DNA from: Acidobacteriota bacterium
GTDB taxonomy: Bacteria > Acidobacteriota > Terriglobia > Versatilivoradales > Versatilivoraceae
Direction of reading: 5' to 3'
Length of the DNA stretch: 52,961 nt
Assembly (NCBI GenBank): GCA_009841055.1
Contig: VXMN01000122.1
Location: 1 to 52,961 of the forward strand
Within the stretch, counting starts at the first letter, position 1. Each line of letters opens with the position of its first letter. Positions 1-52,961 of this stretch are shown one piece after another. The translations under genes were made by a program, and so were the position numbers. The notes beneath the pieces were generated by a model, which ran no database searches, was not told the origin of the DNA, and worked only from the letters and a program-made list of their open reading frames with translations.

Positions 1-39
1 GTCTACGAGCGGTTGGCCGGGGAGGCGGATGGGGAGTGA
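1..39 (+). CDS. C-terminal end of an upstream gene (partial)
   Basis: The first 39 bases read in frame as VYERLAGEADGE followed by TGA. This may be the last 12 codons of a gene that begins outside the window. It is too short to assign to a family, and a chance open frame cannot be excluded. Confidence 0.3.
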   Translation, partial: VYERLAGEADGE

Positions 40-367
40 GGGGATCTTCCCCTTCAATTCCCGCCGGAAGCGGCGGCCGGCCAGGCGGTGAGATCCCCCA
101 CCCGGCAGGCGTCGGCGAAACTCTCGTTGGTCACCTGTGTTCTGCCGCTGGTCGCCTTCGACCCGAAAGCCACGAGGGCCGCCTGATTGTTGCTGCTCCC
201 ATGAACCCGGCATCGTACCGGAAAACCGTCGTGATTGCTGAATCCACAGCAAAGCCGACACCAGCCCCGCCTCACAAGCGCCGGTCGGAGGCTTCGGTGG
301 TTCCGCTTTCTCTCCCGGGGATTTCCGGCTACAATGGCCCCTCCACCAAATGAGGAGGTGTCCCCCA
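40..367. other. Intergenic region, no gene recognised
   Basis: Overlapping open frames of about 105 codons exist on both strands here, but neither has a ribosome binding site or recognisable protein character, as is common in G+C-rich DNA. The only clear signal is an AGGAGG ribosome binding site at 354-359 that serves the next gene. Confidence 0.5.
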
Positions 368-1273
368 ATGCCGGAGTGCGTGGTTCAGGAACTGGAAATT
401 CCCCCGGAAATCGTTGGCGAGCTGAGCGACAGCTCCTCCTGCCTGGACGATTCCGACGAGTTGCAGCAGCGACTCCGCAACGACGGATACCTGCTGCTGC
501 GGCAGGCTCTGGACTACGAGCAAGTGATGGCCGCCCGCCGGGAGACGCTGGAGGCCCTGGTGGGGGTCGGCGAGATTCATCCTCCGGCCATCGAGGGCAT
601 CTTTACCGGAACCAGCCGGAGAGAGGAGCGACCGGAGGGTTTGGGCGCCTTCTGGAAGTCGGTCAGCGAGGGCCCGGGGATTCGGCGGCTGACCCACGGC
701 GGGAAGTTGCGCGGGATCATGGACCGGGTGCTGGGAGAGCCCAGCAGAGCTCACGACTACATCTTCCTCCGGGTGGCCGTTCCCGGACGCTCCACTGGCC
801 TCCACTACGACCATCCTTTCTTTGCCAGAGGCTCCCAGCGGGTTCACACCGTCTGGCTGGCCCTGGGCGAGGTGACCATCGAGCAAGGTCCCCTGGTGGT
901 GGTCGAGGGTTCCAACCGGTTCTCCGACCTGATCGAGAGAGCCGGCGCCATCGACTACGACTCCACGTCTTCGCCCAAAGTGATGGTGGACCCGCACCCG
1001 ATGGAGCTGGCCCGGGAACGCCAGACCAGGCTCCTGACCGCCGATTTTGGTCCGGGAGACCTGGTTGTCTTCGGCATGCACACCCTGCATGGATCCCTGG
1101 ACAATCGGTCGCGGACCGGACGGGTGCGGCTCTCCTGCGACATTCGCTTTCAGCCGGCGGCCGATCCCCTGGACGACCGCTACTTCGGTTCCGACCCCAA
1201 GGGTACCACCGGCATCGGCTACGCCGAGTTGAACAGCGCCAAACCCCTGACCGTGCCCTGGCACATGCGCTGA
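368..1273 (+). CDS. Phytanoyl-CoA dioxygenase (PhyH) family protein
   Basis: This 301-residue cytoplasmic protein belongs to the PhyH branch of Fe(II)/2-oxoglutarate oxygenases. The iron-binding H-x-D pair is visible in LHYDH (H146, D148). A distal histidine lies in GMHTLHGSLDN (H238 or H241), followed by the R-rich RSRTGRVRLSCDIRFQP stretch that normally binds 2-oxoglutarate. The ATG at 368 is preferred over the in-frame ATG at 350 because AGGAGG at 354-359 sits at ideal distance from 368 and overlaps the other start. The substrate cannot be told; many environmental PhyH proteins act on small molecules rather than phytanoyl-CoA. It is followed after about 40 nt by a PQQ-propeller gene on the same strand and may be co-transcribed with it. 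Confidence 0.88.
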   Translation: MPECVVQELEIPPEIVGELSDSSSCLDDSDELQQRLRNDGYLLLRQALDYEQVMAARRETLEALVGVGEIHPPAIEGIFTGTSRREERPEGLGAFWKSVSEGPGIRRLTHGGKLRGIMDRVLGEPSRAHDYIFLRVAVPGRSTGLHYDHPFFARGSQRVHTVWLALGEVTIEQGPLVVVEGSNRFSDLIERAGAIDYDSTSSPKVMVDPHPMELARERQTRLLTADFGPGDLVVFGMHTLHGSLDNRSRTGRVRLSCDIRFQPAADPLDDRYFGSDPKGTTGIGYAELNSAKPLTVPWHMR

Positions 1274-1314
1274 GACTTGCCTCCACGCCTTCGGCAGCAC
1301 CGATGCAAGACACC

Positions 1315-2670
1315 ATGAGAACTCCCTTCCCATTCCGTAAGTCCGGTTCCGCCCTGCTCCTGCTGGCCACCTGCATGGTCGCTTCGAGCTGGGCCGAGGA
1401 CTGGCCCGAGTGGCGGGGCGAGGGACGATCGGGCGTCTGGGGCGAAGACGGCATTCTGGAGCGTTTTCCCCAGTCGGGCCTGCAGGTGAAATGGCGGCAG
1501 CCCCTGGGTAGCGGCTACGCAGGCCCCGCCGTGGCCGAGGGCCGCGTCTTCGTGCTGGATTTTGTGGCCGAAACCGCCCGCCAGGGAACCGAACGCGTGC
1601 TGGCCCTGGAGGAGAACAGCGGCCGCCAACTCTGGAGCCGCTCCTGGAAAGCGGACTACACCGGGCTGTCGGGAAGCTATGCCATCGGTCCTCGGGCCAC
1701 ACCCACCGTGGACGGCAGTCGAGTGTATGTCCTGGGAGCCAAGGGCGCTCTCTATTGCCTTCGCACCGACAACGGCGAGATCCTGTGGCAAAAGGACTTC
1801 GTGCGGGATTATGGAACCGAGGTCCCCGTCTGGGGCATGGTGGGAGCTCCCCTGGTGGACGGGCCTCGCCTGATCGCCGTGGTGGGCGGGCAGGACGGAG
1901 CCAAGGTGGTGGCCTTCGACAAGAAAAACGGCCGTGAGGTCTGGCGGGCACTGCCTTCGGACTCGGAACCCGGGTACGCCCCCCCGATCCTCATCTCGGC
2001 CGGCGGGCGCCGTCAACTGATCGTCTGGCACCCCAAGGCGGTGAGCGCTCTCGATCCCGCGACGGGCGAGGTCCTCTGGCAACAGCCCTTTCACTCGGAC
2101 AAGGGCCTGTCGGTGGCCACCCCCGTGTTCAGCGGGTCGCGACTCCTGGTCAGCGCCTTCGTGAACGGATCCATGATGCTGGATCTGGACCGGGAGTCCC
2201 CGGCAGCCCGACTGCTCTGGCGAGGCAAGAGCGACAGCGAGATCGACACCGACACGCTCCACTCCCTCATCAGCACGCCGGTCATCGACGGGGACACCCT
2301 CTATGGGGTTTGCAGCTATGGACACCTCAGGGGGCTGAGCGCCAGCACCGGCAAGCGTCTGTGGGAGACGCTGGCGGTGACCGGGGAAAAGGCGCGCTGG
2401 GCCACGGCCTTTCTGGTTCGGCACCAGGATCGATACTTCATTTCCAATGACCGGGGCGAACTGATCATCGCCAGGCTGTCGCCCTCAGGCTACCGTGAGA
2501 TCGACCGGACCCACCTGATCGCACCCACCTCCAGCAGGGGAATCGGCAGGCGCCAGGCCGGCGCCGTCAACTGGTCCCACCCGGCCTATGCCAACCGCCA
2601 CATCTTCGCCCGCAACGACCGGGAGATCATCCGCGCCTCCCTGGCCCGGACCGCCGCTGCACCGAAGTAA
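1315..2670 (+). CDS. Secreted PQQ-binding-like beta-propeller protein
   Basis: The 451-residue product starts with a signal peptide (MRTPFPFRKSGSALLLLATC, cleaved near SSWAED) and continues with WPEWRGEGRSGVW, the usual entry of PQQ-like quinoprotein propellers in environmental genomes. Repeats of the form ALEENSGRQLWSR, CLRTDNGEILWQK, AFDKKNGREVWRA and ALDPATGEVLWQQ are the blade strands of a seven- or eight-bladed propeller. Such proteins are periplasmic or extracellular; most have no proven enzyme activity. An ATG at 1303 in the same frame would add four residues; neither start has a clear ribosome binding site. The gene ends 8 nt before the end of the opposing dehydrogenase gene. Confidence 0.85.
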   Translation: MRTPFPFRKSGSALLLLATCMVASSWAEDWPEWRGEGRSGVWGEDGILERFPQSGLQVKWRQPLGSGYAGPAVAEGRVFVLDFVAETARQGTERVLALEENSGRQLWSRSWKADYTGLSGSYAIGPRATPTVDGSRVYVLGAKGALYCLRTDNGEILWQKDFVRDYGTEVPVWGMVGAPLVDGPRLIAVVGGQDGAKVVAFDKKNGREVWRALPSDSEPGYAPPILISAGGRRQLIVWHPKAVSALDPATGEVLWQQPFHSDKGLSVATPVFSGSRLLVSAFVNGSMMLDLDRESPAARLLWRGKSDSEIDTDTLHSLISTPVIDGDTLYGVCSYGHLRGLSASTGKRLWETLAVTGEKARWATAFLVRHQDRYFISNDRGELIIARLSPSGYREIDRTHLIAPTSSRGIGRRQAGAVNWSHPAYANRHIFARNDREIIRASLARTAAAPK

Positions 2671-2678
2671 CCCGTGAC

Positions 2679-3662
2679 CTACCACTTCCAGGTTTCACGG
2701 ACGGCCGGATTGGCTACCGCCGCGGCCGGCCAGCCACCGCGATAGAGCTCCACGATGTTCCGGGCCGCCTCCACGGCCATGGCCTCCACCGAGCGGGTGT
2801 CGATGCCGGCCGTGTGATCGCTGACCAGGACGTTGTCCAGCTCCAGCAAGGGATGGTCCCGCTGGATGGGCTCCTGCACGAAGACGTCCAGTCCGGCCCC
2901 GCCCAGATGGCCGCTCTTCAATGCATCCACCAGGTCCTCCTCCACCACCAGACCGCCGCGGGAGGTGTTGACCAGGAGGGATCCCGGCTTCATGCGTGAA
3001 AGGGTCCGCCGGTTGATCAGTCCGCGTGTCTCTTCGGTCAGGGGAACGTGCAGCGTCACGTAGTCGGAACGGGCCAGCAGGGTGTCCAGGTCCACCAGCT
3101 CGATGCCGTGTCTTCGAGCGAATTCCCGATCCGGAAAGGCCTCGTGGGCCAGCAGCCGCATCCGGAAGGCTTCGGCTCTCACGGCCACGCTCCGGCCGAT
3201 GCGTCCCAGGCCGACCAGGCCCAGGGTCTTTTCCCGAAGGGGCAGTGAACATCTTCGCTCCCAAAGGCCCCGGTGGATTTCGTCGTTCCTCTGCGCCAGA
3301 AAACGGGTCACCGCCAGCAACAGAGCCACCGCATGCTCGGCCACCGCCTCGTGGTTGGCGGAGGGGGTGATGGTGACGACCGCGTTGCTGTCAGTCGCCG
3401 CCGCCAGATCGACGCGGTCGACGCCCACCCCCCAGCGGGAGATCACTCTCAGATCGGGCAGGCCGGCCACCACCCGCCGGCTGTAGGGCTCTCCGCCGGC
3501 GATGGTGGCCGAGATCCCCTGCAGCACCCGGATGTTCTCCTCCTCGTCGGTGATGTCGGGCCTGGGAGGGAAACGGACCTCCAGCCCGGCCTGGCGCAGC
3601 AGTTCCACGTGGGGGCCGTTCGGGTCTTGCAGAAACTGGATGAAGATCATGACGCTGGGCAC
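2679..3662 (-). CDS. D-isomer-specific 2-hydroxyacid dehydrogenase (phosphoglycerate dehydrogenase-like)
   Basis: The 327-residue protein is an NAD-dependent D-2-hydroxyacid dehydrogenase. The Rossmann motif GLGRIG lies at 151-156. The catalytic triad is visible as R235 (NTSRGG), E264 (VQEP) and H283 (SDHTAG). The closest architecture is short 3-phosphoglycerate dehydrogenase without the C-terminal ACT domain, so the substrate may be another hydroxyacid such as glyoxylate or hydroxypyruvate. It starts at a GTG at 3662 with AGGAGG about 7 nt upstream; the next methionine (codon 5) is less well placed. It stands alone and converges on the PQQ-propeller gene. Family assignment is firm, substrate is not. 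Confidence 0.9.
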   Translation of the reverse strand: MPSVMIFIQFLQDPNGPHVELLRQAGLEVRFPPRPDITDEEENIRVLQGISATIAGGEPYSRRVVAGLPDLRVISRWGVGVDRVDLAAATDSNAVVTITPSANHEAVAEHAVALLLAVTRFLAQRNDEIHRGLWERRCSLPLREKTLGLVGLGRIGRSVAVRAEAFRMRLLAHEAFPDREFARRHGIELVDLDTLLARSDYVTLHVPLTEETRGLINRRTLSRMKPGSLLVNTSRGGLVVEEDLVDALKSGHLGGAGLDVFVQEPIQRDHPLLELDNVLVSDHTAGIDTRSVEAMAVEAARNIVELYRGGWPAAAVANPAVRETWKW

Positions 3663-4055
3663 GGGGTAACCTCCTGGAATTGAAGCAACTGGCGGATTTC
3701 CGTATTATGTCACGGTGCGCTGTTCCGGGAACGGAAACCTGGTATGCGAGGCGATTCCGGTCTTGCCTTGGCCCGAACGCCTCCAAATGAGCCCCGGATG
3801 GGCCTCGCCTGAAACAAAAAAAGAGTGATCCACGAAGTGACACGAAGGACGACGAAGGGCCACTAAGAAAAACTGAATGGAATCTAACCCTATTTGTGTT
3901 TATTGGTGTCCATTTGTGGTTCGTCTTTAAAAAGAGATCGGCAGTTTCTTCCTCGTATGATTTGCCCGACAAGGCGGGGCTAACCTCAAACCGTTGAGCC
4001 AACCGTCGAGGGCTTCAGAATCACCAACTCTCCCACATCGGACTGGAGGCCACTT
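3663..4055. other. Intergenic region with interspersed repeat
   Basis: The spacer separates the divergent dehydrogenase and fhs genes. Its middle (3820-3925) is occupied by the degenerate 10-bp repeat described separately. A GGAGG at 4045-4049 is the fhs ribosome binding site. No small gene or riboswitch was recognised. Confidence 0.6.
3825..3925. repeat. 10-bp-period interspersed repeat, copy 1
   Basis: Left arm 3831-3870 reads as four 10-mers CACGAAGTGA, CACGAAGGAC, GACGAAGGGC, CACTAAGAAA. Right arm 3893-3922 reads TTTGTGTTTA, TTGGTGTCCA, TTTGTGGTTC. The right arm is an imperfect reverse complement of the left; both follow the template CCACnAAnGnACACnAA. Related arms occur at 25377-25416, 25776-25815, 35953-35990, 36265-36300 and 48219-48258. 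The sequence just outside the arms is also shared with those copies (a GTTTC plus T-run block, and TTCGTCTTTA). Confidence 0.75.
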
Positions 4056-5735
4056 TTGCCAACCGACCTCGAGATCGCCCGCCGGGCCAAGCTGAGAAAC
4101 GTGGTGGACCTGGCCAGGGAAAAGTTCCGGATTCCGGTCGACCACCTGGAGCCCTACGGCCGCTACAAGGCCAAGTTGTCCCCGAATGCCTTGAGCTCCA
4201 GTCCGCGCGACCGGGAGAAGGGGAAGCTCATCCTGGTGACGGCCATTTCTCCCACGCCGGCGGGAGAGGGCAAGACCACCACCGTGGTGGGGCTGGGAGA
4301 CGCACTCAATCGACTGGGCAAGAAGGCCTTGATCTGCCTGCGCGAGCCCTCCCTGGGACCGTGCTTCGGCATGAAGGGGGGCGCCGCCGGGGGCGGGATG
4401 GCCCAGGTGGTTCCCATGGAAGACATCAACCTGCACTTCACCGGCGACTTTCACGCTCTGGGTCTGGCCCACAATCTTCTGGCCGCGATGCTGGACAACC
4501 ACATCCACCAGGGGAACCGCCTGGACGTGGACCTTCGCCGGGTGACCTGGAATCGAGTGGTGGACCTCAACGACCGCGCCCTGCGTCGAATCGTGCTCGG
4601 CCTGGGAGGCGTGGGCAACAGCTATCCCAGGGAGGGCGGCTTTGAAATCGTGGCGGCCTCGGAAGTGATGGCCATTCTCTGCCTCTCCCGTTCTCTGCAG
4701 GAGCTCAAGCAGCGGCTGGGCAACATCACCGTCGGCTACACCCACGTCAGGGAACCCATCCGGGCCGCCGACCTGAACGCCCATGGAGCCATGGCCGTGC
4801 TGCTCAAGGAGGCCCTCAAGCCCAACCTGGTCCAGACGCTGGAAAACAACCTGGCCCTGGTGCATGGAGGCCCCTTCGCCAATATCGCCCACGGCTGCAA
4901 CTCCGTGATCGCCACCCTCACCGGATTGGGGCTGGCCGACTACCTGGTGACCGAGGCCGGGTTCGGAGCCGATCTGGGCGCCGAGAAATTCGTGGACATC
5001 AAGTGCCGCAAGGCCGGACTCCGCCCCGACCTGGTGGTGCTGGTGGCCACCCTGCGCGCGCTCAAGTACCACGGGGGAGCCGACAAGTCCGCCTTGGAGC
5101 GGGAGGACCTGGAGAGCCTGGAACGCGGAATTCCCAACCTGGAACGCCACCTCAACAACATCCGCAATCACTACGGCCTGCCCTGTGTGGTGGCCGTCAA
5201 TCGATTCAGCCACGACACTCCGGCAGAGATCGCGCTCCTCAAGAACCGCATCGACCACCACTCGGTGCCGGTGGTGGCTTGCGACCACTGGTCCAGGGGA
5301 AGCCAGGGAACCCTGGACCTGGCGCAATCGGTGGTGGAAACCATCGCCGGCACTCAAGCCAATTTCAAGTTCGTCTACGACGAGCAGGACTCCCTCTGGG
5401 AAAAGATCACCAAGGTGGCCACCCGGATCTACGGCGCCTCCGAGGTGGTCGCCGACACCCGCATACGGGCCAGGATCCGGCGCTACCAGAAAGAGGGTTT
5501 CGGACACTATCCTGTATGCATCGCCAAGACCCAGTACTCCTTCTCCACCGACCCGCTGCTGAGAGGCGCTCCCGCGGGACACGTCCTGCCGGTCAAAGAT
5601 GTGCGGCTGGCGACCGGAGCCGAATTCCTGGTGGTGATTTGCGGCGACATCCTGACCATGCCGGGTCTCCCCAGGCAGCCCGCCGCCAACCGGATCGATC
5701 TGGATGATGATGGAAGGGTGGTGGGGCTCTTCTAG
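4056..5735 (+). CDS. fhs: Formate--tetrahydrofolate ligase
   Basis: This enzyme makes 10-formyltetrahydrofolate from formate, ATP and tetrahydrofolate in the cytoplasm, feeding one-carbon metabolism. The 559-residue length is normal for the family. The P-loop-like [10 protein letters not shown] lies at 67-76, and family signatures such as [31 protein letters not shown] and [13 protein letters not shown] follow in order. The start is TTG at 4056, six nt after GGAGG; no ATG or GTG is better placed. The gene is single. A 551-codon open frame antisense to it is a composition artefact. Confidence 0.97.
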
Positions 5736-5769
5736 CAGGACGCGCTGCGGTAGGGCTTGCGGGTCGATC

Positions 5770-6276
5770 TCACAAGGCCTTGAGGCTGTCGACCCCCATG
5801 TAGCGCGATCCGTAGAAGACCAGAGGCGGCCGGGAATCGTCCAGGTTCAGTCCGACCACCTCCCCCAGGAATAGCGTGTGGGTTCCTCCGTCGTAGGCTT
5901 GGGCCACCCGGCAGTCCAGGTACCCCTGGGTCCCCTCCAGGACCGGCGCCCCGGTAACCGCCGTGGTCCACTCGATGCCTTCGAATCGGTCGTCGTCCTT
6001 GTCCCGGTGACGCCCGGCAAAGCGGTCGGAGATCGCGGTCTGGTCTTCGCTCAAGATGTTGACGGCAAAGATCCGGCTCCGGTCGATGAGGGGCCAGGAG
6101 CGGGCGTCCTTGGCCACGCTTACCATGACCGTGCAGGGGGTCAGCGAGATGGAGCAGAAGGCGTTGCAGGTGAGCCCGTGGACTTCCCGGCCCGACCGGG
6201 TGGTGACCACGGTGACACCCGTGGCGAAGCGCGACATGATCCTGCGAAATTGGGAGGCGTCGATGGGTGTTTGCAT
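5770..6276 (-). CDS. Flavin reductase-like FMN-binding protein
   Basis: The 168-residue protein matches the flavin reductase domain family (HpaC type) that supplies reduced FMN or FAD to a partner monooxygenase. The pattern RFATGVTVVTT (17-27), the GLTCNAFCSISLTP flavin-binding segment (34-47), FAVNILSEDQ (70-79) and the late GEVVGL strand are visible. The ATG at 6276 begins the conserved domain; a much longer upstream extension in the same frame has no domain character. It is the last gene of a minus-strand group with an unknown protein and a ThDP enzyme. No monooxygenase is adjacent; the only luciferase-like candidate in the window lies at 39883-41004. Confidence 0.88.
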   Translation of the reverse strand: MQTPIDASQFRRIMSRFATGVTVVTTRSGREVHGLTCNAFCSISLTPCTVMVSVAKDARSWPLIDRSRIFAVNILSEDQTAISDRFAGRHRDKDDDRFEGIEWTTAVTGAPVLEGTQGYLDCRVAQAYDGGTHTLFLGEVVGLNLDDSRPPLVFYGSRYMGVDSLKAL

Positions 6277-6392
6277 GGATTTCCCTTTAGCTTTGAACGT
6301 CACTGTTGACGACCGACATCGTCGGGGTTGAAGGCCGGATCCTTCCCCCAATGACCCGGCTGCCCTGCCCGGCGGCCGCGGGCATGCCTCCA

Positions 6393-7118
6393 TCACAGCG
6401 GCGTCTGGGTGCAAAGCCGCATGGCCGGGGTCACTTCCTCGTAGATGGCCAGCATGGCTTCCACCAGGTCGGTTCCCGAAGTTCCCCGCACGGTTTCTTC
6501 GTCCATGGAGAAATAGAGCAGGAATCCGGCCCAGGCGTTTCCGGGGGCCTGCTCCAGGCCGGCGCGCAAACGGGACACCGGGGGAAGAGTCGCCTTGGAG
6601 TAGCGAAACAGGTCAGAGTGCCAGCCGCCGGCCTGCACCCGGAAGCCCTCCCGAATTACCAGCCGCTTCAGTTCCCGTTCCATGCCCCTCCTGGGCTTCA
6701 GCGCACCCATCAGCCGGTGCCAGTCCCAGTCGTCCCTCAACTCGAAGCGCTCCTGACCGGGGGGAGCCTCCAGCAGCCCCCGCTCCACCTGCAGCCCGCA
6801 CTTGAAGCGCCCCTCGCCGGTATCGACCATGAGGAAGAACTTGGCGCACCCGAAGCTGACCTTGGAGGAAAGGGGCTTGGCGGCCCGATTGGCCTTGGCC
6901 AGGAAGCCGATCCACTGCCAGTAGACGCCGCGGCCCCAGCGCTCGGTGACGAAAGGCTGCCGGTACCTCGCCTCCAGGGCAACCTTCAGAATGCGGGTGA
7001 TGCGTTCGTCGTCGTCCAGATTTCCGACCCGGATTCCCCGGCGAAAGTCCAGGAACTCCGGACGGAATCGAGTGTGCTGAGGGGAGAACCCCTCCGAGCG
7101 AGGCGATGGACCAGCCAT
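6393..7118 (-). CDS. Uncharacterised protein in operon with a ThDP enzyme
   Basis: I do not recognise the family of this 241-residue protein. It has no signal peptide or membrane segment. It is rich in Trp, Arg and Glu and contains several well-formed amphipathic stretches (RRGIRVGNLDDDERITRIL, ERWGRGVYWQWIGFLAK, KRLVIREGFRVQAGGWHSD, FLLYFSMDEETVR), suggesting a folded alpha/beta cytoplasmic domain. The ATG at 7118 follows GAGGAAG/AGGAGGG, 20 nt after the stop of the ThDP enzyme gene, so the two are probably co-transcribed. The open frame extends far upstream in antisense to that gene, but the ribosome binding site fixes the start. It may assist or act in the same pathway. Confidence 0.72.
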   Translation of the reverse strand: MAGPSPRSEGFSPQHTRFRPEFLDFRRGIRVGNLDDDERITRILKVALEARYRQPFVTERWGRGVYWQWIGFLAKANRAAKPLSSKVSFGCAKFFLMVDTGEGRFKCGLQVERGLLEAPPGQERFELRDDWDWHRLMGALKPRRGMERELKRLVIREGFRVQAGGWHSDLFRYSKATLPPVSRLRAGLEQAPGNAWAGFLLYFSMDEETVRGTSGTDLVEAMLAIYEEVTPAMRLCTQTPL

Positions 7119-7138
7119 GTCTTCCTCGCTCCCTCCTG

Positions 7139-8752
7139 TCACTTCATCCCCACGGTGCGGCCGAAGCTGTCCTGATAGATCTGCGGGTCCACCCGAGCGT
7201 CGATCAGCGTCGGACAGCCGGCGTTCATGGCGGCTTGCAACTCGCGCTCGAAGCCCTCGGGTGTGTCCACGGTGGCCGCCTTCAGTCCGCAGGCCCTGGC
7301 GATTTCTGCAAACTGCACCGGATGCAGGTCCAGCCCATAGTCGGGCAGGCTGCGAATTTTCTGGCGGGCCTTCATGGTCCCCAGGGCCTGGTCGTTCACG
7401 ATCACCAGCGGCACGGTGCCCCCGGCGCGGGCCAGCACTTCCAGCTCTCCCAGGCGCATCAGTAGACTGCCGTCGGCTCCCAGACCGATCATGGGGGTTT
7501 CCGGATCGGCCAGGCGGGCGCCGCAGATGGCCGGCAGGGTCAGTCCCATGGTGCGCCCTCCCGAAGTCCCATAGTAGGTTCCCGGCTGGTCCGCCAACCA
7601 GAGATGCTCCAGCATGCAGATGAAGACTCCCGTCTCGGAAATGAGGATTCCATCCGAAGGCAGCACCTTGCGGCAGATCTCGATAATGTCCTGGGCAGCC
7701 AAACGGGCCCGACCGGGGCGCTTGAAAGCGGGCAAGACCTCCTGGCGCAGCGCCACGACCTCGCTCCCGTGGAAGCCGGCGTGGGCCTGAGGCGCCAGGG
7801 CCGGCAATACGCTCTTGAGGTTGCCGTTGACCCGGACCCCGGGCCGGTGGGAAAGGGATCGGTAGTCGGGAGTGCTGAGCACTTCCGCCGTGGGCAGGTC
7901 GCATTTCCAGGGTCCGTGGGTCATGAGGGCATCCACACCCAGCAGCAGCACTCCATCCGCTTTCTCGAAGGCTCTCGACTCGATGATTCCCGGAGAATAG
8001 ATCCCCACAAAGACTCCAGCCCAGCGATCATGCGATTCGGGAAAGACGCCGCGGGCTTCCATGGTCACCAGGACGGCGGCTCCCAGGTTCTCCACCAGGG
8101 AGAGCAGTTCCCCGGTGGCGTCGTCCCTCACCACATCGGCCCCGGCAATGACCAGCGGCTTGCGCCACTTCGATAGCAACTCCCTGCAGGCCGCAATTTC
8201 ATGCTCCGGCGCGGGGGCTGCCGGGACGTGCGCCCGCGGAGGGAGCGGCGGACCGCACTCCGCGCTTCCCAGGTCGGCGGGAAAGTTGAGCAGAGCCGGC
8301 CCCGGCCGGCCCTCGACAGCGCGGTAGCTGGCCTCCTGGACTGCCAGCGGCGCATTCTCGGTGGAAAGCGTCTCCCGATAGCGTTCAATGCCGCTGAAAA
8401 GGCTCAACTGGTCGCAGTGCTGGACCATCTCGTAGCCGGCGGTGGCGGGAGGACAGGTCTCGCAAACCGCCACCATGGGAGCCCGTTCGAAGTGAATGTT
8501 GGCGGCGCCGCCCACCAGGTTGGCGGCCCCCACCCCTCGAATGGTCAGCGCCAGCCCGGCCGTATCCTTCATCAGGCCGTAATAGGCGGCCATGATGGCG
8601 GCCGAGGACTCGTGGTTCACGCTGACGAAATCCACGCCCGACTTGCGGCCGGCCTCCATCAGGTCCAGGGGACTGCCGCCCCCGGGAATGCCAAAGAAAT
8701 GGCGCAGGTTGCGGGCTCGTGCATCCTCCATGATCAGTTCGGCGATGGTCAT
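7139..8752 (-). CDS. Thiamine diphosphate-dependent enzyme, acetolactate synthase-like
   Basis: The 537-residue protein has the three-domain plan of the ThDP decarboxylase/ligase family. The N-terminal pyrimidine-binding domain carries the activating glutamate in NHESSAAI (E48). The C-terminal domain carries the cofactor motif, here GADGSLLMRL followed about 20 residues later by VIVND, instead of the usual GDG...NN; the metal-binding Asp is retained. Members include acetolactate synthase, benzoylformate, sulfopyruvate and phosphonopyruvate decarboxylases; the substrate cannot be deduced. It starts with ATG at 8752, eight nt after a GAGG. The unknown protein and the flavin reductase follow on the same strand. 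Confidence 0.88.
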   Translation of the reverse strand: MTIAELIMEDARARNLRHFFGIPGGGSPLDLMEAGRKSGVDFVSVNHESSAAIMAAYYGLMKDTAGLALTIRGVGAANLVGGAANIHFERAPMVAVCETCPPATAGYEMVQHCDQLSLFSGIERYRETLSTENAPLAVQEASYRAVEGRPGPALLNFPADLGSAECGPPLPPRAHVPAAPAPEHEIAACRELLSKWRKPLVIAGADVVRDDATGELLSLVENLGAAVLVTMEARGVFPESHDRWAGVFVGIYSPGIIESRAFEKADGVLLLGVDALMTHGPWKCDLPTAEVLSTPDYRSLSHRPGVRVNGNLKSVLPALAPQAHAGFHGSEVVALRQEVLPAFKRPGRARLAAQDIIEICRKVLPSDGILISETGVFICMLEHLWLADQPGTYYGTSGGRTMGLTLPAICGARLADPETPMIGLGADGSLLMRLGELEVLARAGGTVPLVIVNDQALGTMKARQKIRSLPDYGLDLHPVQFAEIARACGLKAATVDTPEGFERELQAAMNAGCPTLIDARVDPQIYQDSFGRTVGMK

Positions 8753-8933
8753 TGTCCAATCCTCGGTCGGAGAAGGGTTCGGTCAGCCGTTGGACCATCC
8801 GGCGGGACAGGCATTTGTCTCATTTTTGGGGATCTTTGTAAAGGTTTGGCACCTCTTGACCCCTCTCCGCCAAATGCCATAGCATCCCTCCAATTCGAGG
8901 CCGGATAAAATCCAAAGAAAGAAGCGTGACTCC

Positions 8934-11747
8934 ATGAGACCGTTGCTGAACATTGTCATCCTGATCTTCCTCTGTTGGCCCATCGGGGCCTCCGGGGGCG
9001 AGTCCCACCAGGCCTGGCTGCACCATACCGACTTCGAGGACTTCGCCGGCGGAACCCTCGAGGACGGCGGGGCCAACCTCTATGTCACCCGCTCGGGCTC
9101 GGTGCGCATGATCCACACGCTGGACCTGAACAATGACGGCTACCTCGACATCTTCGTGGCCCAGGACCACAACCAGTTGGAGAACGAAGACCTCCTGATC
9201 TACTGGGGAACCCCGCAGGGACCGCGGTCGATCCTGCCGCCCCTGCCCGACCAGCAGCCGCTGGGCAAGCTGTTGCGGGAAATCCGCGCCCGGGACGGCG
9301 GCGTCACCCGGCTACCCACCGATGGAGGAGGCCCCTCACTGCTGGCCGACCTCAACGGGGACGGCTACCTGGAGATCGTCTTCTGCAACTTCATCCATAA
9401 CTACTCGGTCCACATGCAGGCCCTGATCTACTGGGGAAGCCCCGAGGGATACGAGCCGAATCGGAGGACGGAGCTGCCTACCCTGATGGCCTCCGATGTG
9501 GAAGCCGCCGACTTCAACCGGGACGGCTACCTGGACCTGGTCTTCGCCAACAACGGCACCGAGGGGGGTGAGCGCTTTGGACACGCCCACCACCTGGAAT
9601 CCTACATCTACTGGAACGGCCCGACCGGGTTCTCCACCGAGCGCCGAAGCTCCATCCCCAGCATCAGCGCCGTGGACTGCGAAGCCGGAGACCTGAACGG
9701 CGACGGCTACCCGGAACTGGTTTTCCTCAACAACAACGCCAAGGAGAAGAGCGTCTACCTCTACTGGGGAGGCGCCGAGGGGTTTTCGGAGTCCCGCCGT
9801 CAAGTTCACCAGTGGGGCGATCTGCTGGGGGCCGAACTGGCCGACCTGAACGGCGACGGGTCCCTCGACCTGGCAATGACCCACCGGGACAACCGGGCCG
9901 AAGTCCGCCGGGGCAACGCCGAGGGTTTCGAGGAGGAGCCGTGGCGCCAATACCCCACCCGGGGAGCAACCACCCTCGGCGTGAATGACCTCAACCGGGA
10001 TGGATTTGGCGACCTGGTTTTCCCCAACCGGAAGGGGGAGTTTTCCTACATCTATTGGGGAAGCTCGACCGGTCCCTCCACTCAGGAAATGCTGAAGCTT
10101 CCCACCCTGCATGCGGCGGCGGCCGCCTTCCGGGACTTCAACGGCGACGGATGGGTCGACCTGGCCTTCGCCAACGAACAGGACGGCCGCACCTATGACG
10201 TCAACTCCTACATCTACTGGAATGGTCCCGAGGGCTTCGACCCTGCCTATCGCCTGGAACTGCAGAGTTTCGGCGCGGTCAGCCTCCAGGCCGACGACCT
10301 GAACCTCGACGGCCATGCCGACCTGGTCCTGGTCAACCGCAACACGGGCAGCGAGGCCTCCATCCCATCCCTCATCTACTGGGGCAACCCCAACCACCAC
10401 TATTCGCAGGCAGCCCTGTCCACGCTTCCCTTCTCCATGTCGGCGCCTGCCATTGCCGACCTCGATCAGGACGGCTGGGTGGACGTGGCCTTCCCCGTGG
10501 GCCGGATCTACTGGGGGGGGCACCAGGGCTACAGCCAGGGGCACAGCCAGGATCTGTCGGTCCCCTCGGGATACGGCGCCGCCACCGCCGACCTGAACCG
10601 GGACGGCTACCTGGACCTGGTGATTTCCGCCGGCACGGCCTACGGGGAGCCCAAGCCGAAGGGCATTATCCTGTGGGGAGGCCGGGACGGCTACGATTGG
10701 TCAGGGCGAAGCGAGCTGAAGCTCGACACCCTGATCAGCCAGAGTCCTACCGTCGCCGACCTGAACAAGGACGGCTTCCTGGACCTGGTCTTCTGCGACG
10801 TGGACGGTCCTCGGGTGGAGATCTTCTGGGGGACGGACCGGGGAACCTTCAGCCGGCGTCATCACTCCGCGCTCAAGGTCCAGCCTTCCTCCACGGTGGA
10901 AGTCGCCGACCTGAATGCCGACGGCTGGCTGGACATGATCGTGGGCGGCGGCTGGGACTCCGAGCAGTTCGGGCGGCCGACCCGACACATCTCGATCCTG
11001 TGGGGAGGCCGGGAGGGCTATTCCGAGGACCGGATGCTGCGCCTGGAGGGCTACGACCCCCTGGAACACGCCGTGGCCGATCTCAACCGGGACGGGTTCC
11101 TGGACATCGTCACCAGCAACTATCACGCCTACTTCACCCGCAGCATCCCCGCCTTCATCTACTGGGGCTCGGCCGAGGGAAGCTACAGTGAGTCCCGCCG
11201 CAGCCACCTGCCCGCCGAGTCCTCGGGGGCCCTGACGGTGGCCGACCTCAACCAGGACGACTGGTACGACATCGTGGTCTTCAACCATCTGGACCAGGGC
11301 GACCACGGCGCCGGGGCCTACATCTACTGGGGCGGCCCCAAGGGTTACTCCGCCGAACGGCGCCACTGGTTCCAGACCTTCGGCCCCCACTTCGGCGCCC
11401 GCAAGGATATCGGGAACATCTATGACCGCAAGCTCCGGGAATCCTACCGCTCAGTCCCCATTCAACTGCCGGAGGGCAAGAAGGCCAGCCGTCTTCGCTG
11501 GGAGGCGTCCACTCCCCACGGAACCGGGGTCCTGCTTCAAGTGCGCAGCGCCGCCTCCGAGTCGGGGCTGACGGATGCCGCCTGGACCGGACCGGGAGGG
11601 GATGCCGGTCACTTCAAGGATTCGGGAGCCGCCCTGAGCCTGCCCGCAAGCCACCGCTGGCTCCAATACCGCGCCACCCTCACCACCCCCAACGGAGGCA
11701 GCACCCCGGTGCTGGAAGCGGTGCATATCGACGTGCGTGGGGAATGA
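8934..11747 (+). CDS. Secreted FG-GAP/VCBS repeat protein with 14 calcium-binding repeats
   Basis: The 937-residue protein begins with a signal peptide (MRPLLNIVILIFLCWPIGAS). Its body is an array of FG-GAP repeats of about 55-60 residues, each with a calcium loop of the type DLNxDGxxDLV and most followed by a YWG strand. I count 14 loops, from LDLNNDGYLDIF near residue 60 to ADLNQDDWYDIVV near residue 770. Such arrays fold as integrin-like beta-propellers, so two seven-bladed propellers are plausible. After the array a beta-rich C-terminal region of about 120 residues (RKLRESYRSVPIQLPEGKK onward) looks like an accessory sandwich. No catalytic domain is visible; surface binding is likely. The gene is transcribed divergently from the ThDP enzyme. 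Confidence 0.9.
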   Translation: MRPLLNIVILIFLCWPIGASGGESHQAWLHHTDFEDFAGGTLEDGGANLYVTRSGSVRMIHTLDLNNDGYLDIFVAQDHNQLENEDLLIYWGTPQGPRSILPPLPDQQPLGKLLREIRARDGGVTRLPTDGGGPSLLADLNGDGYLEIVFCNFIHNYSVHMQALIYWGSPEGYEPNRRTELPTLMASDVEAADFNRDGYLDLVFANNGTEGGERFGHAHHLESYIYWNGPTGFSTERRSSIPSISAVDCEAGDLNGDGYPELVFLNNNAKEKSVYLYWGGAEGFSESRRQVHQWGDLLGAELADLNGDGSLDLAMTHRDNRAEVRRGNAEGFEEEPWRQYPTRGATTLGVNDLNRDGFGDLVFPNRKGEFSYIYWGSSTGPSTQEMLKLPTLHAAAAAFRDFNGDGWVDLAFANEQDGRTYDVNSYIYWNGPEGFDPAYRLELQSFGAVSLQADDLNLDGHADLVLVNRNTGSEASIPSLIYWGNPNHHYSQAALSTLPFSMSAPAIADLDQDGWVDVAFPVGRIYWGGHQGYSQGHSQDLSVPSGYGAATADLNRDGYLDLVISAGTAYGEPKPKGIILWGGRDGYDWSGRSELKLDTLISQSPTVADLNKDGFLDLVFCDVDGPRVEIFWGTDRGTFSRRHHSALKVQPSSTVEVADLNADGWLDMIVGGGWDSEQFGRPTRHISILWGGREGYSEDRMLRLEGYDPLEHAVADLNRDGFLDIVTSNYHAYFTRSIPAFIYWGSAEGSYSESRRSHLPAESSGALTVADLNQDDWYDIVVFNHLDQGDHGAGAYIYWGGPKGYSAERRHWFQTFGPHFGARKDIGNIYDRKLRESYRSVPIQLPEGKKASRLRWEASTPHGTGVLLQVRSAASESGLTDAAWTGPGGDAGHFKDSGAALSLPASHRWLQYRATLTTPNGGSTPVLEAVHIDVRGE

Positions 11748-11748
11748 G

Positions 11749-12564
11749 CTAGTGCTGATCCCGCCTGGGCGGGATGGGGGTGGCCCTGAGTTCCCGGATC
11801 AGCTCGATCAGCCCTTCAATCGCCGCCTCCAGGAACTGTCGTCCCTTCTCGACTGTCGCCTTGGTGGCGTCCCCCTTGACTCCGCTGGCGCTCTGTGAGC
11901 TCCAGTAGGGCACCAACTGGGCCACCGAGCCCCGGGGGTGGCTCCCGGCCAGCAGGTCGTACTGGAAGCTGGGCGGGAGCGGGGACCGTTCGTCCACGGC
12001 CTTGTCCATCTCCACCAGCTCCGGCTTCAGGGCCAGGTAGAGCGAGGTCTCGTATTCCCCGGCGTGGGAGGTTCCCCCGAAGTCGGACTCCCGCAGCCTG
12101 GCTCCCAGATCCTTCACCTTGCGAAGACCCCAGTGGTTCACGGTGGCGCAAAGAATCTTCCCCTCGTATTCGAGGTTGGAGAGTCGGGCGGAAAGATCCA
12201 GGGGGGAGGTGTTGCTCCCGTGGCCGTTGACCACCAGGATGCGTTTGAAGCCGTGGTGGGCCAGGCTGCAGCAGACATCCTTCACATAGCGGATGAAGGT
12301 GTCCCAGCCGATGGTGAGGGTGCCGTGGAAATCCATGTGGTGGGGGCTGTAGCCGTGGGCCACGGCCGGCACCACCAGGGATTCGGAGGGAATGCGGGCC
12401 ACGGCCCGCTCGCAGATCTCCGTGCATAGCCGGACGTCCACATCCACCGGCAGGTGGGGCCCGTGGTCCTCGTAGGTGGCCACCGGCAGCACCGCCACCC
12501 GATCCTGTGCGGCGGCATCCCGAATCTCATACCAGATCATCTCGGCGAAGCGGTACTTTTTCAC
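11749..12564 (-). CDS. Creatininase family amidohydrolase
   Basis: The 271-residue protein belongs to the creatininase family of metal-dependent cyclic amidohydrolases. The metal-binding signature ATYEDHGPHLPVDVDVRL corresponds to the family ExHGPHLPxxxD, NGHGSNTSPL to NGHGGN, and HAGEYETSLYLAL to HAGExETS, so the active-site residues are all present. The GTG at 12564 is chosen because GGAGGG lies directly upstream (spacing is short, about 4 nt); a TTG at 12597 and an ATG at 12540 are alternatives. The gene ends one base from the stop of the opposing FG-GAP gene and follows the M19 dipeptidase gene on the same strand. True creatinine hydrolysis is not implied. Confidence 0.9.
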   Translation of the reverse strand: MKKYRFAEMIWYEIRDAAAQDRVAVLPVATYEDHGPHLPVDVDVRLCTEICERAVARIPSESLVVPAVAHGYSPHHMDFHGTLTIGWDTFIRYVKDVCCSLAHHGFKRILVVNGHGSNTSPLDLSARLSNLEYEGKILCATVNHWGLRKVKDLGARLRESDFGGTSHAGEYETSLYLALKPELVEMDKAVDERSPLPPSFQYDLLAGSHPRGSVAQLVPYWSSQSASGVKGDATKATVEKGRQFLEAAIEGLIELIRELRATPIPPRRDQH

Positions 12565-12684
12565 GTCCCCTCCCGCAGGCGTCGTTAAAGGCGTCAATTT
12601 ACGGATCTCCGACCCTCACTCCCCATTCGCAAAGTGCAAGGCGCACGACCCCCCGTCCGCGCGGGACGGTCCCGGCAGGTCCCG

Positions 12685-13785
12685 CTATCGCCAGGCCTCC
12701 CGGAAGAAGCGCAGGGCGTTGCCGCTCAGGATGCCCTCCGCGACCTCCTCCCCGTACCCGGCCTTGCCGATCACCGCCGGAAACCCCTGCAGGTCGGCGA
12801 TGGTGTCCACGTCGGTGGGCGTGACCTCGGCTCCGAAGCCCCCGTCCATGTCGGTTCCGATGGAGATGTTTTCGAGCGAGCCGCCGGCCAGTTCCCCGAT
12901 GTGCTCGATATGGGGGATCAGCCCCTCCATGCCGTACTTGGAGACATAGGTCGATCGGTCGGGCTTGTTTTCCCACACCACCTCGGGATCGATGAACATC
13001 TGGCAGAAAACCATGCCGATGATGCCGCCCCGGCGCACCAGCTCCCGGATCATGTCGTCGGTCAGGTGGCGCTGCCCCCGAACCACGGACCGGCAGACGC
13101 AGTGGGAAGCCATCACCGGGCCGTCCCAGATCTCCAGGGACTCCCAGACGGCCTGGTCGGCCATGTGGGTGATGTCCAGGACCATCCCGGCCTCTCGCAT
13201 GGCTCGGTAGAGGTCCTTGGCCGGAGGCTTCAGGCCGCCCACGGTATTGGTGCCGTGGATGTAGGTGTTGTGTCCGAAGTGAGCCGGTCCCACCACGCGA
13301 AGTCCGGCGTCCCACCAGAACTCCACGTCATCGGGATCGATGATGGGGTCGGCGCTCTCCATGGACAGCACATGATAGATGGGAGTGTCGTCCTTCGGGT
13401 CTTTCCAGGCCTCCACGGCTTCGTTCAGGTCCTGAAGGGACTTGATCGGCTTGATCTGGCCCCGTCGAGCCATCACCTGGTAGTAGGCCAGGTGGCCGCG
13501 GCCCACGCCGATGGCCTGCTCCTGGGTTCTCATGCCGTCGCGCATAGCTCCCCGCCGGCCGTCAATCCGGGACATGATGGTGCTCAGCATGATGCCCACG
13601 CTTCCCCGGCGCATCTCCGGGAAAGTGACCGTGCACAGGCCCACGTTGTAGTCGGAAGCCACCTGGGGAGGCTCGCCGGCCTCCTGTTCCCTCACCTGGT
13701 GGGCGGTCAGGGTGAGGTTTCGATTCCAGAAAAGGGCATCCCAGGCCAGGTCCAGGTGCAAGTCGATGATCAGGGGTTGTGACAT
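12685..13785 (-). CDS. Peptidase M19 (membrane/renal dipeptidase family)
   Basis: The 366-residue protein is a zinc amidohydrolase of the M19 dipeptidase family, acting on dipeptides including D-residue or dehydro-peptides. DLHLDLAWD (residues 8-16) is the N-terminal H-x-D metal motif. The bridging glutamate is in LSMESAD; later ligands are visible in DITHMAD and ASHCVCRSVV. The GTDMDGGFG stretch carries the late Asp. There is no signal peptide from the chosen ATG at 13785, which has GGAG five to six nt upstream; an N-terminal extension in the same frame is low-complexity and unlikely to be translated. The creatininase-family gene lies about 120 nt downstream on the same strand. Confidence 0.92.
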   Translation of the reverse strand: MSQPLIIDLHLDLAWDALFWNRNLTLTAHQVREQEAGEPPQVASDYNVGLCTVTFPEMRRGSVGIMLSTIMSRIDGRRGAMRDGMRTQEQAIGVGRGHLAYYQVMARRGQIKPIKSLQDLNEAVEAWKDPKDDTPIYHVLSMESADPIIDPDDVEFWWDAGLRVVGPAHFGHNTYIHGTNTVGGLKPPAKDLYRAMREAGMVLDITHMADQAVWESLEIWDGPVMASHCVCRSVVRGQRHLTDDMIRELVRRGGIIGMVFCQMFIDPEVVWENKPDRSTYVSKYGMEGLIPHIEHIGELAGGSLENISIGTDMDGGFGAEVTPTDVDTIADLQGFPAVIGKAGYGEEVAEGILSGNALRFFREAWR

Positions 13786-13930
13786 GGGTTCTCCAGGAAA
13801 GGGTCGGACCGGAAGTGGAAGTGACGCGGGAAGGGCCGGGCTTGCAACCTGTCCCCTGCGCCCCTCCGCGGACCGGTTGGGAATTGTCACACAAGGCCGC
13901 TGGCGATGCAAATGGGGTGCCCCCGGGAGC

Positions 13931-13947
13931 GCGGGCGTCCCGCCCGC
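13931..13947. repeat. GCGGGCG-TCC-CGCCCGC hairpin
   Basis: A perfect 7-bp stem with a 3-nt loop lies in the spacer upstream of the M19 gene. The wider context GGAGCGCGGGCGTCCCGCCCGC resembles a short motif I have seen repeated in intergenic regions of other environmental genomes; within this window I see one copy only. Confidence 0.5.
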
Positions 13948-14053
13948 ATCCTTATTCCTGCCGGCGCCTCCTTCCCGCCGGACCCCGGCCGCCCCGGCTC
14001 CCGGTTGAGTCCTCCGCCACAGGCACTGTGGTAAGATTCCCCCTCCTCAAGTA

Positions 14054-14169
14054 GGGGACGTTGTTGAATTACTGGAATTGCTTGGATCGGCGGATCCCGA
14101 ATTCCGGCAGTCCAACACCGTCCCCCACTCTACACTTGCAAGTTATTCCAGTAATTCAACAACGTCCCC
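14054..14169. mobile_element. 116-bp terminal-inverted-repeat element (MITE- or REP-like)
   Basis: The ends are perfect 25-bp inverted repeats: 14054-14078 starts GGGGACGTTGTTGAATTACT and 14145-14169 is its exact reverse complement ending in AACAACGTCCCC. Pairing extends imperfectly a further 8 or so bases inward. The 66-bp interior has no coding capacity, so the element is non-autonomous. GGGGAC/GTCCCC ends and a hairpin-forming body resemble sequences mobilised by REP-associated tyrosine transposases (IS200/IS605 relatives); no transposase gene is in this window. The right end abuts the ATG at 14170 of the sialidase-like gene. Confidence 0.7.
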
Positions 14170-14184
14170 ATGCCAAATCGCACC

Positions 14185-15345
14185 ATGAACGCCCTGAAAC
14201 CAGCCTATGCGTGCAGGACCCGCTTTGGAAAATCCCTAACGCGCCTCTGCCTCTGCAGCGCCGCCCTCCTGCTTGCCTCCCTGGCCCGGATGGAGGCGGC
14301 TCCGGCAGACGAGGTTCACCTGTTCCGATCCCTCCAAGCCGATCGGAACCGCGTCTACGAGGGGGCGCCGGGAAGCGGCGGGGGCCATCCCCTGGTCTGC
14401 CAACTGGGCAACGGCGAGGTTCTGGCCGTATTTCAGGCGTGGAACGCGGATTCCGACTGGCGGATTTTATCGTCCCGGTCGGGAGACGAAGGGCTTCATT
14501 GGAGCGAGCCCCGGGTCCTGGTGGACGGCCCCGACAGCGAGGGAAACCTGGCTCTGGGAGTGCTGCGGGACGGCACCGTGCTGTTGGGCTATGAGACCTT
14601 CCAGATCCTGCGAGGCAAGGATGGTCCCCCGGCCCGCTATCTCGCCTACCAGGTCATGCGCTCCACCGACCACGGCAGGAGCTGGAGTGCTCCCGTAAAG
14701 ATTCCCCACGATCCCGACTCGCTGGCCCTGGCGTCCTATTCCTCCATCCTCCAGCTTCCCGATGGCACCGTCCTTATGCCTCTCTACGCTTACGTCGAGG
14801 GCGAGGAAGGCGAGACCGGCCAGCAGCCGTCCCCCAGGCACTTCAGCTACGTGTACCGCTCCCGCGACGGCGGCCGGAGCTGGGGAGACCGCAGCCTGGT
14901 TGCCGCCGGCTTCAACGAGACCAACCTGGTCCGTCTGAAATCGGGGAAGCTGCTGGCGGCGATGCGGGAAGAGCAGAAGCCCCCCGGACGGAGCGCCCTG
15001 GCCGAATCGACCGACGGGGGCCGCCAGTGGAGCCGGCCGCGTTACGTCACGGGAGCCAGCCAACACCCGGCCAGCCTCCTGCAGACGCCCGACGGCACCG
15101 TTGTTCTGAGCCACGGGGTGCGCCACCCACCCTATGGCGCCCAGGCACTCCTCAGCCAGGACGACGGGCACACCTGGGACCGGACCCGAAAGATCATGCT
15201 CGGGTACCACTCCTGGGGCGGCGGCGGTTATCCCTGCACCATCCGCCTGGACTCGGGCCACCTGCTGACCCTCTACTACGGGAACTCCCGCCAGGGTGGA
15301 CAGAGTTTTCCCTTTGTGGAGGCCGTGCGCTGGAACCTGCCGTGA
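14185..15345 (+). CDS. Secreted sialidase-like (BNR/Asp-box) six-bladed propeller protein
   Basis: The 386-residue product has an N-terminal signal peptide (hydrophobic core LCLCSAALLLASLA) and at least five Asp-boxes: SGDEGLHW, STDHGRSW, SRDGGRSW, STDGGRQW and SQDDGHTW. This is the plan of sialidase-superfamily propellers, many of which in environmental bacteria are exo-glycosidases or uncharacterised. The arginine triad cannot be assigned safely by eye. ATGs occur at 14170 and 14185; neither has a ribosome binding site because an inverted-repeat element ends at 14169. The enolase-superfamily dehydratase follows 46 nt downstream on the same strand, which suggests a sugar-acid catabolic unit. 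Confidence 0.85.
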   Translation: MNALKPAYACRTRFGKSLTRLCLCSAALLLASLARMEAAPADEVHLFRSLQADRNRVYEGAPGSGGGHPLVCQLGNGEVLAVFQAWNADSDWRILSSRSGDEGLHWSEPRVLVDGPDSEGNLALGVLRDGTVLLGYETFQILRGKDGPPARYLAYQVMRSTDHGRSWSAPVKIPHDPDSLALASYSSILQLPDGTVLMPLYAYVEGEEGETGQQPSPRHFSYVYRSRDGGRSWGDRSLVAAGFNETNLVRLKSGKLLAAMREEQKPPGRSALAESTDGGRQWSRPRYVTGASQHPASLLQTPDGTVVLSHGVRHPPYGAQALLSQDDGHTWDRTRKIMLGYHSWGGGGYPCTIRLDSGHLLTLYYGNSRQGGQSFPFVEAVRWNLP

Positions 15346-15391
15346 TCTATCCGCCTTCTCTGCCAGTCAGGCCATCCCGGGAGAGTCAACC

Positions 15392-16546
15392 GTGAAAATC
15401 ACCGATCTGAAAGTGTTCCACATGGCCGGAGGCCACGCCAACTGGATCTTCGTGAAGCTCTACACCGACGTGGGCCTGACCGGCGTGGGGGAGTCCTCCA
15501 TGGAGCGCCACGACCCGCTCCTGATCCGGGCGTTGGAGTCCTTCAGAGACTTTCTCGTCGGCAAGGATCCCCACCGGATCGAGCTGATCTGGAACTCCCT
15601 CTACAAGCAGACCTTCTGGTACGGGCAGCTCATCCAACTGGCCGCCTTGAGCGGGGTGGAGCAGGCCCTGTGGGACATCAAGGGCAAGGCTCTGGGGGTT
15701 CCCGTCCACGAGCTGCTGGGAGGGCGCCTGAGGGACCGGGTTCGGGCCTACGCCAATGCCTGGGCTTTCCAGGGGGTGGTGACCGAGACCAAGGACGAGG
15801 ACACCCCCGAATCGGTGGCCCGCCAGGCCCAGGCCATGGTGGATCAGGGATTTACGGCCATGAAATGGGACCCTTTCCGAGACGGCGGACAGGTCATCTC
15901 CAGGAGCGAGGAGAACTACGCCCTGGAGTCGGTCCAGGCGGTCCGCGAAGCCGTGGGGCCCGACATCGATCTGCTCATCGAATGCCACGGCCGATTCAAC
16001 ATGTGGAGCGCCATTCGCATCGCCCACAAGCTGGAACCGCTGGATCCCTTCTTCTACGAGGAGCCCATCCCGCCCGACAACATCGACGCCATGGCCGAGG
16101 TGCAGCGGGCCATACGCATCCCCGTCGCCACCGGCGAGCGCCTCTACACCCGCTGGGACTTCCGGCCGCTGCTGGAAAAGCAGGCCGCCCGCATCATCCA
16201 GCCCGACATCTGCCACGCCGGCGGCATCCTGGAACTGAAGAAGATCGCGGCCATGGCCGAGACCTACTACGTCAGCGTCCAGCCCCACAACTCCAACGGC
16301 CCCTTGTCCACCGTGGCCAGCCTGCACCTGGACGCCTGCATTCCCAACGTTCAGATCCAGGAATTCTTCTACCCCTACCTCGAGCGCTACAACCAGGTCA
16401 TCACCGAGCCCATCGAGTACCGCGACGGCTACCTCACCATTCCCCAGGGTCCCGGACTGGGCACCGACATCGACGAAGAAGCCATCCGCAGGCATCCCCC
16501 CATGAAGATCCCCCAGGAAGCCACCTGGATGGGTTCCTACTGGTAG
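15392..16546 (+). CDS. Mandelate racemase/muconate lactonizing family dehydratase (galactonate dehydratase-like)
   Basis: The 384-residue protein is an enolase-superfamily enzyme of the mandelate-racemase/DgoD branch, which removes water from sugar acids. KITDLKVF at the N terminus starts the capping domain. In the barrel, LLIECHGRF supplies the first metal ligand and the E-x-H catalytic histidine, FFYEEPIPPDN the second ligand, and ATGERLYTRWDF the third. QPHNSNGPLSTVAS carries the late His. The start is GTG at 15392 with GGGAGAG six to seven nt upstream; no ATG is near. D-galactonate or a related acid is the likely substrate class. It lies downstream of the sialidase-like gene and may be co-transcribed with it. 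Confidence 0.9.
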   Translation: MKITDLKVFHMAGGHANWIFVKLYTDVGLTGVGESSMERHDPLLIRALESFRDFLVGKDPHRIELIWNSLYKQTFWYGQLIQLAALSGVEQALWDIKGKALGVPVHELLGGRLRDRVRAYANAWAFQGVVTETKDEDTPESVARQAQAMVDQGFTAMKWDPFRDGGQVISRSEENYALESVQAVREAVGPDIDLLIECHGRFNMWSAIRIAHKLEPLDPFFYEEPIPPDNIDAMAEVQRAIRIPVATGERLYTRWDFRPLLEKQAARIIQPDICHAGGILELKKIAAMAETYYVSVQPHNSNGPLSTVASLHLDACIPNVQIQEFFYPYLERYNQVITEPIEYRDGYLTIPQGPGLGTDIDEEAIRRHPPMKIPQEATWMGSYW

Positions 16547-16601
16547 GGGCAGGCGGAGCTGGCATCGCTGATGGTGAGGGTGGGCACAAATAGCTCTCCG
16601 A

Positions 16602-16630
16602 TTTACAATTTTTCTTATTAGCTATATTAT
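16602..16630 (+). promoter_or_regulatory. Sigma70-like promoter of the toxin-antitoxin pair
   Basis: TTTACA (16602-16607) and TATTAT (16625-16630) are separated by 17 nt, directly upstream of the antitoxin ribosome binding site AAGGAG (16648-16653). The region is A+T-rich in an otherwise G+C-rich window. Confidence 0.65.
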
Positions 16631-16636
16631 TAGCTA
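16616..16636. promoter_or_regulatory. Direct repeat, probable antitoxin operator
   Basis: TATTAGCTA occurs at 16616-16624 and again at 16628-16636, overlapping the -10 element. The second copy is part of the palindrome TTAGCTAA. Phd-family antitoxins autoregulate by binding such short repeats at their own promoter, so this is a plausible operator. Confidence 0.5.
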
Positions 16637-16659
16637 ATCTGATTGTAAAGGAGTTGGCG

Positions 16660-16893
16660 ATGATCACCGTGAATGTCCATGAAGCTAAAACCAACCTGTC
16701 GCGCCTATTGGCCCAAGCCGAGGCAGGCGAGGAGGTCATCATTGCCCGCAACGGCAAGCCGGTGGCGCGGATGGTACGGGTCCAAAAGCAGGGCAAACGG
16801 CAATTCGGCTCTATGAAGGGCCGGATAAGACTCGACGACAGCTTCTTCGACCCGCTACCGGAAGAGGAACTCGCCGCCTGGGAGGGTTACTGA
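16660..16893 (+). CDS. Type II antitoxin, Phd/YefM family
   Basis: The 77-residue protein has the standard Phd/YefM N-terminal DNA-binding dimer: ITVNVHEAKTNLSRLLAQAEAG followed by EEVIIARNGKPVARMVRV. The C-terminal tail (RLDDSFFDPLPEEELAAWEGY) is the toxin-neutralising helix and carries the Phe/Leu/Trp anchor pattern common in antitoxins of PIN toxins. ATG at 16660 has AAGGAG six nt upstream; a TTG two codons earlier is less likely. The stop lies three nt before the toxin start, so translation is coupled. It likely represses its own promoter through the adjacent direct repeats. Confidence 0.93.
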   Translation: MITVNVHEAKTNLSRLLAQAEAGEEVIIARNGKPVARMVRVQKQGKRQFGSMKGRIRLDDSFFDPLPEEELAAWEGY

Positions 16894-16896
16894 TCC

Positions 16897-17283
16897 TTGC
16901 GGCTACTGCTCGACACCCATGCGTTCTTTTGGTGGTGTGCCGGGAGCGGCCGGTTGTCGCTACCCGCCCGCCGGGCAATTGCGGATGAATCCAACGACGT
17001 GTTGATCAGCGCTGCAACGGCTTGGGAGATCGCCACCAAACATCGGATCGGTAGACTCCCGGACGCCGAGGCGCTGGCCCTCGACATCACAGGAGCAATC
17101 AGGGGACAGAACTTCGAAGAACTTCCAATCACCGTTGAAGACGCTGCCCGCGCCGGCGCCTTGCCGGGTCCCCATCGCGATCCCTTCGACAGAATACTCA
17201 TCGCCCAGGCGCTGGCCCGCAACCTGGTTTTCATATCCAATGAGTCTCCTTTCGACCGCTACGGCGTTCGCCGACTGTGGTAG
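16897..17283 (+). CDS. PIN-domain toxin (VapC-like ribonuclease)
   Basis: The 128-residue protein is a PIN-domain endoribonuclease toxin. The opening LLLDTHAFFWW carries the first catalytic Asp (D6). E44 sits in TAWEIATKHRIGRL, and HRDPFDRILIAQA supplies D95 and D98. VFISNESPFDRYGVRRLW closes the domain. It starts at a TTG three nt after the antitoxin stop; the coupled arrangement and alignment of the DTH motif support that start. Free toxin would cleave RNA and arrest growth when the labile antitoxin is lost. The pair is probably a horizontally acquired module, given its A+T-rich promoter. Confidence 0.92.
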   Translation: MRLLLDTHAFFWWCAGSGRLSLPARRAIADESNDVLISAATAWEIATKHRIGRLPDAEALALDITGAIRGQNFEELPITVEDAARAGALPGPHRDPFDRILIAQALARNLVFISNESPFDRYGVRRLW

Positions 17284-17340
17284 GGTTGGGCTATTCGTGT
17301 TCCCGCTTGTTGATCATCTATGAACGACAAAGGGTGTTGT

Positions 17341-17366
17341 CGATCATTTTCTTGAAAATGTGATCG
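17341..17366. terminator. Hairpin between convergent toxin and fic genes
   Basis: CGATCATTTTC, TT, GAAAATGTGATCG folds into a bulged hairpin with a perfect inner CATTTTC/GAAAATG stem. It lies between the ends of the convergent toxin and fic genes and could stop transcription from either side, but there is no clear T-run. Confidence 0.3.
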
Positions 17367-17427
17367 GCAAATGACGTTGCCTGCCAGAGATGCAACTCCC
17401 TCGCGAGCCCGAAGTGACTCGTCACAG

Positions 17428-17460
17428 CTTGTCATAGCTCCTTGTCATAGCTTGTCATAG
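17428..17460. repeat. Three short tandem copies of CTTGTCATAG
   Basis: CTTGTCATAG occurs at 17428-17437, 17441-17450 and 17451-17460, with spacing 13 then 10. The last copy overlaps the stop codon of the fic gene (TCA at 17455-17457 on this strand), so slippage here would change the C terminus. Confidence 0.6.
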
Positions 17461-18528
17461 CTCGACACCGGGATGTCCCTCATTGAAAACGTAGCGCTTG
17501 CCGGGGTCGGTCGGACTCGTTGCGTCTTCTACCACTACCCCTTTTGCGATCATGGCTCGAACGTCTCGCTGTAGAGACCGGCGATTGATGCCGGGACAAA
17601 GGCGCTCGAAGTCCTGAATGGTCATAGCACCGTGCTCGGCAATGTGGCTCAGCGCATTGGCCTGCCGATCAGACAAACCTAGCTCCTTGATGAGAACATC
17701 CCGTTGGATGACTCTTTCTCCGCGTCTCCTGACCTCGGATAGCTGAGTCGCCAGACCCTCTACGAAATACTCCAGCCAAGCGGTCAGGTCCATGCCGCTT
17801 TGGCGAACGCTTTGAATCGCTCGATAGAAGGCCTCCCGGTCCCGGTCATAGTATTCGCTGATGGTGAACAGGCGCTTGAAGTCATACCCGGATCGATAGA
17901 GGCACAGAGTGGAAAGCAGCCGGGAAGCTCGACCGTTGCCGTCGAGGAACGGATGGATATGTACGAGCTGGAACTGCGCAATTCCGCTCACCAGCACGGG
18001 ATGGACCGACTGATCACAGCGGAGCCAATTCACAAGTTCGGCCATCATGATCGGCACTTCGTACGCTGGAGGCGGCTCATAGACGGTCTCCCCGGTGAGG
18101 GAGTTCACCACATAGTTCTGAATCTTTCGATACTCCCCGGGATCCGCTGCACCTCCCCGAACACCTTCAATCAAACGCCGGTGGATTTCTCTAATCAGTC
18201 CTTCGGTGATCGGGCCGCCACCCGAAACGTAGCCGGATACGAAGTCGAAGGCTTTCCGATAGTTGAGCAACTCCCTGACATCTTCCGGATCGGCGTCCGC
18301 TACCGGGCTTCCCTCCAGTAACCGCCGGGACTGATCCAGCGTGAGGCGCGTTCCCTCGATGTGAGTGGTGTGGTGCGCTTCCAGAAGCAAGGCTCGCCGA
18401 CCCATTTCCCCCACCCACTGCTCCGACAGCACAGCCGCTTCCAGAAATCCCCGGGCGCGTTCGATGCGGGTCAGCCCGCTTGTAATAAGGTGAGTCGTCG
18501 TAAAGACCGGCCTGAAGCCATTACTCAT
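17455..18528 (-). CDS. Fic family protein (self-inhibited, with C-terminal winged helix)
   Basis: The 357-residue protein is a Fic-domain enzyme expected to transfer AMP or another phosphate-containing group to a target protein. The catalytic motif HPFLDGNGR is intact at 192-200. An N-terminal inhibitory motif of the form S/TxxxEG/N is present (T54 to G59, TTHIEG), so the inhibitory helix is built into the protein. The C-terminal region from about 280 ([23 protein letters not shown] to [17 protein letters not shown]) is a winged helix-turn-helix, suggesting self-regulation or DNA binding. ATG at 18528 is used; an upstream in-frame TTG is less likely. It converges with the toxin-antitoxin pair and diverges from the PspA operon. 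Confidence 0.93.
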
Positions 18529-18734
18529 GACCCTGTTCCTGTTCCACCGCAAGCGGCTGAGTCCTTGCTAATGGGCATTGCAATCCCCCAACCCCTCGTC
18601 TCTTCATGGGCATTCGTGTTTCGCTGGGTGGCAATACCTCTGGCAGGATCGATTGTTACCGCTAACGCTCGACTGTAACACGATTCCCCCGGAGACCTCC
18701 AAGACTTCCGGCCTCTCATTCCGGGGATTCCTCC

Positions 18735-18770
18735 CATGCGGTCGGCATGCGGTCGGCATGCGGTCGGCAT
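18735..18770. repeat. 11-bp tandem repeat upstream of the PspA operon promoter
   Basis: CATGCGGTCGG is repeated exactly three times (18735-18745, 18746-18756, 18757-18767) and a fourth copy begins (CAT). The array ends where the -35 element begins. An 11-bp period places the copies on nearly the same DNA face, as expected for a cooperative activator or repressor site. Confidence 0.75.
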
Positions 18771-18798
18771 TGATAATCCCCGGCATTGCTGCCATAAT
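18770..18798 (+). promoter_or_regulatory. Sigma70-like promoter of the PspA operon
   Basis: TTGATA (18770-18775) and CATAAT (18793-18798) are separated by exactly 17 nt; each matches the consensus at five of six positions. A start near 18805 would give a leader of about 40 nt. I looked for a sigma54 -24/-12 pair, which controls pspA in enterobacteria, and did not find one. Confidence 0.65.
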
Positions 18799-18846
18799 GG
18801 CGGCGTCGCGCGTGTGTTCTGGAAGTTTGCTCAGGGAGGTTTTTCG

Positions 18847-19245
18847 ATGGCGGGTCCGATGATCGATGAGGTGGAGGAAATCGTTGCCAACGCGGGTTAC
18901 GAGGTGGTCAAGGTCGAAGGCGATACCCTTCAGATCAGGGACATCGAGAGCGGGATCTCGGTCTCCTGCGTGCTGGAGCAGGACATTCTCTACAACACGG
19001 TCTCCTGCCAGGTGGTGGATTCGGGCTCGGTCACCCCGGCCCTGATGGTCCGCATGCTGGATGCCCAGAACGGCATTTCCACCTCCGCCTTCCAACTCTA
19101 CGATCTGGAAAACGGCAAGACGGCCATCACCCTGAACAACTTTGCCAAGCTGCAGAGCCTGGGCGAGGACGATCGGGACGACATTCTCTCCTGCATCAGC
19201 TTCCTGGTCGGGGATGTCTGCGAGGCCAGGGATCTGCTGGAATAG
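18847..19245 (+). CDS. Small YjfI/YbjN-like protein, first gene of the PspA operon
   Basis: The 132-residue acidic protein has no signal or membrane segment. Its plan, an N-terminal helix (MIDEVEEIVANAGYEVVKV), a run of strands (DTLQIRDIESGISVSCVLEQ, YNTVSCQVVDSG), a helix around PALMVRMLDAQN, more strands and a C-terminal helix, resembles the YbjN/secretion-chaperone-like fold. Position before pspA matches YjfI (DUF2170) in the E. coli yjfIJKLMC operon; that assignment rests mainly on synteny and length. ATG at 18847 has GGGAGG eight nt upstream. A longer in-frame extension would run through the promoter and tandem repeat and is rejected. A regulatory or chaperone role for PspA is possible. 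Confidence 0.8.
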   Translation: MAGPMIDEVEEIVANAGYEVVKVEGDTLQIRDIESGISVSCVLEQDILYNTVSCQVVDSGSVTPALMVRMLDAQNGISTSAFQLYDLENGKTAITLNNFAKLQSLGEDDRDDILSCISFLVGDVCEARDLLE

Positions 19246-19292
19246 CCTCAGAGCGCCCGACCCGCATTTTTTACCATAAGGAGTCGACAACC

Positions 19293-19979
19293 ATGGGGAT
19301 CCTGGACAGATTGTTTCGAGTCAGCAAGGGCAAGCTCAACGAAGGTGTTGACAAACTGGAGGATGCCACCTTCGAGTCGACCCTGCGTCAGAGCATTCGG
19401 GACATGGAGGACCAGCTTCACCGGGTGATCCGGTCCGCCGCCGATGCCATGAGCAACTGCAATCGCCTCGAAGCCGAGTACGGCAAGCACCTGGAGCAGT
19501 CCAAGGACTGGGAAGGCAAGGCCAGGAAGGCCCTGCTGGCGGGCAATGAGGATCTGGCCAGGAAGGCCCTTGCCAAGAAGACCGAATGCGACCAGCAGGC
19601 GGCATCCCTCAAGGATGCGGTGGATCAAGGCGTGGCCGCCCGCGACAAGCTCAAGAACCAGGTGGAACAGCTCCGCCGCAAGATCGACGAGTCCAAGCGC
19701 AAGGCCAGCACGCTCATCGCCCGCAAGAACGCCGCCAACGCCCAGAAGAAGATGGCCCAGGTGATGAGCGGGCTGGGAACCGACGACAACGCCTTTGCTT
19801 CCATTTCGCGATTCGAGGAGGCCGTCAACCGGGAAGAAGCCACCGCCAAGGCCTATGAGAACATGTCGGTCGGCGCCGACCCCGATCTGGAGAAAGAGTT
19901 CGCCGCCCTGGACGTCTCCACCACCGACAGCGAGCTGGACAGGCTGAAGGCCGAGGTGGAGTCCTCCAAAAGGCCTTAG
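19293..19979 (+). CDS. pspA: PspA/IM30 family membrane-stress protein
   Basis: The 228-residue protein is of normal PspA/IM30 length. The N terminus (MGILDRLFRVSKGKLNEGVDKLED) is the amphipathic membrane-binding helix, and the rest is a long coiled coil rich in Glu, Lys, Arg and Ala typical of this ESCRT-III-like family. Such proteins assemble on the inner face of the cytoplasmic membrane and limit proton leakage. No PspB, PspC or PspF gene is nearby, so regulation differs from the classical phage-shock system. AAGGAG precedes the ATG by nine nt. It lies second in a seven-gene operon ending with an aminopropyltransferase, as YjfJ does in the yjf operon. Confidence 0.94.
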   Translation: MGILDRLFRVSKGKLNEGVDKLEDATFESTLRQSIRDMEDQLHRVIRSAADAMSNCNRLEAEYGKHLEQSKDWEGKARKALLAGNEDLARKALAKKTECDQQAASLKDAVDQGVAARDKLKNQVEQLRRKIDESKRKASTLIARKNAANAQKKMAQVMSGLGTDDNAFASISRFEEAVNREEATAKAYENMSVGADPDLEKEFAALDVSTTDSELDRLKAEVESSKRP

Positions 19980-20003
19980 CCCGGGGGCAGACGGCACCTC
20001 GCC

Positions 20004-20621
20004 ATGACCGAAGTCCTCATTCTGATCCTGCTGGGCTTGGCGGGCTATTTCCTCTACAAGGCGCTTCGCAAAAAAAAGCCCAAGGCGGAGGCCTTGCCTC
20101 AGAGAACCGACCTCGCCAACCTCACTATCAAGGATGCAATCCGGGGAGACAACATCATCCTTTCCGGAGCCGGCCAATCCTACGAGGACCTTTCCTTTAC
20201 CGTGGACCGACTGAACCGCTACGAGTCCGACGGCGAGCAGTGGTTCGAGTTGAGCGGCCTCGGTGCCGGCAAGAGGGTTTTCCTGGAGTGGTCCGAGGAC
20301 GACGAACTGGAAATTACCCTTCAGAGGCAGGGTGGGCTGCACCTGGAAGCCATCGGCGTCACCGAGGAAGACCTGGCCCAAATGGACGAGGAGAGGTCGC
20401 GGTCGCGTTTCATCGAGTATCAGGGCAAGCGATGGAACTACCGGGAAAGCGCAGAGGCCGGTTACTTCAAGGACGACGGGCCCGAGGGCGAGGGCTTTTA
20501 TTACTGGAAGTTCGATTGCGACGAGCTTCAGCTCTTCATCGAGAAGTATGAGGGCGACCCCTTCGAGGTCGGCATCTCGGAAAAGATCAGCCCCGGCCGG
20601 GTCAGGATATTCAGAGCCTAG
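20004..20621 (+). CDS. DUF4178 domain protein with N-terminal membrane anchor
   Basis: The 205-residue protein begins with one hydrophobic segment (VLILILLGLAGYFLYKAL) followed by a KKKPK stop-transfer run, so the bulk is cytoplasmic. The remainder matches DUF4178 in pattern: a GDNIILSG beta start, WFELSG and VFLEWSEDDELEITL strands, then SRFIEYQGKRWNYRESAEAGYF and FYYWKFDCDELQLFIE. DUF4178 genes are known to accompany PspA, DUF350 and spermidine-synthase-like genes in many bacteria, which is the case here. The gene starts 24 nt after pspA. Its biochemical role is unknown. Confidence 0.85.
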   Translation: MTEVLILILLGLAGYFLYKALRKKKPKAEALPQRTDLANLTIKDAIRGDNIILSGAGQSYEDLSFTVDRLNRYESDGEQWFELSGLGAGKRVFLEWSEDDELEITLQRQGGLHLEAIGVTEEDLAQMDEERSRSRFIEYQGKRWNYRESAEAGYFKDDGPEGEGFYYWKFDCDELQLFIEKYEGDPFEVGISEKISPGRVRIFRA

Positions 20622-20634
20622 GCCGTCATTCTCC

Positions 20635-20652
20635 CCGGGCGGAATCGCCCGG
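20635..20652. repeat. Intra-operon hairpin CCGGGCG-GAAT-CGCCCGG
   Basis: A perfect 7-bp stem with a 4-nt loop lies in the 75-nt gap between the DUF4178 and DUF2617 genes. Without a T-run it is unlikely to be a full terminator. It could protect the upstream mRNA segment or attenuate transcription, giving more PspA than downstream enzyme. Confidence 0.45.
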
Positions 20653-20696
20653 CACGGGCTCTGACCGACAGTCTTCACCACAGGATCCAAACAACG

Positions 20697-21293
20697 GTGC
20701 AGCTACCATCTTCCCTGTCATGCACCCGGCGACCGGCTGAGAATTACGGTCCGGCGCTCGCCTTGCCCTACCAGGACACCTCGCACCGGAACCTGCGACT
20801 CTGCCTGTTTCGGGAAGCCATTGACCTATCCCGCTTCAAGGTCGTATCCTCGGCCTTCCTGCGCCACCTCGACATGGACTTCGAGGTTCACGTGATCGGG
20901 GCCAGCCACCTGGTACGCTGCGGGCAATGGTCGGAACTGCTATCCTGCGCCGGCGGAAGCGAGACGGCGCCTGTCCTGGCCCTGGGACCGGACTTCTCCG
21001 GCCGGCAACCCTTCCGGTACCTGGACGGGAACCTCCGCTACGAGTTCGAGATCGGGCTCCTGTCGACCGGAGGGGTCTCGGGGCTGGATCGGCTGGATCG
21101 AGCGCGGGACCGGATCAGCCGCTATCCGGTTCACCTGTCCTCGGAGTTTGCGACCGAAAGTGCCGGCCCCCGCCCGCCGGTGACCTGCCTGGGGGTGCGC
21201 CCACTGGAGCGGGGGCTGGAAGTGAGTTCCCTGCACTACTATCCCCAGGAGTCCACGGGGGTCTTGAGCTTGTCGGTGACGACGGTTCGGTAG
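20697..21293 (+). CDS. DUF2617 family protein
   Basis: The 198-residue soluble protein matches DUF2617. The family hallmark V-x-GASH is present (HVIGASHLVRC), preceded by ALPYQDTSHRNLRLCLFREAI and followed by FRYLDGNLRYEFEIG and the closing HYYPQESTGVLSLSVTTVR strands. In actinobacteria and other groups DUF2617 genes sit beside DUF350, DUF4178 and polyamine aminopropyltransferase genes, as here. The function is unknown. The start is GTG at 20697; there is no ATG before the conserved region and the ribosome binding site is weak. A TTG at codon 24 is an alternative. Confidence 0.82.
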   Translation: MQLPSSLSCTRRPAENYGPALALPYQDTSHRNLRLCLFREAIDLSRFKVVSSAFLRHLDMDFEVHVIGASHLVRCGQWSELLSCAGGSETAPVLALGPDFSGRQPFRYLDGNLRYEFEIGLLSTGGVSGLDRLDRARDRISRYPVHLSSEFATESAGPRPPVTCLGVRPLERGLEVSSLHYYPQESTGVLSLSVTTVR

Positions 21294-21303
21294 GAGGAGA
21301 ACC

Positions 21304-22743
21304 ATGGACAGACAATCCCTGCTCTACGCCTCGGCCGGAATAGCCGTGCTGGCTCTCCTGGTGGTGGTTCTCACCTACGCGGGTGGGGGATTGAACCCGC
21401 AGACCCAAGCCGGCCTGGCCACGGCCGAGCAGCTACTGAAAAACTCGCGGGCCAATCATGGCGAGCTGAGCCGTGAGGCACGCTCCCTGATCGACGCCAT
21501 GACCGGGCTGCCCCAGTCCCGGCGAGAGCAGTGGCTGACCCGGCTGGACCAATCGGAAAAGGACCTGGAATCCGCCTCCAAGGAGCTGGAAGAAGCCGCG
21601 GAACTGGCTGCCCGGGACGACGATGAACTGCGGGTGGAGATCGAACGCCGCGTCGACCAGTCCAGGCAGAAGCGGACCCGGGCGTTGCAGGCCGCCAGCG
21701 AGACACTGGATCTGGCCAGGACCGTCAGCGAGGTGGACAAGAATCGCGGCCGCTACGTCGGCGAGGCCCGTGCCGGCTACCGGCAAATCGCCGCCTACCG
21801 CCCCGCCAGCGTCGCCGGCGCTCGGAGAGCCATGATCGACTGGCCCGAGAAAAAGGCCGACTTGAGCCAAGCCATCCAACAGATGGCTGACGTCAAGGCC
21901 CGCTCGGCTTCCATGTGGAAGGAGCACTCCCGGGCCATCGGCGCGTCCGACGCCGATGCCCTGCTGATCCTGGAGACCCACCAGAGCCTGCAGGCCGACG
22001 GGCTGCAACTGGCGCGCCTGGACAGCCGGCTCGGCCAGAAGGTGGATCAGCTCTACCTCTCCTGGGACAGGATCCTGGTGGACATGGACATCAGGGAGGG
22101 TGAATCCCTGACCCTGCACCACAAGTACAAGACGGTGACGGTTCAAATCCAGGATCCCCGGGAGAAACAGGGCGCCCACTCGGAAAGCGAGGCCTGGGTT
22201 CAGGTTTCCAAGGCCACCTTCGACGCCCTGGAAGACAAGCTGGGGATGTCGGTGGCCCGCAAGCCGGCAGGAAAATACGAGGAAGAAGCCGAATCGCTGG
22301 CCCAGCCGGCCGGCTATTCCTACGTTGCGCCCCCGGGGCAGAGCAACCAGTACGGGCAATGGCGCCGGGACGCCCACGGCGGTTCCTTCTGGGTCTTTTA
22401 CGGCCAGTACATGTTCATGCGCTCCATGTTCTGGGGACCCGCCTACCAGCCCATCCTGCCCCGAGACTACAACGACTATCGCCGATCCTACACCTCGGGC
22501 AGAACCTACTACGGCCGCACCGCCGCCGGCCGGCCTCGCTACGGCACCAACAGCCGGACAACGGCTTCCACCTATCGGTCCTCCCGCTACGTGAGAAGCG
22601 GGGGCTATCGAAACTCCTATTACAAGCGAAGCGGCGGCAACCTCAGGGGGTATCGCTCGACTCGATATCGCACCGCCGGCGCCGGCGGACGGGGCGGCTC
22701 CTATGGTAGTCGCGGCCGCCGTTCCTTTTTTGGAGGCAAGTGA
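21304..22743 (+). CDS. Membrane-anchored coiled-coil protein with Arg/Tyr/Gly-rich tail
   Basis: The 479-residue protein has one N-terminal membrane helix (LLYASAGIAVLALLVVVLTY, about 5-24), so the rest is probably outside the cytoplasmic membrane. Residues 35-145 and 185-260 are charged helical segments with coiled-coil character. Residues 265-330 form a small beta/alpha region. An aromatic motif follows (YGQWRRDAHGGSFWVFYGQY, 350-369). The last 90 residues (388-479) are low complexity, dominated by R, Y, S, G and T, strongly basic and probably disordered. AGGAGG precedes the ATG. I know no function; position in the operon equals that of the less conserved extracytoplasmic gene in related DUF350 clusters. 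The basic tail could bind anionic lipid or cell wall. Confidence 0.85.
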   Translation: MDRQSLLYASAGIAVLALLVVVLTYAGGGLNPQTQAGLATAEQLLKNSRANHGELSREARSLIDAMTGLPQSRREQWLTRLDQSEKDLESASKELEEAAELAARDDDELRVEIERRVDQSRQKRTRALQAASETLDLARTVSEVDKNRGRYVGEARAGYRQIAAYRPASVAGARRAMIDWPEKKADLSQAIQQMADVKARSASMWKEHSRAIGASDADALLILETHQSLQADGLQLARLDSRLGQKVDQLYLSWDRILVDMDIREGESLTLHHKYKTVTVQIQDPREKQGAHSESEAWVQVSKATFDALEDKLGMSVARKPAGKYEEEAESLAQPAGYSYVAPPGQSNQYGQWRRDAHGGSFWVFYGQYMFMRSMFWGPAYQPILPRDYNDYRRSYTSGRTYYGRTAAGRPRYGTNSRTTASTYRSSRYVRSGGYRNSYYKRSGGNLRGYRSTRYRTAGAGGRGGSYGSRGRRSFFGGK

Positions 22744-22745
22744 CC

Positions 22746-23630
22746 ATGGACTGGATCGAACTGGGAGTCAGCCTGTGCTACGTGGTTCTCGGCGCGGTCA
22801 TTCTGATAATCGCCAAGTTCGTCAATGACCTGCTCACGCCCTACGGCCTCGACGAGGAGCTGACGGTCCGGGACAACCCCGCCATCGGGCTGAGTCTGAC
22901 CGGTTACTACGCCGGGGTCATGATTATCTTCCTGGGCGCCTCCACCGGAACCGAGGGCGAGCTCCTGGATCTCAACCGGCTTCTACCCGAACTGGGGGTG
23001 GTGGCCGCCTGGGCCCTGGGCGGAATCGTCCTCCTCAATCTGGGCAGAAAGCTCCTGGACAGGCTGGTGCTGCGCCACTTCAGCATCTACAAGGAACTGG
23101 TCCGGGACCGGAACGTGGGGACCGGAGCCGTGCTCTGCGGGGCCTATATCGCCACCGCTCTGATCCTGGCGGGTGCGATCTACGGTGAGATACCCCCCGA
23201 ATCCGCGTTTGCCGGAGTCTGGACCGGCCCCGTCACCGCCCTGTGCTACTTCGTTGCAGGTCAAGTGACTCTGGTTCTATTCTCTTTCTTCTATCAGTGG
23301 ATCACGCGCTACGACATTCACGCCGAAATCGAGAAGGACAACCCGGCGGCGGGAGTGGCATTCGGCGGCAACATGGTCGCCTTGGGCATCCTGCTGCTCA
23401 AGGCAAGCGCCCACCACTTCGAATCCTTCAGCGACAGTCTCACCGAATATGCCAGCCTGGCGGCCGTCGGCTTCGTGGCCCTCTTCCTGTTGCGTGAACT
23501 GGTCGACCATGCGCTGCTGCCGCGGACCCGCATCGCCCACGAGATCGCGGTCGACAGAAACCTGGGAGTCGCCTGGATCGAGTCGGTAGTGGCCATCGGC
23601 ATGGCCTCCATCCTCTTCTTCATGCTGTAA
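22746..23630 (+). CDS. Integral membrane protein with two DUF350 domains
   Basis: The 294-residue protein has about eight membrane segments arranged as two DUF350 units, about 1-145 and 155-294. The family signature, a charged residue, Asp-Asn and a small-residue helix, appears four times: RDNPAIGLSLTGYYAG, RDRNVGTGAVLCGAYIA, KDNPAAGVAFGGNMVA and VDRNLGVAWIESVVA. YjfL of E. coli is the single-domain form; this one is a fused duplicate. ATG at 22746 has GGAGG nine nt upstream and lies two nt after the preceding stop, so translation is coupled. A GTG at 22740 overlaps the previous gene and is less likely. The internal fourfold repeat suggests a channel or carrier, unproven. Confidence 0.93.
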   Translation: MDWIELGVSLCYVVLGAVILIIAKFVNDLLTPYGLDEELTVRDNPAIGLSLTGYYAGVMIIFLGASTGTEGELLDLNRLLPELGVVAAWALGGIVLLNLGRKLLDRLVLRHFSIYKELVRDRNVGTGAVLCGAYIATALILAGAIYGEIPPESAFAGVWTGPVTALCYFVAGQVTLVLFSFFYQWITRYDIHAEIEKDNPAAGVAFGGNMVALGILLLKASAHHFESFSDSLTEYASLAAVGFVALFLLRELVDHALLPRTRIAHEIAVDRNLGVAWIESVVAIGMASILFFML

Positions 23631-23685
23631 CCCGCATCGCCACCGGCGCCCCGGTGAGAAACGCAGGGTAAACCCGGATCTCCTC

Positions 23686-25335
23686 ATGAACCGATTCCGA
23701 CACGCCCGGAAGGTGCTGGCGGCGTCCATGTTCGTCATGGGGGCTTGCGGGATCGCCTACGAGTACACTCTGGGGGCGCTGGGCAACAACCTGATGGGCT
23801 CCTCCCATGAGCAGATCTTCGTGGTCATCGGGCTGATGATGTTCGCCATGGGCCTGGGAGCCACCCTGCAGAAGAACATCAGCGGCAACCTGGTGGACAA
23901 GTTCCTGCTGGTCGAGATCCTGCTGGGGCTGACGGGAGGGATCAGCGCCCTGGTCATCTACCTGGCCTACGTCTATTCGACCAGCTACATGCTGCTGCTG
24001 TGGGGATTCTCGCTTGGGATCGGCGTCCTCATCGGTCTTGAAATCCCCCTGCTGATCCGAATCAACCGCGAGTATTCGGCCAGTCTCAAGACCAACCTGT
24101 CCGAGATCCTGAGCATGGACTACGTGGGTGCGCTGGTGGGAGCCCTGCTGTTCACCTTCGTCCTCTTCGCCAACCTGTCCGTCAACCAGATTGCCGTGGT
24201 CCTGGGATGCGCCAACCTCCTGCTGGCCCTGCTGGGGCTGGCCTACTTCCGCCCCCTGCTTCGCCACTTCAGGAAGCTTCTGCTGCTCTCCTGCGCCGGT
24301 GCGGCGCTGCTGGGCTGCCTGCTGGCCCTGTCGGAGAACTGGCGGGTGACACTGGAGCAGCGGACCTACAGCGATCCCATCATCTACAGCCACACCTCCA
24401 GGTACCAGCACATCGTCATGACCCGCCGGAACGACCGGCTCAGCCTCTTCATCAACGGCCACCTGCAGTTCAATTCCCTCGACGAGCGGATCTACCACGA
24501 GCTGCTGGTCCACGTTCCCTTTTCGGTGGCTCCCAGCCGTGCCAGGGTGCTGATTCTCGGGGGAGGCGACGGCCTGGCGCTCAGGGAGGTGCTGAAATAC
24601 GAGGCGGTGCGGCGGGTGGACCTGGTGGACATCGATCCTGCCATGACCGACCTGGCGGCTACCCATCCCGACCTGGTCCGACTCAATCGGGGAGCCCTGT
24701 CGGACGGACGGGTCACCCTGCGTCCGTCACTGGGCGTCTCAGAGGGAGAGATCCGGACCGTCTCCCGTCCCAGCAAGCTGGCCCCCTCCCTGCTCAACGA
24801 CACCGTCTATCCCCAGGCCAAGGTCCGGGTGATCAACCTGGACGCCGACCTGTTCGTTCGCAGCCTGCAGGGGCCCTACGACCTGGTGATCATCGACTTT
24901 CCCGATCCGAAATCGGTGGGCACGGCCAAGCTCTACTCCCTGGATTTCTATCGCAGGCTGGCCCGTCAACTGGGCCCCGGCGGCCTGGTGGCGGTGCAAT
25001 CCACCTCGCCCTACCACTCCCGGGAGATGTTCCTGTGCATCGGGAAAACGCTGCGGGCCGCCGGCTTCCGGGCCCTGCCCTACCGCCAGAACGTCCCCAG
25101 CTTCGGGGAGTGGGGGTGGCACCTGGCCTGGCTGCACGAAACCGGCGAGTCGAACATGAAGGAAAATCTGGAGGGGCTGGCATCCATCGAGGTCCCGACC
25201 GGCTATCTCACCACGGCACTGGTGTCCAACGCCACCGCCTTCGGCAAGCGCTGGCTCGATGACGCCCATATCGAAATCAACACCAAGTTTCGTCCCACCA
25301 TTCTCCAATACCACCGGCAGTCCTGGAGAAACTGA
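23686..25335 (+). CDS. speE: Membrane-embedded polyamine aminopropyltransferase (spermidine synthase fold)
   Basis: The 549-residue protein fuses an N-terminal domain of about seven membrane helices (1-215) to a spermidine-synthase domain. LILGGGDG (289-296) binds the decarboxylated-SAM cosubstrate, VDIDP (314-318) holds the ribose-binding acid, and DFPDP (404-408) carries the catalytic Asp. Compared with soluble SpeE there is an extra stretch near 345-380. Membrane-bound SpeE-like proteins of this form occur with DUF350, DUF2617 and DUF4178 genes. The reaction is expected to be transfer of an aminopropyl group, but the acceptor may not be putrescine. It is the last operon gene, 55 nt after DUF350. 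No SAM decarboxylase gene is in the window. Confidence 0.92.
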   Translation: MNRFRHARKVLAASMFVMGACGIAYEYTLGALGNNLMGSSHEQIFVVIGLMMFAMGLGATLQKNISGNLVDKFLLVEILLGLTGGISALVIYLAYVYSTSYMLLLWGFSLGIGVLIGLEIPLLIRINREYSASLKTNLSEILSMDYVGALVGALLFTFVLFANLSVNQIAVVLGCANLLLALLGLAYFRPLLRHFRKLLLLSCAGAALLGCLLALSENWRVTLEQRTYSDPIIYSHTSRYQHIVMTRRNDRLSLFINGHLQFNSLDERIYHELLVHVPFSVAPSRARVLILGGGDGLALREVLKYEAVRRVDLVDIDPAMTDLAATHPDLVRLNRGALSDGRVTLRPSLGVSEGEIRTVSRPSKLAPSLLNDTVYPQAKVRVINLDADLFVRSLQGPYDLVIIDFPDPKSVGTAKLYSLDFYRRLARQLGPGGLVAVQSTSPYHSREMFLCIGKTLRAAGFRALPYRQNVPSFGEWGWHLAWLHETGESNMKENLEGLASIEVPTGYLTTALVSNATAFGKRWLDDAHIEINTKFRPTILQYHRQSWRN

Positions 25336-25376
25336 GATCTGCTGAAGGACAATCCACAAAGGCAAAAAGAGTTATC

Positions 25377-25815
25377 CACGAAGAAACACGAAGGACGACA
25401 AAGGACCACCAAGGGGTTTGAAAACCCTCAAGAGGGGTCTGCCAAGGATTGGGAAGGACCAGGAAAAACTCCCTGACCAGCACAATTTTCGTCGACCAGG
25501 GCGCAGCCTGCCGTCGAGCCGGTGAAGGGATCTCTCCCATTCCTCGTGAGTTACAGGAATTATTAACATCGATGCACAGGATGCACAGGATCAACAGGAC
25601 GAGAGCTTCCTGCACCAGAATCCGGCTCGGGCAATGATCCGGTCCGGGATTGCGGATGCCCAGGATTACAGGACACCGGACTCCCAAGACCCTATCCTGT
25701 GTATCCTGTCCATCCTGTGCATCGATGTTAATAGTCCTTAGTGGCAGTGCACGCCGTTGAAGCAGATCCGTCTCGCTTCGTGGCCCTTCGTCGTTCTTCG
25801 TGTGTCTTCGTGGAT
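25377..25815. repeat. 10-bp-period interspersed repeat, copy 2 (inverted arms)
   Basis: Left arm 25377-25416 reads as four 10-mers CACGAAGAAA, CACGAAGGAC, GACAAAGGAC, CACCAAGGGG. Right arm 25776-25815 reads CTTCGTGGCC, CTTCGTCGTT, CTTCGTGTGT, CTTCGTGGAT, approximately its reverse complement. The bases outside the right arm (a T-run then GTTTCA) match those outside the left arm of copy 1 near 3811-3825, in inverse orientation. Confidence 0.8.
25561..25735. repeat. About 175-bp inverted-repeat element of 9-bp units, copy A
   Basis: The left end starts TATTAACATCGATGCACAGG and continues as 9-mers GATGCACAG, GATGCACAG, GATCAACAG. The right end is 9-mers TATCCTGTG, TATCCTGTC, CATCCTGTG then CATCGATGTTAATA, nearly its exact reverse complement over about 40 bases. 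The interior contains GGATTGCGGATGCCCAGG. Read on the other strand, the whole unit aligns with 47967-48136, including the interior, so it is a true repeated element and not only a pair of arms. Confidence 0.8.
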
Positions 25816-25946
25816 AGCTTTTTTTCTTTTGTTTCAAATAAGTCCGTCCCCCAGCCCTTGCCAAACCTCCCGCAACCGTGACATTCGCCGAACGGTTGCC
25901 TATACTCTGCCCTGTTTTTGCACGGCTCAAAAGGAGGGAGGCCAGC

Positions 25947-27152
25947 ATGCGGACCACATGGAGTTTTCATACTGCCGGAGCCATTCACTTCGGCAGAGGC
26001 GCCACCGATCAACTGGGTGAGATTGCTCGGGAACTGGGAGCGAGCCATGCCCTGGTGGTCACCGACAAGGCTCTGGTGAAGGCCGGCCTGGCCGACCAGG
26101 TGCAGGCCCGGCTGGCTTCCTCTGGTGTGAGGGTGACCCTCTTCGACGGCGGGGAGCCGGAGCCTTCCATCGCCGCCCTGCTCCGCTGCCACGACTTCGC
26201 CTCCCGGCACAAGCCCGACCTGCTGGTAGGACTGGGAGGCGGCAGCAACATGGACCTGGCCAAGACAGTGGGTGTCCTGCTCACCTACGGAGGCGCCCCC
26301 CGGGACTACATGGGCGAAGGGAAGGTTCCGGGCCCCATCCTGCCGCTGATCGCCGTGCCCACGACCGCAGGGACAGGCTCCGAAGTCACCCATGCGGGAA
26401 TCCTGACCGACACCGAGAACAACATCAAGGTGGCCATCGCCAGCAACTATCTCAGACCCCGGGCGGCGGTGGTGGACCCGCTCATGACCGTGACCTGTCC
26501 TCCCAAGGCCACGGCAGACAGCGGGATCGACGCCCTCACCCACGCCGTGGAAGCCTTCATGGCCACCGACAGCTCCCGACTCGAAATTCCGGAAGGCGAA
26601 ATTTCCATCTATCAGGGCCGCAATCCCCTGGGCAACGCCATGGTGGAGCCGGCGGTCAGCCTCATCGCCAGCCATCTTGCCGACGCCGTCAGGGACGGCC
26701 GGAACCTGGCGGCCCGGGAGGGTATGCACCTGGCGGCGCTTATCGCGGGAATGGGATTCAGCAACGTGGGCGTGGGCGCGGTCCACGCGCTGGAATACCC
26801 CATCGGCGGGGCTGTGCACTGTTCCCACGGCTGCGGCAACGGCCTGCTCCTGCCCTATGTGATGGAGTTCAACAAACCGGCCCGGGTGGAGGCCGTGGCC
26901 CGCCTGGCCGAACTCATGGGCCTCCCGGTGGAGGGCCTGTCCGCCGAGGCCGCTGCAGACGCCGCCATCGAGCGGGTGCGAGCCTTGAGGAAGGAAATCG
27001 GCATCCCCGACAAGCTCCGGGAAATCGGAGTGCAGGAACACCAGCTCCGATCGTTTGCGGAAGCAGCCTTCGGGATCAAGCGGCTCATGCGCAGCAATCC
27101 CCGTCAGGCCACGGTCGATGACCTGGAGGGAATTCTGCAGGCGGCTTTTTAG
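25947..27152 (+). CDS. Iron-containing alcohol dehydrogenase
   Basis: The 401-residue protein is a group III (iron-type) NAD(P)-dependent alcohol dehydrogenase. GLGGGSNMDLAK binds the nucleotide diphosphate, PTTAGTGSEVT lies at the substrate side, and metal ligands are provided by DSGIDALTHAVEA and the two histidines of VHALEYPIGGAVHCSHGCGNG. ATG at 25947 is placed directly after AAGGAGGGAGG; an extension to 25878 lacks such a signal. The family reduces small aldehydes or oxidises alcohols, lactaldehyde-type and 1,3-propanediol-type included; the substrate is open. It stands alone, converging on the DUF1501 gene. Confidence 0.93.
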   Translation: MRTTWSFHTAGAIHFGRGATDQLGEIARELGASHALVVTDKALVKAGLADQVQARLASSGVRVTLFDGGEPEPSIAALLRCHDFASRHKPDLLVGLGGGSNMDLAKTVGVLLTYGGAPRDYMGEGKVPGPILPLIAVPTTAGTGSEVTHAGILTDTENNIKVAIASNYLRPRAAVVDPLMTVTCPPKATADSGIDALTHAVEAFMATDSSRLEIPEGEISIYQGRNPLGNAMVEPAVSLIASHLADAVRDGRNLAAREGMHLAALIAGMGFSNVGVGAVHALEYPIGGAVHCSHGCGNGLLLPYVMEFNKPARVEAVARLAELMGLPVEGLSAEAAADAAIERVRALRKEIGIPDKLREIGVQEHQLRSFAEAAFGIKRLMRSNPRQATVDDLEGILQAAF

Positions 27153-27178
27153 GGGAAAAGGAAGGAACTGCCGGCCGG

Positions 27179-28513
27179 CTAAACCAACTCGTGGAGCGGC
27201 TGCCCCATGACGTCATCGATGGAGTTGGCGATGTAGAGGGGACGGCCTCCGGGGTTGACGTACTCCTTGGTCCAATCGATGCCCATGGCCTTGTAGATGG
27301 TGGCGAAGAGGTCGCCCATGGTGACCCTGCGTTCGGCCACCTGAGCCCCCTGCTCGTCGCTGGCGCCCACCACTCGTCCGCCCTGAATACCTCCACCCCC
27401 CAGAATCAACGACCAGCAGTCCGGGTAGTGATCCCGCCCGTTGTTGGCGTTCAGGTGGGGGGTGCGACCGAACTCGCCCATGGCCAGCACCACGGTGGAG
27501 TCCAGCAGTCCGCGCTGCTGCAGGTCCTCCAGCAACACCGAAAGGGTCTGGTCCAGGGTGGGGGCCAGCTTGTCCCGCAGCCTCTGGTCGTTGTCCTTGT
27601 GGGTGTCCCAGGCCCCGTGGGCGTATCCTGAGGTGGTCACAAAGCGGCAGCCGGCTTCCACCAGGCGGCGAGCCAGCAGCACGCTTTGACCGACCCGGGT
27701 GCGTCCGTAGGCATCCTTGGTCCGGTCCGACTCCTGGGACAGATCGAAGGCCTGCTTGACCTTGGGCGAAAGCAGCATGGTCAGGGCCTGGTTGGTGAAG
27801 CGGTCCATCCTGCCGAATTCGGCGTGCTTCTCCTTCTGGCGGAACCCCCGGTCCACCGCCTGCAGAAACGACCGGCGGTCGGCGATATCGGCGGCCGTCA
27901 GGGTATCGGGCAGGGACAGGTCCGGAATCTGAAAGGACTCATGGTTGGGATCGGGCAGAATAATCGGATCGTATTCCGAACCCAGAAAGGCCGAGGTGTA
28001 GGCATCCATGTAGGAGAAAAAGTCGGTCTCCTGGTGCTCCGGGACCATGATGTAGGGAGGAAGGTTGTTCCTCGGCCCCAGCTCCCTGGAGATGATCGAA
28101 CCCAGGCTGGGAAACTTCAGGGCCGGATTGGGGCGGTGGCCGGTCAGCGCGTAGTGGGTGCCTTGAGGATGGTTGTTCTCCTCGGTGTGCATGGAGCGGA
28201 CAATAGCCAGCTTGTCCATGTGGCCGGCGATTCGGGGAAAGATCTCCGAGATCCGAATGCCGTCGGCCCGGGTGGGAATGGCATTGAACTGGCTGTGGGG
28301 CTTGGGGTCCCAGGTGTCGATCTGGGAGGGACCTCCCTCCAGCCAGAGCAGTATGCAGGCCTGGGCTTTTTGTTTCGAACGGGCGGCGGCCGGAGTGGCC
28401 GCTTCCAGGGCCAGGTACTGCCTCAGGTTCAGGCCCAGCAGGCTAAGAGCACCGACTCTGAGGAATTCCCGGCGTGGCCGGCAACACCCGAGCTGATCGA
28501 TCGGCAGGTCCAT
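27179..28513 (-). CDS. DUF1501 protein, Tat-exported
   Basis: The 444-residue protein belongs to DUF1501, a sulfatase/phosphatase-fold family abundant in Planctomycetota and Acidobacteriota. The N terminus carries a twin-arginine signal (RREFLRVGALSLLGL). Characteristic segments follow: ILLWLEGGPSQIDTWDPKP, RSMHTEENNHPQGTHYALTG, TSGYAHGAWDTHKDN and MGEFGRTPHLNANNGRDHYP. ATG at 28513 lies 11 nt after the stop of the DUF1549/DUF1553 gene, and the two families are known to occur as a gene pair; they are probably co-translated. The function is unknown. A role in periplasmic polysaccharide or sulfate-ester processing has been suggested for such pairs on context alone. Confidence 0.93.
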   Translation of the reverse strand: MDLPIDQLGCCRPRREFLRVGALSLLGLNLRQYLALEAATPAAARSKQKAQACILLWLEGGPSQIDTWDPKPHSQFNAIPTRADGIRISEIFPRIAGHMDKLAIVRSMHTEENNHPQGTHYALTGHRPNPALKFPSLGSIISRELGPRNNLPPYIMVPEHQETDFFSYMDAYTSAFLGSEYDPIILPDPNHESFQIPDLSLPDTLTAADIADRRSFLQAVDRGFRQKEKHAEFGRMDRFTNQALTMLLSPKVKQAFDLSQESDRTKDAYGRTRVGQSVLLARRLVEAGCRFVTTSGYAHGAWDTHKDNDQRLRDKLAPTLDQTLSVLLEDLQQRGLLDSTVVLAMGEFGRTPHLNANNGRDHYPDCWSLILGGGGIQGGRVVGASDEQGAQVAERRVTMGDLFATIYKAMGIDWTKEYVNPGGRPLYIANSIDDVMGQPLHELV

Positions 28514-28524
28514 AGGAATGTCCC

Positions 28525-31107
28525 TCAGTGATTATAGGTAAACTGGCGGGAGGCCAGCAACCCCCAGGCCAGGTTTTCCACTCCCTTCCGGCGAGATGGA
28601 GCCATCTCGATGAGGTCTTGCAGCCGGGTTTCCTCGTCAGCCGTCGGAAAGCGCGAAAGCGCAGCCAGATAGAGTTCCCGAACGATCTCCCTGTCGGAGG
28701 CGCCGGCCGACAGCAGCCGACTCACACGGCCTTCCTTGGCCGCGATCTTGGTGGTGTAGGTGGAGCCGACCAGCAGGTGCAGGGCCTGCCTGAGGGTGGA
28801 ACGGTAGTCGCGCCAGGGCATGCTGTCCCGGCTGACGGGCCGCCCATAAACTTCCAGGAACTGGGAGGGAGTAACTTCCGGGACCAGCTCGATGGCCCGG
28901 GTCCCCTTGGGCTCAGTGCCTCCACCCACGTACTCGTGAACGGCAAAGGCCTCCTCGATGCCGGTCACCGATGAAATGGCGTCCAGCAGGATCTCGGCCT
29001 CCAATCGGCGAGGCAGCGCCCGGGAGTGGTTGACCTCATCCTCCCGGTTGGTCGAATTGAGGTCTCCTGAAAGCTGATAGGTTCCGGACCGGGCGATAGC
29101 GCGCATCAGGTGCCTGAGATCATAGCCGCTGCGCCGAAAATCACGGGCCAGGGCCTGCAGCAACTCGGGGTGGCTGGCGGGGTTGCCGGGTCTGAAATCG
29201 TCCACCGGCTCGACCAGGCCCTTCCCGAAGAAGTTGGCCCACACCCGGTTGACGATGGCCTGGCTGAAGTAGGGGTTCGCCGGCGAGGTCATCCAGTCCG
29301 CCAGCTCCGCGCGGGGGTTGATGCCGGTGGAAGGGGGCAGTGAGCCGTCCAGGAAACTGGGGGCCACTTCCCGCCGGCGCCGGGGGTGAATCACCTTGGG
29401 CCCTTCCGGCTGTTCCTCGTTCCCGGAAACGTCGTCCATGAAGACCGAGAGGTCGCGGATTCGGGTCAGCTGTCCGTAGAAGGCGGTAATTCCCCAGAAC
29501 TGATCCTGGGTCCAGGTCTCGTAGGGATGGTCGTGGCACTGAGCGCAGTCCAGGCGTATCCCCAGGAAGACCCGCACGTCCTCTCCCATCTTCTCGTGGG
29601 GACGCATGACTTCCCCGCTGATGGACTTGATGAAATGCCGGGTAGGCCCGCCGTTGCCCTGGCCCGCCACCCGTTCCCGGGCCATCTGGTCGTACGGTTT
29701 GTTGCGGGCCAGGCTTTCCCGGATCCAGCTCTTGTAGACGTAGGCATTGCGATAGACCACCCGGAAGAAGTCGGCAAAGCGAAAGGTCCAGTAGTCCACG
29801 AATTCCGGCGAGTTCAGCAGCCGCTCGATCAGATGCTCCCGCTTGAGAGAATCCCGGTCGGCCAGGAATTCGCGCACGCGCTCGGGGGGTGGCAGGGTCC
29901 CCGTGAGGTCCAGACAGACCCGCCGCAGGAAGGCGGAGTCGCTTGAGAGGCCCGCCGGAACAATGTGCAGTTCCCGCAACCGATCGAAAACCAGGTCATC
30001 GATGAAATTGCGTCCGGCCACCTCCGGATAGTTGTCCAGCGGTTGTCGAATCACCCCGCAGCGGACCTGAACCAGCTTCCCGGCCGCCCGTATCGTCACT
30101 CTGGCCTGTCCCGGCTTGAGGGCCCGCACCACCCCCGACGGGGTGACGTCAATGACAGCCGGGTCGCTGCTCTCGTAAAGCACCTCGGGACTCAGGTCTT
30201 CAGCGCGGCCGTCTTCAAAGACAGCGGTCACCAGCAGTCGCCGCCCAGCTCCGGGCTCCATGATCGCTTCCCGCGGAAAAACCTCCAGGCGTTGGATCCG
30301 GGACTCCGACGGGCCGGCCCCGTAGGGAGCCCCCTGGCGTATCCACTCCAACAGCCTCCGGTAGTCGGCCGAGCCCCGCTCGAAGCGCTGTCCTCCCCCA
30401 TGGGGCAACTCCAGCGCGGGCTTCAGCAGCAATCGGCTCTGTCGCGGCTCTTCCAGGCTGACTCGAGGGTCGAAGGGCTCGGCGGCTTTGGGGGACAGCA
30501 CCTGGTAGACTCCGCCCTTGACGGTCCAGCGGTAGTCCTCCCGGGGATTGATACCGTGCAGGGAAAGCTTGAAACCGCCCCGGCCCTTGACCCCGCCGTG
30601 GCACTCGCTGCCGTTGCAACCGTTACGGGTAAAGACCCCGACCACATCCCGAGCGAACCCGAAGGGTCTGGCCCTTCCGGTTCCTTCGATGCGAACCGTC
30701 GCCTCCAGCCTCTGTCCGGCAACCTCGGCCCGCAACGTGACCTCCCCATCCCGGCGAGCCGTCAGCAGCCCCTCAGGCTCGACTTGAGCCAATCGGTCAT
30801 CCGACAGGCTGAATCGTGCTTCCGGCGTAAGGTCGATTTCGAGCCCCCGGGAATCGGTGGCCACCACCAGGAAGGATTGGAACGCTCCTTCCCCCAGCAA
30901 TCGTACCCGAGAAGGGACCAGGCGAAAGCCCCACAGGCCGTTGCGGGCCACCAATCGGTCGGAGCCTGCCGAGCCGTTGGGGCTCGCTGCCGGTTCCGCG
31001 GGCGGGGTTTGGCGATCCCCATCCGCGCCCAGGTGCCCGGGCGCCAGGATCGGCAGGAGGCTCAACACCAATACCCGGACAGGTCTCTTCCAATCGGACA
31101 TCCCCAT
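28525..31107 (-). CDS. Secreted DUF1549/DUF1553 protein with Ig-like and cytochrome-like domains
   Basis: The 860-residue protein has a signal peptide (SDWKRPVRVLVLSLLPILAPGHLGA). Two bacterial Ig-like (Big2) segments occur: SRVRLLGEGAFQSFLVVATDSRG onward near 65, and VFPREAIMEPGAGRRLLVTAV with VTPSGVVRALKPGQARVTIRAAG near 280-350. Between them is the cytochrome-like CNGSECHG with GGFKLSLHGINP and HGGGQRF; the C-x4-CH spacing is usual in this family. DUF1549 follows (FIDDLVFDRLRELHI, RRVCLDLTGTLPP, CAQCHDHPYETWTQDQFW), then DUF1553 (NPYFSQAIVNRVWANFFGKGLVEPVDDFR). ATG at 31107 has GGAGG about six nt upstream. The gene pairs with DUF1501 downstream and likely acts in the periplasm. Confidence 0.92.
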   Translation of the reverse strand: MGMSDWKRPVRVLVLSLLPILAPGHLGADGDRQTPPAEPAASPNGSAGSDRLVARNGLWGFRLVPSRVRLLGEGAFQSFLVVATDSRGLEIDLTPEARFSLSDDRLAQVEPEGLLTARRDGEVTLRAEVAGQRLEATVRIEGTGRARPFGFARDVVGVFTRNGCNGSECHGGVKGRGGFKLSLHGINPREDYRWTVKGGVYQVLSPKAAEPFDPRVSLEEPRQSRLLLKPALELPHGGGQRFERGSADYRRLLEWIRQGAPYGAGPSESRIQRLEVFPREAIMEPGAGRRLLVTAVFEDGRAEDLSPEVLYESSDPAVIDVTPSGVVRALKPGQARVTIRAAGKLVQVRCGVIRQPLDNYPEVAGRNFIDDLVFDRLRELHIVPAGLSSDSAFLRRVCLDLTGTLPPPERVREFLADRDSLKREHLIERLLNSPEFVDYWTFRFADFFRVVYRNAYVYKSWIRESLARNKPYDQMARERVAGQGNGGPTRHFIKSISGEVMRPHEKMGEDVRVFLGIRLDCAQCHDHPYETWTQDQFWGITAFYGQLTRIRDLSVFMDDVSGNEEQPEGPKVIHPRRRREVAPSFLDGSLPPSTGINPRAELADWMTSPANPYFSQAIVNRVWANFFGKGLVEPVDDFRPGNPASHPELLQALARDFRRSGYDLRHLMRAIARSGTYQLSGDLNSTNREDEVNHSRALPRRLEAEILLDAISSVTGIEEAFAVHEYVGGGTEPKGTRAIELVPEVTPSQFLEVYGRPVSRDSMPWRDYRSTLRQALHLLVGSTYTTKIAAKEGRVSRLLSAGASDREIVRELYLAALSRFPTADEETRLQDLIEMAPSRRKGVENLAWGLLASRQFTYNH

Positions 31108-31154
31108 GAAACACCTCCGGTCTGCGGCGATTTCAGCCGCGGACCGCCTCTCGC

Positions 31155-33095
31155 TCACGAGCCGGACGACCGCTCCGGCGAACCGATCACCATGAGCGGA
31201 ATCTCTCCCACCGGCAGCCGGGCACCCAACCGGTTGTCGACCGCCGGCCGCGCCCACACCCTGACCCGGGCCGGCAGGTCCGTCAACGGTGCCTGCTCGT
31301 CGGCCCGCAACAGGATGACGGCCTTTTCGCTGAACCCCAGGAAGCTTTTGCGGCTTTCGGTGGTGGGCCCGATAGGGCTGGGGGGCTCCACTTCCGTGCC
31401 GGTCAAGGGCTCCACCCCCGGCGGCAGACCCTCCAGGCTCAGGGCCACCTGGCCCGAATAACCCTCTTCCAGGCCGGTGGTTACTTTCAGCGTTCTGACC
31501 TGGCCCCGCCTGAGATTGATACGATCCCCTTCGAGCTCGAGGTCCCCCACGTGGGGAATGCCGGGGCGAACCATCACCCGGTAGGCATGGTCCGATCGGC
31601 CCTGCTGGGAGGTCAGGTCGCCAACCTGCAGGAGGTAGTCGCCGGCGACGCCGAATTCGGCCACCATCTTGGCCTCCAGAGACTCGAAAAAGGCAAGGGA
31701 CCCGATGGCGCAGGTTCCGCGGTCAGGAAGATGGAGTTTGAGCAGCTCCACCAGAAAAATGGGGTCCTGACGGGTCAGCGCGATCTTGCGGTGCTTGTTG
31801 TCGAACAACGGGTGCCCGGCGGAATCCAACACCTTGAGGCTGGGACTGAAGGCCGGAGGCGAGACCCGCGGGGTCTCCACCTCAAAGACCAGCGTCTGCC
31901 CGGCCGCAAGTTGGAATCGAAAGAAATCCACGTCTCCCGGAGCTTCGATTCTCCCGCTGATCAGAGCGGGTAGAGAAACAGTCGGGGCCTGCTCGCGGCT
32001 TCCGTTGGGCTCTTTTTCTTCAAAGACCACCGGAGCAGGATTGGCGCCTCTCGAAGATGGATCGGGCGAGCCGGCTGTGCCCGTGGGTTCCCTCGATTGC
32101 TTCTCGGATTCCGGGCCTGCCTTGGACCGGGACCCGTTAGCGGCGGGCTTGACCGTGCGGGCCCAGAGCCGGCGCAGCCGGAGCGGAGTCAACTCCCTGA
32201 CGTATTGGCGCTCGCTCCACTTGGCCGGTTTCCCGGGACCGGGCCAACCCCCGTATGTCGATCCGTCTCCCGCCGGCACGATGCGAAGCTGATAGACGAA
32301 TTCGGGTTCGGCTTTGCCATAGACTGATCCGACCCCTATCCGATAGCGCCCGCCACGGTCGAAGCGATGGCGCCAGTGCCTGGCCCGCGAGGGCCTGTAG
32401 CTTCCCTTGTGGCTGAACTCCAGCTCCGCCGGTCTGTCGCCGCGCAGCCAGCTTCCCTCGTCCCTGTGCAGCCTGAGTACCTGCCTGAAGGTTTCGGCCG
32501 GGCTGAACAACTGGAAAGCCAGGTCTTCCCCGGCCGTCACCTCCAGCGCGTAGCTGTCCACTTCCCCGTCGCGGGAGAGCCTGCCGTTGAGGATGACCGG
32601 GGGACGGACGATGCGGGGCCTGGAATCAACCCCGCCGGCATCCTCCGACTCCTCCATGACCGGATCGGAGCTGACCAGAAAGCTCAACGGATTGGAAATC
32701 CCCCGCCGGGAAACCAGGTAGAGGGAGTGGACCCCGCTCGGGACCCCGGGACCGATCTCCATCTCGAGGTTGACCCGCTGATTGGGCGCCTTCTTCTTGT
32801 CTCCATATCCGCTCTCCTCGGACCCCTTCTCCTGTTCCGAAACCGGGCGGACTTCCAGGATGGCGCCTTTGAGGCCCGGCTCAGGAGACCAGACCGCGTG
32901 CACCTCCTGCAGCAACCGGCCTTCCACCTCGGCCTTAAGGCGGGTGTCCGGCCGGCCTCCCAGCGGGTAGATCCAGTGGGCCTCCGGCTCTGTGGGTTCC
33001 GGAGCCGGCATTTCCTGGGCCACGGCATGGAAAACCAGCAGCAGGGCCAGCAGGGCCGGCCCGAAGCGGTTCGCCAGGGTGGCGGCCCCGCTCAT
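31155..33095 (-). CDS. Secreted prepeptidase (PPC) domain protein
   Basis: The 646-residue protein begins with a signal peptide (NRFGPALLALLLVFHAVAQ). It contains at least two bacterial prepeptidase C-terminal domains with the VDSYALEVTAGEDLAFQLFSP and VDFFRFQLAAGQTLVFEVETP patterns, plus a disordered Gly/Ser/Pro linker around residues 330-360. The C terminus has an Ig-like strand set (RTLKVTTGLEEGYSGQVALS). Such proteins accompany DUF1549/DUF1553/DUF1501 genes in Planctomycetota-like genomes, as here (47 nt upstream of that gene). No catalytic site is visible. ATG at 33095 has GGGAAA four nt upstream; a GTG at 33125 is an alternative start. Confidence 0.85.
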   Translation of the reverse strand: MSGAATLANRFGPALLALLLVFHAVAQEMPAPEPTEPEAHWIYPLGGRPDTRLKAEVEGRLLQEVHAVWSPEPGLKGAILEVRPVSEQEKGSEESGYGDKKKAPNQRVNLEMEIGPGVPSGVHSLYLVSRRGISNPLSFLVSSDPVMEESEDAGGVDSRPRIVRPPVILNGRLSRDGEVDSYALEVTAGEDLAFQLFSPAETFRQVLRLHRDEGSWLRGDRPAELEFSHKGSYRPSRARHWRHRFDRGGRYRIGVGSVYGKAEPEFVYQLRIVPAGDGSTYGGWPGPGKPAKWSERQYVRELTPLRLRRLWARTVKPAANGSRSKAGPESEKQSREPTGTAGSPDPSSRGANPAPVVFEEKEPNGSREQAPTVSLPALISGRIEAPGDVDFFRFQLAAGQTLVFEVETPRVSPPAFSPSLKVLDSAGHPLFDNKHRKIALTRQDPIFLVELLKLHLPDRGTCAIGSLAFFESLEAKMVAEFGVAGDYLLQVGDLTSQQGRSDHAYRVMVRPGIPHVGDLELEGDRINLRRGQVRTLKVTTGLEEGYSGQVALSLEGLPPGVEPLTGTEVEPPSPIGPTTESRKSFLGFSEKAVILLRADEQAPLTDLPARVRVWARPAVDNRLGARLPVGEIPLMVIGSPERSSGS

Positions 33096-33184
33096 TTTCC
33101 CGGGGTTCAAGGATTGCCGGTTCACGATTCTCGCACCTTCATGATTTTCGATTCGGTGGTCTTCGCCCCCTCGACCGTCGGCGC

Positions 33185-34228
33185 TCAAGCCTCGGCATGC
33201 TGGCGGGCGATGGCCGCGATCCTGGGCCGATCCTCGGGACGCACGGCCCTGCCCGGCGGCCTGACCGGACCGCCGGCCCGACCCAGGGCTTCCAGGGCCA
33301 CCTTGATCCCGCTCACGTGGTAGCCGGGACTGAGGCCTCTGACCCGGGCCATGGGCTCTATCCGCGTCCGGAGCACCTCCTTCATGCGCTCGACCTCTCC
33401 CAGCCGCCCCTGCTTGCAAAACTCCCTGCAAGCCTCGGGGACGAACGTGGCCACGGCCGAGGTGTTGCCGCGGGCCCCGGCCGGCAAGGCTTTCACGGCG
33501 TGCCCTTCACCCCGGGCGATCCAGACCAGCCGGTCGGAGACCAGAGCCCCCAGTTCCTGTCCCATGGCGATGTCGCTGCTGGAATCCTCGAACCCGAGGA
33601 CATTGGGAAGCTCCGACAGACGTTCCAGGACCTTGGGCCAATAGTTCTCCTTGCCGGTGGGAAAATTGTGGCCCGAAACCGTCGCCAGCACTACCCCGAT
33701 GTCGATCGACTGCGCCACCTCGGTGAAATACCGAATGATGCCCTCGTCGTATCCGGGAATCCAGTTCCAGTAGGGAGGGGCGAACAGGAGGATGGCGTCG
33801 GCTCCGGCTTCCTGGGCGTTGCGGGCCATGATCCTGGCCATGCGGTAGCCGCCGCAAGCTCCCACCACAACCGGCAGCTCGCCCCGGGCGCCCCTGGCCG
33901 CGGCCTCCGCCATGGCCCGGTGCTCCTCCAGGTCCAGGGAGAAGATCTCCCCCATGCCGCCCCCGACCACGATGGTGGTGTCCTGGAGCCCGGCATCGGC
34001 GTGGTGGGCGATATTGCGGCGAAGCCCCTCGGCGTTGAAGCTGCCGTCGGGATGAAAGGGGGTCACCATGAAGCAATGGACGCCCTGGATGCGCTCGCGA
34101 AGGCGGTCCATGTCGCGGCGGTTGGGGGAAGGCGTGCGGGCCGAGCCGGCGGTCGGGGGTCTCAAGGCTGCCGCTCCGGCAATCAAGCCCACCTTTTTGA
34201 GAAGCGCTCTGCGGCTGGAGCCGGGCAT
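33185..34228 (-). CDS. DapA-like (dihydrodipicolinate synthase family) protein, Tat-exported, lacking the Schiff-base lysine
   Basis: The 347-residue protein carries a twin-arginine-like leader (SSRRALLKKVGLIAGAAAL) before a DHDPS/N-acetylneuraminate-lyase barrel. Conserved barrel features are MVTPFHPDGSFN (54-65), GGGMGEIFSLDLEEH (89-103) and a PNVLGFEDSSSD segment (209-219). The last should read G-x-K-D-S-S; here the Schiff-base lysine is replaced by E214. The tyrosine of the usual YNxP motif is also absent (LATVSGHNFP). Class I aldolase chemistry is therefore unlikely in the classical form. ATG at 34228 has GGAGGAG eight nt upstream; a GTG at 34252 is less likely. It heads the minus-strand cluster that includes PPC, DUF1549/1553 and DUF1501 genes. 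Confidence 0.85.
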   Translation of the reverse strand: MPGSSRRALLKKVGLIAGAAALRPPTAGSARTPSPNRRDMDRLRERIQGVHCFMVTPFHPDGSFNAEGLRRNIAHHADAGLQDTTIVVGGGMGEIFSLDLEEHRAMAEAAARGARGELPVVVGACGGYRMARIMARNAQEAGADAILLFAPPYWNWIPGYDEGIIRYFTEVAQSIDIGVVLATVSGHNFPTGKENYWPKVLERLSELPNVLGFEDSSSDIAMGQELGALVSDRLVWIARGEGHAVKALPAGARGNTSAVATFVPEACREFCKQGRLGEVERMKEVLRTRIEPMARVRGLSPGYHVSGIKVALEALGRAGGPVRPPGRAVRPEDRPRIAAIARQHAEA

Positions 34229-34551
34229 CGTCAGGTCTCCTCCCACCTTCACATCAACTCTGGTGTTGACAGCATGTTACCACCGCAGGGGCAAGGCGCA
34301 CAATGCCGTCCGTGGGTGCGATTTTCGTGATTCAGGGGATGGAATGTGCAGGGTCCCGGAACCCGGCCTCTCAGGTCGTTGCCGGATGATGTGCGTCTGG
34401 GGGACTCGGCCCCTACGAGTTCACCTGCCGGAGCCGTTGCGATCAGGGCAGGAGTTTCAAGAGTCCATCGGGTATGATGGCCGGCACAGGAGTCCCGGGC
34501 TCCTGGCGAAACTTCGAAAGCCGACGGCATCTGACCCCATCAGGAGAAGCC
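34229..34551. other. Intergenic region between divergent genes
   Basis: The gap separates the DapA-like and M20 genes. A short dyad TCAAC...GTTGA lies near 34254-34269 and could be an operator. AGGAGAAG just before 34552 is the ribosome binding site of the M20 gene. No gene or repeat family was recognised. Confidence 0.45.
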
Positions 34552-35886
34552 ATGCGGCTACGCAACACCAACAGGCTGCCCCGTCTCCACCACCTGCTCA
34601 TCGGCTTGCTGCTGCTCGGATGGCCGCTGCAAGGGGCCGAATCCGGAGCGCCGACGGATCTTAGGGTCAACGCACAGCGCCTCCAGGAGCGCATCGACCG
34701 CCTGGCCCGCATCGGAGAGAGCCCTCAGGGAGTGACCCGCCTGGCATTCACCGAGGCCGACCTCAGCGGCCGGGCTTATGTGACCGGGCTCATGCAGGAG
34801 GCCGGCCTGGAGATCCGAGTCGACGAAGCCGGCAACCTGTCGGGACGCTTGCCGGGTGTGTTGCCCGGACTCGCCCCCATTGTGCTGGGGTCCCACATCG
34901 ACACCGTCCCTCTGGCCGGGGCCTACGACGGCGTGCTGGGAGTGATGGCGGCCATCGAGTGCGTCCTGGTGCTGGGGGAGAATGGAATCCGGACCCGACA
35001 CCCGCTGGAAGTCATTGTCTTTGCGAACGAAGAAGGAGGCTTGACCGGCAGCCGCGCCCTGTCGGGCCGGCTCAACGCCCGGGCTCTGGACGAATCCAGC
35101 CGCAGCGGGATGTCCGTCCGTCAGGGAATTGCAGCCCTGGGCGGCAATGCCGACCGAATCTCCCAAGCCATCCGCCGGCCCGGAGAGGTGAAAGCCTTCC
35201 TGGAGCTGCACATCGAGCAGGGAGGCAGCCTGGAGTCGGAGGGGACAGACATCGGCATTGTGGAGGGATTCGTAGGGATCCGCTGGTGGGACGTGACCGT
35301 GACGGGTTTCGCCAACCACGCCGGCACCACCCCCATGAACGCCCGCCGCGACGCCCTGCTGGCGGCCTCCAGGCTGGTGATCGCGGTCAACCGGGCCGCC
35401 AAGAGCCTGCCCGGAAGACAGGTGGCCACGGTGGGGCGCATCAGGGCAGAGCCGGGAGCCCCCAACGTCATTCCCGGACGGGTGGAATTGAGCCTGGAAC
35501 TGCGCGATCTCGCCAAACCCAAGCTGGACCGGGTATTCCAGGAAATCCGGCGTCGGGCGCAACTCATCGGGATGGAAACCGACACCGAGATCGAGTTCAA
35601 CGAAATCGACATCGGGGTGGAACCGACCCTGACAGACCCCAACTTGCAGGAGGTGATCCGCCAAACGGCGGAGGCCCTGGACCTGAGCTACGCCCGGCTG
35701 CCCAGCGGGGCCGCCCACGACGCCCAGAACATGGCCCACATCGCTCCCGCCGCCCTGATCTTTGTTCCCAGCGCGGGTGGCATCAGCCACTCGCCACAGG
35801 AATACACCAAACCTCGGGACGTCGCCAACGGCGCCAACCTGTTGCTGCAAACGCTTATCCGGCTGGACCGGCAGGCAGGTCCCTGA
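34552..35886 (+). CDS. Secreted M20 amidohydrolase, allantoate amidohydrolase/N-carbamoylase (hydantoinase) type
   Basis: The 444-residue protein has a signal peptide (LHHLLIGLLLLGWPLQGAES). The rest is a metal-dependent amidase of the N-carbamoyl-L-amino-acid hydrolase / allantoate amidohydrolase group. Metal ligands are seen as H115 in GSHIDTVP, D126 in AYDGVLG, E160/E161 in FANEEGG, the His of LELHIEQGG and the late His of GISHSPQEY. FANHAGTTPMNARRDA is the dimerisation-domain signature. Exported members are less common than cytoplasmic ones, so export is notable. ATG at 34552 follows AGGAGAAG. The reaction releases ammonia and CO2 or cleaves an N-acyl bond; the substrate is open. Confidence 0.9.
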   Translation: MRLRNTNRLPRLHHLLIGLLLLGWPLQGAESGAPTDLRVNAQRLQERIDRLARIGESPQGVTRLAFTEADLSGRAYVTGLMQEAGLEIRVDEAGNLSGRLPGVLPGLAPIVLGSHIDTVPLAGAYDGVLGVMAAIECVLVLGENGIRTRHPLEVIVFANEEGGLTGSRALSGRLNARALDESSRSGMSVRQGIAALGGNADRISQAIRRPGEVKAFLELHIEQGGSLESEGTDIGIVEGFVGIRWWDVTVTGFANHAGTTPMNARRDALLAASRLVIAVNRAAKSLPGRQVATVGRIRAEPGAPNVIPGRVELSLELRDLAKPKLDRVFQEIRRRAQLIGMETDTEIEFNEIDIGVEPTLTDPNLQEVIRQTAEALDLSYARLPSGAAHDAQNMAHIAPAALIFVPSAGGISHSPQEYTKPRDVANGANLLLQTLIRLDRQAGP

Positions 35887-36429
35887 CCGGTACGGGCGCG
35901 CGTTCCCAAATCGTGTCTGAAACTATGGGAATAGAGTTATCCAGGAAAAAACGACGAACCACAAATGGACACGAATGAACACCAATGAGCTGAATGAATT
36001 GTCAATCAGGTAGGGGTGCCAACTGATTTCGAGCGGTCTGTGTCCGGCGCCAAGGACCCCGACTTTGTTCACAAACACACACTCGATCATTGAGCCAATT
36101 GGCTTCCTTCAGGAGGGTGCCCCCGTGGGGGGAAATAGGACCACGAATTTATACGAATGGGTCGAATGATTTCACTGAATCAGTCGTTCCCTTTAAAGTT
36201 GTTGAGGTTTGGAATCAGGAATGAATCCGCCTCTGAGTTGCGCTATCTTCAGGTTTTTCAAGAGTCATTTGTGTTCATTCGTGTCCATTTGTGGTTCGTC
36301 TTTATTGGCAGTCGGCCGTTTTCCCTCGCATGATCGGCACGGCATAGGCAGGCCTTTTCGGAAACTTCCGGGGCTCGGCTGGAACGGAAATATCTGATCG
36401 ACCGGAAACCGGGGACGGCGGCCGGCCGG
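35887..36429. other. Intergenic region with interspersed repeat
   Basis: The 543-bp gap between convergent genes contains the inverted arms at 35953-35990 and 36265-36300. The 275-bp interior has no convincing gene. I see no terminator with a T-run. Confidence 0.7.
35953..36300. repeat. 10-bp-period interspersed repeat, copy 3 (inverted arms)
   Basis: Left arm 35961-35990 is three 10-mers ACAAATGGAC, ACGAATGAAC, ACCAATGAGC preceded by GACGAACC. Right arm 36271-36300 is GTGTTCATTC, GTGTCCATTT, GTGGTTCGTC. The arms are almost exact reverse complements over about 36 bases. The sequence beyond the right arm (TTTATTGGCAG, then TTTTCCCTCGCATGAT) resembles that beyond the right arm of copy 1 near 3922-3960. 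Confidence 0.8.
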
Positions 36430-38292
36430 CTACCCGGGGGTTTCCGTGTGCAGATCCCATCCCCCCAGTTCCCAGACCCTTACGTTGGTGGGCCGGAAGG
36501 GAGGCTGCCCCGAGTCCATCCAGTCAGACACCTCTTCCCGGTGTCCCAGCCGCGCAACATTGCGCACTCTGTGGGTCCCGTCCCAGAAGAAGAGGTGCTC
36601 CACCCCGGCCTCGTAGAGTTGGTGCGCCTTGCGGTATTGAGCCTCCTTCGTCAGGAACCGCGGCATCATGTTCAGGGCCACCCGGGCTCGGGTGCCCTTG
36701 ACCAGGGAGACGAACCACTCCACATCCTCGGGGTTCTCCCAGCTCGGTTCGCCGTCCCACGTGTTTGGGCCAACCTTGTTTCCATAGGCTCCTATCCGCT
36801 CGACCGAGGAATAGGGGACGATCACATCCACCAGACCTTCCTCGACCCAGGTGGCCAGGTCCATCCCAAAGAACAGGTTTTCTTCGCCATTGGAAACCAC
36901 GGTGGTGATCTCGAAGGGCTTTTCCCGCTTCAGTTCCAGAGCCACCCGGTCCAGCTCGGCCCGCAGCTCTCTCATGAACTGGGTCAGGAACCGTGAACGG
37001 TGGCGCATGAAGCGAGGATCATTCTCCGGAAGCTGGCGCGGGTCCAGGCCGTACTCTTTCTGAAACCCTTCAACCACCGGCGCCTCGTAGGCCACCAGCG
37101 GCGGGCGGCGATTGTAGAGAACCGCCACTCCGTCGATGGGATTTTCCGTGGCCACTTCACGAAAGAGCGACACCACGTAGCGCCGAGTCTCGGGGAAGGC
37201 ATAGGAGATACGGGGCATGGGCTTGCCCTCGCGATTAATGCAGACCAATTCCGGGTGCTGTTCATAGAAGCTGACGCCCGGAAGGGTCGGACCATAGTTT
37301 TCCGGGTAGATGAAGCCACCGGGACGGTAGGAGGCATGGAACTCTATTCCCACCTGGCGGGCGTACTCGGCGGCCACCCGAAAGGGGTCCACCCCGTTCT
37401 TGTGGTAGGCCTTCCAGCTCTCGGCCCACCAGCGGCCGTGGGGGCTGGTAAAGAAGGGACGGCCCCCTGCCGCCTGGGTCAAATCCAGCGAGTGGTCCCG
37501 GGCGATCTTGGAGATACGCTTGGCGCGGTCGCCGGTGCCGAACTCCCAGTAGACCCGGGACACGTCGGAATGACGCAGCGGTTCCAGTTGATCCCGGATT
37601 TCCTGCTCGGTTCCGCTGCGATCGATCACTCCGGCGTCGTTATGGATGAAGAGTCTCTTGGTGTCCTTGCGACGACGGTCAGACTGAATGGATCGCACCT
37701 GCTTCTCGGTGAGGGGCACCAGCTTGATGTAAGCGACCCAGGCGTGCACCGCCATGGGCTCGACGATCTGCTTGAAGACGATGTCCCTGCCGGTGAGGTC
37801 GGCTTCCTTCCAGAAGATGTCGTCGATGAAATGCTCCTGATGGTCCTTGGCTCCCTCGAGCCCCGTCAGGGTGCCGAAGGCCTGGTCGTCGCTCAGGCGG
37901 ACCCGAACCCGCCTGGGGCCGGTGAACGGTTCGCGGTAAATGCCGATGTAGATCCGGTGCCATCCTTCCCGCTTCAGCGGATAGGTGATTTCAGGCGGCC
38001 GGTTGTCCTCGGCGGCCACCAGCAGGTTGCCACTGAAGGAATCGGTGGCGTAGGAGAGCAGCCGCCAGGTGCCATGTTTCCATTCATTGGCCAGGGCGGA
38101 AGCCGGCTGGCACTTCTCCAGGTCGGTGAGATAGATGGCGTCGGCCTCTGAATCCGCGCCGGAAATACCGGCCGCGGGTTGCTCTCCGGGAGGAGGCGCC
38201 AGAGAGCAGCCCGTCCAAAGGATAGCCACTGACAGGAGCAGGCCGGCCGGCCAACCCAACGGCGACTCATTTCTCATCGGTGTCTTGCGCAT
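36430..38292 (-). CDS. Probable glycoside-hydrolase-like lipoprotein (GHL10-like)
   Basis: The 620-residue protein starts with a lipoprotein-like signal (LLLSVAILWTGCSLA; Cys after Gly, though the -3 residue is Trp). Residues 30-200 form a beta-rich region. From about 215 the protein has TIM-barrel character typical of family-10-like putative glycosidases: GVDPFRVAAEYARQVGIEFHASYR, ELVCINREGKPMPRISYAFPETR, VVSLFREVATENPIDGVAVLYN and WVEEGLVDVIVPYSS. The catalytic acids cannot be assigned with confidence. ATG at 38292 lies five nt after the stop of the sialidase-like gene, so translation is coupled and the two products probably act on the same glycan. A second ATG at 38277 is possible. Confidence 0.75.
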   Translation of the reverse strand: MRKTPMRNESPLGWPAGLLLSVAILWTGCSLAPPPGEQPAAGISGADSEADAIYLTDLEKCQPASALANEWKHGTWRLLSYATDSFSGNLLVAAEDNRPPEITYPLKREGWHRIYIGIYREPFTGPRRVRVRLSDDQAFGTLTGLEGAKDHQEHFIDDIFWKEADLTGRDIVFKQIVEPMAVHAWVAYIKLVPLTEKQVRSIQSDRRRKDTKRLFIHNDAGVIDRSGTEQEIRDQLEPLRHSDVSRVYWEFGTGDRAKRISKIARDHSLDLTQAAGGRPFFTSPHGRWWAESWKAYHKNGVDPFRVAAEYARQVGIEFHASYRPGGFIYPENYGPTLPGVSFYEQHPELVCINREGKPMPRISYAFPETRRYVVSLFREVATENPIDGVAVLYNRRPPLVAYEAPVVEGFQKEYGLDPRQLPENDPRFMRHRSRFLTQFMRELRAELDRVALELKREKPFEITTVVSNGEENLFFGMDLATWVEEGLVDVIVPYSSVERIGAYGNKVGPNTWDGEPSWENPEDVEWFVSLVKGTRARVALNMMPRFLTKEAQYRKAHQLYEAGVEHLFFWDGTHRVRNVARLGHREEVSDWMDSGQPPFRPTNVRVWELGGWDLHTETPG

Positions 38293-38297
38293 AAGCC

Positions 38298-39572
38298 TTA
38301 AGCCTCCGGGGCCTTCATGTCGGCCAGCATCTCGTCGGTGATGTTCTTCCCCAGGACGAACTGTTTGCGGTCGGCGTACCAGAAGACTCGACGGCCGTCC
38401 CTCTCCGTCAGGCTGGCGTACATGGCCAGCCACCAGAGCCGGGTCGTTCCGGCGGTCACCTTCTGCGTGTCGAAGAGAAACTTGGGCTCGCTGAACCACA
38501 GCGGCTGTTCCGCCCGGGGGCGAAATTCTCCCACCGTGATGTAAACGGGACGGCGGGCGTCCATGTCCCAGGGACCGGTGGCCCCGTCCCGGTAGCCGGA
38601 GTGATTGTGGAAGAAGAACAGGTAACGGCCGTCTGCCAGGCGGTAGAGGGGCTCGGGCGACTTGGGATGCTCGACCTTGGCGCCATTGTCTCGAAAGCGC
38701 ATGGGCTGGGTGGGGCGCCAACTGTGGCCGTGGTCGTCGGAAACGGTGTACCAGATATAGCCGGTCACCGTTCTCATGGTGGTGAACAACCGCCCGTCCG
38801 GCAAAAGCACCAGGCCCGGCTCCTGGGCCAGACTGTAGCCGCGGGAGTGCTCGGGTTCGATGTTGGGTGAGACTCGAACGGTCCCGGCCTCGTCCGGCAG
38901 CCAGGTGATTTTCAGGTCCCTGGGGTGGGGGCCCTCATCCACATTCTCGAAGCGCATGAACTCGATGCCGCTGTCGCCGTGGTTGCGATTGCCCCCGATG
39001 GGACGGGGATAGGCCATGGGGCTGCTCCACCGGGTGAATCCCACCAGCATGCGATCCTTGGCATCCCGGATGGGCTGCTGCCAGACGATACCCGTGGGGT
39101 GGACCTTGGGATCGGGGTGGTCGAAACGGGTCCTCCGCCAAGGGATATCCACACCGCTCGCGACCCAGGTGCGGCCATCGTCATCGGAGTACTTGACCCG
39201 CAAGGGCGCGGAATAGAGCCCACCGTCGCCGTATCCCAGGTGCTGGTTGTAGAGACAGTACATTCTTCCCGATCGGCTGATCAGCGGAAATCCCAGGGAA
39301 GGAACCATGTTCTTGTACCTGGACTCGTCAATGGCAAGAATCGGAGACCAGGTCTGTCCACCATCCCGGCTGCGCGAGCAGACCACTCTGAGGTTGGAGG
39401 AACTCTCATGGGAGCCCTGGGTCCACATGCACATGAGATCGCCCCCGGGGGTGTAGAAGACGTGAATGTGGTCGGAATACTCGTCCCTTTCCCCCGGAAC
39501 CTTCTGCAGATAGACGGCATAGTCGGGTGTGGTCCGTTTCCAGTCGTCGGTGTAGCAGTTCCCGTTGGGCAT
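38298..39572 (-). CDS. Sialidase-like BNR-repeat protein
   Basis: The 424-residue protein has three clear Asp-boxes, SRDGGQTWSP (near 68), SDDDGRTWVA (near 129) and SDDHGHSWRP (near 280), and the segment SGRMYCLYNQH, as in sialidase-superfamily six-bladed propellers. Many such proteins in environmental bacteria are of unproven activity. There is no signal peptide from the ATG at 39572, in contrast to the sialidase-like protein at 14185-15345; export by another route or cytoplasmic action is possible. GGGAG lies upstream. The lipoprotein glycosidase-like gene follows five nt downstream. Confidence 0.82.
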   Translation of the reverse strand: MPNGNCYTDDWKRTTPDYAVYLQKVPGERDEYSDHIHVFYTPGGDLMCMWTQGSHESSSNLRVVCSRSRDGGQTWSPILAIDESRYKNMVPSLGFPLISRSGRMYCLYNQHLGYGDGGLYSAPLRVKYSDDDGRTWVASGVDIPWRRTRFDHPDPKVHPTGIVWQQPIRDAKDRMLVGFTRWSSPMAYPRPIGGNRNHGDSGIEFMRFENVDEGPHPRDLKITWLPDEAGTVRVSPNIEPEHSRGYSLAQEPGLVLLPDGRLFTTMRTVTGYIWYTVSDDHGHSWRPTQPMRFRDNGAKVEHPKSPEPLYRLADGRYLFFFHNHSGYRDGATGPWDMDARRPVYITVGEFRPRAEQPLWFSEPKFLFDTQKVTAGTTRLWWLAMYASLTERDGRRVFWYADRKQFVLGKNITDEMLADMKAPEA

Positions 39573-39882
39573 CTTCGGTTCTTCTCCCTTCGAAATCGAC
39601 GTTTCCGGGCTTGGCGTCCACCCGGCCTAGTGACTATGAATCAGCCAACTAATCTATTCGATGTTTCGGGACAACTCAAAGGGAAAAGCATGTCCCCTCA
39701 AGACGATCCCGTGAATTGGACGGATGAGCTCGACTGGATCGACTCTGCAGGCGAAGTTCACCTCCAGTTGTCCTGCAGGTCGCGGCACCCTTTTAGAGAT
39801 TGACTCTCCCCGATGTTGAATATATGTTTCCGGTCTTGTCGCCGCAGAGCCGGCTCCGGTCCATCCTAGCGAGGAACCCACC
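39573..39882. promoter_or_regulatory. Divergent intergenic region with possible promoter for the luciferase-like gene
   Basis: TTGACT (39800-39805) and TATGTT (39823-39828) are 17 nt apart on the plus strand, a moderate sigma70-like match. GAGGA ahead of 39883 is the ribosome binding site. The rest of the gap shows no gene; the open frames through it continue from antisense of the neighbour. Confidence 0.35.
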
Positions 39883-41004
39883 ATGAGTCCCGTTCAACCT
39901 CTGAAATACGGCATGTTCCTGATGCCCATCCACAACCCGGCCAAGCCCAAGGCTCAGTGCTACGACGAGGACCTGGAGCTGATCGGCCGTTGCGAGGAGT
40001 GGGGATACGAGGAGTTCTGGGTGGGCGAGCACCACACCTCCAGCTACGAGAACATCGTCATGCCGGAGATCTTTCTGGCCAAGGCCTTTACCCAGACCGA
40101 GAGGATTCGCATGGGCCCGGCGCCTATCTGTCTTCAGTACCACCACCCGGCCCAGGTCGCCGGGCGCCTGGCCTTTCTGGACCACCTCTGCAAGGGACGG
40201 CTCAATCTGTGCTTTGGGCCGGGCGCGGTTCCCTCCGACCTGGAAGTCCATAACGTCGAGCCCAAGAACAGCGGGGCCATGGTCGCCGAATCCATCGACA
40301 TGATCCTGAAACTCTGGGCCGAAGAGCCGCCGCGGGAGATGACGGGCAGGTTTTGGGACTACCGTCTGAAGGACAGTATTTCGGAAGAGCTTGGGACCGG
40401 AGTGGTTCACCGGCCCTACCAGCTTCCCCATCCCCCCATCGCGGTCCCCTGCATGAGCCGGGGTTCGGGAACGGTTAAAATGGCCGGCTCCCACGGTTTC
40501 CAGCCCTTCAGCCACCATATGCTGCACAGAGAGGTTCTGAAGGATCACTGGGTCACCTACAGCCAGGCTGCCGAACAGGCGGGGCGAACTCCGCGACCCC
40601 AGGACTGGAAGGTTTCACTCAATATCTTCGTGGCCGACTCGACGGCGGAAGCCAAGCGGCTGGCGCGCGAGAATACCTTGGGCGGGACCATTGATTACAT
40701 CCTGACCTTCACGCGGAAGTTCGCGGGCGAACTGAAGCTGTTCCGGCGAGACCCGGAGATGGACGACGCCGATTGCAACCTCGACTACTTCATGAACGAG
40801 GTCGTCATTGCCGGCGACCCCGAAGAAGTGACCCGCCGGATCGTTGAGCTCCGCCAGGAGGTGGGACCCTTCGGCACGCTGGTGCTGGTGGCTCACGATT
40901 GGGACGACAGGGAGCGGCATCTCCACAGCCTGGAGCTGTTCGCCTCCGAGGTCATGCCGGCCCTTCAGCGCCAGCTCACTCCCAATCCGGTAGCCACCGG
41001 TTGA
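39883..41004 (+). CDS. Luciferase-like (LLM class) flavin-dependent monooxygenase
   Basis: The 373-residue protein belongs to the bacterial luciferase-like family, TIM-barrel enzymes that use reduced FMN or F420. Signatures are KYGMFLMPIHNP at the start, EEFWVGEHHTSSYENIVMPEIF, RIRMGPAPICLQYHHPAQVAGRLAFLD and GRLNLCFGPGAVPSDLE. Overall length and the early EHH motif fit FMN-dependent alkanal-type monooxygenases. It would need a flavin reductase; the small one at 5770-6276 is 34 kb away and the link is speculative. ATG at 39883 follows GAGGA. The gene is single. Confidence 0.9.
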   Translation: MSPVQPLKYGMFLMPIHNPAKPKAQCYDEDLELIGRCEEWGYEEFWVGEHHTSSYENIVMPEIFLAKAFTQTERIRMGPAPICLQYHHPAQVAGRLAFLDHLCKGRLNLCFGPGAVPSDLEVHNVEPKNSGAMVAESIDMILKLWAEEPPREMTGRFWDYRLKDSISEELGTGVVHRPYQLPHPPIAVPCMSRGSGTVKMAGSHGFQPFSHHMLHREVLKDHWVTYSQAAEQAGRTPRPQDWKVSLNIFVADSTAEAKRLARENTLGGTIDYILTFTRKFAGELKLFRRDPEMDDADCNLDYFMNEVVIAGDPEEVTRRIVELRQEVGPFGTLVLVAHDWDDRERHLHSLELFASEVMPALQRQLTPNPVATG

Positions 41005-41244
41005 TTGGCCGACACCGGCCTCTCATTCATTCCATCCCTTCCGAAACCCAAGAGCCGGATTCTGCGTCTATGCATGCGGAGTCTACCCCGCGTCCGTTCA
41101 AGAAAGGGTAGCGGTGACTTGGCCCCTGGCATATAATCTAGGGGTGCTTGGATTCCATTCGTTGGCTCAATTTTCCACACCGCGGCCTCGGTTCCACACC
41201 GGCGGCCGCACCCCAGCCCCGAGGAGGCGACCCTGGAGGTTCCC

Positions 41245-42315
41245 ATGAGGAAACATTGGAAATTCTTTCTGGCCTGTGGTTTGGTACTGACCTTTGCGGC
41301 TCTGGCTGAGCCGCCGGAAGCCCTGGCTCAAAGAGGCACCGTCGAAGGAGTCGTCACGCTCGACGGTCAACCCGTCAAGGATGCCGTAATCCAATTCGAG
41401 AACCTGGGGCGGGCGGGAAAACCCATCAAGACCAAGACCAACAAGAAGGGCCGCTTCAACCGCTACTTCATCCCCATCGGGCGTTACAAGGTCTCGGTGC
41501 ACATCGACAACGACAAGGTCTGGGAGAACGTCATCGACGTCTGCAGCCCCGGATCCCAGTGCCTTGGAGGAAAGGACACTCGCGTCATGCCTCCCATCGC
41601 TCTGCGCACGAGCAAAGGAGGCGGAGGGGGTAATGACGCGGCCTACGCCAAGCTGAATCAGGAGTTTCAGAAGGGGCGGGACCTGTTCATGAAGAAGGAC
41701 TTCACCATGGCCGCCCTGGCCTTCCAACGGGCCGCCCAGATGGACCCGGATCAGCACGTGATCCACGCTTTTCTGGGCGATACCTACCGGCAGATGAGAA
41801 AATACGACCAGGCTGTCGGCAGCTACCGGAGCGCTCTCACCGCACTGGCAAAGAAGAAGTCCAACCCCAACTCCGAGGTGGCCTACCGGAGGAGCATGGC
41901 TTCAACCCTGGCCATGGCCGGCAAGGGCACCGAGGCCTACGCGGCGGTCGAGAGGGTGGCCGAGCTGGCGCCGGAAAAACTGTCCGATGCCTACTTCAGA
42001 ATCGCGGCGGCATTCGTGCGGACCGGCAAGTCCAAGGAGGCGGTAGAGGCCTTCAGGAAATCTCTCAAGGCCGACCCCAAGAACGCCGAGGCCCAGTACC
42101 AGTTGGCTGTCACCCTGGTCAGCATGGCCACGGTCACCGAAGATGGCCAGCAGATCCCCGCTCCCGGCACCCTGGAGGCCTATCAGAGATATCTTGAGAT
42201 AGCCCCCACGGGGTCCCACGCGCTGGAGGCCAAGACGATGATCACGGCCTTTTCCCAAAAGGTGAAAACCACCTTCTCGGCGGAAGAGGAGAGAAAGAAG
42301 AAAAAGAAGAACTGA
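41245..42315 (+). CDS. Secreted protein with carboxypeptidase-regulatory-like and TPR domains
   Basis: The 356-residue protein has a signal peptide (HWKFFLACGLVLTFAALAE). Residues 30-120 form a carboxypeptidase-regulatory-like sandwich (GTVEGVVTLDGQPVKDAVIQ, KTNKKGRFNRYFIPIGRYKV). A Gly run (about 125-129) links it to TPR-type helices: FQKGRDLFMKKDFTMAALAFQRAAQMDP, HAFLGDTYRQMRKYDQAVGSY, AYFRIAAAFVRTGKSKEAVEAF and AEAQYQLAVTLVSM. The C terminus ends in a highly basic KKKKKN run. This combination is common in Acidobacteriota. It may be a periplasmic scaffold. A weak hairpin (42317-42339) follows the stop. Confidence 0.88.
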   Translation: MRKHWKFFLACGLVLTFAALAEPPEALAQRGTVEGVVTLDGQPVKDAVIQFENLGRAGKPIKTKTNKKGRFNRYFIPIGRYKVSVHIDNDKVWENVIDVCSPGSQCLGGKDTRVMPPIALRTSKGGGGGNDAAYAKLNQEFQKGRDLFMKKDFTMAALAFQRAAQMDPDQHVIHAFLGDTYRQMRKYDQAVGSYRSALTALAKKKSNPNSEVAYRRSMASTLAMAGKGTEAYAAVERVAELAPEKLSDAYFRIAAAFVRTGKSKEAVEAFRKSLKADPKNAEAQYQLAVTLVSMATVTEDGQQIPAPGTLEAYQRYLEIAPTGSHALEAKTMITAFSQKVKTTFSAEEERKKKKKN

Positions 42316-42316
42316 T

Positions 42317-42339
42317 CCCGCCCTGGCCCGATAGGCGGG
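42317..42339. terminator. Hairpin between convergent genes (weak terminator candidate)
   Basis: CCCGCC (42317-42322) and GGCGGG (42334-42339) form a 6-bp stem with an 11-nt loop just after the TPR gene stop. There is no T-run, so intrinsic termination is uncertain. Confidence 0.3.
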
Positions 42340-42366
42340 GAGCCGGAGCCGGATCGGCGCCGATGG

Positions 42367-43857
42367 CTATCGGCGGTCCGGAACACCCAGGCACCACTTG
42401 ACGGCGTTCCGCATCAGGCACTGGAACATCGGATGTTCCAGCGATTCCAGGGTGTGGCCGTTGGCCAGGTGGCAGAGCCGCCCTTGGCCGGCATGGTAAG
42501 CCCAGCCGGCCACCCCTGCCTTGCCCTGATCCGAGCGATTCCTCAGCAGCAACGACACCTTTTCCGAATCGAATGACGGTGTGTGCTGCTCGTCGGCCAC
42601 GAAGAAGCTTTTTACGCCCCGGGTAACGGGGTGCTCCGCATCCACCACCTCCACCCCAAACCTCTCCAAGGGCCCGTGCCCCTCATATCGCCCTCCCACC
42701 AGGTCGAGGTAGGGGCCCTCGGGATAGAGGCCCATGGAATTGTGCAGGTTCAGAAATCCCCCTCCGGCTTCCACGAATTCCACCACCGCTTTCTGCTGCT
42801 CCATGGTCATCCACTGGCGGTAGGGGCGCTCATTCCCCTCCGGCCAGAGCATGCCGTCCTTCAAGATCACCAGAAGCTGGACCCGAGCCAGGTTTTCCGC
42901 TGACAGCGCCCGGAAGTCGACGGCAAAGTGAGGGGTCACCCCGGTCGCCTCGAAGACCGGTTTCAGCCCCTCCCGGATGTGCTCCGGCTCATGAAACCGG
43001 TCGCCGATCAGGACCAGGGCCTGAGGTCCCGCCCCTTGTCCGGGGGGTCCCTGCCGTCCGAAGGGTGCCGCGGGGACCGTCTGCTCCCGGAACAGGTGGG
43101 CGATGTCTTCGGCGGCGGGCTCACCGTATGGGGGCCAAGGATAGTAGGAGGCAGGCAACAGGATCCCCTTTCGGATCTCTTCCAGGGGCAGGCCCAGGGA
43201 GATCCCATAAGCCACCTGGCGGTGCAACTCGGCCAGATAGCGCATCTGGCGGCCCAGCAGATCCTTGCCCTCCCAGCTCCCGTAGCCCGGAACCACCTGC
43301 TTGGCCCCAAGCTGCTTCAGTTTTCGAAGCGTGGCCATCCAGGCCTGAGTATCCCGTCCCGACAGATCGGCCCGTGGGCCATGAATGACCATCCGGCCCG
43401 CAAAGAGGATCCGCTCCCGTGGCAGGTAGAAGGCTGCCGCCGGCGTTTTCCGGCCGTCGTCGCAGGGAATCGCTTTGATGAGTCCCGGTCCCGTCCCGAA
43501 CGAGATCGTTGTCTGCGCCTCGGAAACCTCAACCACTTCAACGCTCCGCGCCTCGAGGGCCCGCAGCCTTTCGTCTTGCGGATCCGGTTCGCTGGTGAGC
43601 AACAGCGAGCGGACCGGCTTGGAGCCGGTACGGGCAACGGCCTCCAGGAACGCTTCCACACCGATTCCATGCGGCAGGTCGATCAGAACCGTCCGATCCT
43701 CCAACTCGATCCAACCGCAGTTGGCGGAACCGAAGCGGTCGGCGAAGCCGGCCAGGTGGACCCTGGGCGCGATCTGCTGCACGAAATCCAGAGCTCGGGC
43801 CGAACCGCCCCCCGCGGCCACGAAGAGACATCCGATCAAGGGGCCAAACCTAACCAT
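42367..43857 (-). CDS. Degenerate metallo-hydrolase-like domain fused to a ThuA-like domain
   Basis: The 496-residue protein begins with a signal peptide (VRFGPLIGCLFVAAGGGSARA). Residues 25-215 follow the metallo-beta-lactamase fold order (QIAPRVHLAGFADRFGSANCGWIELEDRTVLIDLP, then LLLTSEPDP, later ERILFAGRMVIHGPRADLSGRD and QVVPGYGSWEG). However the HxHxDH site is missing: the segment reads TSEPDPQDE. Residues 265-490 are ThuA-like (LVLIGDRFHEPEHIREGLKP, VVEFVEAGGGFLNLHNSMG, HPVTRGVKSFFVADEQHT), a glutamine-amidotransferase-like fold. Each domain is known, but the fusion is not one I recognise. ATG at 43857 has AGGAG six nt upstream. It converges on the TPR gene and diverges from a small membrane protein. 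Confidence 0.8.
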   Translation of the reverse strand: MVRFGPLIGCLFVAAGGGSARALDFVQQIAPRVHLAGFADRFGSANCGWIELEDRTVLIDLPHGIGVEAFLEAVARTGSKPVRSLLLTSEPDPQDERLRALEARSVEVVEVSEAQTTISFGTGPGLIKAIPCDDGRKTPAAAFYLPRERILFAGRMVIHGPRADLSGRDTQAWMATLRKLKQLGAKQVVPGYGSWEGKDLLGRQMRYLAELHRQVAYGISLGLPLEEIRKGILLPASYYPWPPYGEPAAEDIAHLFREQTVPAAPFGRQGPPGQGAGPQALVLIGDRFHEPEHIREGLKPVFEATGVTPHFAVDFRALSAENLARVQLLVILKDGMLWPEGNERPYRQWMTMEQQKAVVEFVEAGGGFLNLHNSMGLYPEGPYLDLVGGRYEGHGPLERFGVEVVDAEHPVTRGVKSFFVADEQHTPSFDSEKVSLLLRNRSDQGKAGVAGWAYHAGQGRLCHLANGHTLESLEHPMFQCLMRNAVKWCLGVPDRR

Positions 43858-43986
43858 CAATCACTCCTGTGCTCGCGTGAGGACGTCCGCCAGGTTACAA
43901 ATCCCGGCCGGGACAAAGCACTCCAAGCCTTGGACCATGATATGCTACAAGTCGCCGACATTGATCGCTTCCCAAGGAGACACCCC

Positions 43987-44469
43987 ATGACATTGGACAC
44001 CGGAAACAGGCTGAAATGGCCGCTGATCGTCGCCGCAACCCTGGTCGTGCTGAGGATCGTGCTGGAACACCTGGGCGCGCCCGAGTCGATCAACAACCTG
44101 CTGGGGGTCGCCTGGCTGCACGTGCTGGTGCCCTTCTACCTCGCCTACCAGATCCAGTCGGCTGGGAGCGATCGGCCCTACCGAGCGCTCTTCAAGGACC
44201 TTTTCCTCTACACCCTCTACACCCGGCTGATGGTGCTGGTGACCTACTGGATGGCCTACCTTTGGCAGTGGCAGTCCCCCCGCTTCCTGCTGGCCCGGGG
44301 AGGGAACGTGGGCGAGGGTATCGGCCCCTTTCAGGGCATCCTGGTGATTCCGGGGCGCAACCTGGTGGTCTGGATCGTGATGGCCATGGTCGTCGGCATG
44401 GTCCTGGGCTCCATCCTGCTCCTAATCAAGCGGCGCGGCAACAGGGCCGCGGCCGCCGGCGCAAGCTGA
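43987..44469 (+). CDS. Small integral membrane protein of unknown function
   Basis: The 160-residue protein has about four membrane helices: WPLIVAATLVVLRIVLEHL, NLLGVAWLHVLVPFYLAYQI, LFLYTLYTRLMVLVTYWMAYL and NLVVWIVMAMVVGMVLGSILLLI, with a basic C terminus (KRRGNRAAAAGAS). ATG at 43987 has AAGGAGA eight nt upstream. A longer open frame reaching back to 42928 is antisense to the ThuA-fusion gene and lacks protein character. I do not recognise the family. It converges on the SMP-30-like gene. Confidence 0.75.
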   Translation: MTLDTGNRLKWPLIVAATLVVLRIVLEHLGAPESINNLLGVAWLHVLVPFYLAYQIQSAGSDRPYRALFKDLFLYTLYTRLMVLVTYWMAYLWQWQSPRFLLARGGNVGEGIGPFQGILVIPGRNLVVWIVMAMVVGMVLGSILLLIKRRGNRAAAAGAS

Positions 44470-44523
44470 CGGGCCCTGCCATGAGGGCCGCCAAACCTGA
44501 AATCGGGATAAAGACCGACGCCT

Positions 44524-45627
44524 TCAGGTCAGGTGGGCTCCCTGGGTCTCCACGTAGACCGCGTAGAGGGACTGACTCCCGGTCATGAACAGGCGGTTGC
44601 GCTTGGTTCCCCCGAAACAGACGTTGGAGCAGATCTCCGGCAGCCGGATCAAGCCGATGCGGTCGCCGTTGGGGGCGAAGATGTGCACCCCGTCGTAACC
44701 GTCCCCCACCCAACCGGCGCTGGCCCAGACGTTGCCGTCGGTGTCGGCCCGGATGCCGTCGGCGAAGCCGGTCCTGCCTGCGTACTCCATGGAAGCGAAC
44801 TCTCTGCCGTTTCGCAGATGCCTCTGGTCCACCACGTCCCAGACCTTGATGTTCTTGGGTGCGTCCGGATAGTGTGAGGCCCCGGTGTCGGCCACGTAGA
44901 GTTTCCTGTAGTCGGGAGAAAAGCAGAGCCCGTTGGGTTTGTAGATGTCGTCCGCCACCTTTTCCAGTGTGCCCTGGCGAGGGTCGCCCCGGTAGATGGC
45001 TTCCTTCTGGTAGGGCTGGAGGGATCCCGTGTCGGCCCGGTGCCCCTCGTAGTTCATGAGGCTGCCGTATCCGGGGTCGGTAAACCAGACGGCTCCATCG
45101 TCGGGGTGGACGACGGCATCGTTGGGAGCGTTGAGCGACTTGCCTCCGTGGGAGTCGGCCAACACCGTGATTCCGCCGTTGAACTCGTAGCGCACAACCC
45201 TGCGGTTGCCGTGCTCGCAGGCGATCTGCCGGCCCTGAAAATCAAAGGTGTTTCCGTTGGAGTTCCCCGAAGGAAAGCGAAACCGCCGGGCCACGTGGCC
45301 GTCTTCCTCCAGCCAGCGAAGCTGCTCGTTGTTGGGAATGTCGCTCCACAGCAGGTAGCGGCCGACGCCGTTCCAGGCCGGCCCTTCGGCCCACAGCGTC
45401 CCGCGGTGCAGGCGCAGAATGGGTGAATTTCCCAGCTTGTACTTGAACCGCTTGTCGAGAGCCACCACGTCCGGCTCCGGGTAGCGCACCGGCTCCGCCT
45501 CGGGACCGAAGTTGCGTCCGAAGGCCTCGGAGGTCATGGCGGTAACGGCAGCTATTTTCCCTGCCGCCCGCAGAAATTCCCGGCGCTCCATGGGCTTGTT
45601 TTTTGCTACATTGGATTCCTGTCTCAT
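44524..45627 (-). CDS. SMP-30/gluconolactonase family protein, Tat-exported
   Basis: The 367-residue protein has a twin-arginine signal (MERREFLRAAGKIAAVTAM; RR at 15-16 from the chosen start). The rest is a six-bladed propeller of the SMP-30/gluconolactonase family: GTLWAEGPAWNG supplies the metal-binding Glu, LNAPNDAVVHPDDGAVWFTDPGYG the Asn, and FADGIRADTDGNVWASAGW the Asp. Gluconolactone or a related sugar lactone is the likely substrate class. This suits a genome segment with sugar-acid dehydratase and sialidase-like genes. ATG at 45627 is preferred; an ATG at 45591 (at MERREF) is possible. Confidence 0.9.
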   Translation of the reverse strand: MRQESNVAKNKPMERREFLRAAGKIAAVTAMTSEAFGRNFGPEAEPVRYPEPDVVALDKRFKYKLGNSPILRLHRGTLWAEGPAWNGVGRYLLWSDIPNNEQLRWLEEDGHVARRFRFPSGNSNGNTFDFQGRQIACEHGNRRVVRYEFNGGITVLADSHGGKSLNAPNDAVVHPDDGAVWFTDPGYGSLMNYEGHRADTGSLQPYQKEAIYRGDPRQGTLEKVADDIYKPNGLCFSPDYRKLYVADTGASHYPDAPKNIKVWDVVDQRHLRNGREFASMEYAGRTGFADGIRADTDGNVWASAGWVGDGYDGVHIFAPNGDRIGLIRLPEICSNVCFGGTKRNRLFMTGSQSLYAVYVETQGAHLT

Positions 45628-45809
45628 GACCAAGGGGATCTCCTTTGCCTGTTGAATGAACCGTCTCCCGCCGCCGGCAGCCTGCTCCCGGCAGCAATTT
45701 TCCAGCTTCCCGATTGCCGTTCTTAAAAGCTCGCCGTGCCGGATGCAGAACCGGCTCGGACCGTGCCGAGAGTTTACGGAGTAACGTCCCAAACCACAAA
45801 ACAAAAAGA

Positions 45810-47201
45810 ATGCCTCTCATTCCGCCATACCCCCCGAAGAATTCTCCGGCCGGACTGCTCCGCGAGCTGAAACCGATGGTTTCCCTGTCGGTCCCGGTGG
45901 TCATGACCGAGTTGGGCTGGATGACCATGAGCCTGGTGGACACCATGATGGTGGGACGCCTGAGTGCGGAAGCCATCGGGGCGGTAAGCATCGGAACAGC
46001 GGTATTCCTGGCGGCGACCATCCTGGGAATGGGCCTGTCATTGGGATTGGACACCCTGGTATCGCAAGCCCACGGAGCCAATCAATGGAGGGAGTGCCAG
46101 GGATGGCTGGTGCACGGTATTCACCTCAGCCTTCTGCTCAGCCCCCTCATGATGTTCGTTCTCTGGGGAAGCCTGCCCTATCTGGACCTGTGGGGCTTCC
46201 ACCCCGACGTGCTGGCGCTCACCCCGCCCTACCTGAAGGCGGTGAGCTGGGGCATTTTCCCCCTGATGCTCTATAACACCTTTCGCCGCTACCTGCAGGG
46301 AATCGGGCGAGTCAAGGGAATCATGATGGTGCTGGTCACCGCCAACCTGGTGAACGTCGCCTCCAATTGGGTCTTGATATTCGGCAAGCTGGGGTTCCCC
46401 GCCATGGGAGTCGAGGGCGCGGGCTGGGCCACCTGCATCTCCCGCCTCTACATGGCGCTCGGCCTGGGGGTGCTCATCTTCCGCTACCACCGCCGGCAGC
46501 GGACACCCCTGCTGCGGGTCTCATTCAAGCCCGACCTGGACCGAATGCGCCGCCTGGTTAACCTGGGCCTTCCGGCATCGCTGCAGACCACCCTGGAGGT
46601 CGGGGTCTTCGCCGCCGTGACCTCGCTGGCGGGAAGGCTGGAGCCGGCGGCGGTAGCCGCCCACCAGATCGCGCTGAACGCTGCCGGTTTTGTGTTCATG
46701 GTTCCGCTGGGTGTCTCCTCGGCCGGAGCGGTGCGAGTGGGCCGGGAAATCGGCCGGGGAGACCCGCAGCGGGCAGCGGACTCAGGGTGGATGGCCCTGC
46801 TGCTGGGAAGCGGCTTCATGCTGCTGTCCGGTCTGCTCTTCGTCCTGTTGCCCGAAGGAATCATGCGTCTCTTTACCGTGGACGCGCAGGTGATTGCCAT
46901 CGGAACGCCCCTGCTGCTGATCGCCGCGGCCTTCATGTTTTTCGACGGCATTCAGGTGGTGGCTACCGGGAATCTGAGAGGCGCCGCCGACACCAGGACG
47001 CCCATGGTAGTCAATCTGATCGGACACTGGCCGTTCGGCATGGTGCTGGGCTATTGGCTCTGTTTCCATTTGAATTGGGGGGTCCAGGGCTTGTGGGTCG
47101 GTCTGTCGGCCGGGCTGATCGGCATCGGCGCGGTGTTGCTGGGAGTCTGGACCCGCAAGTCCGGAGAGCTCAGGGAGGGCCGCACGGCCCCGCTGCAGTG
47201 A
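45810..47201 (+). CDS. MATE family multidrug/metabolite exporter
   Basis: The 463-residue protein has about 12 membrane segments in the MATE arrangement. The first helix region carries LSVPVVMTELGWMTMSLVDTMMVGRLS and GAVSIGTAVFLAATILGMGLSLGLDTLVSQAHGA, with the second half repeating the pattern (AVAAHQIALNAAGFVFMVPLGVSSAGAVRVGREIG). It should export cationic drugs or metabolites using a Na+ or H+ gradient. ATG at 45810 begins the homologous region; the longer open frame to 45714 is not supported. No clear ribosome binding site is visible (only AAAAAGA). It is transcribed divergently from the SMP-30-like gene. Confidence 0.94.
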   Translation: MPLIPPYPPKNSPAGLLRELKPMVSLSVPVVMTELGWMTMSLVDTMMVGRLSAEAIGAVSIGTAVFLAATILGMGLSLGLDTLVSQAHGANQWRECQGWLVHGIHLSLLLSPLMMFVLWGSLPYLDLWGFHPDVLALTPPYLKAVSWGIFPLMLYNTFRRYLQGIGRVKGIMMVLVTANLVNVASNWVLIFGKLGFPAMGVEGAGWATCISRLYMALGLGVLIFRYHRRQRTPLLRVSFKPDLDRMRRLVNLGLPASLQTTLEVGVFAAVTSLAGRLEPAAVAAHQIALNAAGFVFMVPLGVSSAGAVRVGREIGRGDPQRAADSGWMALLLGSGFMLLSGLLFVLLPEGIMRLFTVDAQVIAIGTPLLLIAAAFMFFDGIQVVATGNLRGAADTRTPMVVNLIGHWPFGMVLGYWLCFHLNWGVQGLWVGLSAGLIGIGAVLLGVWTRKSGELREGRTAPLQ

Positions 47202-47287
47202 CACCGCTCCCGCACAGGGGGAGTCTCCAAAACCGGTGGCGGCTGCCGTTCGACAGGCGGTACACTGGAAGGGGAGAAGGAGGTGCA

Positions 47288-47896
47288 ATGCGAACGACGG
47301 CGTGGCTGGGGTTGGGGCTGCTGACCTTGACTCCGGTCAGCAACGAACCGGCGTGGGCGGCCGGACAGCAGACGGAGGTAAAGCCCGGCCGTACCGACCC
47401 GCACATTCCTTCCGGCATCGTGCCCGGGGTCCGGCGTCCTGCCGGAATGGTTCCGCTGAAGGTCGTGCCGGGAAAGCAGAAAAGACCCGTGCCCTTCTAT
47501 GCCAGGCTGCGGGCGGAGGTGGACCGATCCTTTCTCACTCGGGGCGAGGGCAAGCTCTATATCGGTTTCCATCTGGACCCGCTCTACGCCGTCCACTGGA
47601 ACAATCGGGTCAAGCCGTTGGAATTCCGGCTGGAGACTGCCGAGGGAGTCCGGGTCACGCCCGGCCGCGGGATCGGCCCCAGGGTGAAACAACCTGCCGA
47701 CAAGGACCCCCGGGAGTTCCTGCTGGACATCGCCACCGCCGGACAGAGCCAACCCTTGAACCTTACCGTTCGCTACTTCGCCTGCGATGACGCCGACACC
47801 TTCTGCATTCCGGTCACCCAGAGCTACACGGTGCACCTGGAGCCGGCCCCCAGGGGGAATGTCGACGGTGAAAGCACCGAATCACTCCGCCGTTGA
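47288..47896 (+). CDS. Secreted protein with a DsbD-alpha-like domain
   Basis: The 202-residue protein has a signal peptide (TTAWLGLGLLTLTPVSNEPAWA). Residues 65-195 look like the immunoglobulin-like N-terminal (alpha) domain of DsbD: YARLRAEVDRSFLTRGEGKLYIGFHLDP and, near the end, TVRYFACDDADTFCIPVTQSYTVHLE, in which the two Cys (residues in YFAC and TFC) are placed like the DsbD-alpha redox pair. There is no membrane domain, so it would need a separate reducing partner. AAGGAGG lies before the ATG at 47288. It follows the MATE gene by 86 nt. Confidence 0.7.
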   Translation: MRTTAWLGLGLLTLTPVSNEPAWAAGQQTEVKPGRTDPHIPSGIVPGVRRPAGMVPLKVVPGKQKRPVPFYARLRAEVDRSFLTRGEGKLYIGFHLDPLYAVHWNNRVKPLEFRLETAEGVRVTPGRGIGPRVKQPADKDPREFLLDIATAGQSQPLNLTVRYFACDDADTFCIPVTQSYTVHLEPAPRGNVDGESTESLRR

Positions 47897-47966
47897 GCTG
47901 GGATCGTCGAGGCAACGCCTGATGCGGTGGGGGAACACCGAACCGGTAGCGGGGATCATTATTTTA

Positions 47967-48136
47967 TTGAACATCGATGCACAGGATATACAGGATATGC
48001 AGGATTTGGTTTTGGGAGTTTGCAGTGCCCTGATCCTGGCATCCGCAACCCCGCGTCGGATCATCTCGCCGGTCAACACCCTGTACAGCAACCTTTCATC
48101 CTGTTAATCCTGTATATCCTGTGTATCGATGTTAAT
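47967..48136. repeat. About 170-bp inverted-repeat element of 9-bp units, copy B
   Basis: Left end GAACATCGATGCACAGGATA then ACAGGATAT and GCAGGAT units; right end CCTGTTAATCCTGTATATCC then TGTGTATCGATGTTAAT. The interior contains TTGGGAGT, GGCATCCGCAA and CGGATCAT, in the same order and spacing as the reverse complement of copy A at 25561-25735. The two copies are thus in opposite orientation 22 kb apart. Confidence 0.8.
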
Positions 48137-48218
48137 TTTCTCTATAGATCACTCGACGGCGGCCTACCAGGCTATCTGCCCGTAGCCGCAACGCCACGAC
48201 AACCACGGGGAGATGCGA

Positions 48219-48258
48219 TTCGTGTCTTTCCTTGGTTCTTCGTATCCCTTCGTAGATT
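48219..48258. repeat. 10-bp-period interspersed repeat, single arm (copy 4)
   Basis: TTCGTGTCTT, TCCTTGGTTC, TTCGTATCCC, TTCGTAGATT follow one another in register, matching the right-arm pattern of copy 2. The opposite arm is not seen here. As in copy 2 it lies beyond the 170-bp element. Confidence 0.65.
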
Positions 48259-48439
48259 TCTCTTTTCCCTGACTTGCCGGTCTGAAGCACGGACTCTCCA
48301 GATTATCCGGGATTTGATTGCCATCCGGGACGGAAACGAATAGCATCCTGCCTGCGAGACCCGCCGATTCCCAAGCGGGCTGCGCCGTCAGCCATTCACC
48401 CTATTAGCGTCCTTCACCCCTCGATCCACGCTCGCCCCC

Positions 48440-49468
48440 TTGGAACAGGCCTTTCAATCTTTTCTGACCGAGATCCATTGGAGCCTGCTGACCGGAGTTA
48501 TCCTGGGCAGCCTGCTCATTTTGGGAAAGGCGGCCGACTGGCTGATCTCCGCGGCCGTCAGCCTGTCGCAGCGCTCACGCATTCCCAAGGTGGTGATCGG
48601 AGCCACCATCGTGAGCCTGGGAACAACCACGCCGGAGGTAGCCGTCTCGGTTCTGGCCGCCTTTCGGGGGCAATCAAGCCTGGCTCTGGGAAACGCCGTC
48701 GGCTCCATCATCTGCAACACCGGTCTGATTCTGGGACTGTCCTGCTTGCTGGATCCGCCCAGGATCGCCCGGAAGATCGTCATGCGGCAGAACGCCATCC
48801 AGTTGGCCGCGGTCATCCTGTTGGTTCTGGCCTGCTTCCCCTGGCCCTCGGCTGGCGATGCCTTCACCGATGGTGGCCGGGTCACCCGATTCGTGGCCTT
48901 CGCCTTTCTGCTGGCCCTTGCCGGCTATGTCTGGCAGTCGGTCCACTGGGCCCGGGAGAGAAACCCGGTGTCGGGAGAGGGTGAGGAGAGCGAAACGGAC
49001 TCGACCGGGGCGATAGTCGCCCGGCTGGTGGGATCGGTTGCGCTGGTGGTGGTGTCGGCCCGCATACTCCTGCCCGCGGTCACCGAGTCCGCCGTCCGGC
49101 TGGAGGTTCCCGAGAGCGTGATCGCGGCCACCCTGGTGGCTTTCGGCACTTCCCTGCCGGAGCTGGTGGTCGCCGCCACTGCGGCCGTGCGGGGTCACGG
49201 GGAACTGGCGCTGGGCAACGTGATCGGCGCTAATATCCTCAACGTCCTGTTCGTGGTAGGCGCCGCGGGGGCGGTCACGCGCGGGGGGCTCAGCGCCGAT
49301 CCCATGTTCTTTATTGTGCTGTTTCCAACCATGCTGCTGTTGATGCTGACCCTGAGGATCGGCCTCCTCCCGGGTCAGGATCGGCTGAGCCGCTCTTACG
49401 GAGTGGTGATGCTGGTCATTTACGTGGTGTATACGGTGGTCAGCTATGTTCTGGACGGTGGCGGTTAG
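48440..49468 (+). CDS. Sodium/calcium antiporter (CaCA family)
   Basis: The 342-residue membrane protein has the two inverted alpha-repeats of the Ca2+:cation antiporter family: IGATIVSLGTTTPEVAVSV with LGNAVGSIICNTGLILGLS, and AATLVAFGTSLPELVVAA with LGNVIGANILNVLFVVGAA. The central acidic linker lies near 175-190 (GEGEESETDS). About ten membrane segments are visible, as in E. coli YrbG and NCX_Mj. It should exchange Ca2+ for Na+ or H+ across the cytoplasmic membrane. The start is a TTG at 48440 without ribosome binding site; no ATG is available until codon 115, so the start is uncertain. Confidence 0.92.
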   Translation: MEQAFQSFLTEIHWSLLTGVILGSLLILGKAADWLISAAVSLSQRSRIPKVVIGATIVSLGTTTPEVAVSVLAAFRGQSSLALGNAVGSIICNTGLILGLSCLLDPPRIARKIVMRQNAIQLAAVILLVLACFPWPSAGDAFTDGGRVTRFVAFAFLLALAGYVWQSVHWARERNPVSGEGEESETDSTGAIVARLVGSVALVVVSARILLPAVTESAVRLEVPESVIAATLVAFGTSLPELVVAATAAVRGHGELALGNVIGANILNVLFVVGAAGAVTRGGLSADPMFFIVLFPTMLLLMLTLRIGLLPGQDRLSRSYGVVMLVIYVVYTVVSYVLDGGG

Positions 49469-49563
49469 GATGGGCGGGAAGGCAGGCCGGCTCGCCGCCA
49501 TCAGGCCGAACCGGAGGGAATCATGCCACGGCAGGTTATCTCCGGCGACAAGTCCAATCTCAA

Positions 49564-51204
49564 CTACCGCTTGGCGATGTCCGTTTCCTCACAGGTGATG
49601 AACTCAAGCAAGGCCGGACGTCCTTCCCGCGTCGCGGCAATGCCTCGCTGCAAGGCAGCTTGCACCGCCTCCGGATCCTCTACCCGCTCGGCATAGGCCC
49701 CCAGCCCCCGAGCCACCTGGCTGTAGTTTCCCGACAGAAACTTGGCGCGACCCTCTATGGCGGCTTTGGGGATGTACTGTTCGTAGCCGCCCATGGCCGA
49801 ATTGTTCAGTAGCAAAACCAGGATGGGGATCTGCCCCCGCACCGCCGTCTCCAGGTCCATGCCCACCATCCCGAAGGCCGCGTCTCCCATGAGGGTGACC
49901 ACCAGCTTGTCCGGAGCCGCCAGCTTGGCCCCCATGGCGGCGCCCAGCGAAAAGCCCAGTTGGGTCGAATTTCCCCATCCCAGGTAGCCGCGCGGGGTCA
50001 CCGCCTCATAGAGCGGAGCGATCTGGTCACGGGGAGAGCCGGAATCGTGGGTGACAATGGCCGAAGCCGGGTCTACCGCTCTCTTCAACTCCCCAATGAC
50101 GCGATAGGGGTTGATGGGCGCCTGGGAGGATTGGAGCTTGCCCGCCCAACGGGCCTGCCAGGCTTTCCGAAGCTTTCCGATGCCGGCCTCGACCAAGCGG
50201 CGCCGGTCTTCCCTCTTCCCCTTTCCGGATTGGCGGGCGATCTCCTCCAGCATCTGCTGCAGAACCAGCTTGGCGTCTCCCAGGAGGGGCAGGTCGGCCC
50301 GATAGTCCTTGTTCAGATCCTTCCAGTCCAGGGTGGCGTGAACGATCACCCTGCCGTCGCCGGGAATGGCAGGCGCGAATAGGGAACGGGTCAGGCTGGA
50401 GCCGATGACCAGCAGGGCGTCGCTGGAGGCCAGGTGCTCTCCCACCATGTCGGTCTGGCTGTATCCGGTTGTCCCCAAGGACAGGGGGTGGGTTTCGTTG
50501 AAGGCGCTCTTGCCCTGTAGCGAGGTCATCACCGGCGCCGCCAACTGCTCCGCCACCTGCTCCAGCTCCCTGGAGGCCCTGGCGTAGAAAATCCCCTGAC
50601 CCGCCCAGATCAGCGGCCGCCTGGCGGCCAGCATCAACCGAACGGCCTCCCTGACAGCCGCGGGATCGGGGCCGGGCCTGATTGCCGGCACCGGCCGGTA
50701 ATCCAGCCGGCCCGGAAACTCCTCCTCGGCCACGTCCACCGGAATCTCCAGAAGCACCGGGCCGGGCCGCCCCGATCGCAAGGCGGTAAAGGCCCGGGCC
50801 ATCCGGCCGGGAATGGCTGCCGCCGACGGGACCCGGTCCGCCCACTTGGTGGTGGCCCGGTAGTTCTCAAGAGAGCCGAAGGTGGGGGGAACCCCGGCCT
50901 GGTTTCGGCCGGGATGACCCGGAAGGAAGAGGATGGGACTGGAATCGGTATAGGCGTGGGCGATCCCTGCGAAGGCGTTTTCAGCTCCCGGACCCTGCTG
51001 CACCGTTACCACGCCGATTCGGTCCCCAAAGCTGGTCCGAGAGAAGCCGTCGGCCATGTTTCCCGCCACCCGTTCCTGACGGGCCACGATCAGCCGGACT
51101 CCGGCCTCGGTCAAGGCCTCGAGGATCGGAGTCATTGGAAAGCAGAAGACCTGTTCCACGCCCTCGCGTTTCAAGAGTTCGGCGATCACCTGGCTACCCA
51201 GCAT
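49564..51204 (-). CDS. Thiamine diphosphate-dependent enzyme, acetolactate synthase/benzoylformate decarboxylase-like
   Basis: The 546-residue protein has the three ThDP-enzyme domains: the N-terminal domain with E44 in ARQERVAGNMADGFSR and VTVQQGPGAENAFAGIAHAY, a central nucleotide-fold domain (RRPLIWAGQGIFYARASREL), and a C-terminal cofactor domain with MGDAAFGMVGMDLETAV followed by LLLNN. The GD and NN parts of the ThDP motif are conserved with Ala in place of the second Gly. Substrate is open (acetolactate synthase, benzoylformate or oxalyl-CoA decarboxylase relatives). ATG at 51204 has AAGGAGA upstream; a 14-residue extension is not supported. It is the second full-length ThDP enzyme of this window and is not closely similar to the first. 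Confidence 0.9.
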   Translation of the reverse strand: MLGSQVIAELLKREGVEQVFCFPMTPILEALTEAGVRLIVARQERVAGNMADGFSRTSFGDRIGVVTVQQGPGAENAFAGIAHAYTDSSPILFLPGHPGRNQAGVPPTFGSLENYRATTKWADRVPSAAAIPGRMARAFTALRSGRPGPVLLEIPVDVAEEEFPGRLDYRPVPAIRPGPDPAAVREAVRLMLAARRPLIWAGQGIFYARASRELEQVAEQLAAPVMTSLQGKSAFNETHPLSLGTTGYSQTDMVGEHLASSDALLVIGSSLTRSLFAPAIPGDGRVIVHATLDWKDLNKDYRADLPLLGDAKLVLQQMLEEIARQSGKGKREDRRRLVEAGIGKLRKAWQARWAGKLQSSQAPINPYRVIGELKRAVDPASAIVTHDSGSPRDQIAPLYEAVTPRGYLGWGNSTQLGFSLGAAMGAKLAAPDKLVVTLMGDAAFGMVGMDLETAVRGQIPILVLLLNNSAMGGYEQYIPKAAIEGRAKFLSGNYSQVARGLGAYAERVEDPEAVQAALQRGIAATREGRPALLEFITCEETDIAKR

Positions 51205-51274
51205 ACTGTCTCCTTCCTGCGACCGAGCCCCGGCACGCCGGTACAAACCGCCGTCCCGGCAATCGGGAACCCGT

Positions 51275-51634
51275 TCAGGGATCTCTCACAAACAGGGCCC
51301 TCAGATCATAGGACACATTGAGCGGATAGGGCATCCGCATCCCGATGGCGAAGTAGAAGCACCAGGCGTGGTCGGCCCCGGCACGGGTGGCGCTCCACAC
51401 CCAGGCTCCGGTCAACTCAAAGGGCTTTCGAATGGTGCGGCGGGGCGGGTCCCACACCCCGTGGAGTTCCTCCAGGGTCGGCAAGCGCCAATCGCGATAA
51501 CCACCCAAATCCAGCCTCTGCGCGTGGTCGGCGGCATCATGCCAGTTGAGGCGGCTTCCGTTGTCGCGCCGGCTCCAGACCAGGCCCGTGCGGCTGTCAA
51601 CCACCAGATCGGTAGAATCCCCTGAAGATCGCAT
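51275..51634 (-). CDS. DUF1566 (Lcl C-terminal-like) domain protein
   Basis: The 119-residue protein consists of one DUF1566 domain: TGLVWSRRDNGSRLNWHDAADHAQRL, GGYRDWRLPTLEELHGVWD, and WVWSATRAGADHAWCFYFAIG. The domain is a C-type-lectin-like fold found in secreted Legionella lectin Lcl and many hypothetical proteins, often as a ligand-binding unit. No signal peptide is visible from the ATG at 51634, and this copy is shorter than usual. Function unknown. Confidence 0.82.
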   Translation of the reverse strand: MRSSGDSTDLVVDSRTGLVWSRRDNGSRLNWHDAADHAQRLDLGGYRDWRLPTLEELHGVWDPPRRTIRKPFELTGAWVWSATRAGADHAWCFYFAIGMRMPYPLNVSYDLRALFVRDP

Positions 51635-51671
51635 GGCCTGTCACGCCCGATACGGGATCTGAGCCCAGTGG

Positions 51672-51817
51672 TTAGTGTCCTGTCACAGGAATAACGTCGC
51701 CATCTCCGATGGAGGCTCCACCGGATTCGGGCGGAACGGCGCCTTCTTCGTCGTCGCTCCCGGAATCCGGCGCCGTTGCGCTCCGAAAGACGACAACCCT
51801 GTTTCCGAGACTCAACA
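51672..51817 (-). pseudogene. Probable out-of-frame C-terminal tail of fxsA
   Basis: Directly after the fxsA stop, the -1 frame remains open for about 48 codons with a coding-like, acidic, hydrophilic sequence (PDSGSDDEEGAVPPESGG, then DGDVIPVTGH). Position, strand and composition fit the cytoplasmic tail of FxsA proteins. Either a sequencing/assembly indel or a real frameshift separates it from the membrane part. It could also be non-coding. Confidence 0.4.
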
Positions 51818-52210
51818 CTAGAGGTTGACAGAGACCTGCACCCGGTTCTGCTCCACCCATTGCCTCAACTTTCGCCAAAGCAGCGCTCTCAGGAATTGAC
51901 GGAACGCGGGAACCAGGCACAGAAAGCCCACGATGTCGGTCAGGACACCGGGAGTCAGCAGAACGGCGCCCGCCAGCAGTATGATCACCCCGTCAACCAG
52001 CGGAGCCGCCGGAAGCCTTCCAGCCGCCGTTTCCGCCCGCAGCCGGCGCAGGACTTCCAGCCCCTGACTGCGGGCCAGAAAGGCGCCCAGAGCCCCGGTG
52101 GCGAGAATCAGCGCCACCGTGGCAACGGTGCCGATGTGGCTGCCGATCTCGATCAGGAGGGCCAGTTCAATCAGGGGAAGGAGCAGGAAGAGCGCAAGAA
52201 TCTTGAACAT
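51818..52210 (-). CDS. fxsA: FxsA family membrane protein (possibly frameshifted at the C terminus)
   Basis: The 130-residue protein is an FxsA-type inner-membrane protein with three to four membrane helices: FKILALFLLLPLIELALLIEI, TVATVALILATGALGAFLA, VDGVIILLAGAVLLTPGVLTDIVGFLCLVPAF. RSQGLEVLRRLR after helix 2 is typical. In E. coli FxsA counteracts exclusion of phage T7 by the F plasmid. The frame closes soon after the last helix (RVQVSVNL, stop). The overlapping frame down to 51672 continues with GNRVVVFRS and an acidic tail ending GDGDVIPVTGH, resembling the usual FxsA tail, so a one-base frameshift is suspected. ATG at 52210 has no good ribosome binding site. Confidence 0.88.
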   Translation of the reverse strand: MFKILALFLLLPLIELALLIEIGSHIGTVATVALILATGALGAFLARSQGLEVLRRLRAETAAGRLPAAPLVDGVIILLAGAVLLTPGVLTDIVGFLCLVPAFRQFLRALLWRKLRQWVEQNRVQVSVNL

Positions 52211-52314
52211 GAAAACATTATGGCACAGGCGAAGCGTCCCGGCTTCAATTCCCGGCGCCCAACTGTAATGGATAAATCGGGGAGGAGTCGAAAGACCAAC
52301 TTTGAGGAAACTGC

Positions 52315-52365
52315 AGTCCCCGTCGCACCTATGGCGCAACGGGGACTTTACAGGTCAACGACCTG
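52315..52365. repeat. Pair of adjacent hairpins (REP-like)
   Basis: AGTCCCCGT (52315-52323) and ACGGGGACT (52339-52347) form a perfect 9-bp stem with two further inner pairs. CAGGTC-AAC-GACCTG (52351-52365) forms a second stem. They lie between the stop of the small secreted protein gene and the start of fxsA, both on the minus strand. The GTCCCC/GGGGAC ends recall those of the element at 14054-14169. Confidence 0.55.
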
Positions 52366-52426
52366 CAGAAAGGGAACGGGACAGGCTGGAACGCCTGCCC
52401 CGGAAGATTTCCGTCGGTTCCAACCC

Positions 52427-52747
52427 TTAAGGAGCCAGGTGCTTCACCGACTTGATGGTCAGGGTCCCATCCATCACCTTGCCGGTGACTTCGACCTTGT
52501 GGCCGAGATGGCCCATCACCTTGTCGGTATTGGCGATCTTAAGGACCTTCTTGTCTCCCGTGACGAAGACGGGCGCCTGACCGCCACTGACACACCCCTT
52601 GACGCAACTGATCGACTTTTCGGAATTGTCGGCGTGGGCAGCGCCGCACCTGGCGTCGGAGACATGTCCGGTCAAGGTCTCACCAGCCAGGAATTGCCCG
52701 CCAGCCACGGCAACGGCCAGCAATAAAATCAGGACTGCCTTTTTCAT
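52427..52747 (-). CDS. Small secreted protein, DUF5818-like
   Basis: The 106-residue protein has a signal peptide (MKKAVLILLLAVAVAGGQFLAG). The mature part starts ETLTGHVSDARCGAAHAD and contains CVKGCVSGGQAPVFVTGDKKVLKIAN and LGHKVEVTGKVMDGTLTIKSVKHL. This is the pattern of small secreted proteins frequent in Acidobacteriota (DUF5818-like): an N-terminal G-x-V/I-SD-x-x-CG motif, a C-x3-C pair and a beta-barrel-like end. The three conserved Cys could bind metal or form a disulfide. GGGAGGA precedes the ATG at 52747. Function unknown. Confidence 0.82.
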   Translation of the reverse strand: MKKAVLILLLAVAVAGGQFLAGETLTGHVSDARCGAAHADNSEKSISCVKGCVSGGQAPVFVTGDKKVLKIANTDKVMGHLGHKVEVTGKVMDGTLTIKSVKHLAP

Positions 52748-52872
52748 AGTTCCTCCCGCTTCCCAAGCAATGTCATTGTTTCGGGGACTACAGCAACCTA
52801 GAGTACTTCAACGACTGTTCCCTGTCAACCAGGGAACTCGACGTGGCGAGGATTCTCCCCCACACCGGAGGC

Positions 52873-52961
52873 TCACTCCACAATCACTTTCACAAACCCC
52901 CGTTTACCAACCTTCAGCACCGAGGATGAGGGTTGAGAGCAATCCTTCTCCGGCTTGACTT
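52873..52961 (-). CDS. tyrS: Tyrosyl-tRNA synthetase, C-terminal end (partial)
   Basis: The last 28 codons before the TGA at 52873-52875 read with SSVLKVGKRGFVKVIVE at the end. This matches the closing strands of the S4 RNA-binding domain of bacterial tyrosyl-tRNA synthetases, which usually end VLQVGKRRFxRI. The rest of the gene lies beyond the window, so the assignment rests on a short segment. Another S4-domain protein is possible. Confidence 0.55.
   Translation of the reverse strand, partial: VKPEKDCSQPSSSVLKVGKRGFVKVIVE

Follow-up and report, generated by a model that had tools for sequence, protein, structure and literature searches.

Operons built around a CesT/Tir-PspA pair have been described by Ravi et al. 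(2024, PMC11237479), and their group 2, with 6-7 genes, combines that pair with DUF4178, DUF350, and a membrane aminopropyltransferase (example AAN56744-AAN56747). Group 2 was described without DUF2617, which is named only in a variant lacking the CesT/Tir-PspA pair (CCP45394.1), and the Escherichia coli yjfIJKLMC operon was placed in a separate group, group 3 (PMC11237479).

An operon of a described class

The window (the whole 52,961-nt stretch of acidobacterial DNA that was analysed) carries seven genes, g1 to g7, all on the plus strand and separated by short gaps; this arrangement, proposed in the first-pass annotation, was confirmed. The first gene (g1, 18847..19245) encodes 132 aa and occupies the CesT/Tir-like chaperone slot ahead of pspA. 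It is followed by a 228-aa member of the PspA/IM30 family (g2, 19293..19979; PF04012, PspA_IM30, 6.9e-44), an N-terminal TM helix joined to DUF4178 (g3, 20004..20621; PF13785, 7.2e-8), a DUF2617 protein whose GTG start is uncertain (g4, 20697..21293; PF10936, 1.9e-13), a 479-aa protein with a signal anchor, a helical region, and an Arg/Tyr/Gly-rich C-terminal tail, predicted to lie outside (g5, 21304..22743), a protein with two DUF350 domains of the 8 TM class (g6, 22740..23630; PF03994, 2.8e-53, in two stretches), and a 549-aa membrane aminopropyltransferase (g7, 23686..25335; NF002956, 4.6e-175). The Pfam/NCBIfam profile searches upheld the placements first made from the sequence alone for PspA, DUF4178, DUF2617, the double DUF350, and the transferase, and assigned no family to g1 and g5. 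Proteins in the g1 slot of related loci match CesT_Tir_1 (L063, 31.6 bits against a cut-off of 27, and L066), and g5, which has homologues in ∼30 ORFs of related loci, sits in the slot of the published lipoprotein (Ctha_1186).

The start of g1 is most likely at 18847, with AGGGAGG upstream, and not at 18735 as originally proposed; that of g6 is at either 22740 (GTG, overlapping g5) or 22746 (ATG). A promoter-like site with an extended TG (TTGATA-17-CATAAT, 18770..18798, plus strand, 10/12) is a consensus match only; chance alone would give 1.1 sites of that quality in the region, where two were observed.

Gene order is kept across the genus and recurs in two Planctomycetota loci, there without DUF2617; the operon is real and maintained among relatives, and the two outcomes that the first-pass annotation had named as fatal to its interpretation, wrong families and genes scattered in relatives, did not occur. 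With PspA, DUF4178, a double DUF350, and a 7TM-spermidine-synthase fusion all within one operon, and with the CesT/Tir-slot and lipoprotein-slot proteins also in common, the locus belongs to group 2 (PMC11237479), from whose description it differs in holding DUF2617 together with the CesT/Tir-slot-PspA pair in one operon, in a genome without SpeD. The idea of an aminopropyl group added at the membrane holds, but both it and the operon type had already been published (PMC11237479). The yjfIJKLMC operon is alike in its CesT/Tir-like YjfI, PspA-like YjfJ, and DUF350 protein YjfL, and differs in carrying an ATP-grasp ligase where g1–g7 carry the aminopropyltransferase. No ATP-grasp glutathionylspermidine-synthase-like gene was found among g1–g7 in the Pfam/NCBIfam searches, as had been noted; the accompanying view of the transferase as a stand-in for that ligase was abandoned, since the transferase defines a separate known operon group.

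Over its full length, g7 matches NF002956 with 583 bits (curated cut-off 472), and its AF2 model (pLDDT 85.5) superposes on spermidine synthases with Foldseek TMt values of 0.73-0.81. The aminopropyltransferase active-site residues (YQ, YHE, GGGDG, DA, D-x-x-D-P, and Q) are invariant or at least 95% conserved in 73 non-redundant homologues. Seven TM helices (23692..24363) include the invariant E26, E119, and D145 and the near-invariant E77, and the even loops are richer in K+R in 73/73 homologues, a charge pattern from which the catalytic domain is predicted to face outward. A disordered insert of 35-39 residues (24712..24825), gained once on the tree, marks the g7 subfamily. The only spermidine-synthase-like match in the genome is g7 itself, which, judging from its sequence, would need decarboxylated AdoMet as donor. 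An outside topology of g7 conflicts with a cytoplasmic donor unless the donor is moved across.

Li and co-workers reportedly described, in Biochem J in 2019, a membrane domain fused to a spermidine synthase domain with a DUF350 neighbour and a linked SpeD, and their membrane aminopropyltransferases are said not to have replaced spermidine synthase in E. coli. Those enzymes reportedly belong to genomes with SpeD, whereas here SpeD is absent and the 35-39 residue insert and DUF2617 are present.

SpeD and DUF2617 across genomes

SpeD (AdoMet decarboxylase) was not found in the source genome or its relatives, one of which is a single contig. In a class-level survey of 151 genomes, DUF2617 occurred in exactly the nine with the g7 subfamily (0/142 others), none of which contained SpeD (one being closed in one contig), whereas genomes with the other membrane-aminopropyltransferase subfamily had SpeD in 20 of 21 cases and DUF2617 in 0/21. 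The exclusion between the two genes is strong when kinship is ignored (Fisher 7e-7); on the tree, the DUF2617/no-SpeD state arises at three separate places, and an independent-pairs sign test fell short of significance. In the phylum of the Verrucomicrobiota locus, DUF2617 was present in 1/388 genomes, namely the one that has the g7 subfamily and lacks SpeD, and related verrucomicrobial operons contain SpeD, as do those of gammaproteobacteria and of an Alteromonas plasmid. DUF2617 stands in the operon where related operons have SpeD, a correspondence that the first-pass annotation had missed, as it had the lack of SpeD in the source genome. The plasmids searched yielded no DUF2617, and the viral contigs searched gave matches to soluble SpeE-like proteins only.

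Class 2 AdoMet decarboxylase was likewise not found in the genomes with the g7 subfamily, and was rejected as a hidden donor source, being absent from the lineage of the window and found only in one genome (G161). Among apparent exceptions, a SpeD match in G175 proved to be a paralogue (L128) without the Ser-His motif and is probably not an AdoMet decarboxylase, and a weak DUF2617 match in G1012 fell below the cut-off and reads as ribosomal protein L25-like, a false match.

It is possible, if unlikely, that g7 in the source lineage does not use decarboxylated AdoMet and instead takes the group that it moves, 3-amino-3-carboxypropyl or another, directly from AdoMet, or serves some other function, in which case no decarboxylase would be needed and g4 would be an unrelated accessory protein. 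The lineage's lack of SpeD fits this reading, as do the few other membrane-aminopropyltransferase genomes from which both SpeD and DUF2617 are missing (G104, three rumen Bacteroidales MAGs, and three other MAGs). In transferase genomes with neither gene (G104, L082-L084), no candidate for a slot replacement was seen. However, members of the g7 subfamily in gammaproteobacteria and Verrucomicrobiota share its invariant catalytic residues and have SpeD in the operon, and the absence of SpeD coincides with the presence of DUF2617.

Planctomycetia present a different distribution, with DUF2617 in 136/149 genomes, mostly without the transferase, and SpeD in all 12 genomes that have the transferase. 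On these counts, replacement of SpeD by the DUF2617 family as a whole was rejected and retained only for the type with the Ser and Cys described below; the planctomycete part of the family, which lacks both residues, does something else.

The DUF2617 protein and a possible AdoMet decarboxylase fold

Class 1b (SpeD) and class 2 (two fused halves) AdoMet decarboxylases have almost no sequence similarity to each other (PMC10407285). The g4 protein is like both in its predicted two-half beta fold and H-x-x-P, its first half holding the Ser and Cys and its second the Ser/Thr, His, and Glu; it is unlike them in its lack of significant sequence similarity and, as in most DUF2617 proteins, of the Glu that precedes the SpeD serine, and its activity is putative. 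Its match to PF10936 scores 51.3 bits (gathering cut-off 22.3), and its AF2 model has a pLDDT of 87.5. By Foldseek probability and TM, the top PDB match of this model is human AdoMet decarboxylase (1msv_B; prob 0.97, TMq 0.46, E 0.02), the sole such entry among the best 50 matches; by E, it is outranked by thioesterase/hotdog entries, whose TM is ∼0.2. No SpeD match was seen among the best 50 in the viral library.

With residues counted on 20745-21290 of the window, the proposed pyruvoyl precursor is Ser54 (20904..20906), equivalent to human Ser68 and the Ser of the SpeD ESH motif; this position is Ser in 14/14 operon-linked DUF2617 proteins and Gly in 32/32 planctomycete ones. Cys68 (20946..20948; human Cys82, SpeD Cys of FTC), at the position of the proton donor, is kept in 14/14 of the former versus 0/32 of the latter, follows the Ser at a spacing of 14, the same as in the human enzyme, and costs 6.0 bits in PF10936 when changed to Ala. 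In the second half, the invariant Thr147 (21183..21185), in the first turn of strand 146-154, takes the position of human Ser229, and the H-Y-Y-P-Q-E motif (21234..21251) holds His164 and Glu169 (human H243-x-T-P-E247; SpeD H-T-W-P-E). Motifs and predicted strand positions thus place five invariant residues at AdoMet decarboxylase catalytic positions, in matching halves, a coincidence with a permutation P of 9e-5 for windows picked after the pattern was seen. No significant profile match of DUF2617 to PF02675 or PF01536 was found, a PDB profile search returned nothing significant, and hhalign gave no useful alignment with a class 2 sequence; against SpeD its E-values of 0.07-0.12 were not significant, yet the catalytic residues were paired (Ser54 with the ESH Ser).

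The weak fold E-value and the non-significant sequence match, together with a tree on which only three lineages are involved, would suit a structural or regulatory role for DUF2617 in the membrane complex; its resemblance to AdoMet decarboxylase would then be chance and its exclusion of SpeD lineage history. We consider this unlikely, as five invariant residues fall on catalytic positions in the correct halves, and Ser and Cys are retained in exactly those DUF2617 proteins whose operon also holds the transferase. SpeD paralogues have often acquired new functions, with ornithine or arginine decarboxylase activity on record for some (PMC10407285), and in planctomycetes DUF2617 is without the Ser and Cys and shows no tie to the transferase, but such an activity on an AdoMet decarboxylase fold in g4 is improbable, as it would leave g7 donorless in genomes without SpeD.

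A proposed membrane aminopropylation module and the mycobacterial gap

On these comparisons, g4 may be a cryptic AdoMet decarboxylase of the pyruvoyl type that supplies g7, a reading to which we give a probability of about 0.5, as we do to the whole as a PspA-linked membrane aminopropylation module that produces its own donor. With even odds, g4 would be a divergent pyruvoyl-dependent enzyme of two SpeD-like halves, as in eukaryotic class 2, which would cleave itself at Ser54, use Cys68, Thr147, His164, and Glu169, and yield decarboxylated AdoMet. From this donor g7, given its intact spermidine-synthase active site, very probably moves the aminopropyl group, an activity that is established at the level of the family. 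Its seven TM helices, with loop charges that follow the positive-inside rule, somewhat favour a g7 site on the membrane's outer side; the cationic donor must then cross the membrane, perhaps via the acidic seven-helix domain of g7 or DUF350. The acceptor is rather more plausibly a membrane or surface molecule than putrescine, and PspA, the CesT/Tir-slot protein, and DUF4178 would, by the published class, link the module to membrane damage.

More tentatively, and at less than even odds, pyruvoyl AdoMet decarboxylases may have a third, overlooked form in DUF2617 of the Ser/Cys type, which would stand in for SpeD in Acidobacteriota and Verrucomicrobiota, and probably also in Actinomycetota, mycobacteria among them, and would feed a membrane aminopropyltransferase with an extracytoplasmic active site. 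In Mycobacterium tuberculosis, spermidine synthase is present and no AdoMet decarboxylase gene was found, a gap that in 2004 was called the most glaring one in how this organism regenerates methionine, and in M. bovis extracts AdoMet decarboxylase activity was measured with no gene assigned (PMC524486). The M. tuberculosis speE neighbourhood is like the source genome in having a spermidine synthase without an AdoMet decarboxylase gene and, presumably, in offering a DUF2617 example, and differs in being described without the CesT/Tir-PspA pair. That example, CCP45394.1, is presumably an M. tuberculosis protein encoded near speE. DUF2617 could be the AdoMet decarboxylase reported missing there, and the gap becomes directly testable once a candidate family is named and its catalytic residues are predicted.

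The operon system itself was largely known; what is new is the finding of g7 genomes without SpeD, with DUF2617 as the candidate donor enzyme. If this assignment is true, prokaryotes would have, in addition to class 2, a second AdoMet decarboxylase made of two halves, which matters for how the eukaryotic enzyme arose (PMC10407285). If the outward-facing placement of g7 is right, decarboxylated AdoMet or its product would cross the membrane, and, should g4 make that donor, a widespread membrane-stress module would gain a donor source.

The operon and its membrane aminopropyltransferase

The seven genes lie on the plus strand (18847-25335 of the window), and profile searches bore out the families assigned in the first-pass annotation: g2 encodes PspA (7e-44), g3 DUF4178, g4 DUF2617 (51 bits against a cut-off of 22), g6 a double DUF350, and g7 a membrane aminopropyltransferase (NF002956; 583 bits against a cut-off of 472), while g1 and g5 gave no family match in these searches. 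The cluster is delimited upstream by a Fic protein gene on the opposite strand and downstream by one for an iron alcohol dehydrogenase. The closest records come from Acidobacteriota/Terriglobia MAGs, one of which bears the name Candidatus Versatilivorator. The genes also stay together in related genomes: transferase and DUF2617 are both present in six further genomes of the genus, with the complete gene order in L053-L055 and the order from pspA onward in L056. The operon is real and belongs to a known class, and the proposed reading of it as a functional system is largely published already (Ravi et al., PMC11237479). That paper credits the idea of aminopropylated non-polyamine substrates to Li et al. 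2019, and it mentions DUF2617 in a single sentence, where the protein is predicted to be a beta-sandwich enzyme of a variant operon; among the papers searched, only two others name DUF2617. A DUF1501 and PSCyt2/PSD1 (DUF1549/DUF1553) gene pair adjoins the operon region (27179-31257, minus strand), and in related clusters (L066, L125, L061) a K+ channel with an RCK domain adjoins DUF350, PspA, and the transferase. The C-terminal tail of g5 (22300-22743) is low-complexity and Arg/Tyr/Gly-rich, a possible surface target of modification.

The g7 catalytic domain resembles spermidine synthases (TMt 0.73-0.81), its active-site residues are conserved across 73 non-redundant homologues, and seven long helices precede it in the AlphaFold model. 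Mean Lys+Arg counts are 2.6, 3.2, and 3.0 in loops 2, 4, and 6 and 0.2, 0.4, and 0.95 in loops 1, 3, and 5, with even loops exceeding odd loops in 73/73 homologues; this charge pattern, read with the positive-inside rule, predicts an inside N-terminus and an outside catalytic domain. Cationic decarboxylated AdoMet would then have to cross the membrane, for which the g7 helical domain, with invariant acidic E26, E119, and D145 and nearly invariant E77, or DUF350 are candidate routes. A disordered insert of 35-39 residues (24712-24825) before the adenine-loop DAD motif, also seen in related homologues, marks one g7 subfamily and was gained once on the tree.

SpeD and DUF2617 across genomes

Aminopropyltransferases take as donor decarboxylated AdoMet, the product of the class 1b AdoMet decarboxylase SpeD. 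Within the window's genome, neither SpeD nor a class 2 AdoMet decarboxylase was found, nor any spermidine-synthase-like match besides g7. Across 151 genomes of the class, two g7 subfamilies were recovered: in one, 20 of 21 genomes carry SpeD, mostly 3-4 kb from the transferase, and 0/21 carry DUF2617, whereas in the other, which includes the window's genome, DUF2617 is present in 9/9 and SpeD in 0/9. DUF2617 occurred in none of the 151 outside those nine, and since one of the nine is a single contig, the absence of SpeD is not merely due to assembly gaps. In other phyla, SpeD itself lies inside operons with window-type g7, at the gammaproteobacterial loci L078 and L080 and the Verrucomicrobiota loci L066 and L067. 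On an Alteromonas plasmid, an annotated speD adjoins the transferase in a cluster that also has DUF4178 and DUF350. In the phylum to which the Verrucomicrobiales locus L065 belongs, DUF2617 was found in 1/388 genomes. This genome (G163) has window-type g7 and lacks SpeD, and the K+ channel, DUF350, and PspA of its cluster also occur in L066, which does bear SpeD. The control genomes of C. glutamicum, which also scores above the cut-off for the membrane transferase, and H. volcanii have DUF2617 and lack SpeD. The DUF2617/no-SpeD state occupies three separate tree positions, too few for significance in an independent-pairs test.

Two further loci carry other decarboxylase-like genes. An 11.6-Mb Acidobacteriota MAG with window-type g7 (G161) has a eukaryote-type class 2 enzyme in place of SpeD (L200:4620-5576, minus strand), and G175, which has DUF2617, encodes a SpeD-like paralogue without the Ser-His motif (L128:9081-9533, minus strand), possibly neofunctionalised.

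Candidate catalytic residues and fold of g4

In the PDB alignment, human AdoMetDC reads LSE-S68-SMFVSKRRFILKT-C82 in its first half and GYS229MNG...YWTI-H243-ITPE247 in its second, and in two of the PDB entries S68 or H243 is replaced by alanine; S68, C82, S229, H243, and E247 are established catalytic residues. The corresponding stretches of g4 (residues numbered on 20745-21290) read VIGA-S54-HLVRCGQWSELLS-C68 in the first half and T147CLG...VSSL-H164-YYPQE169 in the second, and S54, C68, T147, H164, and E169 are invariant among operon-linked DUF2617. Single-change costs in the Pfam profile (S54 2.8-3.2, H55 7.3, E64 5.3, C68 6.0, T147 3.4, and H164 7.4 bits) indicate that the family at large keeps these six positions. 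With hhalign, the same stretches pair with ESH...C and HTWPE of SpeD, at E 0.07-0.12 only; such lack of significance is expected, because class 2 enzymes, although two fused class 1b units, hardly resemble class 1b in sequence (PMC10407285). A short contig of an Acidobacteriota MAG encodes a protein (L206:2439-3809) with an N-terminal part like the first DUF2617 half (GASH...ELLSC) and, after it, a class I methyltransferase domain.

The AlphaFold model of g4 (pLDDT 87.5, from eight sequences) matched human AdoMet decarboxylase 1msv_B with a Foldseek probability of 0.97 and a TM of 0.46, but an E of only 0.02; this was the highest TM among the 50 matches listed, the others reaching at most 0.33 (the other 1msv chain), and thioesterases outrank it by E. 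In the model, S54 starts a strand that follows another strand and C68 closes the next; T147 stands at a strand start, and the strand after it has H164 close to its end.

Planctomycetia serve as an internal control, with DUF2617 near-universal (136/149) and without linkage to the membrane aminopropyltransferase (L132-L161, L121, L123). There Ser is replaced by Gly (Gly-His for Ser-His) and Cys is lost in 32/32 sequences from 31 genomes, His164 is kept, and SpeD is retained in 12/12 genomes with the transferase. Ser and Cys thus track the transferase operon, as would be expected if both serve donor supply, and the part of the family lacking them must do something else.

A candidate cryptic AdoMet decarboxylase

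Transferases accompanied by neither SpeD nor DUF2617 (G104, rumen MAGs L082-L084, G159, G170, and G173) count against a decarboxylase role for g4. Genome incompleteness perhaps explains some of them; G104 is 99% complete, and no SpeD or visible replacement was found in its operon (L130) or in L082-L084. Ravi et al. (PMC11237479) state, directly after naming two variants, that "these operons" also encode AdoMet decarboxylase, which weakens the case if the DUF2617 variant is meant. We give about even odds (roughly 0.5) that g4 is a cryptic AdoMet decarboxylase, a candidacy based on the exclusion pattern, the replacement of SpeD in the cluster, the fold hint, and the residue placement. For M. tuberculosis, in which an AdoMet decarboxylase gap was stated in 2004 (PMC524486), this reading of g4 turns the gap into something directly testable.
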